Assembly: GCA_002690215.1 (NCBI GenBank)
Contig: NZDS01000060.1
Location: 18,903 to 59,589 of the forward strand
Reading direction: 5' to 3'
Origin: Rhodospirillaceae bacterium
GTDB lineage: Bacteria > Pseudomonadota > Alphaproteobacteria > UBA2966
DNA length: 40,687 nucleotides
Shown: in pieces, positions 1 to 40,687 of the stretch
Layout of the letters: every line of letters starts with the position of its first letter
How positions within the stretch are numbered: position 1 is the stretch's first letter
Notes under the pieces: generated by a model
Databases searched by the model: none
Seen by the model: the letters and a program-made list of their open reading frames with translations, nothing else
What the model was told of the DNA's origin: nothing
Program-made: the position numbers and the translations under genes

Positions 1-231
1 GACCGGGCGGCCCAGGAGGCCCAGACTCGGCGCTCCGCCCTGCAAGCCGAGCTGGCCACAGAGATGGCTGCGGCCGAGACGCGTATCGCCGAGAGCCGCC
101 AGGCCGCACTAGCCAACCTGCGCCAGGTGGCCATCGATACAGCCCAGGCCATCACCGCCCGGCTGATCGGCAGCGAGCCCAGCGCCGAGGCCGCCGCCGC
201 GGCCCTGGATGGCGAGTTGGAGGGACGTTAG
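1..231 (+). CDS. atpF2: ATP synthase F0 subunit b' (C-terminal part, 5' truncated by window edge)
   Basis: The open frame starts at the window edge and ends in TAG at 229-231, leaving 76 residues. They are Ala/Glu/Gln/Arg-rich and look like one long helix, as in the peripheral-stalk b-type subunits of F-type ATP synthase, which tie F1 to the membrane sector. The end (AITARLIGSEPSAEAA) resembles the C-termini of alphaproteobacterial b' subunits. The following gene begins at the very next base and encodes a complete b subunit. The b'-b order is normal for photosynthetic and other alphaproteobacteria. Assignment to b' rather than b rests on that order, because the membrane anchor lies outside the window. 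Confidence 0.8.
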   Translation, partial: DRAAQEAQTRRSALQAELATEMAAAETRIAESRQAALANLRQVAIDTAQAITARLIGSEPSAEAAAAALDGELEGR

Positions 232-711
232 ATGTTCGACGCCGCCTTTTGGGTTGCCATCGCTTTCGTCGCTTTTTGCGCCATTCTGGCCAAGTTCGCT
301 TACCGGCGTATCATCGACGCCCTGGACGCCCGGGCCCAGGCCATCTCCCACCAGCTCGACGAAGCGGTTCGGCTGCGCGAGGAGGCCCAGGCGCTGCTGG
401 CCAGCTACCAGCGCAAGCAGCGCGATGCCATGCAGGAAGCCGAGGACATCATCGAGCACGCCCGCCAGGAGGCCGAACGCCTGGCCGCCGAGGCCGAAAT
501 TGCCATGGAGGTCGAAGTCAAGCGACGCGGTGAGCTAGCCCAGGCCAAGATCGCCCAGGCCGAGGCCCAGGCCCTAAAGGACGTTCGCGACAGCGCCGTT
601 GAAATCTCGCTGCGCGCCGCCGAAACCCTGATCAAGCAGAACCTCGACCAACCAACCGCCGACACCATCATCGACGACGCCATCCGCGAATTGGGCAAGA
701 GCGCGCACTAA
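232..711 (+). CDS. atpF: ATP synthase F0 subunit b
   Basis: This 159-residue protein has the architecture of F-type ATP synthase subunit b. One hydrophobic N-terminal membrane segment (about residues 5-22, AAFWVAIAFVAFCAILAKF) is followed by a long charged helix rich in Ala, Glu, Gln and Arg. It forms the peripheral stalk that stops F1 from turning with the rotor. The ATG directly follows the TAG of the b' gene with no spacer, so translation is probably coupled. The length is usual for the family. It is the last gene of the operon visible here; a palindromic repeat with a T7 tract follows. Confidence 0.93.
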   Translation: MFDAAFWVAIAFVAFCAILAKFAYRRIIDALDARAQAISHQLDEAVRLREEAQALLASYQRKQRDAMQEAEDIIEHARQEAERLAAEAEIAMEVEVKRRGELAQAKIAQAEAQALKDVRDSAVEISLRAAETLIKQNLDQPTADTIIDDAIRELGKSAH

Positions 712-737
712 TAAGACTTCGGGCTCGGCCGCCACCA

Positions 738-818
738 CCCCCCACCCCAACCCTCCCCCACAAGGGGGGAGGGAGCCGATTTTCCCCTCCCCCTTGATGG
801 GGGAGGGTGGGGAGGGGG
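738..818. repeat. G/C-run palindromic repeat, copy 1
   Basis: Two inverted half-units are separated by about 10 bp. Each half is itself a hairpin: CCCTCCCCC at 751-759 pairs with GGGGGAGGG at 765-773, and CCCTCCCCC at 785-793 pairs with GGGGGAGGG at 799-807. The outer arms (741-759 and 799-818) also pair with each other apart from a one-base bulge. The element can therefore fold as two small hairpins or one long one. Near-identical copies lie at 8610-8708 and 29360-29469. All three are between convergent genes, here atpF and gcvPB. The layout resembles REP/REPIN-type elements, which is an inference. Confidence 0.9.
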
Positions 819-827
819 TGTTTTTTT
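785..827 (+). terminator. Probable intrinsic terminator of the atp operon, within repeat copy 1
   Basis: The 9-bp stem 785-793/799-807 with a TTGAT loop extends into a longer G-rich arm, and a run of seven T follows at 821-827. Read from the atp side, this has the layout of a rho-independent terminator, although a G-rich stretch separates the short stem from the T run. The longer alternative fold of the whole repeat ends at 818, only two bases before the T run, and fits better. It lies 73 bp after the atpF stop. Confidence 0.6.
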
Positions 828-835
828 GGTTTCCC

Positions 836-2356
836 CTATTCCGCCGGCTGGTCCTTGCCCGGTGGGCGCCAACGCAGCACCGGGTTTCGTGCGGCGCGGG
901 TCTCGTCGATGCGGCGGCGTGGGGCGTGGCGAGGGGCCATTTGGAAAAACTCGGTGTCGCCTGAGCGCGCGCGCTGCACCAGGCGGCGCATGGCGGCGAT
1001 GAGTTGGTCCAGGCTTTCCTTGCTTTCGCTTTCGGTCGGCTCCGTCAGCAGCGCTCCATGGACGACCAGGGGAAAATAGATCGTCATGGGATGGAAACCC
1101 TCGTCGATCAGGGCCTTGGCGTAGTCCAGCGTGGTAACGCCGGTGTCCTTGAGGAAACGCTCATCAAACAGCACCTCGTGCATGCAGGGCCCGGGGAACG
1201 AGGGTGTGAGGTCGCCGTCGAGTTCCGCCAGCAGGTAATTGGCGGCCAGCACGGCGTCCTCGGAAACCTGGCGCAGACCCTCGGCGCCCAGGCTGAGCAT
1301 GTAGGCATAGGCACGCACGAACATGCCCATCTGGCCGTGGAAGGCGCGCATGCGGCCGAGCGACTGGGCGGCCTCGCCGACAGCGTGCTCGACCAGCGCA
1401 AAGCCCTCGCCTTGCTCCACCACCCAGGGCAGCGGCGCAAACGGCACCAGGGCCTCGCTCAGCACCACCGGCCCGGCGCCCGGGCCGCCGCCGCCATGGG
1501 GCGTCGAGAAGGTCTTGTGCAGGTTGATGTGCATGGCGTCGACGCCCAGGTCGCCGGGCCGTGTGCGGCCCATGATGGCGTTGAGGTTGGCGCCGTCACA
1601 ATAGAAGAAACCGCCGGCGCCGTGGATGGCCTCGGCCACCTCCAGCACCTGGTCCTCAAACAATCCGCAGGTGTTGGGATTGGTCAGCATCACCGCCGCC
1701 ACGTCGTCGTCGAGCTTGGCTTTCAATGCTTCCAGGTCGATGCGGCCGCGGGCGTTTCCCGGCACGGCGTCGATGGCATAGCCGCACATGGCGGCGGTGG
1801 CGGGATTTGTGCCGTGGGCCGAATCGGGCACCAGCACGCGCGAGCGCGCGTCGCCCCGGGCCTCCAAGGCGCGGCGGATCGTCATCAGGCCACAAAGCTC
1901 GCCGTGCGCCCCGGCAGCCGGTGACATGGCAATGCCAGGCAGTCCGGTGATGACCTTGAGCCAATGGCCAACGGCATCGATCAGGGCCAACGCGCCCTGA
2001 GTCGTGGCGGCCGGCTGCAGCGGATGCAGCTCGGCGAAGCCCGGAAGCCGGGCCAGTTTTTCGTTGAGGCGGGGGTTGTGCTTCATGGTGCACGAGCCCA
2101 GCGGGTAGAGCCCGGCATCAATTGAATAATTGTTTCGTGACAACCTGACGAAATGGCGCACCACCTGGGGCTCGGAAAGACCGGGCAGGCCGATCTCGCG
2201 GCTGCGGCTAAGATCGCCGAGGCGGTCGGAGAAGTTCTCGGGCTCGGGCAGGTCGACGCCCATGCGCCCCGGTGCACCGAGTTCGAAGATCAGCGGCTCC
2301 TCGTGGTCCAGCGCTCGCCGCCGGCTGGCCGTTTCCGGTTGGGGCCTGTCGGTCAT
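836..2356 (-). CDS. gcvPB: Glycine dehydrogenase (decarboxylating) subunit 2 (P-protein, C-terminal half)
   Basis: This 506-residue subunit carries the pyridoxal phosphate site of the glycine cleavage P-protein, which decarboxylates glycine and passes aminomethyl to the lipoyl arm of GcvH. The PLP motif is [16 protein letters not shown], with the Schiff-base lysine at residue 281. Other family stretches are [22 protein letters not shown] and CDGANLNA. The ATG at 2356 overlaps the gcvPA stop as ATGA. The open frame extends upstream to 2707, but that part lies inside gcvPA and has no family sequence. It is the last gene of the gcvT-H-PA-PB operon. Confidence 0.96.
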
Positions 2357-3699
2357 GTCAGTTCCTCCGCCAGGGTCTCGGCAAAGACCTCGATCTCGTC
2401 CGGCGTGTTGGTCTCGGTGGCCGCCACCACGGCCAGGTTGGCCAGGCTTTCCTGGTCGGGATAAAAGCGCGACAGCGGCACCCCGGCCAGGACGCTGCGC
2501 TCGGCCAGGGCCTTGACCACCGCGGCCGCCGGCTGACCCAGGTCGACGGTGAACTCGTTGAAGAAGCGATGGTTGATCACTTCCATGCCCGGAACCTCCG
2601 CCAGCCGCCCAGCCAACCGCACCGCCGTGGCGTGATTGAGCCGGGCCAGGCGCCTGAGCCCGTCTTCGCCGAGCAGCGTCAGGTGTATGCAAAAGGCCAG
2701 TGCACAAAGGCCCGAATTGGTGCAGATGTTGCTGGTCGCCTTGTCGCGCCGGATGTGCTGCTCGCGTGCCGCCAGGGTCAGCGTGAAGGCGCGGCGGCCG
2801 TCGGCGTCGACGCTTTCGCCGACCAGGCGCCCGGGCATCTGGCGCACGTGCTTGTCACGTACGGCCAGCAGTCCGAGATAGGGTCCGCCGAAGCCCAGCG
2901 GATTGCCCAGCGACTGGCCCTCGGCAGCGACGATGTCGGCACCCATCTCACCCGGCGACTTCAGCGCTCCGAACGAGACTGCCTCCGTTACCACGACCAC
3001 CAGCAGTGCCCCGGCCTCGTGGCAGGTCGCAGCCAGCGGTGCGAAGTCGCGGATGCGGCCGAAGAAATCGGGATATTGCACCACGACGCAGGCTGTGTCG
3101 CTGTCGACCAATGCTGCCAGATCTTCATCGGCGCGCGGGTCGGGGTCGGCGAAATCGATATCGAGATCGATGAACTGGCAGGACGCCTCCACCACATCGC
3201 GATAGTGGGGGTGCAAACCGCCTGAGACCACGGCCCGGCGTCGCCTTGTGACGCGGCCGGCCATCAAGATGGCTTCGGCGGTTGCCGTCGAGCCGTCGTA
3301 GAGCGAGGCGTTGGCTACGTCGAGGCCGCTGAGGAGGGCCACCTGGGTCTGAAATTCGAAGAGGAACTGCAGCGTGCCCTGGCTGATCTCGGGCTGGTAG
3401 GGCGTGTAGGCGGTGAGGAATTCGCTGCGCTGGATGAGATGATCGACGCTGGCCGGCAGGTGGTGGCGGTAGGCGCCGGCGCCGATGAAGGCAGCCAGGT
3501 TATCGGTCGCCCGATTTTCCGCCGCCAGCGCTGCCAGGGCCCGTTCGACCGCCATCTCGCCCTGGCCGGCGGGCAAGTCGAGCAGGCCTTTGAGCCGCGC
3601 TTCCGCCGGCACATCGGCGAACAGCTCGTCAACCGAGGCAACGCCCGCACGCGCCAGCATGGTGGCCCGGTCGGCGGCGGTCAGCGGCAGATAGCGCAT
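2353..3699 (-). CDS. gcvPA: Glycine dehydrogenase (decarboxylating) subunit 1 (P-protein, N-terminal half)
   Basis: This 448-residue protein is the N-terminal half of the split P-protein. It pairs with GcvPB to form the decarboxylase. It begins [15 protein letters not shown] and contains family stretches such as [19 protein letters not shown], the [13 protein letters not shown] region and [11 protein letters not shown]. Length is typical for subunit 1. The start ATG overlaps the gcvH stop (TGATG) and its stop overlaps the gcvPB start (ATGA), so the three genes are probably translationally coupled and made in fixed ratio. The split P-protein is common in alphaproteobacteria and Gram-positives, whereas E. 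coli has a single chain. Confidence 0.96.
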
Positions 3700-4076
3700 C
3701 AGTCGAGGCCGTCGACGTATGCGGCGTAGGCGCTGGCGTCCATCAGGCCCTCGAGTTCGGCGGCATCTTCGAGGCGCAGGCGGAAGAACCAGCCCTCGCC
3801 CTCGGCCGCCTCGTTGACCTTGCTGGGGTCATCGGCCAGAGCCTCGTTAACCGCCGTCACCTCGCCGCCGGCCGGGGCGTAGATCTCGCTGGCTGCCTTG
3901 ACCGATTCAACCACCGCCGCCTCGTCTCCCTTGGCGAAGCGGGCGCCGACGGCGGGCAGATCGACGAAGACCACGTCGCCGAGCTGTTCCTGGGCATAGT
4001 TGCTGACGCCGACGGTGCCGACGTCACCGTCCAGACTGATCCACTCGTGGTCTTCGCTGTATCGGGTCTCAGACAT
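3699..4076 (-). CDS. gcvH: Glycine cleavage system H protein
   Basis: This 125-residue H protein carries the lipoyl arm that shuttles the aminomethyl group between P, T and L proteins. The lipoylation motif is [13 protein letters not shown], with the modified lysine at residue 60. The start [11 protein letters not shown] and the region [20 protein letters not shown] are classic for the family. A GGAGAGG ribosome-binding sequence precedes the ATG. The gene sits 27 bp after gcvT and its stop overlaps the gcvPA start. The L protein (dihydrolipoamide dehydrogenase) is not in the window and is normally encoded elsewhere. Confidence 0.97.
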
Positions 4077-4103
4077 GATCGAACCTCTCCGGTTGCAAAT
4101 TCC

Positions 4104-5210
4104 TCAAGCTTTGGCGTAGCGATGCGGCACGAAGGGCAGCGCCACCACTCGGGCCGGCTGATTGGTACCGCGCACCATCAAGCCGAGTTCGCCGCCGACT
4201 TCGGCCCGCCCCGCGTCGACGCTGGCCATGGCGACGGGCCCCTCGACGCTGGCCCCGAAGCCGCCGCTGGTAACCCGGCCGACCACCGTTTCCTCGGCCA
4301 TCACTTCGGTCCCTTCGCGCGCCAGGACACGGCCCTCGGGCCTGAGGCCGATGCGCCGCCGGGCCGGCCCCCGAGCCAATTGATCGAGTATGACATCGGC
4401 CCCGGGAAAGCCACCGTCTTGGCGCCGGCGCTTGGCGATGGTCCAGGCTAGCCCGGCCTCGATGGGCGTGGTCTCGGCGTCGAGCTCATGGCCATAGAGG
4501 CAGAGCCCGGCCTCCAGCCTGAGCGTGTCGCGGGCCCCCAGACCGATAGCCTCGACCTCGGGCTCGGCCAGCAGGATGCGAGCCAGGTTTTCAAGATCCT
4601 GGTTGGCCACCGAGATCTCGAAGCCGTCCTCGCCGCTGTAGCCCGAGCGCGAGACGCGACACGAAAGGCCGGCGATCTCCACCATGGCGGCTGTCATGAA
4701 CACCATGTCGCCGACCGCCCCATGGCGCGCCAGTACCTCAGCGGCCGATGGTCCCTGCAGCGCCAGCAAACCGCGATCCTCGAGCACTTCGAGCGCGCCG
4801 CCCAGGCCATCCAAATGGGCCCGAAGATGCGCCACGTCGGTTTCCTTGCAGGCCGCGTTGACGACCAAATAGAGGTGGTCGCCGGCATTCGTCACCATCA
4901 GGTCGTCGCGCACGCCACCGGCCTCGTTGGTCAGCAGCGTATAGCGTTGGCAGCCCGATCCCAGGCCGGCGATGTCGCCCGGCACCAGGCGTTCAAGTGC
5001 TGCCGCCGCCTCGGGCACGGGGCCGGGCAGCAAGATCTGGCCCATGTGCGAGACATCGAAAAGCCCGGCGCTGGCGCGCGTATGACGGTGTTCGGCGAGG
5101 ATGCCAGAGGGGTACTGGACCGGCATCAAATAGCCGGCGAAGGGCACCATGCGGGCGCCCAATTCGAGATGCAGGTCGTATAGCGCGGTCTTCTGTGGGC
5201 TCTCGTTCAC
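4104..5210 (-). CDS. gcvT: Aminomethyltransferase (glycine cleavage T protein)
   Basis: GcvT moves the methylene group from aminomethyl-lipoyl GcvH to tetrahydrofolate and releases ammonia. The 368 residues contain family stretches LGARMVPFAGYLMPVQY, GLFDVSHMGQ, RSGYSGEDGFEI and LGARDTLRLEAGLCLYG. I place the start at GTG 5208-5210, because GGAGGG lies about five bases upstream and the family N-terminus (SPQKTALYDLH) begins just after it. The in-frame ATG at 5252 lies within a hairpin of the riboswitch leader and is unlikely. First gene of the operon, and the direct target of the riboswitch. Confidence 0.95.
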   Translation of the reverse strand: MNESPQKTALYDLHLELGARMVPFAGYLMPVQYPSGILAEHRHTRASAGLFDVSHMGQILLPGPVPEAAAALERLVPGDIAGLGSGCQRYTLLTNEAGGVRDDLMVTNAGDHLYLVVNAACKETDVAHLRAHLDGLGGALEVLEDRGLLALQGPSAAEVLARHGAVGDMVFMTAAMVEIAGLSCRVSRSGYSGEDGFEISVANQDLENLARILLAEPEVEAIGLGARDTLRLEAGLCLYGHELDAETTPIEAGLAWTIAKRRRQDGGFPGADVILDQLARGPARRRIGLRPEGRVLAREGTEVMAEETVVGRVTSGGFGASVEGPVAMASVDAGRAEVGGELGLMVRGTNQPARVVALPFVPHRYAKA

Positions 5211-5245
5211 CGATCCCTCCGACCCGAGGTTGCGCCAAGTCAGCA

Positions 5246-5265
5246 CCGGCAATGTTGGTTGCCGG
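5246..5265 (-). promoter_or_regulatory. Leader hairpin between glycine riboswitch and gcvT
   Basis: A perfect 7-bp stem, CCGGCAA pairing with TTGCCGG around a 6-base loop, lies between the second glycine aptamer and the gcvT ribosome-binding site. No T run follows, so it is not an intrinsic terminator by itself. A short CCTC/GAGG pairing just downstream could hide the ribosome-binding site. The role in the expression platform is inferred. Confidence 0.4.
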
Positions 5266-5282
5266 AACGCGACCTTAGCCCC

Positions 5283-5468
5283 CTCTGTCCGGGACCTGAG
5301 AGATTCACCAGACCAGCGCCGTCGGCACCGGCCGGCTTACCCCTTCGGTGGGGCGCCGGTCGAAGCCAGCGCCCACTCTCCAGAGTGCCATCCGCCTGCG
5401 GTCCTTTTGCCTGAGAGTTTCCGGGGCGGTTGCTCCTTCGGCGCCGGCGAACCGATCTCTCCCGCAGG
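5283..5468 (-). promoter_or_regulatory. Tandem glycine riboswitch (two aptamers)
   Basis: The minus strand carries two consecutive glycine aptamers. Aptamer I runs 5468 to 5395, closed by CCTGCGG/CCGCAGG, with the conserved GGGAGAGA start, CCGAAGGAGCAA and AACTCTCAGGCAAAAGGAC. Aptamer II runs 5385 to 5283, closed by CTCTG/CAGAG, with CTGGAGAG, CACCGAAGGGG and AATCTCTCAGG. A short linker joins them, as in the cooperative tandem form. The element lies about 70 bp ahead of gcvT, so glycine binding should control its own breakdown operon, usually as an ON switch. The class is established; ON behaviour is inferred. Confidence 0.95.
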
Positions 5469-5515
5469 CTTCATCTGTCTGGTCGCGGGCACCGGGGTGC
5501 CACGCGATGTTCGGA

Positions 5516-5543
5516 ATGATAGCCGGGCCGCCGGGCGTGTCAA
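5516..5543 (-). promoter_or_regulatory. Promoter of the riboswitch-gcvTHPAPB operon
   Basis: On the minus strand a perfect -35 hexamer TTGACA (5538-5543) and a -10 hexamer TATCAT (5516-5521) are 16 bp apart. Transcription would start near 5509, leaving about 40 nt before the first aptamer. The -35 box includes the TGA stop of the upstream lipoprotein gene. This is the best sigma-70-type match I see in the window. Confidence 0.65.
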
Positions 5544-6079
5544 CGCCCGCGGCGGCGGCGGTTGTATTCGAGTTGGTCGGGGGCGAGCTGGAAACCGATC
5601 AGCACTTCGAAGTCTTCGGCTTTCTGGCCTTCGGCCAGAGGGATGATTTCCTCGATTTGCTCTACGACGCCGGCGCGGCGGCGGTTGGGGCCGAATTCGA
5701 GGCGGCTGGAAAAGACCTCCTTGGCCATGATGCCGTCCTCGGGGCCGGTGACGGCGACGAAGAAGGGGAATTCGCCGATCCGGCCGCGGGCCGCCGGGCC
5801 TCGTGTGGCCACCAGATCGAAGCTGGCGATAACTTCGACCCGGCCCTCCTTGAAGACGCATTGCAGCGTCAGGTTGGAGATCGTCGCCTCGTAGCGCACG
5901 TCGATCAGGTCACGGCCCTCGCCTTCCTTGAACTGGGTCAGCCGCTCGGCCTCACCCAGCAGCATGATGCTGGGGCAAGGGATGTTGGTCTGCTTGGACA
6001 GCAGCCCGCCCGGGGCGCAGCCGGCCAGCAGCAGCGCCGTCAACAATGCGGCATAAACGCCCCGGTGCCGCCTCAGCAT
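5540..6079 (-). CDS. Putative lipoprotein, unknown function
   Basis: The 179-residue product starts with a short basic stretch and a hydrophobic signal (VYAALLTALLLAGC). The lipobox LAGC puts the lipidated cysteine at residue 21, so the mature protein should be anchored to a membrane facing the periplasm. The rest has features of a small beta-rich domain and ends in an Arg-rich tail. I do not recognise a named family. The ATG at 6079 is preferred because AAGGA lies seven bases upstream; a GTG at 6094 would add five residues. It lies upstream of the gcv riboswitch on the same strand, but the gcv promoter overlaps its stop, so the two are probably separate units. Confidence 0.75.
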   Translation of the reverse strand: MLRRHRGVYAALLTALLLAGCAPGGLLSKQTNIPCPSIMLLGEAERLTQFKEGEGRDLIDVRYEATISNLTLQCVFKEGRVEVIASFDLVATRGPAARGRIGEFPFFVAVTGPEDGIMAKEVFSSRLEFGPNRRRAGVVEQIEEIIPLAEGQKAEDFEVLIGFQLAPDQLEYNRRRRGR

Positions 6080-6194
6080 GCCGTTTTCCTTCACCTCTCG
6101 AGGCTCGCCCAGTGCGTGCCTCTGTGTTCCCGGGGACTGTATGTGAGCCCCGGACGCCGCGCAAGGAAAGCCATCGAGGCGCTCGGCAGCAGGG

Positions 6195-6223
6195 TCCCCA
6201 GGTCAGGAGAGTTAGGGTAATAT
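6195..6223 (+). promoter_or_regulatory. Possible ispH promoter
   Basis: The 177-bp divergent gap between the lipoprotein gene and ispH contains TAATAT at 6218-6223, a fair -10 hexamer. The -35 position at 17-bp spacing (TCCCCA, 6195-6200) is poor. Transcription would start near 6230. Offered only as the best candidate in this gap. Confidence 0.25.
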
Positions 6224-6256
6224 GCCGCACCGCAGCCGTTCCCGGGTTCGATCGCC

Positions 6257-7198
6257 ATGGCCAAAGCGCCGCTGACCGTATTGCTTGCCAGCCCTCGCGG
6301 CTTCTGTGCCGGCGTCGACCGTGCTATCCAGATCGTCGAAGCGGCGCTGGAGCGCTACGGGGCGCCGGTCTACGTGCGCCACGAGATCGTGCACAACCGC
6401 ACCGTGGTGGCCGGCCTCGAACAAAAAGGCGCGGTTTTCGTCGATGAGCTCAATGAAGTGCCCGATGATGCCTTGGTGATTTTTTCCGCCCACGGCGTGG
6501 CCAAGGCGGTACCGGCCGAGGCGGCGCGCCGCGGCCTGGAATGGCTCGACGCCACCTGCCCACTGGTCTCCAAGGTCCACCGCGAGGCCGAAGCACACCA
6601 TGCCGCCGGCCGCCGGTGCTTGCTGATCGGTCACGCCGGCCATCCCGAAGTTGTCGGCACCATGGGCCAGTTGCCCAATGGCGCCGTGCTGCTGGTGGAA
6701 AACGTGGCCGCGGCCGAAAGCCTGGAGCCGGGCTCGACGAAGCTGGCCTACCTGACTCAAACGACGCTTTCGGTGGACGATGCGGCCGATATCATCGCGG
6801 TGCTGGAGCGCCGCTTCCCGGGCATCCAGGCGCCGGCCCGGGAAGATATCTGTTACGCCACGACCAACCGCCAGCAGGCGGTTCGCCTGGCGGCGAAAGA
6901 GGCCGACGTCTGTTTCGTGGTGGGCGCCCCCAACTCGTCGAACTCGTTGCGTCTGGTGGAGATGGCGCGGCGCCACGGCTGTCCCCGGTCCCAACTCGTG
7001 GAAAGCGCCGCCGATCTCGATTGGGCGCTGCTCGAAGGCGCAGCATCGGTGGCCGTCAGCGCCGGTGCCTCGGCCCCCGAACAACTGGTCGAAGAATTGC
7101 TGGCGGCATTGGGCGAGCGCTATACCATTACTGTCGAACTCCTCGAAGCGGCCCAAGAGAACATCCATTTCAAGCTCCCCCTGGCCCTTACGGCCTGA
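6257..7198 (+). CDS. ispH: 4-hydroxy-3-methylbut-2-enyl diphosphate reductase
   Basis: IspH catalyses the last step of the MEP pathway, reducing HMBPP to IPP and DMAPP with an iron-sulfur cluster. The three cluster cysteines are visible: C17 in [12 protein letters not shown]101 in LDATCPLV and C199 in [11 protein letters not shown]. Other conserved parts are [12 protein letters not shown] and FSAHGV. At 313 residues it is a normal length. The ATG at 6257 gives the standard family N-terminus, although the ribosome-binding site is weak. thrB follows after 5 bp, and ispH-thrB-rnhA appears to be one transcript, an arrangement familiar from alphaproteobacteria. Confidence 0.97.
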
Positions 7199-7203
7199 GC
7201 GCC

Positions 7204-8184
7204 ATGGCTGTCTACACCGAGGTATCCGACGAGGAACTCGAGGCCTTCGTGGCCCAGTACGACATCGCCCGAGTGGTCTCGTGCAAGGGCATCGCCGAAG
7301 GCATTGAAAATTCCAACTATCTTTTGCAGACCGAAACCGGCAACTACATCCTGACTCTCTACGAAAAGCGCGTAGAGCCTGCCGATCTGCCGTTCTTTTT
7401 GGGTTTGATGGAACACTTGGCGGCGCAGGGCGTGCCCTGTCCGACGCCACTTCAGGGCCGCGACGGTAAGGCGCTGCGCCAGGTGGCCGGGCGGCCCGCC
7501 GCCATCGTCAGCTTCCTCAACGGTGTCTGGCCGCGCCGGTCGCGGCCCAATCAGTGCGGTCAACTCGGCGACGCCGTGGCCGGGCTGCACATTGCCGGCA
7601 GCGATTTTACCCTAACCCGGCCAAATGCCTTGTCGGTAAACGCCTGGCGGCCCCTTTTCGAGAGCTGCGCCGGGCGTGCCGACGAAGTGGAGCCGGGCCT
7701 GGCCGACGAGATCAGCGCCGAACTCGAGGTGCTGGAACGGGACTGGCCCCAGGATCTGCCGGCCGGCGTCATTCATGCCGACCTCTTTCCCGACAACGTC
7801 TTCTTTTTGGCCGACCACCTGTCGGGACTGATCGACTTCTATTTCGCCTGCAACGACAGTTTCGCCTACGAGCTGGCGATCTTACTCAACGCTTGGTGCT
7901 TCGAGCCCGACGGCCAGTTCAACATCACCAAGGCCCGTCTGATGCTGGCCGCCTACCGCCGTCGCCGGCCCTTTTCCGAGGCCGAGCTCAAAGCCCTGCC
8001 GCTGCTCGCCCGCGGCGCCGCGCTGCGCTTTTTGCTGACCCGGCTCTATGACTGGCTCAACCACGTCGAGGGCGCCTTTGTGAAGCCCAAGGACCCGCTG
8101 GAATATCTCCAGAAACTGCGTTTTCACCAGAGCGTGCGCAGCCCTGCCGCTTACGGTCTGGACTGGCGGCCTTGGGCAATCTAG
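7204..8184 (+). CDS. thrB: Homoserine kinase (APH-fold type)
   Basis: This 326-residue enzyme phosphorylates homoserine for threonine synthesis. It belongs to the aminoglycoside phosphotransferase-like ThrB group typical of alphaproteobacteria and pseudomonads, not the GHMP-kinase ThrB of E. coli. The N-terminus [20 protein letters not shown] is characteristic. The catalytic loop [13 protein letters not shown] supplies the HxDxxxxN residues, and LIDFYFAC supplies the metal-binding Asp. It lies 5 bp after ispH and overlaps rnhA by 13 bp. The partner enzyme ThrC is encoded about 6 kb away on the other strand. Confidence 0.95.
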
Positions 8185-8657
8185 TCGAGATCTATACCGA
8201 TGGCGCTTGCTCGGGGAATCCCGGCCCGGGCGGCTGGGGCGCTCTGCTGATCTACAAGGGACACGAACGCGAGCTCTCAGGTGGCGAAGCCGACACCACC
8301 AACAACCGCATGGAACTGATGGCCGCCATCCAGGCCCTGGAAAGCCTCAAGCGGCCCTGCCGGGTGCGGCTGCATACCGACAGCACCTACGTGCGCAGCG
8401 GCATCACCGAATGGATCCAGCGCTGGCGCCAAAACGGCTGGCGCACGGCGGCCAAGAAGCCGGTCAAGAACGCCGACCTCTGGCAACGTTTGCAAGCCGC
8501 GCTTGGAGAGCACCAGATCGACTGGCGCTGGGTCAAGGGCCACGCCGGCGATCCCGGCAACGAACGCGCCGATGCCCTGGCCCGCGAGGGTGTCCAGGCG
8601 GCTGTCATTCCCCCCACCCCATCCCTCCCCCACAAGGGGGGAGGGGGCGATGTGTGA
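8172..8657 (+). CDS. rnhA: Ribonuclease HI, C-terminus extended by a repeat
   Basis: RNase HI cuts RNA in RNA-DNA hybrids. Catalytic acids D10 ([16 protein letters not shown]), E48 (NNRMEL), D70 (HTDSTYV) and D134 (NERADALA) and the general-base His124 (KGHAG) are all present. The start is TTG at 8172, inside the end of thrB. The core ends near residue 146. The last 15 residues ([15 protein letters not shown]) are encoded by repeat copy 2, which begins at codon 147 and runs past the stop. The inserted repeat seems to have replaced the original C-terminal end without touching the catalytic core. 161 residues in total. Confidence 0.95.
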
Positions 8658-8708
8658 CAGCTGGTGAAGTATCCCTCCCCCCTTGTGGGGGAGGGTGAGG
8701 GTGGGGGG
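8610..8708. repeat. G/C-run palindromic repeat, copy 2, overlapping rnhA
   Basis: Same family as 738-818 and 29360-29469. The left half begins with a C run followed by ACCCCATCCCTCCCCC, its own hairpin partner and a spacer of about 25 bp. The right half is the inverted form, ending in GGGGGAGGGTGAGGGTGGGG. The left half is translated as the end of RnhA. The right half lies between rnhA and the convergent peroxiredoxin gene. Unlike copies 1 and 3, no T run flanks this copy on either side. Confidence 0.9.
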
Positions 8709-8741
8709 TCGGCTGCGGCCAGAGCGGCCGACAGCTCCAGC

Positions 8742-9224
8742 TTAGAGCTGCTCGAGGATTTTTTCCGCGCTGGAAACCTCGAAGGCTCCGCCTTCCTCGA
8801 TGTTGAGGGCGCTGACCACGCCGTCCTCGGCGATCAGCGAATAGCGCAGGCAGCGTAGCCCCAGGCCGCGCTCTACAAGGTCGAGCTCGATTCCCATGGC
8901 CTGGGTCAGGGCGGCCGAGCCGTCGGCCAACATGACCACGTCGTCACCGACGTTCTGGTCTTTGCCCCAGGCCGCCATGACGAAAACGTCGTTGACGGCA
9001 TGGCAGACGATGGCATCGACACCCTTGGCCTTGAGGGCGGCGGCGTTTTGCACGAAGCCGGGCAGGTGATGGGCCGAACAGGTCGGCGTGAAGGCGCCGG
9101 GCAGGCCGAACATCACCACCTTCTTGCCGGCAAAGAGCTCGCCGCTTTTCACCGGCGCTGGCCCCTGGTCTTGCATTACGGCCAGCGTGGCCTCGGGAAT
9201 CCTGTCCCCCACCTTGATCGTCAT
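8742..9224 (-). CDS. Peroxiredoxin, Prx5 family
   Basis: This 160-residue thiol peroxidase has the Prx5 layout: a start MTIKVGDRIPEATL and an active-site stretch LPGAFTPTCSAHHLPGF with the peroxidatic cysteine at residue 49. A second cysteine in LGLRCLRYS could act as resolving residue, as in atypical 2-Cys forms, but this is inferred. It reduces hydrogen peroxide and alkyl peroxides in the cytoplasm. ATG 9224 is preferred over an upstream start at 9263, because GGAAGGA sits at a suitable distance and the family N-terminus begins there. It lies 84 bp downstream of a DsbD-alpha-like gene on the same strand. Confidence 0.92.
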   Translation of the reverse strand: MTIKVGDRIPEATLAVMQDQGPAPVKSGELFAGKKVVMFGLPGAFTPTCSAHHLPGFVQNAAALKAKGVDAIVCHAVNDVFVMAAWGKDQNVGDDVVMLADGSAALTQAMGIELDLVERGLGLRCLRYSLIAEDGVVSALNIEEGGAFEVSSAEKILEQL

Positions 9225-9308
9225 GCCGCTTTTCCTTCCCTCGAAAGTGCGTGTTGCGTTCAACTCTTCACAGAGATACGCCGATCACGCCCGTTTTCCA
9301 GTTGCGAA

Positions 9309-10160
9309 CTAGCGGCCCACTGATAGGGACTTTTCGAGCGCCCGGGAGTCGTCGATCAGGGTCAGGGTGAGGCGCCCGCCGGCATAAGGCGGTGCTCCCA
9401 GATCGGGCTCTATGGGCAGGCGCAAAATACCTTTTGAGGCAGTCAGTCGCTCATAGATCGGCCGCCCGAAGGCGTACTCCGGCGGCCCCTCGACGATCAA
9501 GTCGGGGTTCTTCAGGGGGACTGGCGAGCGCACGGTGACGGCTAACACCACCGGCTTGCCGACCAGCAATTCCGCACCCTCGATTTCCAGGCCGCTATCC
9601 CCCGGAATCCGCGCTTGAAAGCGCTCGATCAATCGCCGGTGAAACTCCGAGGCCCGGTCCGCCGTTTCGCCGCCGGCGTTGGCCGGTAGGTCGAGCGCCA
9701 GCTTCGCCTCCAAGGGCACGCAGATTTCGCGACAGACGGCGTAGCTGACCTGGGCCTGCAGGCGCAGCCCGGCGTCCAGCTGCGCTATCTCGATTCTGAT
9801 CGGCAACACCACTTCGTCGGCATAGCCGAAGCTATCGATGCCGCCCTGGGAAAAGCGTTTGGGGGCCGGCCAGCGTAGCTCGGCCCGGGCCACGTTTTCG
9901 GACCCCGTCCAACTCACCCGCAGCGGAATTCCAGCCGCTCCCGGCGAGCGCCAATAAGTCTTCCAGCCGGCCTCCAGACGGATCTGGAAGCCGAGATCGA
10001 GGGTGTTTCGCCCGGCTACCGCCGCCTGGGCGCTGAGCATGCGGATCTGGGCCATCTCGACGCTGATCCAAGGTGTCGCCTTGGCCTGCGCCGCCCCGCC
10101 GCCGACTGGCAGCAACGCCAGACCGAGAAGCGCTGCCATGCCGATGTTGCACTGCCGCAT
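9309..10160 (-). CDS. DsbD N-terminal (alpha) domain-like periplasmic protein
   Basis: The 283-residue product has an N-terminal signal peptide (GMAALLGLALLPVGGGAAQA) and then a region like the periplasmic alpha domain of DsbD/ScsB. Features include GWKTYWRSPGAAGIP, the FSQGGIDSFGYADEVVLPI stretch and the pair YAVCREICVP (C143 and C147). In DsbD this domain relays electrons to periplasmic disulfide proteins. The membrane and thioredoxin domains of full-length DsbD are absent, so the protein must be reduced by something else. Start ATG 10160 has AGGA seven bases upstream; a TTG at 10178 is the alternative. Confidence 0.8.
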   Translation of the reverse strand: MRQCNIGMAALLGLALLPVGGGAAQAKATPWISVEMAQIRMLSAQAAVAGRNTLDLGFQIRLEAGWKTYWRSPGAAGIPLRVSWTGSENVARAELRWPAPKRFSQGGIDSFGYADEVVLPIRIEIAQLDAGLRLQAQVSYAVCREICVPLEAKLALDLPANAGGETADRASEFHRRLIERFQARIPGDSGLEIEGAELLVGKPVVLAVTVRSPVPLKNPDLIVEGPPEYAFGRPIYERLTASKGILRLPIEPDLGAPPYAGGRLTLTLIDDSRALEKSLSVGR

Positions 10161-10193
10161 GATATCATCCTGTGGCAATCAGCCACCGTCGTG

Positions 10194-10222
10194 TCCATAT
10201 CTAGAGATACAGTGGATGTTAA
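10194..10222 (-). promoter_or_regulatory. Possible promoter of the DsbD-like/peroxiredoxin pair
   Basis: On the minus strand TTAACA (10217-10222) and TATGGA (10194-10199) are separated by 17 bp. The -35 matches five of six consensus bases and the -10 three of six. It lies about 35 bp ahead of the chosen start. Moderate candidate only. Confidence 0.35.
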
Positions 10223-10288
10223 GGATTTGCCAGTTATGCTAGGATCATGTGGCAGGCGGATGCGCCAAGGCCGCAGTTGCGAGGCGCC

Positions 10289-10852
10289 ATGAGCGACGAT
10301 GGATATCTGCCCGGCCAGTTGCTGATCGCCATGCCCACCATGGGCGATAGCCGCTTTCAGCGCACGGTGATCTATATGTGCGCGCACTCCGCCCAGGGCG
10401 CCATGGGGCTGGTCATCAACAAGGTGCTGGACAACATCACTTTCCCCGATTTGCTGGAGCAGCTCGGCATCGAGGAGTCGACTCTTGAGCAGCGCATCCA
10501 GGTCCATTTCGGCGGTCCGGTGGAGCAGACCCGCGGCTTTGTGCTGCATTCCAGCGACTACATTCAAGATTCCTCACTGGTGATCGACGAGACCATCGCC
10601 CTGACCGCCTCGCTCGACGTGCTCAAGGCCATCGCCAGCGGTCAGGGACCGCGCCACTCCATTCTGGCGCTGGGCTACGCCGGTTGGGGACCGGGCCAGC
10701 TCGACGCCGAAATCCAGGCCAACGGCTGGCTGCATGCCCCGGCCGACTTGCGCCTGATATTCGAGCGCGACCTAGAGCGCAAGTGGCAGGCCGCGGTGGC
10801 CTCGGTCGGCGTTGATTTGTCGCTCCTTTCGGGCGAATTCGGCCACGCCTAA
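10289..10852 (+). CDS. yqgE: YqgE/AlgH family protein (UPF0301)
   Basis: This belongs to the widespread but poorly understood YqgE/AlgH family. Conserved parts include YLPGQLLIAMPTMGDSRF, TVIYMCAHSAQGAMGLVINK and FGGPVEQTRGFVLHS, and a late GYAGWGPGQLDAEI. I chose ATG 10289, which gives the usual family start and has GAGG four bases upstream (187 residues). An in-frame ATG at 10247 would add 14 residues. A TATGCT hexamer at 10235-10240 would start transcription right at that ATG, so a leaderless longer form is possible. The stop overlaps that of the convergent GNAT gene by 4 bp. AlgH was linked to alginate control in Pseudomonas; the biochemical role is unknown. Confidence 0.92.
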   Translation: MSDDGYLPGQLLIAMPTMGDSRFQRTVIYMCAHSAQGAMGLVINKVLDNITFPDLLEQLGIEESTLEQRIQVHFGGPVEQTRGFVLHSSDYIQDSSLVIDETIALTASLDVLKAIASGQGPRHSILALGYAGWGPGQLDAEIQANGWLHAPADLRLIFERDLERKWQAAVASVGVDLSLLSGEFGHA

Positions 10853-11439
10853 GGCCGCGGGTCGGTGGCCAGGTAAGCAAACAACAAATGATCGCGCCAG
10901 GCGCCGTCGATGCGCAGGTACTGCCGCGCATAGCCTTCCTCGGTGAAGCCGATCTGGCGCAAGAGGTCGCGGCTGGCGGCGTTCGAAGGCACACAGGCGG
11001 CTTCCAGGCGGTGCAAACGCAATTCGTCGAACACGAATGGCACGATGACTTTTAGGGCGTCACGCATATAGCCGCGCCGGGCATAGCGCTGGCCCGACCA
11101 GTAACCGACCGAGCAATACTGCGAGACGCCGCGGTGCACATGGTTGAGGTTGAGGCCGCCGACCAGTGCCCGGTCCTGGCGGCGAAAGATGAAAAAGGCA
11201 TAACCGCGGTCCTCGCGGGCTTCGCGCACATAGCGCTTGAGCCGCGCTCGGTAGGCGCTTTTGCTAAGCACGCCGTCGGGCCAAGTGGGTTCCCAGGGGA
11301 TGAGGAAATCCCGCGATTCGTGGCGCAAGGTCTGCCATTCCCGCCAATCGCCGAGCTCCGGCGGCCGTAAATAGACCTTTTCCCCCATCAGCTTGGCGGA
11401 GACGGCGGGTTCGACGAGGCTGCGCAGGATCGACGTCAA
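10849..11439 (-). CDS. GNAT acetyltransferase, RimJ/RimL-like
   Basis: This 196-residue protein resembles the RimJ group of GNAT enzymes, which acetylate protein N-termini such as ribosomal S5. Visible elements are VYLRPPELGDWREWQ, LIPWEPTWP, the core strand SVGYWSGQRYARRGYMRDAL (acetyl-CoA binding region), RLEAACVPSNAASRDLLRQIGF and EEGYARQYLRIDGAWRDHLLFA. The open frame begins with TTG at 11439; ATG 11388 would also preserve the domain and neither has a strong ribosome-binding site. It lies 50 bp after the M16 peptidase gene on the same strand. The substrate cannot be told from sequence. Confidence 0.88.
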   Translation of the reverse strand: MTSILRSLVEPAVSAKLMGEKVYLRPPELGDWREWQTLRHESRDFLIPWEPTWPDGVLSKSAYRARLKRYVREAREDRGYAFFIFRRQDRALVGGLNLNHVHRGVSQYCSVGYWSGQRYARRGYMRDALKVIVPFVFDELRLHRLEAACVPSNAASRDLLRQIGFTEEGYARQYLRIDGAWRDHLLFAYLATDPRP

Positions 11440-11489
11440 AGGTGGCGCCCGGTTGCTGCTGTCTGTTTTTGGGGCCGGGAAGTTGCCCC

Positions 11490-12746
11490 TCAGGAAAATC
11501 TTGCCCGAACCGCGTCGTAGCTTTCAAGTCGAGATATGGGCCCGATAGCCGCCAGTGCCGGTGGCCCGCCGGCCAGTACGCGACCGGCTACGCGCTTAAG
11601 CGCGGTGGCGTCGACGGCATCTATCTCGGCGATCAGTTCGGCCGTAGGGATGGCTCGGTCGTAAATCAAGAGCTGCCGGCCGAGGTGTTCGCAGCGCGCC
11701 ATCGGCGCCTCCAGTCCCATCATGATGCCGGCCTTGTGCTGGGCCCGAGCCCGGGCTGTTTCGCTTTCATCGACATCTTCGGCAACCCGGGCGATCTCGT
11801 CGCAGAGCACCGGCACCAGCTCGCCGAGTTCGCCCTCGCCGGTGCCGGCGTAGACGCCGAAGAGCCCGGCGTCGAGATAGGCCGAGGCGAAAGAGAAAAC
11901 CGAATAGCAAAGCCCGCGCTTTTCGCGCAGTTCCTGGAAGAGGCGTGACGACATGCCGCCGCCGAGCACCGTCGACAACACCTGGATGGCGTAGAAATCC
12001 TCGTCATCAAAGGCCAGGCCGGGAAATGCCAGGGCCAGATGGGCCTGTTCGAGCTGGCGTTCTTCGCGCCGCTCGCCGCCTTGGTAACGCGCCGGCTGGC
12101 GCGCCTCTGCGGCCCCGGCCGGCAGGCGGAAGAGCTCGCCGACACGCTCCACCAAGGCCTCGTGGTCGATGCGCCCGCTGGCTGCCAGAACCATCTGTGG
12201 CGCCTGGTAGTGACGTTCCATGTAGCCCACCAGGGCCTGGCGCTCGAAGGCCCGCACGCGCTCGATGCTGCCCAGGATCGAACGGCCCATGGGCTGGTCG
12301 GGAAAGGCGGTCTCCTGCAAGAGGTCGAAAATAAGATCGTCGGGGGTGTCCTGGACCTGGCCGATCTCCTGGATCACCACCTCGCGCTCGCGCTCCAGCT
12401 CGGCCGCCTCGAAGGTCGAGTGCTGCAGGATGTCGGCCAGGATATCGAGCGCCAGCTCGACGTCCTCCTTGAGCACACGGATGAAATAGGCGGTCTGCTC
12501 ACGCGAGGTATAGGCGTTTATCTGGCCGCCCACCGCCTCCACTTCCTCGGCGATGGCGCGGGCGCTGCGCCGCCCGGTGCCCTTGAAGGCCATATGCTCC
12601 AAAAGGTGCGAGACGCCGCCCTGGGCCGAGCTTTCGTTGCGCGCGCCGGCGTTGACCCAGACGCCCAGCGCCGCCGTTTCGAGCTCGGGCATGGCGTCGC
12701 TGGCGACCCTCAGTCCGTCGCCCAATGTGGCGAGCTGCACCGTCAC
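11490..12746 (-). CDS. M16 family zinc peptidase (processing-peptidase-like)
   Basis: This 418-residue protein has the M16 inverted zinc motif GGVSHLLEHMAFKG (H47, E50, H51), followed by INAYTSREQTAYFIRVL and the glutamate-rich EREVVIQEIGQ that supplies the third ligand. The later GGGMSSRLFQELREKRGLCYSV segment is the C-terminal-domain signature with the Arg/Tyr pair. It resembles mitochondrial processing peptidase beta and Rickettsia/Rhodospirillales homologues. There is no signal peptide, so a cytoplasmic location is likely. The start is GTG at 12746, overlapping the thrC stop as GTGA, which implies translational coupling. Confidence 0.93.
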   Translation of the reverse strand: MTVQLATLGDGLRVASDAMPELETAALGVWVNAGARNESSAQGGVSHLLEHMAFKGTGRRSARAIAEEVEAVGGQINAYTSREQTAYFIRVLKEDVELALDILADILQHSTFEAAELEREREVVIQEIGQVQDTPDDLIFDLLQETAFPDQPMGRSILGSIERVRAFERQALVGYMERHYQAPQMVLAASGRIDHEALVERVGELFRLPAGAAEARQPARYQGGERREERQLEQAHLALAFPGLAFDDEDFYAIQVLSTVLGGGMSSRLFQELREKRGLCYSVFSFASAYLDAGLFGVYAGTGEGELGELVPVLCDEIARVAEDVDESETARARAQHKAGIMMGLEAPMARCEHLGRQLLIYDRAIPTAELIAEIDAVDATALKRVAGRVLAGGPPALAAIGPISRLESYDAVRARFS

Positions 12747-14137
12747 GGCCGCTGCTCCAAGGTCTCGCGGATATGCTCTTGCAACGTCCTCACGTCGTTC
12801 CGCAGGGGCGTGCAGCGCTCAGGCCGCTCGAAGATGCCGGCCAGCCTCGGCGGCAGCGCCGGGCGCATCCCCGTGGCGGCTTCGACGGCATCGGGGAATT
12901 TGGCTGCATGAGCTGTACCCAGCACCACTACCGGTGCTGCAGGTGCCAGCCGGCGGGCGGCGGCGACGCCAACGGCGGTATGGGGGTCGATCAATTGTCC
13001 GCTTTCCTGGTGCACGGCAGCGATGGTAGCGCGAGTTTCCTCCTCGTCCACCGCGGCGGCTGAGAAATTTTCTCCGGCCCGGGCCAGCTCACCGGCCTCG
13101 ACGGCGAAGCCGCCGCTTTGGTCGAGGGTCGCCATCAGGCCGCGCAGGCGGTCGGGATCCTGGCCGACGAGATCGAAGAGCAGGCGTTCGAAATTGCTCG
13201 CCACTTGGATGTCCATGCTCGGGCTGATACTGGGCCGCACCCGGTCCTTGCGGTATTCGCCGCTGGTGAAAAAGCGGGCCAGGATGTCGTTCTGGTTGGT
13301 GGCCACGATCAGGCGTTCGACGGGAAGCCCCATGCGTACCGCGGCATAGCCGGCGAAGACGTCGCCGAAATTGCCGCTGGGCACGCAGAAGGTGACCCGC
13401 CGTTGCGGCGCTCCGAGCGCCAGCGCTGCCTGGAAATAGTAGGGAATCTGCGCCATCACCCGGGCCCAGTTGATGGAATTGACGGCACCCAGATGGTGGG
13501 TCTGGCGAAAGTCGCGATCGCCGAACAGCGCCTTCAGCAAGGCCTGGCAGTCGTCGAAGGTGCCCTCAATGGCGATGTTGTGAATGTTGGCCGCCGCCAC
13601 CGTGGTCATCTGGCGGCGCTGCACCTCACTGACCCGGCCTTCGGGGTGCAGAATGAAGGCCTCGATGGCGGCTCGGTCGCGGCAGGCCTCGATGGCCGCC
13701 GAACCGGTGTCGCCGGAGGTGGCGCCGACCACGGTCAAGCGGGTGCCGCGCCGTCCCAGCTCGAAATCGAAGAGCCGGCCGAGCAACTGCAGGGCCACAT
13801 CCTTGAAAGCCAGCGTCGGCCCGTGGAATAGCTCAAGCAGCCAAAGCCCCGCGTCGAGCTGCCTGAGCGGCACCACGGCAGGGTGCTCGAAGGTGCCATA
13901 GGCGGATTTGATGTGGGCCGGAAGCGGCTCTGCCGCGGCCGATCCGGTGACGTAGGGTGCCATCACCGACGCGGCAAGTTCGGCATAGGGACGCCCGGCC
14001 ATGTCGTCCATCGCCGCCGCGTCCACGCTTGGCCAGCTTGCGGGCAAGTAGAGCCCGCCATCGGGTGCCAGACCCGACAGCAGCATGTCGTCGAAACCGA
14101 TCTGGGCGGTTTCACCTCGGGTACTTATGTAGCGCAC
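12743..14137 (-). CDS. thrC: Threonine synthase
   Basis: ThrC converts phosphohomoserine to threonine with pyridoxal phosphate. The 464-residue protein starts with the family sequence RYISTRGETAQIGFDDMLLSGLAPDGGLYLP (residues 2 onwards, shown in part), and the PLP lysine is K112 in GPTLAFKDVALQ. VVGATSGDTGSAAIEA is the phosphate-binding stretch and FCVPSGNFGDVFAGY is also conserved. The start is GTG at 14137 with AGGAAGG upstream. The long open frame continuing to 15190 is out of frame with the kinase gene there and is not coding. A TATAGG hexamer lies in the 62-bp gap upstream, with TTGCGC 15 bp before it, a weak promoter candidate. Confidence 0.96.
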   Translation of the reverse strand: MRYISTRGETAQIGFDDMLLSGLAPDGGLYLPASWPSVDAAAMDDMAGRPYAELAASVMAPYVTGSAAAEPLPAHIKSAYGTFEHPAVVPLRQLDAGLWLLELFHGPTLAFKDVALQLLGRLFDFELGRRGTRLTVVGATSGDTGSAAIEACRDRAAIEAFILHPEGRVSEVQRRQMTTVAAANIHNIAIEGTFDDCQALLKALFGDRDFRQTHHLGAVNSINWARVMAQIPYYFQAALALGAPQRRVTFCVPSGNFGDVFAGYAAVRMGLPVERLIVATNQNDILARFFTSGEYRKDRVRPSISPSMDIQVASNFERLLFDLVGQDPDRLRGLMATLDQSGGFAVEAGELARAGENFSAAAVDEEETRATIAAVHQESGQLIDPHTAVGVAAARRLAPAAPVVVLGTAHAAKFPDAVEAATGMRPALPPRLAGIFERPERCTPLRNDVRTLQEHIRETLEQRP

Positions 14138-14199
14138 GAAACCTTCCTCTCGCCAGCGCGGCGGCCAACCTATAGAGCCGAGCCCGGCGGCGCAACGCT

Positions 14200-15120
14200 C
14201 TATTGCGGCACCAGCAACCGAAGCCGGGCCTCCTCGGCCACCACCTCGACCGGCAGGTGGCCGCGCAGATCGCCGTCGACCTGCACGGCGTAGCCTTTGG
14301 GTTCCAGGATGCGGAGCTGGCGTGCCGGCTGCACCAGCACGTCGTCGAGGAAGGGGATGCGGCCGCGCGCATAGGCGATGCCATAGCGGATCAGGTTCCA
14401 GCGCCCGCTTCGCAACCCTAGCAGCACGTGCAAGGTGCCGTCGTCGAGGCGGGCTTCGGGGGCCACCACGTGGGGCCCGGCGAAGCGGCTGCAATTGGAG
14501 ACGATTACGGTCGAGGCCTGGTGGCGCTGGCCGTCGATCTCGACTTCGAAGATAGTGCCGCCGTCGCGAATGAGGGCGATCAACAGCGCCACGAAATAGG
14601 CGCCGCGGCCGATCGCCGATTTGAGCCAGGGTTTGAGGTATTTGACGGCCGCCGAATCGAGTCCGGCGCCGACGCAAAGCAGAAATCGCCGACCCTCGAC
14701 GCGGCCCACCGTGGCCTCGATTATGCGGCCATTGGCGACCATTCCGGCCATATCGGCGGGCTTGGGCTCGAGCCCGATCTCCAAGGCCAGCACGTTGACG
14801 GTACCGAAGGGGAAGGTGGCGAAGGCCGGGCCTTGGAAGACACCGTCCAGGGTGGAGGCGCCATCGAGCAGACCGCAGAGCACTTCGTTTACCGTGCCGT
14901 CGCCGCCCGAGGCCACCACCACATCGGCTTCCAGGCCGGGATCGTCGCGGGCCTCGCGCACCAGGGCCTCGGCCTGGTCGGGGCCGCCGGTGGGCAACAC
15001 CGTGGTAATGCAGCCGCCGGCCGCCAGGGCGTCGATGGTGCGGCGAAAGCTGCCGGGCCGGCGCCGGCGGCGGCCGGCGATGGGGTTGTCGACGACCAGG
15101 ACGCGGCGGCCGGCGTTCAT
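14200..15120 (-). CDS. Diacylglycerol/lipid kinase family protein
   Basis: This 306-residue protein belongs to the DAGK/sphingosine kinase/YegS superfamily. It opens with the strand and loop RRVLVVDNPIAGRRR, and the nucleotide-binding motif is VVASGGDGTVNEVLCGL (GGDGT at residues 72-76). FATFPFGTVNVLALEIG and CVGAGLDSAAVKYLK are further family stretches, and the C-terminal beta domain ends LPVEVVAEEARLRLLVPQ. These enzymes phosphorylate lipids with ATP; the substrate here is not certain. The ATG at 15120 overlaps the stop of the molybdopterin oxidoreductase gene (ATGA), so the two are co-translated. Confidence 0.88.
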   Translation of the reverse strand: MNAGRRVLVVDNPIAGRRRRRPGSFRRTIDALAAGGCITTVLPTGGPDQAEALVREARDDPGLEADVVVASGGDGTVNEVLCGLLDGASTLDGVFQGPAFATFPFGTVNVLALEIGLEPKPADMAGMVANGRIIEATVGRVEGRRFLLCVGAGLDSAAVKYLKPWLKSAIGRGAYFVALLIALIRDGGTIFEVEIDGQRHQASTVIVSNCSRFAGPHVVAPEARLDDGTLHVLLGLRSGRWNLIRYGIAYARGRIPFLDDVLVQPARQLRILEPKGYAVQVDGDLRGHLPVEVVAEEARLRLLVPQ

Positions 15121-17180
15121 TCCAAGGCTTCCACCCAGACTGCCACGTCGTGGAAGGCGGCACCGCCGGCCGGCGCCGGCGAATCGGCACCGGTCAGGCT
15201 GTTGATGCCCGAGCCGTTCTTGAAATGACGGTTGGGCCAAATGCTCTCGACCACCAGCACGCCGCGTTGCAGGCCGTCGAAGAGCATGGCCGTGAGCTCG
15301 ACGCGGCCGCGCCGGTTGCCCAAGCGCACGCCCGAGCCCTCGCCGATGTTGAGCTCGCGGGCGTCATCGGGGTGGATGCGCAGCGTCGGCTGCCGCTCGC
15401 GCTGCAACGATCCCGGCGTCTCGGTGAACGAGGTATTGAGAAAGTTGCGCGCCGGCGAGGTCAGCAGCTTGAAGGGATGCTCGGCGTCGGCCTCCTCGAT
15501 CACCGCCCAGTGGTCGGGAAGCTCGGGCATCAGGTGGCCGAGCCGGCCCTGAGCCGGCCAGTCGGGCTTGAAGCGGAACTTGCCGTCGGGCCAGCCGAAG
15601 CCATCAAGGAAGTGGGCCTGCTCGAAGTCCGGCATGCAGTCGTGCCAGCGTTCGGCCTTGAGCGTCGCCAGGTCGGGCAGGCCCGAAGCCTTGAGCGTGG
15701 CATCGATGATCTCCAGCTCGCTCATTTCGAAACCGGGATGCTCGCCCCCCAAACGGTGTGCCAGCGCGCAGTGCACGAAGTGGTTGGGCCGGCTTTCCGC
15801 CAGGGGTTCGATGATCCGGGCGCCGAGTTGGAGGTGGGAATGACCGCCGGACTGATAAAGATCGTCGTGCTCCAGGAAGGTGGTGGCCGGCAGCACGATG
15901 TCGGCATAGCGCGCGGTGTCGGTAAGGAATTGTTCGTGCACGCAGACGAAAAGATCCTCGCGGGCAAAGCCTTGACGCACCAGGTTCTGATCCGGCGCCA
16001 CCACCACGGGGTTGGTGTTCTGGATCAGCATGGCCGCGACCGGCGGGCCCTCGCCGATGTCTTCGGGGTCGCCGTTCAGCACCGGGCCGATGCGCGACAT
16101 GTCGAGCGTGCGGATCGACCGGTCGCGCACGTCGAGGCCCTGCATCAGGGTGCGGTCGATGGGATAGATGGCGCTGTTGGTGTATAACGCGCCGCCGCCC
16201 CGGTGGCGCCAGTGGCCGCAGATGGCCGGCAGACAGGACACCGCGTGCATGGTGGCGGCGCCGTTGCGGTGGCGGCTCAAGCCGTAGCCCAGCCGGATGA
16301 AAGCTCGCTCGGTGCGGCCATAGAGGGTGGCGAAACCCTCGATCTCGTCTACCGAAAGCCCGGTGATGGCGGCCGCCCATTCGGGCGTGCGGGTCTCGAG
16401 GTGGGCTTCCAGCTCGTCCGGCACGTCGGTGTATTTCGCCAGATATTCCCGGTCGGCAAAGCCGTCGCGGAAGAGCACGTGCATGATGGCACAGGCCAGC
16501 GCACCGTCGCTGCCGGGCCGCGGGCAGAGGTGAATATCGGCCGTCTCGGCCGTCGGATTGCGATAGGGATCGACCACCACCAGCTTGGCACCCCGGCCCT
16601 TGCGCGCCTTTGCGACGTGGCTCATGACGTTGATCTGGGTGGCCACGGCATTCGTGCTCCAGAGCACGATGAGGTCGGATTCGGCCATCTCGCGGGGATC
16701 GACGCCGGTCAGCCGGCCGGCGCCGGCCAGCCAGCCCGGCTGGGTGGTGCCGACGCAGATTGACGTGGTCTGGCGGGAATAGCGTAGCGCATGGCGAAAG
16801 CGCTCGATGCCGTCACGCTGCACCAGGCCCATGGTGCCGGCGTAGAAGTAGGGCCAGACGCTCTCGGAGCCGTATTGTTCCGTGGCCTGGGCGAAAGCCG
16901 CGGCGACCTCGTCGAGCGCTTCGTCCCAGCTGATCGGCGTGAATTCGTCCGAACCCTTGGCTCCCGTGCGCCTGAGCGGCGTGGTCAGACGCTCGGGGTG
17001 GTGTACGCGTTCGGCATAGCGGGCCACCTTGGCGCAAACCACGCCGTCGGTGTAGCTGTTGCCCTTGGCGCCGTGAATGCGGCCGATGGTGCGGTCGTCC
17101 AGGCGTTCGACCTCGAGGGCGCAGGTCGAGGGGCAGTCGTGAGGACAGACCGAAGCAACGAGATCGGGTTTGCTCAGCAC
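15117..17180 (-). CDS. Molybdopterin-dependent oxidoreductase with N-terminal 4Fe-4S site
   Basis: This 687-residue protein belongs to the DMSO reductase superfamily. The cluster motif is VCPHDCPSTC with C12, C16 and C20, and C49 in DGVVCAKV. Molybdopterin-binding regions follow: WDEALDEVAAAFA, LIVLWSTNAVATQIN, LVVVDPYRNPTAETAD and RPGSDGALACAIMHVL. The C-terminal domain (FKLLTSPARNFLNTSF) is the dinucleotide-binding barrel. There is no twin-arginine signal, so it is probably cytoplasmic. The start is GTG at 17180 with GGGAGG upstream; the open frame beyond, up to 17858, lies under the cyclase gene and is spurious. The substrate is unknown. Confidence 0.9.
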   Translation of the reverse strand: MLSKPDLVASVCPHDCPSTCALEVERLDDRTIGRIHGAKGNSYTDGVVCAKVARYAERVHHPERLTTPLRRTGAKGSDEFTPISWDEALDEVAAAFAQATEQYGSESVWPYFYAGTMGLVQRDGIERFRHALRYSRQTTSICVGTTQPGWLAGAGRLTGVDPREMAESDLIVLWSTNAVATQINVMSHVAKARKGRGAKLVVVDPYRNPTAETADIHLCPRPGSDGALACAIMHVLFRDGFADREYLAKYTDVPDELEAHLETRTPEWAAAITGLSVDEIEGFATLYGRTERAFIRLGYGLSRHRNGAATMHAVSCLPAICGHWRHRGGGALYTNSAIYPIDRTLMQGLDVRDRSIRTLDMSRIGPVLNGDPEDIGEGPPVAAMLIQNTNPVVVAPDQNLVRQGFAREDLFVCVHEQFLTDTARYADIVLPATTFLEHDDLYQSGGHSHLQLGARIIEPLAESRPNHFVHCALAHRLGGEHPGFEMSELEIIDATLKASGLPDLATLKAERWHDCMPDFEQAHFLDGFGWPDGKFRFKPDWPAQGRLGHLMPELPDHWAVIEEADAEHPFKLLTSPARNFLNTSFTETPGSLQRERQPTLRIHPDDARELNIGEGSGVRLGNRRGRVELTAMLFDGLQRGVLVVESIWPNRHFKNGSGINSLTGADSPAPAGGAAFHDVAVWVEALE

Positions 17181-17285
17181 GCGGGCCTCCCAGGCAGGGG
17201 CAGTAAGGACACTTAGGGCGCAGCATAGCGGGGCGCAGGGGGCCTGTGCTACCCTCGCGGCCCAAAGCGCGCCCAAGAGCAGACG

Positions 17286-18553
17286 ATGGACCACGCCCTG
17301 CAGCACGAGACACCCAGCATCGACGGTGCGCCGCCGCAGCGGATCGCTTGGTGTGCCAACCCGGTCATTGAATGGTTGTTGACCGAGGCCTGGAGCATCG
17401 CCGAGCCGGGTGAGCTTTTCGCCGCCTACGGCGCCCGTCTGGCCGTTGAAGGGGTGCCGCTTATGCGCCTCATGTGCTTCATCCGCACCCTCCACCCCCA
17501 GGTCATCGGCACGCGCTACGAGTGGCGGCGTGAGCGTGGCACGACCGAGGAATTCTCGCCCCCCCATCGCGTCACGGAATCGCGCCAATATACGGAAAGC
17601 CCGATGGCGGCGCTGTTCGAAGACGGTGCCGCCGCCATCCGCCGCCGCCTCGAGGGCGTGGGCGAGATCGACTATCCTATCCTGGAAGAGCTGGCGGCCG
17701 AGGGGGTTACCGATTACGTGGCGCTGCCGCTGGTCTTTTCGGACGGCACCATCAACGCCATCACCTTTTCCAGCGACCGCTCCGGTGGCTTCAGCACGGC
17801 CGAGCTCGAGCTGGTTTACGATTCCATCGCCGTGTTGGCCCGGTTGGTCGAGACCCATACGCTGCGGCGCACCGCCCGCACGCTGATGGAAACCTACGTC
17901 GGCCGCCAGGCCGGCTCACGGGTGCTGGACGGCCTGGTCAAGCTGGGCGACGGCGAAAAGATCCACGCCGTGATCTGGTTCTGCGACCTGCGCGATTCGA
18001 CCGAGTTGGCGGAAAATCTGCCGATGGAGGAGTTCCTCGAGCTGCTCAATGACTTCTTTGCCTGCATGGCCGGTGCCGTCATGGACCATGACGGCGAGGT
18101 GCTGCGCTTCATCGGCGACGCTGCCCTGGCAATCTTTCCCATCGACCGTGCCGACCACCCGTTGGACGAGGCCTGCACGCCGCTCGAAGGGACCTGCGCG
18201 CGCTCGCTGGAAGCCGCCCGCGACGCCCGCGCCCGCGTCAAACGAATCAACCTGAAACGCCAAGACCGCGGCCAGAGACCGATCGAGTATGGCTTGGCTC
18301 TGCACGTCGGCGACGTCATGTACGGCAACATCGGCGTGCCCGAGCGGCTCGAGTTCACGGTCATCGGCAGTGCCGCCAACGAGGCCGCCCGCATCGAGGC
18401 GTTGAGCCGCGAGCTCGGCCATTCCATTCTCATCTCGGGTGAGTTCAGCCGCTGCTTCGGGGGTCAGATCGTCTCGCTCGGCCGGCACCGGCTGCGTGGT
18501 GTCGGCGGGCCGCAGGAGATTTTCACCCTGAGCGACGAGGGGATAATCACTTG

Positions 18554-18554
<1 letters not shown>
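17286..18554 (+). CDS. Class III adenylate/guanylate cyclase
   Basis: The first 200 residues or so form an N-terminal region with no named domain I can assign, possibly a sensor of GAF type. The C-terminal half is a class III nucleotidyl cyclase. The metal aspartates lie in WFCDLRDSTELAE (near 230) and FIGDAALAIF (near 276). The transition-state Asn/Arg pair is in VIGSAANEAARIEALS, preceded by the Thr typical of class IIIb. The position that is usually the purine-binding Lys reads Arg (EVLRFIGDA). The stop overlaps the start of the msbA-like gene (TGATG). cAMP as product is probable but not certain. Confidence 0.9.
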
Positions 18555-20371
<1,817 letters not shown>

Positions 20372-20403
20372 GGGCCGCGGCTCCCGGCAGCAACCGCCCG
20401 GCC

Positions 20404-21102
20404 GTGCGCCTCGACAAGCGTCTTCTCGCCAATCCTCGGGTACGGGCGGTGTTGTGCTTTTTTGCTGCAGGGTACATCCGCCTGGTGCGTCTTTGCAGCC
20501 GCTGGCAGATGGTCGGCGAGGAGATCCCGGCCGCCTTCTGGGAGCGCCGCGAGCCCTTCATCGCAGCCTTCTGGCACGGCCGCCTGTTGCTGGCAGCTTA
20601 TGGCTGGCCCCGCCACGTGCCCTTCCAAATGCTGATTTCGCAGCACCGCGACGGCGAATTGATCGCCCGCACCATCGGCCATTTCGGCTTTACCTCTGTG
20701 CGCGGCTCGAGCCGCCGCCAAGGCAGCCAGGCGCTACGCAGCATGGTCAAGGCGCTGCATAGCGGAACCTGCATCGGCATTACCCCTGACGGGCCGCACG
20801 GGCCGCGCATGCGGGCCAGCGACGGCGTGGTTTCGCTGGCGCGCTTGGCCGGCGTGCCGGTGATTCCGGTGGCCTTCGGCATCAGCCGCCGCCGCCTCAT
20901 GGGGTCGTGGGACCGCATGATCGTGGGTCTTCCCTTCAGCCGCGGCGTCTACGTCTGGGGCCAGCCCATCAGCGTTCCCCGTGATGCCGACGCCGAGGCT
21001 CAGGAGGCGGCGCGCCTAGAGATCGAACAGAGCCTCAACGCGCTCTCGATTGATGCCGACCGGCGCTGCGGCGTCACCCCGGTGGCGGCGGATCCGGCAT
21101 GA
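20404..21102 (+). CDS. DUF374 lysophospholipid acyltransferase-family protein
   Basis: This 232-residue protein belongs to DUF374, a group distantly related to glycerolipid and lipid A acyltransferases. The acyltransferase-like histidine region is FIAAFWHGRLLLA (near residue 55), followed by SQHRDGELIARTIGHFGF, GSSRRQGSQALRSM and GITPDGPHGPR near 123. In alphaproteobacteria such genes sit beside waaA and lpxK, as here. The only usual in-frame start before the domain is GTG 20404, with a poor ribosome-binding site; CTG 20368, overlapping the msbA stop, is an alternative. The stop overlaps the waaA ATG. The acyl acceptor is not established. Confidence 0.88.
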   Translation: MRLDKRLLANPRVRAVLCFFAAGYIRLVRLCSRWQMVGEEIPAAFWERREPFIAAFWHGRLLLAAYGWPRHVPFQMLISQHRDGELIARTIGHFGFTSVRGSSRRQGSQALRSMVKALHSGTCIGITPDGPHGPRMRASDGVVSLARLAGVPVIPVAFGISRRRLMGSWDRMIVGLPFSRGVYVWGQPISVPRDADAEAQEAARLEIEQSLNALSIDADRRCGVTPVAADPA

Positions 21103-22412
21103 CCCCCGGTCTCTATCGTGGCTTGACCATCGCTCTGGGGCCGCTGATCGCGCTCTATCTCACGGAGCGCCGCCGCCGCGGCAAGGAGGATCCGGAGCGC
21201 ATCAGTGAACGCCAGGGACGGGCCTCCCGGCCGCGGCCGGCTGGGCCGCTGATCTGGATCCACGCCGCCTCGGTGGGGGAACTGACTTCGGCGCTGCCGC
21301 TGATGCGGCGCCTGCTCGACAAGAATGCTGAGCTCACGATCCTGGTCACCAGCGGCACCGTGACCTCGGCCCGGCTGGCCGCCGACCGCCTGCCGCCGCG
21401 CGCCATCCACCAGTTCGTGCCGGCCGACCGGCCGGACTGGGTGGGACGGTTTCTCGACCATTGGCGGCCCGACTTGGCGCTTTGGGTGGAATCCGAGCTC
21501 TGGCCCAACCTGCTCGGCGAATGCCGCGCCCGCGGTATCGCCACGGCGCTCGTCAACGCCCGTATGTCGCGCCGTTCGCAGCGCCGTTGGCAGCGTCTGC
21601 CCGGACTCATCGGACCGTTGCTCGGCGGCTTCGTGCTCTGTCTGGCCCAGGACGAGGAGCAAGCCGAACGCTTGGCCGCCCTGGGTGCCAAGGCGGTCGA
21701 GGTCAGCGGCAGCCTCAAGCAGGCGGCCGAGCCGCTGCCTGCCGAGGACGGCGAACTGGAGCGCCTGCGCAGTGCCTGCGCCGGACGACCGCTATGGCTG
21801 GCCGCCAGCACCCATGACGGCGAGGAAGCCATCGCCGCCCGGGTGCACCGCGCCGTGGTCGCCGATCATCCGGGCCTGCTGACCATTGTCGCGCCGCGCC
21901 ATCCCGAGCGCGGAGACGAACTGGCCGCCAGCCTGGCAGCCGGGGGCCTGAAGGTCGCGCAACGCTCGGCCGGCCAGGAGATCGAACCGGCGACCGAACT
22001 TTATCTGGCCGACACGCTGGGCGAGCTCGGCCTCTTTTATCGGCTCTCGGAGATCGTCTTCGTGGGCGGCTCGTTGACCCCGCGGGGCTGCCAGAACCTG
22101 CTCGAGCCGGCCCGCCTGGGAGCCGCCGTCATTCATGGTTCCGACGTCGAGAATTTCCGTGTCGCAGCCTCCGACCTGGCCGCTGCCGGGGCCAGCGTCA
22201 TGGTGCGGAACGCCGCAGAATTGGGTCGCGAGGTGGCCCTCCTTTTGGGCGATGCGGCGTTGCGAGATCGGCGCGCCGCCGCCGGCCTCGGCGTCACCGG
22301 CATGGGGGGCGACGGCCACGTCAGCGTTCTCGACGGCGTCGTGGCTGCGCTGACGCCCTGGTTGCCGGGGCGTCCGGAAGGCTCGGGGGAGAATGGGCAT
22401 GCGGGCGCCTGA
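21099..22412 (+). CDS. waaA: 3-deoxy-D-manno-octulosonic acid transferase
   Basis: WaaA adds Kdo to the lipid IVA precursor on the inner face of the inner membrane. The 437-residue glycosyltransferase (GT30, GT-B fold) begins with a membrane-associated stretch. IHAASVGELTSALPL contains the catalytic Glu61. VTSGTVTSARLA, FVPADRPDWVGRFLDHWRPD and WVESELWPNLL are conserved. The C-terminal half has IVAPRHPERGDELA and FVGGSLTPRGCQNLLEPA, the nucleotide-sugar site. The ATG overlaps the DUF374 stop as ATGA, and the end overlaps lpxK by 14 bp. Confidence 0.96.
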   Translation: MTPGLYRGLTIALGPLIALYLTERRRRGKEDPERISERQGRASRPRPAGPLIWIHAASVGELTSALPLMRRLLDKNAELTILVTSGTVTSARLAADRLPPRAIHQFVPADRPDWVGRFLDHWRPDLALWVESELWPNLLGECRARGIATALVNARMSRRSQRRWQRLPGLIGPLLGGFVLCLAQDEEQAERLAALGAKAVEVSGSLKQAAEPLPAEDGELERLRSACAGRPLWLAASTHDGEEAIAARVHRAVVADHPGLLTIVAPRHPERGDELAASLAAGGLKVAQRSAGQEIEPATELYLADTLGELGLFYRLSEIVFVGGSLTPRGCQNLLEPARLGAAVIHGSDVENFRVAASDLAAAGASVMVRNAAELGREVALLLGDAALRDRRAAAGLGVTGMGGDGHVSVLDGVVAALTPWLPGRPEGSGENGHAGA

Positions 22413-23418
22413 ATTCTGGGCGGGGCGGGGCCCCTGGGCCACATCCCTGCCGCCCTTGCTGTCGCCGTTGAGCGGCCTCTACGACGGTGTGGGCCGTCTG
22501 CGCCGGACCCTGGCCAGTCCCGAGAGCGTGGACGTGCCTGTAATCTGCGTCGGCAACGTCGTCAGCGGCGGTGCCGGCAAGACGCCGACGGCGCTGGGTA
22601 TTGCTGCCCGCCTGGCCGCCCGGGGCCTAAGGCCGCACTTCCTCAGCCGCGGCTACGGGGGCCGGTTGCGGGGTCCGGTGCAGGTTGACCCGGCGCGACA
22701 CGCCGCCGCCCTGGTTGGCGACGAGCCGCTGTTGCTGGCCGCCCGGGCGCCGACTTGGGTGGCGCGGCAGCGGCCGGCCGGGGCCCGGGCTGCCGTGGCG
22801 GCCGGCGCCGAAGTGCTGGTGATGGACGACGGCCACCAGAACCCGGGTTTGCAAAAGGATCTTTCATTGATCGTCGTCGACGCCGCCTATGGTTTCGGCA
22901 ACGGCCGTGTCATGCCGGCTGGGCCCTTGCGCGAGCCGCCCGCGGTCGGCTTGGGTAGGGCCGATGGAGTGGTGCTGATCGAGGGGGCTGAGACGCTCTC
23001 CGGGCTGGACGCCGAGATTGCTGCGCTGGCGCCGGACCGGCCGCTGTTGCGGGCTCGGTTGGAGCCCAGCATCTCGGCCCTGCCGCTGGCCGAGAGCGCC
23101 GTCGTGGCCTTTGCCGGCATCGGCCGGCCAGAGAAGTTCTTCGCCACGCTGGAGGAACTGGGCTGCCAAATCGTCGGCCGCCATGCCTTTGCCGACCACC
23201 AGCCCTACGATCCAGACACCCTCATGCGCATCGTCGAGGAGGCCGCCGCCAAGGGTGCCCGGCCGGTGACCACGGCCAAGGACGCGGTGCGCCTGCCGCC
23301 CGAGGCCCGGGCCATGGTCGAGGTGGTCGAGGTGGGCATCGTTTTCGCCGAGGAGACGGCGCTCGAGGCGTTGCTCGAGGGCGCCTTGGCGCCTTTCAGG
23401 ACCGAGGCGGCATCGTGA
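22399..23418 (+). CDS. lpxK: Tetraacyldisaccharide 4'-kinase
   Basis: LpxK phosphorylates the 4' position of the lipid A disaccharide. The 339-residue protein starts MRAPEFWAGRG, the usual family beginning. Its P-loop is VGNVVSGGAGKTPTA (residues 51-65), followed by HFLSRGYGGRL, VGDEPLLLA, DDGHQNPGL and FAGIGRPEKFFATLEELG. ATG 22399 is preferred to ATG 22393 because GGGGGAG sits seven bases before it. The stop overlaps the GTG of the acyltransferase gene. It shares the cluster with waaA and lpxL, completing the late lipid A steps. Confidence 0.96.
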   Translation: MRAPEFWAGRGPWATSLPPLLSPLSGLYDGVGRLRRTLASPESVDVPVICVGNVVSGGAGKTPTALGIAARLAARGLRPHFLSRGYGGRLRGPVQVDPARHAAALVGDEPLLLAARAPTWVARQRPAGARAAVAAGAEVLVMDDGHQNPGLQKDLSLIVVDAAYGFGNGRVMPAGPLREPPAVGLGRADGVVLIEGAETLSGLDAEIAALAPDRPLLRARLEPSISALPLAESAVVAFAGIGRPEKFFATLEELGCQIVGRHAFADHQPYDPDTLMRIVEEAAAKGARPVTTAKDAVRLPPEARAMVEVVEVGIVFAEETALEALLEGALAPFRTEAAS

Positions 23419-24302
23419 GTCCGCGCCACCGTCTGGAAGCCCTTTTGCTCGGCCTGGCGCTGTGGTTTTTTGGCCGCCTGTCACTCGATCGCGCCTCGGC
23501 CTTGGGCGGCTGGATTGGCCGCCGCCTGGGACCCCGACTTGGGCTCAGCGATCGGGCCCGGGGCAATCTCCGGCAGGCCTTTCCCGAATTGGACGAGGGT
23601 CGCATCGAAGCCATCGTCGGCGGCATGTGGGACAACCTCGGCCGGGTCGCCGCCGAGTTCCCCCATCTTGCCAAATTCCGCTGCTATCAGGCCGACCCCG
23701 ACGGTGTTCGCCGCATCGAGGTGGTGGGCGCAGAGAACATCGACCTGGCCGGCCAAAGTGAAAGCGGCGCCATTTTCTTTTCGGCCCACTTGGGCAACTG
23801 GGAGCTGACGCCGCTATCGGCCGTCCAGCGCCCTCTGGCGCTGGTCACCGTCTATCGCCAGGCCAACAACCCTCATGCCGACGCCCTGATCCAGGCGGTG
23901 CGCCAGCGCGTCGGTGGCGATCATCTGCCCAAGGGTGCGGCCGGCGCCCGCGGCCTGGTCGCAGCGCTTCGCCATGGCCGTTCGGTGGCCCTGGTGGTTG
24001 ACCAGAAACAGAACGACGGCATCGCCGTCGACTTCTTCGGCCGTCCCGCCATGACTGCCCCGGCAGCGGCCGAACTGGCATTGCGTTACGGCTGCCTGTT
24101 GATCCCGGCCCGGGTCGAACGCCTGGGCGGTGCCCGCTTCCGCATTACCATCGAGCCGCCGCTGGAACTGGCGCAGAGCGGGCAGCGTGAAGACGACGTG
24201 GCGGAAACCATGGCCCGCGTCAACGCCCGCCTCGAAGCCTGGATTCGCCAACGCCCCGAACAGTGGTTTTGGCTGCACCGTCGCTGGCCGGACTGTACTT
24301 GA
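23415..24302 (+). CDS. lpxL: Lipid A biosynthesis acyltransferase (LpxL/HtrB family)
   Basis: This 295-residue membrane-bound acyltransferase adds secondary acyl chains to Kdo-lipid A. It has an N-terminal hydrophobic segment (LEALLLGLALWFFGRL). The HX4E catalytic motif is FSAHLGNWEL, H125 to E130, and LVVDQKQNDGIAVDFFGRPA is also conserved. The C-terminus WIRQRPEQWFWLHRRW is the hallmark of the family. The start is GTG at 23415, overlapping the lpxK stop (GTGA). Whether it acts as LpxL, LpxM or an LpxXL-like enzyme cannot be told from sequence alone. It is the last gene of the lipid A run and faces the M23 gene across 16 bp. Confidence 0.94.
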   Translation: MSPRHRLEALLLGLALWFFGRLSLDRASALGGWIGRRLGPRLGLSDRARGNLRQAFPELDEGRIEAIVGGMWDNLGRVAAEFPHLAKFRCYQADPDGVRRIEVVGAENIDLAGQSESGAIFFSAHLGNWELTPLSAVQRPLALVTVYRQANNPHADALIQAVRQRVGGDHLPKGAAGARGLVAALRHGRSVALVVDQKQNDGIAVDFFGRPAMTAPAAAELALRYGCLLIPARVERLGGARFRITIEPPLELAQSGQREDDVAETMARVNARLEAWIRQRPEQWFWLHRRWPDCT

Positions 24303-24318
24303 TCTGGCTTGGAATTTT

Positions 24319-25146
24319 CTAACCGCCCTCGGGCTTTGGCATCGGCGGCACCAGGCGGGCTGGGTCGAGGCGCTCGGCGAACCAATTGACGCGCCAGTCG
24401 AGGTGGGGGCCGGTAGCTCGGCCGCTGGCCCCGACGCGACCCACGAGTTGGCCCTGTTCGACAATCTCTCCCAACTTCACCAAGACAGCGCTTAAGTGAG
24501 AGAGCACCGAGGTCAGGCCGTGGCCGTGATCGATGATGATGGTGCCGCCGGTGTAGTAGAGGTCGGCTTCAACCAGTGCGACGAGACCGGCCGCCGGGCT
24601 CAGCACGGGTTTGCCGCGCGGCCCGGCGATATCGACGCCGTAGTGGGGCCGGCGCGGCTCGCCGTTGAGGATGCGTTGGCTGCCGAATACCCCGGTAATG
24701 GGGCCGCGTAGCGGCCAGGCGAAACCGGCGGCGAAATGGGGCTCAGGCGTATCGCGCTGCCGGGCGGCCGCGATCCAGCCGTTTTCGCGGCGTATGCGCA
24801 CCAGCGCAGCGGCGTCGGGTGTCACCATGCGCGGTGCCAGGCCGTCGATGCGCTGGACGCGATAGCTGCGCTTGGCCACCGTCAAGGAGCGCTCCTGGTG
24901 GCTGCCGTCCGGCAGGCGCAGCGCCAGGCTATGATCGGGCTTGGCATCGCGGCCGAAGCCAAAGACGAAAAGGCCGTCAGCGGCCACCCTGAGCGCCCGG
25001 CCGTCGAGCCTGACCTCGGTCCCCGGCGGCACCTGGCCGCGTATCAGGCCGCCCTGGACGGCCTCGCCCGCGAGTCGCAGATCCTGAGCTGCCGCCGCGG
25101 TCGCCGCCAGCAACACTCCAAGAGCGACCGCCAGGGCACGTATCAG
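24319..25146 (-). CDS. M23 family metallopeptidase (LytM-like), probable CTG start
   Basis: The predicted 275-residue exported protein has a signal peptide (RALAVALGVLLAATAAAAQ), a beta-rich region and a C-terminal M23 domain. Zinc ligands H168 and D172 are in HYGVDIAGPRG, with H217 in LSHLS and H248 in TGPHLDWRV. The last His of the usual HxH motif is Asp (D250). Such enzymes cut peptidoglycan cross-bridges or act as amidase activators. The signal peptide starts right at CTG 25144-25146, which overlaps the DUF2093 stop as CTGA and has AGGAG seven bases upstream. The only ATG (25248) would add 34 odd residues inside DUF2093. Confidence 0.85.
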   Translation of the reverse strand: MIRALAVALGVLLAATAAAAQDLRLAGEAVQGGLIRGQVPPGTEVRLDGRALRVAADGLFVFGFGRDAKPDHSLALRLPDGSHQERSLTVAKRSYRVQRIDGLAPRMVTPDAAALVRIRRENGWIAAARQRDTPEPHFAAGFAWPLRGPITGVFGSQRILNGEPRRPHYGVDIAGPRGKPVLSPAAGLVALVEADLYYTGGTIIIDHGHGLTSVLSHLSAVLVKLGEIVEQGQLVGRVGASGRATGPHLDWRVNWFAERLDPARLVPPMPKPEGG

Positions 25147-25373
25147 GCCGGCTCTCCTGCAGCTTCGCGCTCGTGGTCGCGCCGCTCCTCGTAGCGCCCG
25201 GTGGCCGTCGCGGCATCGACATAGGCCTCCTGCAACTCGGCGTTCCAATAGCGCAAGTCCTCGAGCATTATTTGCCGGCCGGTCACCGCACAGACCACGA
25301 AGTGGCCCGGCTTGATCACCTGGTAGGCGCCGGAATCGTACCTCAGTTCCGCTTGTTGCATGGGTTTGTGCAC
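25143..25373 (-). CDS. DUF2093 small protein
   Basis: This protein of about 76 residues matches the alphaproteobacterial DUF2093 pattern: AELRYDSGAYQVIKPGHFVVCAVTGRQIMLEDLRYW, then QEAYVDAATA (both quoted in part across residues 8-56). The region looks like a small beta-fold domain. No activity is known to me. The start is probably GTG 25373, with AAGGGA at good distance; TTG 25394 and ATG 25361 are alternatives. It lies between xseA (24 bp upstream) and the M23 gene, and in related genomes it keeps company with lpxK/xseA genes. The stop overlaps the proposed M23 CTG start. Confidence 0.8.
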   Translation of the reverse strand: MHKPMQQAELRYDSGAYQVIKPGHFVVCAVTGRQIMLEDLRYWNAELQEAYVDAATATGRYEERRDHEREAAGEPA

Positions 25374-25397
25374 GGCCAAAGTCCCTTGTTCCAACCC

Positions 25398-26822
25398 CTA
25401 CAATAGCTCGCCCTGGCCGTCGGCGGGACTGGATTTTTTCCCCCGGGCCGGTCGCGCCGGCCGGGCGCCGGCGCCGGCGACGGCGGCTTGGCGGCCGTCG
25501 TGGAACTCGAGCTCCAACGCCTGGCCCGAGCGCAGCGCGGCAGCCGAGGTGAGTAGGCCGTCGTCGCCGTGGACCAGGGCGAAGCCCCGCGCCAGCACGC
25601 TCTGGTGGCTGAGGCTGGCAAGCAGGCGCTCAGCCGCTTCCAGGCGGCCCTGGCGCTGGTCCAGCCCGCGCTGCCAGGCCAATGCCAGGCGATGTTCCAG
25701 GCCCTCGATGCCGCGCCCTTCCTCGGCCAAGCGCCGGCCCAGCACCGCCGGCCGCAACCCGGCCGCGGCCTGGGCCAACTTGTGGCCGCGATCGCCAAGA
25801 CCCTGGCGCCAGGCGCGGGCCAAACGCTCGGCCTGTTCGTCGAGGCGCTGTACCGCCAATTCGATGAGCTCGCGCGGCCCTCGCAGGCCCCGGGCCAGGC
25901 CCTTGAGCCGCATTTCGCGCTCGTCGAGGTTACGTTTCAGCGCCCCGAACAAGCGGCGATCCAGGTCCTTCAGCGTGTAGTCCAGGTCGGCCCGCACCGG
26001 TACCGCCATCTCGGCCGCCGCCGTCGGCGTCGGTGCCCGCCGGTCGGCGGCAAAGTCGATAAGCGTGGTGTCGGTCTCGTGGCCCACGGCGGAAATCAGC
26101 GGGATCGAGCAGGCCGCCGCGGCGCGCACCACGATTTCCTCGTTGAAGGCCCACAGGTCCTCGACGCTGCCGCCGCCGCGGGCGACGATAAGCAGGTCGG
26201 GCCGGGGCACGTTGCCGCCCGCTGTCAGACCGTCGAAGCCGGCGATGGCGGCGGCAATCTGCTCGGCCGCGCCGTCTCCTTGGACCAGCACCGGCCAGAG
26301 CAGCACGTGGCGGGGAAAGCGCTCGCGCAGGCGATGCAGGATGTCACGGATGACCGCCCCGCCGGGCGACGAGACGACGCCGATCACCCGCGGCAGAAAC
26401 GGCAGGGTTCGCTTGCGCTCGTCGTCGAAAAGGCCCTCGGCGGCCAGCTTGCGGCGGCGTTCCTCCAAGAGCTTCAACAGTGCTCCCTCGCCCGCCAGCT
26501 CGATGCTGTCGATGACCAGCTGATAGCGCGAGCGCGCCGGATAGGTGGTCAGCTTGCCGCTGACGATGACCTCGAGGCCGTCTTCCGGGGCGATCGCCAG
26601 GCGACCGGCGCTGCCGCGCCAGCAGACCGCATCGAGCACGGCGCTATCGTCCTTGAGGCTCATGTAGAGGTGGCCCGAAGCGGCACGCTTGAAGCCCGAG
26701 ATTTCGCCGCGCACCCGCACTCTCTCGAAGGCCCGCTCGACCGAGCGCTTGAGCGCCGCCGAGATTTCGCCGACCGAATACTCGGGGACGTTGGGGGGAG
26801 CATTGGGGGGTGTTTCACTCAT
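25398..26822 (-). CDS. xseA: Exodeoxyribonuclease VII large subunit
   Basis: XseA is the large subunit of exonuclease VII, which degrades single-stranded DNA from both ends. The 474-residue protein begins with an OB-fold domain ([38 protein letters not shown]). It continues with the catalytic core ([63 protein letters not shown]) and a long coiled-coil C-terminal part. ATG 26822 starts the family sequence; the frame further upstream is non-family. The small subunit gene xseB is not in the window. Confidence 0.96.
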
Positions 26823-26958
26823 TGCCGTCGCACTCTTGCCTCGCCGGGACGCTATGATACAAAAGGTGACGCTGGGCTGGAAGGTCGCAGCACCAGCAAG
26901 TGGGACACAACCCGCAGCGGCAAATAGACAAAGTGGGCCAGGGAGGCCAAACGGACTA
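26823..26958. other. Divergent gap between xseA and purD
   Basis: This 136-bp gap must hold the promoters of both genes. A TATGAT/TATCAT cluster at 26853-26860 could serve as -10 for either strand, but no convincing -35 pairs with it. For the xseA direction, TTCCAG lies about 17 bp upstream, a weak match. Nothing else stands out. Confidence 0.3.
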
Positions 26959-28248
26959 ATGTCAGCGCCCATCAACGTTCTCGTCGTCGGCTCCGGCGGC
27001 CGCGAGCACGCTCTGGTCTGGATCTTGGCGCGATCGCCGGGTGTCGAACGGCTATTTTGCGCGCCGGGCAATGGCGGCATTGCCGATCAGGCCCGCTGCG
27101 TCGATGTCGATGCCATGGACTTCGACGGCTTGATCGGACTGTGTCGCGCCGAGAGCATCGAGTTTGTTGTGGTCGGCCCTGAAGCGCCGCTGGTCGGTGG
27201 TCTGGTCGAGCGCCTCGAGGCAGCCGGCATCACGGCTTTTGGGCCCAGTGCCGCAGCCGCCGCACTGGAGGGCTCCAAGGGCTTCACCAAGGATCTTTGC
27301 GCTCGCCACGGCATCCCCTCAGCCGCCTACCTGCGCTGTGCCGACCTGGAAAGCGCCAGCGCCTACATCCGCAGGCAAGGTGCCCCCATCGTGGTCAAGG
27401 CCGACGGCCTGGCGGCCGGCAAGGGCGTGATTATCGCCCAAAGCATCGACGAGGCGCTGGCGGCAGCGGCCGAGATCCTCGACGGCCGCTTCGGCGCGGC
27501 CGGCAACGAGCTCATCATCGAAGAATTCCTCGAGGGCGAGGAAGCCAGCTTCTTCGCCCTGGTCGATGGCCAGACGGTGCTGCCGCTGGCTTCGGCTCAG
27601 GACCACAAGGCGGTGGGTGAAGGCGATACCGGCGCCAACACCGGCGGTATGGGCGCCTACTCGCCGGCCCCGGTGGTGACGCCCGAAATGCAACACCGCA
27701 TCCTCGAAGACATCATCAAGCCCACGGTCGCGGCCATGGCTGCCGAAGGCCGACCCTATCGTGGCCTGCTCTACGCCGGCCTGATGATTGCCGGCGGCAA
27801 GCCCAAGCTTTTGGAATACAACGTTCGCTTCGGCGATCCCGAGTGCCAGGTGCTGATGCCCAGGCTCGAGGGTGATCTGCTGCCGGCTCTGCTGGCGGCG
27901 GCCGAGGGCCGGCTGGCCGAGGTTCAATTGCACTGGTCGCCCGAGACGGCGCTGACCGTGGTGATGGCGGCCAGAGGCTATCCCGGTGACTACCAGAAGG
28001 GCAGCGTCATCGAAAACCTCAACGCCGCCGGCGAGCTCGACGGCGTCACCATCTTCCACGCCGGCACGTTGCGCGAGAACGGCAACATCAGGGCGAATGG
28101 CGGTCGCGTACTGGGCGTCACGGCGCTGGGCGCCAGCGTGCGCGAGGCCCAGGCCAAGGCCTACGAGGCCGCCGATGTCATCGACTGGCCGGAAGGCTTT
28201 TGCCGCCGCGACATCGGCTGGCGAGCCATCGCGCGCAATAAGGACTAG
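26959..28248 (+). CDS. purD: Phosphoribosylamine-glycine ligase
   Basis: PurD joins phosphoribosylamine and glycine with ATP in the second step of purine synthesis. The 429-residue ATP-grasp protein starts [17 protein letters not shown]. Other family parts are [67 protein letters not shown] and [22 protein letters not shown] 26959 gives the proper N-terminus; the longer open frame to 26689 overlaps xseA. PurD consumes glycine, whose breakdown is encoded by the gcv operon earlier in the window. An APH-fold gene follows after 11 bp. Confidence 0.97.
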
Positions 28249-28259
28249 GGAGAGACCCC

Positions 28260-29333
28260 GTGGAGACGATCAGCCGCACCGAGCAGTTTACGGGCACCGA
28301 ACCCATGCGCCAGGGCCTCGAGCTCGATGTTGCCGTGGTGCAGCGCTACTTCGAGGAGAACGTCGGGAATTTCTCCGGCCAGGCTCAGGTCAAGCAGTTC
28401 AAGGGCGGCCAATCCAACCCCTCCTACAAGGTCGAGGCCGACGGCAAGGCCTGGGTCATCCGGCGCAAGCCGCCGGGCAAGCTGCAACCCTCGGCCCATG
28501 CCGTCGACCGCGAATACCGGGTCATCACGGCGCTGGGCCCGACCGATGTGCCGGTGCCAAAGACCTATACGCTGTGCACCGATACGGAGGTTCTCGGCAC
28601 GCCCTTCTACGTCATGGAATGCGTCGAGGGCCGGGTGTTCTGGGAGAGTCTATTGCCCGGCATGTCGAAGCAGCAGCGCTTCGAGATCTACGATGCCATG
28701 AACGACACCATGGCCAAGCTGCACTCGGTTGACTACCAGGCCGTCGGCCTCGAGGGCTTCGGCAAGCCGGGCAACTACGTGGCCCGCCAGACCCACCGCT
28801 GGGGGCGGCAATACCAGGAAGCGGTCTACGAGCGCATTCCCGAGATGGACAAGCTCATCGCCTGGATCGAGGAACGCCTGCCCGAGCTCGATGAAACCTC
28901 GGTTGTGCACGGTGACTATCGCCTCGACAACATGATCTTCCACCCCACCGAGCCCCGGGTGCTGGCCATTCTGGATTGGGAGCTGGCGACGCTGGGCGAT
29001 CCGCTAGCAGACTTCGCCTACCACACCATGCAATGGCGCATCCCCCAGAACCTGCACCGCGGCCTGCTGGGCATCGACATCGAGGAGCTCGGCATTCCAG
29101 ATGAAGAGAGTTACATCGAGGCCTACTGCCGGCGAACGGGACGGGACGGCATCGCCAATTTCGATGTCTATTCCATCTTCAACATGTTCAAGCTGGCGGC
29201 CATTGCTCACGGCATCCTGGTGCGCGAAAAGATCGGCACGGCATCCAGCGTCCACGCCCAACAAACCGCCGCTGTAGCCCGGCCGCTGGCGGAGCTGGCC
29301 TGGCAGAACGTGATTGAGCGGGGGTTGGCTTAG
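28260..29333 (+). CDS. APH-fold phosphotransferase, ACAD10/11 kinase-domain-like
   Basis: This 357-residue kinase-like protein has the aminoglycoside phosphotransferase fold. The N-lobe holds FKGGQSNPSYKV (ATP loop) and WVIRRKPPGKLQPSAHAVDREY, with the ATP-binding Lys near residue 70. The catalytic loop is VVHGDYRLDNMIFHP (H217, D219, N224), and the metal Asp239 is in AILDWELATLGDPLADFAY. The sequence type, including the KPPG and DWELATLGDP stretches, matches the kinase domains of ACAD10/11 and related acyl-CoA-linked proteins, not antibiotic kinases. GTG 28260 has GGGAGAG at good spacing. It follows purD by 11 bp. Substrate (a hydroxyacyl-CoA) is inferred from the facing ACAD genes. Confidence 0.85.
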   Translation: METISRTEQFTGTEPMRQGLELDVAVVQRYFEENVGNFSGQAQVKQFKGGQSNPSYKVEADGKAWVIRRKPPGKLQPSAHAVDREYRVITALGPTDVPVPKTYTLCTDTEVLGTPFYVMECVEGRVFWESLLPGMSKQQRFEIYDAMNDTMAKLHSVDYQAVGLEGFGKPGNYVARQTHRWGRQYQEAVYERIPEMDKLIAWIEERLPELDETSVVHGDYRLDNMIFHPTEPRVLAILDWELATLGDPLADFAYHTMQWRIPQNLHRGLLGIDIEELGIPDEESYIEAYCRRTGRDGIANFDVYSIFNMFKLAAIAHGILVREKIGTASSVHAQQTAAVARPLAELAWQNVIERGLA

Positions 29334-29348
29334 GGCAGGGGCGACAAC

Positions 29349-29394
29349 AAAAAAATACACCCCCACCCCATCCCTCCCCCATCAAGGGGGAGGG
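29349..29394 (-). terminator. Probable intrinsic terminator of the acyl-CoA dehydrogenase pair, within repeat copy 3
   Basis: On the minus strand a 9-bp stem (29386-29394 with 29372-29380, loop TTGAT) runs into the outer G-rich arm and then a run of seven T (29349-29355). The order and spacing match the copy at 785-827 on the other strand. It lies downstream of the ACAD stop at 29485. Confidence 0.55.
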
Positions 29395-29469
29395 GGAAGT
29401 TTTTGATGAGGATAGCGGAGCGTATCATGCCTCCCTCCCCCCTTGTGGGGGAGGGTGAGGGTGGGGGGG
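29360..29469. repeat. G/C-run palindromic repeat, copy 3
   Basis: Third copy of the family at 738-818 and 8610-8708, 110 bp long with a central spacer of about 36 bp. Both halves have their own hairpin (CCCTCCCCC/GGGGGAGGG) and the outer arms pair. It lies between the APH-fold gene (+) and the convergent ACAD gene (-). Read on the minus strand it has the same orientation as copy 1, and both carry a T7 run just past the same end, so the T run may belong to the element. Confidence 0.9.
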
Positions 29470-29484
29470 CACCGCCCACCTAGC

Positions 29485-30687
<1,203 letters not shown>

Positions 30688-30693
30688 GTTCTA

Positions 30694-31911
30694 TTACTTG
30701 TTGGCCGGCCAGCCGTACTGCTTGAGCTCGAGGCGGCCGATCTGGTTGGCGTGAACCTCGTCCGGGCCGTCGGCCAGGCGCAGCGTTCGCGAACTGGCGT
30801 AGGCCTTGGCCAGGCCGAAGTCGTTGGAGACGCCGGCCGCGCCGTGTATCTGGATGGCCCGGTCGACCACCCGGCAGGTCATGTTGGGGGCGATCACCTT
30901 GATGGCGGCGATCTCCTTGCGTGCCTCCTTGTTGCCCACCGTGTCCATCTTCCAGGCGGCATAAAGGGTCATCAGGCGCGACTGGTCGATTTCCATACGG
31001 CTGTCGGCGATCTGACGCCGCACCACACCCTGGTCGGTCAGCGGGCCACCGAAGGCGACTCGCTCCTGGGCGCGGCGGCACATAACCTCGAGCGCCCGTT
31101 CGGCGACGCCGACCAGACGCATGCAGTGGTGAATGCGGCCCGGGCCCAGGCGACCCTGGGCGATCTCGAAACCGCGGCCCTCGCCCAGCAGGATATTCGA
31201 GGCCGGTACCCGCACGTCCTTGAACTCGACCTCGGCGTGGCCGTGCGGCGCGTCGTCATAGCCGAATACCGGCAACGCACGCAGCACCGTTACGCCCGGC
31301 GTGTCCAGCGGCACCAGGATCATCGATTGCTGGTGGTATTTGTCGGCTGAGGGATCGGTCTTGCCCATGAAGATGAGGATTTTGCAGCGCGGATCGGGGG
31401 CGCCCGAAGTCCACCACTTGCGGCCGTTGATGACGTATTCGTCACCGTCGCGAACGATACTGGATTCGATGTTGGTGGCATCCGACGACGCCACCATGGG
31501 CTCGGTCATGGCGAAGGCCGAGCGAATCTCGCCGGCCAGCAGCGGCTCCAGCCACTCTTTCTTGTGCTCCTCGGTGCCGTAGCGTTCCAGCACCTCCATG
31601 TTGCCGGTATCGGGAGCCGAGCAGTTGAAGACCTCAGGGGCAATCGGCGACCGCCCCATGATTTCGCAGAGCGGCGCATATTCGAGGTTGCTCAAACCGA
31701 AACCGCGCTCCGAATCGGGCAGGAACAGGTTCCACAGTCCCTGCTCGCGGGCCGTGGCCTTGAGCTCGTCGATGATCTTCGGATGCGACCAGCGGTCGCC
31801 CTCGTCGGTCTGCTGGGCGTAGATCGGCTCGGCGGGATAGATATGGGCCTCCATGAAAGCGTTGATTCGATCCTGCAGCTCTTTGACGCGATCGGAATAC
31901 TCGAAGTCCAT
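30694..31911 (-). CDS. Acyl-CoA dehydrogenase, ACAD10/11-like (copy B)
   Basis: This 405-residue protein parallels copy [14 protein letters not shown] start, [92 protein letters not shown]. The C-terminal signature is [16 protein letters not shown] with Asp381 where the usual catalytic Glu lies, as in ACAD10/11. It has a slightly longer C-terminus (YGWPANK) than copy A. It is first in its unit and a GGTAGAG sequence precedes the ATG. A tadA terminator lies upstream. Copies may form a heteromer or act on different chain lengths; neither can be decided here. Confidence 0.93.
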
Positions 31912-31963
31912 CTTTTCTCTACCTGGTTAGGATTGAGGATACGGTCGGGATAAAGGTACAAAC

Positions 31964-31999
31964 AAAAATGGGCGGCGGGACTGTACGCCCCCCCGCCGC
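31964..31999 (-). terminator. Intrinsic terminator after tadA
   Basis: On the minus strand the stem GCGGCGGG (31992-31999) pairs perfectly with CCCGCCGC (31972-31979) around a 12-base loop. A TTTTT run (31964-31968) follows three bases later. It lies 10 bp past the tadA stop and separates tadA from the ACAD genes on the same strand. Confidence 0.75.
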
Positions 32000-32008
32000 T
32001 GTTCGAGT

Positions 32009-32455
32009 CTAACGCCTTTGGCGGAAAAAGTCCCGCAAGAGTTGGCCGGCGCGCTCTTCGTCGATGCCACCATAGACTTCGGGCCGGTGATGGCAGCTGG
32101 GTTGAGTGAAAAGCCTGGGCCCGTGATCGACGCCGCCGCCTTTGGCATCGGCGGCGCCGTAATAGAGCCGGCGCAGCCGGGCCAGTGAAATGGCCTGGGC
32201 GCACATCGGGCAGGGCTCCAAGGTGACGTAAAGGTCGCAATCGACCAGACGCTCGCTGCCCTGCGCTGCCGCCGCTGCCCGGATGGCCAGCATCTCGGCA
32301 TGGGCCGTGGGATCGCTAAGCTCGATCACGCGGTTGCCGGCCGCCGCCACGATCTCGCTACCGGTCACCACCACGGCACCCACCGGCACCTCACCGCGCG
32401 CCGCCGCGCGCGCCGCTTCGTCCAGCGCCAGAAGCATGTAGGAAGGTTGGGCCAT
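32009..32455 (-). CDS. tadA: tRNA-specific adenosine deaminase
   Basis: TadA deaminates adenosine 34 of tRNA-Arg(ACG) to inosine. The 148-residue protein carries the zinc motif TAHAEMLAIR (H52, catalytic E54) and LEPCPMCAQAI (C82, C85). GEVPVGAVVV is the usual N-terminal stretch. The ATG at 32455 gives the family start; the frame continues to 32515 but without family sequence. It is divergent from the C26 amidotransferase gene and has its own terminator. Confidence 0.95.
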   Translation of the reverse strand: MAQPSYMLLALDEAARAAARGEVPVGAVVVTGSEIVAAAGNRVIELSDPTAHAEMLAIRAAAAAQGSERLVDCDLYVTLEPCPMCAQAISLARLRRLYYGAADAKGGGVDHGPRLFTQPSCHHRPEVYGGIDEERAGQLLRDFFRQRR

Positions 32456-32505
32456 GCCCGCACCGTGCCGGGCTGGCCGAAATGGGTCAAGAGGTACGGA
32501 TTTGA

Positions 32506-32534
32506 TTGCCGCCATCAGACGGCAGGCCTAGAAT
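32506..32534 (+). promoter_or_regulatory. Promoter of the C26 amidase/rluB/rsmD unit, probably leaderless
   Basis: TTGCCG (32506-32511) and TAGAAT (32529-32534) are 17 bp apart, matching the sigma-70 consensus at four and five of six bases. The expected transcription start falls at about 32541, which is the A of the gene's ATG. There is no ribosome-binding sequence before that ATG, so the mRNA would be leaderless. Confidence 0.5.
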
Positions 32535-32540
32535 CCCGCC

Positions 32541-33248
32541 ATGGCACGTCCGCTGATCGGCCTCACCCTGGATTCCGAGGAACCCGGCGGTTACGCCAAA
32601 CTTCCCTGGTACGCGGCGCGGCAGAACTATGCCGATTGCGTCACTGCGGCCGGCGGTCTGCCGCTCTTCCTGCCTCACGAGACCGACCTGGCAGCCCAAT
32701 ACCTTGACCGCTTCGACGGGCTGATCATCACCGGCGGCGATTTCGACCTCGATCCGGCCCACTTCGGCGCCAGCGATCGTCATCCAACGGTCAAGACCAA
32801 GGACCGGCGTACCGACTTCGAACTGGCACTGACCAGAGCGGCGCTGGACCGCGAGCTGCCGCTCTTTGGCATCTGCGGTGGCCAGCAACTTTTGCACGTG
32901 GCGCTGGGCGGAAGATTGATTCAGCACATCCCCGACGCGGTGCCTGGGGCGCTGGCCCACGAGCAGCCCAACCCGCGCACCGAGGCTGGCCACAGCGTCA
33001 CCGTGGTGCCGGGGACAAAGCTGCACGCCATCGTCGGGTGCAACGAGATGGCGGTCAATTCGGCCCACCACCAGGCAGCCGGAGAGCCGGGCCCCGGCGT
33101 GGTGGTCAGTGGTCGAGCCGCCGACGGCGTCATCGAGGCCATCGAGCACCCGGACTTTGGCTTTTGTCTCGGCGTCCAGTGGCATCCCGAATATCTCATC
33201 GACCCAGGCGACGGGCGGCTTTTTGCCGCCCTGATTGCGGCCACCTGA
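32541..33248 (+). CDS. Gamma-glutamyl-gamma-aminobutyrate hydrolase family protein (peptidase C26)
   Basis: This 235-residue class I glutamine amidotransferase-like hydrolase has the nucleophile elbow LFGICGGQQLLHVALGG (C112) and the catalytic His/Glu in LGVQWHPEYL (H215, E217). LIITGGDFDLDPAHFG near residue 61 is the oxyanion region of the PuuD group. Members hydrolyse gamma-glutamyl amides such as gamma-glutamyl-GABA in polyamine breakdown. No other polyamine genes are nearby, so the actual substrate is open. The start appears leaderless. rluB-like follows after 4 bp. Confidence 0.9.
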   Translation: MARPLIGLTLDSEEPGGYAKLPWYAARQNYADCVTAAGGLPLFLPHETDLAAQYLDRFDGLIITGGDFDLDPAHFGASDRHPTVKTKDRRTDFELALTRAALDRELPLFGICGGQQLLHVALGGRLIQHIPDAVPGALAHEQPNPRTEAGHSVTVVPGTKLHAIVGCNEMAVNSAHHQAAGEPGPGVVVSGRAADGVIEAIEHPDFGFCLGVQWHPEYLIDPGDGRLFAALIAAT

Positions 33249-33252
33249 GGTC

Positions 33253-33972
33253 ATGGCAGAGGGCCAACGCATTGCCAAACGCCTGGCCCATGCCGGACTT
33301 TGTTCGCGGCGCGAGGCCGAGCGCTGGATCAGCGCCGGCCGGGTCGAGGTCGATGGCGTGGTGCTGGACAGCCCGGCCCTGGTGGTCGGCGACCAGGCCC
33401 GCATTTTTGTCGATGGCCAGCCGCTGCCGGCGGCCGGGAGGGTCCGGCTCTGGCGCTATCACAAGCCCAGCGGACTGATCACCACACACCGGGACCCGCG
33501 CGGCCGGCCGACGGTCTTCGAAGCCCTGCCCGAAGGCCTGCCCAGACTGGTCTCGGTAGGCCGTCTCGACCTGACTTCGGAGGGGCTGTTGTTGTTGACC
33601 AGCGACGGCGGCTTGGCGCGCCGGCTGGAGTTACCGGCCACCGGCTGGAAGCGACGATACCGGGTGCGGCTGCATGGCCGGCCCGAGGCAGCGGCGCTGG
33701 CCAAGCTGGCCCACGGCCTCAGCGTGGGTAGCGTACGTTATGGTCCCATCGAGGCGACGCTGGAGCGCCAGCAGGGCGCCAACGCCTGGCTCTCGGTGGG
33801 TCTGACCGAGGGCCGCAATCGGGAGATCCGGCGCGTCTTCGAGCATCTCGGTTTCACCGTCAACCGCCTCATCCGCATCGCCTACGGCCCCTTCCAGCTC
33901 GGACGTCTGGGGGCCGGCGAGGTACGCGAGGTGCCGGCCAAGGTGCTGCGCGAACAACTGGGCGCGGGGTGA
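33253..33972 (+). CDS. Pseudouridine synthase, RsuA/RluB family
   Basis: This 239-residue protein has an N-terminal S4 RNA-binding domain (RIAKRLAHAGLCSRREAERWISAGRV, quoted in part) and a C-terminal pseudouridine synthase domain. YHKPSGLITTHRDPRGRPTVFE is conserved, and SVGRLDLTSEGLLLLT carries the catalytic Asp106. KRRYRVRLHG and EGRNREIRRVFEHLGFTVNRLIR are further family parts. It is closest to the RluB/RluF/RsuA group, which modify 23S or 16S rRNA; the exact site cannot be told. ATG 33253 has GAGG just upstream. It is 4 bp after the C26 gene and 19 bp before rsmD. Confidence 0.92.
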   Translation: MAEGQRIAKRLAHAGLCSRREAERWISAGRVEVDGVVLDSPALVVGDQARIFVDGQPLPAAGRVRLWRYHKPSGLITTHRDPRGRPTVFEALPEGLPRLVSVGRLDLTSEGLLLLTSDGGLARRLELPATGWKRRYRVRLHGRPEAAALAKLAHGLSVGSVRYGPIEATLERQQGANAWLSVGLTEGRNREIRRVFEHLGFTVNRLIRIAYGPFQLGRLGAGEVREVPAKVLREQLGAG

Positions 33973-33991
33973 CGAAGAGAGGGGATCGGCC

Positions 33992-34564
33992 ATGCGTATT
34001 GTCGGTGGCAAGCACAAGGGGCGTCGGTTGATGGCACCGGCCGGGCGCGATGTGCGGCCGACCTCGGAGCGGGTACGCGAAGCACTTTTCAATATCCTTG
34101 CTCACGGTGCTCTGGGGAGCAGTCTGCCCGAAGGTGCCCGGGTACTCGACGTCTTCGCCGGCAGTGGCGCTCTGGGCCTGGAGGCTCTATCACGCGGCGC
34201 CGATCACGTCAGCTTCATCGAAAACGACCGCCGCACGCTGCCACTGTTGCGCCAGAACGCCGAAGGACTGAGCACCAAACGGGTTGCCGTCTACCAGCGC
34301 GACGCCACACTGCCTGGCCCGGTTCCGACGGCACCGGGGCTGCCGGCAGATCTGGTGCTGCTCGATGCACCCTACGGCAAGGGCCTTAGCGAGGCTGCCT
34401 TGGAGGCCCTGCAGGACCGCGGCTGGCTGGCCCAAGCCATCGCCTGCGTCGAGCTTTCGACCCGCGAGAGCTTTGCAGCGCCGCCCGGCTTCGCGTTGCT
34501 GGACGACCGCCGCTATGGCAGCACGCGCTTGGTGATTCTGCGCACTTCAACGCCGCCCGAATAG
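33992..34564 (+). CDS. rsmD: 16S rRNA (guanine966-N2)-methyltransferase
   Basis: RsmD methylates G966 of 16S rRNA using S-adenosylmethionine. The 190-residue protein starts [16 protein letters not shown], followed by [15 protein letters not shown]. The SAM-binding motif is [20 protein letters not shown], and the catalytic NPPY-type motif reads LLDAPYGKG (DAPY). GAGAGGGG precedes the ATG. The last 18 bp overlap the convergent mutL gene. It is the last gene of the C26-rluB-rsmD unit. Confidence 0.95.
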
Positions 34565-36364
34565 CTTCTCCACGTCGCTGAGCTTGAGTTCGACATAGGT
34601 CGGGCGGCCGTGGGTGCACTGGCCCGAATTGGGCGTCGCCTCCATCTGGCGCAGCAGCGCGTTCATCTCCTCGAGCGTCAGGCGGCGCCCGGCGCGGACG
34701 CTGGAATGGCAGGCCAGAGTGCCGCAGACCTCGGTCAGACGGTCGGCCAGCGCCGCCGTCTGATCCAGCTCCTTGAGGTCGTCGACCAGATCGCGGATTA
34801 GCGCCCCGGCCTCGACCTCGCCCAATAGCGCCGGCGTGCTGCGCACCACCACGGCGCCCGGACCGAAGGCCTCGAGGCCTAGGCCGAGCTTGGCCAGTTC
34901 CTCAGCCCGTCCGCTCAGCAATGCTGCGTCGCCCTCGTCGAGCTCGATCACCTCGGGCAGCAGCAAGCCCTGGCTGGCCACGCCCTGGCCCAAGAGATCG
35001 GTCTTGATGCCCTCGTAGATCAGGCGTTCATGGGCGGCGTGCTGGTCCACCAGTACGATGCCGTCGGCGTTCTGGGCCACGATGTAGGTGGCGTGAAGCT
35101 GGCCCCGGGCGGCGCCGAGCGGGAAGCGCGTGGCCAGTTCCTCGGGTGCCCCGGCCGATGTGTCGGCCAGTGGCGGAACTTCGTTGCGGGCGGCGGGGGA
35201 AAGGCCGGCGTCGAGCGGTGTCTGGTACGCCAGGGCGGCTTGGGCCAAGCCAGTTCCGGGGCGCGATTGTGACATCTGGTAGGCCCCGCCGGCGCCGCTG
35301 CCCGGCCGGAAGGCCCCCAACGCACCGGCCGCCACTGTCGTGGCGCTGCGCTGTCCGGCCTCGGCCAGCGTCGCCTTGAGGGCGCCGACGATCAGCCCCC
35401 GCACCAAGCCGGCATCACGGAAGCGCACTTCAGTCTTGCTTGGATGCACGTTGACGTCGACCAGCTCCGGTGCCAGATCGAGAAACAGTGCCACCATGGG
35501 GTGACGGCCCCGCGCCAGCAGATCCTGATAGGCCCCACGCACGGCGCCGAGCAGCAAGCGGTCGCGCACCGGCCGGCCGTTGACGAATAGGTACTGGGCT
35601 TGGGCGTTGCCGCGGTTCAGGGTGGGCAGGCCGGCAAATCCGGAAAGGCGCAAACCCTGGCGCTCGGCCGTGACGGCCACGGCGTTGTCCTGGAAGTTGC
35701 GTCCCAGAACCTGGCCCAGGCGCTCGAGCCGGGCTTCGAGATTGTCCAAAGAGGCTGTAAGCGGCGGCGCTGCATAGCGCAGCACTTGCCGCGTGCCGTC
35801 GACGAAGCTAAAGGCGATGCCCGGTTCGGCCATGGCCAAGCGCTTGACGGCGTCGACGGCGTGATTGAGTTCGGTGCGTTCGCTCTTGAGGAACTTGAGT
35901 CGGGCCGGCGTGGCATAAAAGAGGTCCCGCACCTCGACCCGGGTGCCGATGGACTGGGCCGCCGGCTGCGGCGCGGCGACGGCTCCGCCGTTGATTGCCA
36001 GCGACCAGGCCTCGGCTTCGCCGCGGGCGCGGCTGGTTATGGTCAGGCGGCTGACGGCGGCGATCGAGGGCAGGGCCTCGCCGCGGAAACCCAGCGTCGC
36101 TATGTGTTCCAGATCGTCATCGGGCAACTTCGAAGTGGCGTGGCGTTCGACGGCAAGCTCGAGCTCAGCCGCCGACATACCGCAACCGTCGTCGTTGACA
36201 ACAAGCGCCACCCGGCCGCCGCCCTGCAGGGTGACGTCGATGTGGCGGGCGCCGGCATCGATGGCGTTTTCGACCAGTTCCTTGAGCGCCGCCGCCGGTC
36301 GTTCGATCACCTCGCCGGCAGCGATGCGATTGACCAGGGTTTCGGGCAGGCGGCGCAAGGTCAT
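34547..36364 (-). CDS. mutL: DNA mismatch repair protein MutL
   Basis: MutL links mismatch recognition by MutS to strand removal. The 605-residue protein has the GHKL ATPase N-terminus ([28 protein letters not shown], quoted in part; [18 protein letters not shown]) and a C-terminal dimer domain. The endonuclease motif [12 protein letters not shown] is intact, with ACHSSVRAG and GQCTHGRP near the end (the usual CPHGRP reads CTHGRP). So this is the nicking type of MutL, unlike E. coli, which relies on MutH. The ATG overlaps the pgi stop (ATGA), and the end overlaps rsmD by 18 bp. Confidence 0.97.
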
Positions 36365-37668
36365 TCAGGCGGGTCCTTGGCCGGAGCGTCCTCTGTTGAC
36401 ATGGCGCCAAGCATCCGGCGCGCCCGTATCTTACTGTCTTCCACCGCCGGCTGGTCAAACGGGTTGACCTCATAGAGCCGCGCCGCCACTACGGTTTCCA
36501 GCATGAAATGCATGAAAAGCGCCCCCAAGGCGTGCTCGTCGAGGGTCTCGAGGTGCAGCGTGCGCAGCGGCCGGCCATGGCTGGCCAGTGTTTCCGACGT
36601 ACCGGTGAAGGAAGCCGCCACCACGTCGCCGATGCTGCGACCGGCCAGATAATCGTGCTGGCCGGCTAGCGTCGAGGGATCGATGGCGGCACCGCGGCCG
36701 CGGCTTTGTGTGCCGATCAGGGTGAACATCTTGTCGGCCGGCCCGTCCAGGTAGAGCTGCAGTTGGCTGTGCTGGTCCAAGGGTCCCAGGGCCCTGAGCG
36801 GCGTCGTGCCCAGCCCCTGCTTGCCCAAGCTTTCGGCCCACAGTTGGCAATACCACTCGGCAAAACCGGCGAGCCGGCTGGCGTAGGGCATGAGCACGCT
36901 GGAGGTTCGGCCCCGGCGTCCCAGTCCCACCACCAGGGCCGCCCCGGCGGCCGGGGCGGAGGCCGCCGGGTCGTCGCCGCGAGCGGCCGACAGGGCCTGC
37001 TCCAGCGCTTCCCGAGCGCCGGCCCGTACGGCCCGGGCATCGAGGCCCGCTACCAGGGCCGGCAGCAGGCCGACCAGCGAGAGCACCGAGTAGCGCCCGC
37101 CGATGTCGTGGTCGTGGTCGAGTAGGGGCAGCTTGTAGCGCCCCGCCAGTTGCCGGAAGGGGTTGTCGCCGGGCTCGCTGATCAGCACGAAGCGACGGGA
37201 GAGATCCTCTTCGCCGGCCGCTGCCCGCACCGCCTGCAGGCAGGCCAGCAACTGGCTCAGCGTATCCACCGTACCGCCCGACTTGGATATAGCAAGGAAG
37301 GCGGTGCCAGCACTGTCGGCCAGCACGGCATCGAGAGCATCGGCATCGAGGTTGTCGAGGAAGCAAAGCGGCGGGGCATCGGCCAGTGCCGCGAGCGCCC
37401 GGCCGCCCAGGCTCGAGCCGCCGGTGCCGAGCACCACCAGGCGTTTGAATTCCCCGCGCAGCCGCGCCGCCAACTCCTCGAGCGGCGCCAGATCGTCATC
37501 GTCACCGACGACGCCGAAGGCCGGCAGCTGGCCGGCTGTAACATCGTCGCCGATGGCGCTGAGCGCCGCCGCCGCCGGGCGGCACAGCGTATCGAAGTCG
37601 GCTTGCGGCAATCCGCCGCCACCGATGGTCTCGGCGAAGCAGCCGTCGATCTGCTGGCGATAGGGCAC
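36361..37668 (-). CDS. pgi: Glucose-6-phosphate isomerase
   Basis: This 435-residue enzyme interconverts glucose 6-phosphate and fructose 6-phosphate. It is the short bacterial form (the E. coli enzyme is about 550). Phosphate-binding stretches are [15 protein letters not shown] and [13 protein letters not shown], and the active-site regions are [14 protein letters not shown] and [14 protein letters not shown] with the catalytic Lys. The start is GTG at 37668, two bases after the upstream M16 stop. The stop overlaps mutL. It sits in an M16-M16-pgi-mutL run with short gaps throughout. Confidence 0.92.
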
Positions 37669-37670
37669 GG

Positions 37671-38993
37671 TCAGTCGGCCGAATCGCCGGTCTCGAGGCC
37701 GGCCGGGTCGCCTACCACCACGACGATCAGGTCGTCGCTGCGCAACAGCCGCTTTGCCACGCGGCGAACGTCGCCGGCACTGACGGCAGCGATGTAGCCT
37801 GAGCGTTTCTCGAGATAGTCGATGCCCAGCCGGTAGAGCTGCATGGAGATCAGGATGCCGGCGATCTTGCTGTTGCTGTCGAGGCGCAGCGGAAACGAGC
37901 CGTTGAGAAAAGTCTTGGCGTCGGCCAGTTCCTGATCGCTGATGCCTTGGCCGGCCAGGCGGTCAAGCTCGCTACGCACCAAAGCCAACGAATCGGCGAC
38001 CCGGGCGTTGGCCGTGGCGACGCCACCCAGGTAGGCGGCGGCATATTGGTAGGGATAGAGATAGGTGTAGACGGAATAGGCCAGACCGCGCTTTTCGCGC
38101 ACCTCCTGGTAGAGGCGCGAGGTAAAACCGCCGCCCCCCAGCACGTAGTTCATGACGTATGCGGCGTACCAGTCGGGGTCCTGGCGCATGATGCCGGGCA
38201 GGCCGAAAGAGACCACGCTCTGGGGTATGGCCTTGCGCACCACCGTCAGCGAGCCGCCGCTGGGAAGCTTGGTTGGGCGCAACTCCAGCGCCGTGGCTCG
38301 CTTCGGCAGATCACCCAGCGCCAGATCCAGAAGGCGCGCCAGTTCCTTTGGCGCTATGTCCCCGACGGCGGCAACGAGCACGTTGTCGCGGGCCAGCCGA
38401 GTACTGACGAAATCCTTGAGGCCCTCACGGTCGATGGCCTTGACACTCTCCTTGGTGCCCGAGCCGGGTCTGCCGTAGGGGTGGTCGGGGAAAGCCTTGG
38501 CGAACCAGGTGCGGCCGGCAATGGAATCGGGATCTTCAGCCCGACGTTCGATGCCGGCCAGGACTTGGTTGCGGACCCTTTCCAGCGGCTCAGTATCGAA
38601 GCGCGCGGCGGTCAGTGCCAGGCCGAGCATCCGGAAAGCCTCGTCGCGATGCTTGGACAAGGTTCGCAGGCTGACCCGGAAGGTATCCTTGCCGCTATCG
38701 AAGTTGAGGCTGATGGCCAGTTCTTCCAAACGCTTTTGGAAGGCGAGCGCCTTCATCTCGCCCGCGCCTTCGTCGAGCAGTCCGGAGACCAGGTTAGCCA
38801 GGCCCTCCCGGCCGGCTGGATCGCTGGCGCTGCCGCCGCCGCGGAAGGCCAGCTCCAGGGCCAGGATGGGGATGCTCGGCTCCCCGACCAGCCAGGCTTC
38901 GAGACCTCCTGGAGTTTGGAGCTTTTGGATCGGGGCAGCTGCGGCCGGCAGGGCCAGCAGCAGCACACAAAAGGCGGCAGCGATGCGCAACAT
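37671..38993 (-). CDS. M16 family protein lacking the zinc motif (probable inactive partner)
   Basis: The 440-residue product has a signal peptide (MLRIAAAFCVLLLALPAAAA), so it acts outside the cytoplasm. The fold is M16: GGLEAWLVGEPSIPILALELAFRGGGSASDP (in part), GKDTFRVSLRTLSKH and GGGGFTSRLYQEVREKRGLAYSVYTYL. Where the active member has HxxEH, it reads LANLVSGLLDEGAGE, without the two His. Such proteins pair with an active M16 subunit. That partner is encoded just upstream on the same strand. Start ATG 38993 is chosen; TTG 39011, overlapping the upstream stop, is possible. Confidence 0.9.
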   Translation of the reverse strand: MLRIAAAFCVLLLALPAAAAPIQKLQTPGGLEAWLVGEPSIPILALELAFRGGGSASDPAGREGLANLVSGLLDEGAGEMKALAFQKRLEELAISLNFDSGKDTFRVSLRTLSKHRDEAFRMLGLALTAARFDTEPLERVRNQVLAGIERRAEDPDSIAGRTWFAKAFPDHPYGRPGSGTKESVKAIDREGLKDFVSTRLARDNVLVAAVGDIAPKELARLLDLALGDLPKRATALELRPTKLPSGGSLTVVRKAIPQSVVSFGLPGIMRQDPDWYAAYVMNYVLGGGGFTSRLYQEVREKRGLAYSVYTYLYPYQYAAAYLGGVATANARVADSLALVRSELDRLAGQGISDQELADAKTFLNGSFPLRLDSNSKIAGILISMQLYRLGIDYLEKRSGYIAAVSAGDVRRVAKRLLRSDDLIVVVVGDPAGLETGDSAD

Positions 38994-39007
38994 GCGGGTA
39001 CTCGGCC

Positions 39008-40360
39008 TCAACTGGCTGGCTCGGGCAGCAACAGCCCGGTGATCGAGCGCTCGAGCCTGAGCACGTGTCGGGCGGCGGCATTGATGTCGGCGATGGTGAG
39101 TGCCGCGATATGTTCGGGCCAGGCTTCGACGTCGGCTGCCCGGCGTCCCGTGACCAAGGCCGTGCCAAAAAAGCGGGCGGCGCGGCGCACGTTGTCGCGG
39201 GCATAGGTGGCGGCGGCGATCATGCCGGCCTTGGAGCGCTCTAGCTCGGCCTCGCTGACACCCTTTTCCAGCACCTCGGCCAGCACTCGGTCGGCCGCCG
39301 CCTCCAGCGCGGCCACTTCGCCGCCCGGGGGCGGGCTGGCATATATGTGGAAGCGCGCAAGGTCGAGGGTGCTGCCGCGGTAGTAGGCGCCGGCTCCGGA
39401 GGCCAGCTTCTGTTCCACCACCAGGGCCTGGTAGAGGCGGCTGGTGGCGCCGCCCCCGAGGATGTCGGCCAGGACCTGGAGCGCCACCGCGTGGCGGCTC
39501 TCGCCGGCCGTGCGGCTGGGCGCCAGGTAGCTGCGGCTGAAGCTTGGCTGGCGCACCCGGGCATCCTCGAGAACCACACGCCGGGCCGCCAGTTGCGGGG
39601 GCTCCTGAGGTCTCACACGGGGCGGCACGGACTCTACCGGAAGGGCGCCGTAGATACGTTCAGCGAGCGGCCGCAAGATGGTCTCGGTGATATCACCAGC
39701 GACAATCAAGATGGCGTTGTTTGGTGCATACCAGGTGTCATAAAAGGCCAGCACGTCGGCCCGCACCAGGCGGCTGGCCTCGTGGGCCCAGCCGATCACC
39801 GGCAGGCGGTAGGGATGGGCCAGGTACTGGCCCGCCGCCATGTGCTCGCTGAGCAGCGCTCCGGGATCGTTGTCGGTGCGCGAGCGGCGCTCCTCCATGA
39901 CCACGTCACGCTCTGTCAGCACGTCTGCCTCGCTGAGCACGAGATTGACCATGCGGTCGGCCTCGAGCTCCATGACGGTGGCCAGGCGACCGGCGGCCAC
40001 AGTCTGGAAATAGCCGGTGTAGTCGTGGGCCGTGAAGGCGTTCTCGCGCCCGCCCAGACGGGCCACCGTCTTGGAGAAGGCGCCACCCGGCACTTTGGCC
40101 GTGCCCTTGAACATGAGGTGTTCAAGAAGGTGGGCAACGCCCGACTTGCCGGGCGGCTCGTCGGCGGCGCCGACCTTGTACCAGACCATGTGGGTGACCA
40201 CCGGTGCCCGGTGATCTGGGATCATCACCACCTGCATGCCGTTTTCCAGCGTAAACGTGGTGGGATTGAAGAGCCCGGCCCGGGCCGGGCCGGCGAACAT
40301 CAGGACAACCGCCAGCACCAGAATCGGGGCCACAGTTGGTAGGTGACGGAATGCGTTCAT
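39008..40360 (-). CDS. M16 family zinc peptidase, exported
   Basis: This 450-residue protein has a signal peptide (HLPTVAPILVLAVVLMFAGPARA). The zinc motif is GVAHLLEHLMFKG (H77, E80, H81), followed by ENAFTAHDYTGYF and the Glu of TERDVVMEERRSR. GGGATSRLYQALVVEQKLAS is the C-terminal M16 signature. It is the active partner of the next gene, a pair often found downstream of DUF3035 and lspA in alphaproteobacteria. ATG 40360 is preferred; a GTG at 40381 with GGGGG before it would add seven residues. It probably degrades peptides or misfolded proteins in the periplasm. Confidence 0.92.
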   Translation of the reverse strand: MNAFRHLPTVAPILVLAVVLMFAGPARAGLFNPTTFTLENGMQVVMIPDHRAPVVTHMVWYKVGAADEPPGKSGVAHLLEHLMFKGTAKVPGGAFSKTVARLGGRENAFTAHDYTGYFQTVAAGRLATVMELEADRMVNLVLSEADVLTERDVVMEERRSRTDNDPGALLSEHMAAGQYLAHPYRLPVIGWAHEASRLVRADVLAFYDTWYAPNNAILIVAGDITETILRPLAERIYGALPVESVPPRVRPQEPPQLAARRVVLEDARVRQPSFSRSYLAPSRTAGESRHAVALQVLADILGGGATSRLYQALVVEQKLASGAGAYYRGSTLDLARFHIYASPPPGGEVAALEAAADRVLAEVLEKGVSEAELERSKAGMIAAATYARDNVRRAARFFGTALVTGRRAADVEAWPEHIAALTIADINAAARHVLRLERSITGLLLPEPAS

Positions 40361-40443
40361 GGCAACGAAGATAGATACCACCCCCCTAACTGGGCAAGGG
40401 CAGTGATCATCACAGCAGCGTTACATGGCAGGCCAACCTGGCG

Positions 40444-40687
40444 CTAAAAAACGTTCTCTAGCAGCGCCCGCTTGCGTCGCTTGATCACCGGCACGCCCTG
40501 GCCGCTGGGCGCCTGGCCCTTGGCCTGTGCCTCCTTGATGCGTGCTGCTTCCTTGCCGGCATCGACCACTTCGCCCGGAGGCCGCTTATTTTGCCAGAAC
40601 AGGATCTTGTCGGCGAAGCCTTCGCCCTTTTGTGCCACCTGGGTCATTTCGCGGTTGATGATGGTGCGAATGCCGGGCTGTACCTGC
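40444..40687 (-). CDS. DUF3035 lipoprotein (C-terminal part, 5' truncated by window edge)
   Basis: The open frame runs from the window edge to TAG at 40444-40446 and gives about 80 residues. It contains IRTIINREMTQV, then FADKILFWQNKRPPGEVVDAGKEAARIKEAQ (quoted in part), then a basic end VIKRRKRALLENVF. The ADKILFW and VDxxxEAxRI pieces match the C-terminal part of DUF3035 proteins, alphaproteobacterial outer-membrane lipoproteins discussed as BamF-like accessory subunits. The signal peptide and lipobox lie outside the window. An 83-bp gap separates it from the M16 pair; I see no clear terminator or promoter in it. Confidence 0.7.
   Translation of the reverse strand, partial: QVQPGIRTIINREMTQVAQKGEGFADKILFWQNKRPPGEVVDAGKEAARIKEAQAKGQAPSGQGVPVIKRRKRALLENVF

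Follow-up and report, generated by a model that had tools for sequence, protein, structure and literature searches.

The M23 peptidase gene of the window (the whole stretch of DNA analyzed, 40,687 nt) likely begins at a CTG codon, CTG 25146, where a Shine-Dalgarno (SD) sequence would assist CUG initiation that is probably coupled to termination of the upstream gene, with the CUG read as Met and the output of the secreted M23 protein thereby limited. A few other lineages of Alphaproteobacteria have the CTG in this gene as well, and it is thus probably real rather than a sequencing error. Initiation at CUG is already known; what is new is a CUG that is conserved and recurrent in one gene family as the start codon within a CTGA overlap.

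Gene callers limited to ATG, GTG, and TTG will place the starts of such genes wrongly or cut them short, with loss of their signal peptides. Retention of CTG between species, despite the rarity of the change that produces it, also provides a natural test of how far SD strength and stop-start coupling can make up for a weak start codon, and of whether selection favors weak starts as a means of keeping a cell-wall enzyme at a low level.

Gene order and start-site geometry

The features considered are as follows.

25398..27080, minus strand: xseA, exonuclease VII large subunit (PF02601; start assigned mechanically)
25143..25394, minus strand: DUF2093 open reading frame (PF09866, E = 3.9e-22; TTG 25394 is the mechanical start)
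24319..25146, minus strand: M23 peptidase gene read from the CTG (275 codons plus stop; PF01551, E = 2.6e-26)
25144..25146, minus strand: CTG, proposed M23 start codon (4-nt overlap with the upstream stop, CTGA)
25143..25145, minus strand: TGA stop of DUF2093, whose TG is common to the M23 CTG
25154..25158, minus strand: AGGAG, SD-like (7-nt spacer to the CTG; from the sequence)
25087..25146, minus strand: signal-peptide-like N-terminus, (M)IRALAVALGVLLAATAAAA (20 codons; from the translation)
25246..25248, minus strand: TTG inside DUF2093, rejected alternative start
25114..25116, minus strand: GTG at codon 11, rejected alternative start (missing in L007)

The genes are read on the minus strand in the order xseA, DUF2093, M23 peptidase, and the first base of the M23 CTG is the wobble base of the last sense codon of DUF2093. 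A preliminary description of this DNA had proposed the CTG start, and the geometry that it gave is borne out: CTG 25146-25144 overlaps the DUF2093 stop as CTGA, and AGGAG lies seven bases 5' of it, at 25158-25154. Its statement that no ATG, GTG, or TTG fits also agrees with the sequence, in which the only canonical codons near the predicted signal peptide are a TTG 34 codons before the CTG and a GTG and a TTG at codons 11 and 12, the latter two within the hydrophobic stretch. Two details need correction. The codon at 25248-25246, given as ATG, is TTG and is formed by the DUF2093 codons TAT TGG (Tyr-Trp). The signal peptide stretch, placed right after the CTG, is present, but an Ile (ATA) that had been omitted and then Arg follow the CTG, the frame continuing as I-R-ALAVALGVLLAATAAAAQ.

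Read from the CTG, the N-terminus is L/M-I-R-A-L-A-V-A-L-G-V-L-L-A-A-T-A-A-A-A-Q, in which we read a basic start, a hydrophobic run, and an AxA end as a predicted signal peptide; the M23 N-termini of relatives are comparably hydrophobic. For DUF2093, inspection suggests that GTG 25373 or ATG 25361 is probably a likelier start than the mechanical TTG 25394.

Comparison with a congener

The only other species of genus g1 compared, G001 (M23 row L007), encodes an M23 protein 85% identical to that of the window. CTG, the CTGA overlap, and an SD sequence (GGAGG, also with a 7-nt spacer) are retained there, that is, in 2/2 g1 species examined, and the CTG is therefore not a private recent substitution. 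The congener has no ATG, GTG, or TTG between 29 codons before and 33 codons after the CTG, its sole canonical codon nearby being a TTG 30 codons upstream.

Initiation at GTG 25116 (codon 11), raised in the preliminary description as a possible refutation, would use a canonical codon that a caller limited to ATG, GTG, and TTG might pick. The congener, however, has CTG at codon 11, and GTG 25116 therefore lacks conservation as a start. Codons 1 to 10 of the two genes show four synonymous and no non-synonymous differences, which, together with the lack of this GTG in the congener, places the beginning of coding before 25116. A start at codon 11 would also cost the protein its basic N-terminal portion and half of its hydrophobic stretch, and we regard it as highly improbable. 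Over codons 101 to 270, window and congener share 100 identical codons, with 52 synonymous and 18 non-synonymous differences; taken together, the codon comparisons fit an M23 frame under purifying selection from about the second codon on. These counts, and the presence of metal motifs, also bear on the view that the CTG reflects a sequencing or assembly error or a decaying gene. The 6.98% contamination of the window's assembly would favor such a view, but the same CTG stands in another g1 genome, and the congener appears largely to refute an error or decay, which we find scarcely credible.

The TTG at 25248, inside DUF2093, is a legal start with an open frame that would add 34 Arg-rich residues before the signal peptide, and the congener has a TTG there too. 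In the 16-codon block that follows it, conservation of the M23 frame matches or exceeds that of the DUF2093 frame (two versus four non-synonymous codons), and this block taken alone would be compatible with a longer M23 protein. Against this, the TTG belongs to the conserved TAT-TGG of DUF2093, the other CTG lineages have no such upstream start within reach, and a long basic leader ahead of a signal peptide is unusual. The preliminary description had also raised conserved sequence before the CTG as a possible objection, and here the outcome favored the CTG only in part: leader length differs between the species (34 versus 30 codons, with a 12-nt gap upstream of the CTG in their alignment), but the 16-codon block is similar in both frames. 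Initiation at this TTG seems to us very unlikely, and the CTG is retained as the probable start.

CTGA overlaps among M23 homologs

Among 107 distinct M23 homologs, an NTGA overlap with the upstream stop contained GTG in 24, ATG in 16, CTG in 10, and TTG in 7; the other 50 lacked such an overlap. The final set of 197 homologs, from which 37 rows with an unaligned N-terminus, 42 duplicates, and 3 rows at contig edges were dropped (the printout for L022, an indexing artefact at a contig edge, was excluded), held 125 overlaps: GTG 55, ATG 32, CTG 22, and TTG 16. The position of the CTG is thus occupied by GTG, ATG, or TTG starts in relatives. The ATGA that had been anticipated in relatives is present in L009, from a related genus within the same family, and in 32/125 of the NTGA overlaps, as expected if the CTG is one base from the usual start.

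When the 22 CTGA overlaps were sorted by hand, ten were directly followed by ATG and one (L260) had an ATG two codons on, so that these can start canonically. The 11 that were left are from the window (L001), G001 (L007), G011 (L018), G053 and its genus (L021 and L133 to L137), L024, and L068. L018 has TTG/ATG 8 to 9 codons further in, and L136 and L137 also have a canonical codon further in. No canonical start was present 14 to 40 codons before the mature region in 8 of the 11, which occupy four tree positions: g1, g46, L024, and L068 (the L024 and L068 lineages are represented by one genome each, that of L068 being a metagenome-assembled genome [MAG]). The M23 gene directly follows xseA in the three CTGA lineages other than that of the window and, by junction reading, in many relatives.

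The strongest parallel to the CTG start of the window is found in g46. All six M23 copies found in this genus have CTGA with GGGAG at 7 nt, and four of them lack a usable ATG, GTG, or TTG. The junction in each of the six copies is CAGGGAGAYCTRTTCTGA, read as the xseA end QGDLF followed by the CTG start; a seventh g46 genome (G101, 78% complete) gave no such M23 match. A programmed frameshift or fusion of DUF2093 or XseA with M23 was considered and rejected, as inspection revealed no slippery run (GAG CCG GCC TGA; CTG TTC TGA) and the signal-peptide-like stretch would end up internal.

On a tree of 113 mature M23 sequences with the signal region excluded (a quick tree, with SH-aLRT support only), CTG rows fell in four separate places, and five changes were needed for CTG versus all other rows. 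CTG is not retained across the rest of the family; g2 uses ATG, and g3 seemingly uses ATA. We added 84 homologs, the top matches in 385 class genomes sampled, consisting of the homologs that best matched the L024 and L068 proteins and 60 rows chosen by hand among the higher-ranking ones, with lower-ranking listed rows and unlisted matches left out. No further CTG case was found among these 84, which indicates that the CTG start is a rare and clustered trait.

A likely ATA start in the sister genus g3

In g3, L010 (identical in sequence to L056, a MAG chromosome record) is free of ATG, GTG, and TTG between the upstream stop and a point 40 codons beyond the aligned start, and the only canonical codon in L013 is a TTG 39 codons upstream. 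Both have an ATA that overlaps the TAG of DUF2093 as ATAG, with an SD-like AGAGG or GGGAGG, by reading, 7 nt before the ATA. ATA is likely the start codon in these two species; a third g3 species, L012, has ATA and then GTG.

This raises the possibility that the start in g1 is the codon after the CTG, ATA in the window and ATT in the congener, as a near-cognate AUH of the kind known from infC. Such a start would unite g1 with g3, and the ATA of g1 and that of g3 both lie 19 codons before the mature region. However, the SD spacing in g1 is 10 nt to ATA/ATT versus 7 nt to CTG, and Ile is an ordinary second codon, ATH following 25/103 canonical NTGA starts (for example, GTG-ATC-CGT). Furthermore, L024, L068, and g46 carry the CTG with no ATH codon directly after it. 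We therefore consider initiation at ATA/ATT in g1 unlikely and favor CTG.

Control gene families

Eight neighbor families (xseA, lpxK, purD, msbA, kdtA, DUF374, DUF2093, and htrB; names not resting on Pfam are our own labels) were examined with the same procedure. N-termini without a canonical start numbered 9/112 for M23 versus 1/219 for the neighbor families (Fisher p = 3e-4). Two of the nine, L125 and L066, may simply have longer N-termini, as each has a canonical start further upstream; the window's own M23 is not counted with the nine, since its GTG at codon 11 falls in the search range. The sole control miss, lpxK of L129, has a Met just after the anchor and looks like an anchoring artefact. 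With a stricter search range, 11/113 M23 genes (L125 included) had no canonical start, and with the class-wide additions 11/197. The sequences compared are related rather than independent, and some rows were fetched as neighbors of CTG rows. Counted by lineage, the values were 5/192 for M23 versus 0/219 for the controls (p = 0.02), with related rows collapsed to five lineages, L125 counted as canonical, and the lpxK miss of L129 set to zero. The contrast by lineage is modest.

CTGA overlaps in the control families (220 N-termini) had a canonical start within 20 codons in 14/14 cases and within 6 codons in 12/14. The other two, purD of L108 and lpxK of L068, are 11 and 20 codons, respectively, from the nearest canonical start; these are possibly further CTG starts, or genes that simply start later.

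A home-made gene caller run on 338 kb of G000, including the window, and on 400 kb of G053 yielded 575 closed genes. For 11 of these, no canonical start lay 25 codons or less from the coding boundary; by eye, they resemble shadow or edge ORFs. Each of the 26 CTGA overlaps listed was accompanied by a canonical start no more than 25 codons away, and a hand count put CTGATG at 13 of the 26; the survey missed the window's own M23 overlap, and its power is therefore limited.

Shine-Dalgarno sequences, coupling, and the proposed mechanism

The N of an NTGA overlap is the third base of the last codon of the upstream gene. When xseA ends with Phe (TTY TGA), N can only be T or C, which, as long as the protein is unchanged, restricts the start to TTG or CTG; when the upstream gene ends with a Leu or Ala codon, N is free. 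The sampled genomes have a GC content of about 65%, which is expected to favor C or G at N.

A five-base SD core (GGGAG, AGGAG, or GGAGG, 4 to 10 nt from the start) precedes 9/11 CTG starts, six of the nine being from one genus, versus 4/32 ATGA, 7/55 GTGA, and 5/16 TTGA starts (hand tally). Such a core also precedes 5/10 CTGATG junctions, which start at ATG (hand tally), so strong SD sequences are not specific to CTG starts. The core may thus come with the xseA end rather than compensate for the weak codon.

From the geometry and the SD sequence, both seen directly in the DNA, we infer the coupling, the output, and the benefit. Drift at the wobble base could turn A, G, or T into C. Ribosomes ending translation of DUF2093 (of xseA in relatives) would re-initiate at CTG 25146, which the initiator tRNA would read as Met, and the SD sequence together with coupling would make the weak codon tolerable. 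The outcome would be a low, coupled output of a secreted peptidoglycan-hydrolase-like protein. As a more speculative extension, the xseA/DUF2093-linked M23 gene might be a hot spot of non-canonical initiation in Alphaproteobacteria, with at least four lineages using CUG and a fifth AUA, where a weak, stop-coupled start with a strong SD sequence, its first base being the upstream wobble base, is kept as a built-in limiter for a cell-wall enzyme.

A relaxed initiator tRNA was considered as the cause of the CTG starts, but pattern searches revealed no link. They found an initiator-like tRNA-Met with A29-U41 (our own parse) in G001 and G098, but the A29-U41 stem is also present in G002 and G015, in which M23 begins with ATG and GTG. 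A tRNA-Met of this type was not found by pattern search in the other CTG genomes searched, G000, G053, G067, G099, G100, and G011. In the tRNA-Met rows L206 to L209 (parse of AGGCTCATAACCT), the A-U is at the outermost of the three anticodon-stem G-C pairs; these come from G001, G098, and G002, and that of G015 is similar.

Relation to known non-canonical starts

CUG starts are rare in bacteria, ancestral AUG starts having been replaced by CUG in 2 of 61,358 cases (Belinky et al. 2017, PMC5622118), and structures have been determined for CUG complexes containing the M1 variant of initiator tRNA (Mattingly et al. 2024, PMC11497404). The M23 CTG resembles these known bacterial CUG starts in being a weak start that the initiator tRNA would read (PMC5622118, PMC11497404), but differs from them in being retained across species in two genera and in recurring in one gene. 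Overlapping ATGA/TGATG gene pairs are widespread, and coupling has been shown for 14 pairs (Huber et al. 2019, PMC6728339). Like those pairs, the M23 gene has a 4-nt overlap, an SD sequence inside the upstream gene, and the same strand as that gene; unlike them, its overlap begins with C and its start is CTG, and the terms CTG and GTGA are absent from the main text of Huber et al. (PMC6728339). Fixed non-canonical starts are known in Listeria, ATT for infC and ATC for rnhC (PMC13068326). These, too, are conserved starts other than ATG, GTG, or TTG in chromosomal genes, but they are ATH starts, whereas the window gene encodes a secreted M23 peptidase at a stop overlap.

It has been mentioned in passing that an overlapping CUG start can arise from a C-terminal codon that precedes UGA (PMC7246954). 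In Caulobacter, a CUG toeprint upstream of dnaA was non-functional in vivo (PMC8443254), and N-terminal peptides of the alphaproteobacterium Ruegeria pomeroyi are described, in the portion of the report considered here, under ATG, GTG, and TTG starts only (PMC3305630). Among the papers listed in literature searches, none named this gene pair or a CTGA start in its title or at the beginning of its abstract, and a search for DUF2093 listed one paper, on a Pseudomonas EF-hand protein.

The M23 protein

The M23 protein matches PF01551 with 92.1 bits versus a cut-off of 28.7, and the closest solved chain by sequence is 2hsi_A, matched over positions 21 to 264 of a 268-position profile. HxxxD and HxH are the metal motifs of the M23 family. 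The window protein has HYGVD, and its HxH position reads HLD; M23 enzymes usually carry the second His of HxH where Asp stands here. This His is present in 2hsi_A (GPHMHW), whereas the window protein has Asp there (GPHLDW). Among 113 homologs, the second metal motif is HLDW in 94, HVDW in 6, HLHW in 12, and NLHW in 1. The catalytic state of these proteins, judged from their motifs, is uncertain.

A second M23 copy (L002/L037, G000:C1:2692-3618), 52% identical to the first, has a GTGA overlap after an xseA-like end. The contig that carries it, 7.8 kb long, comes from the same assembly (6.98% contamination), and this copy may belong to another organism.
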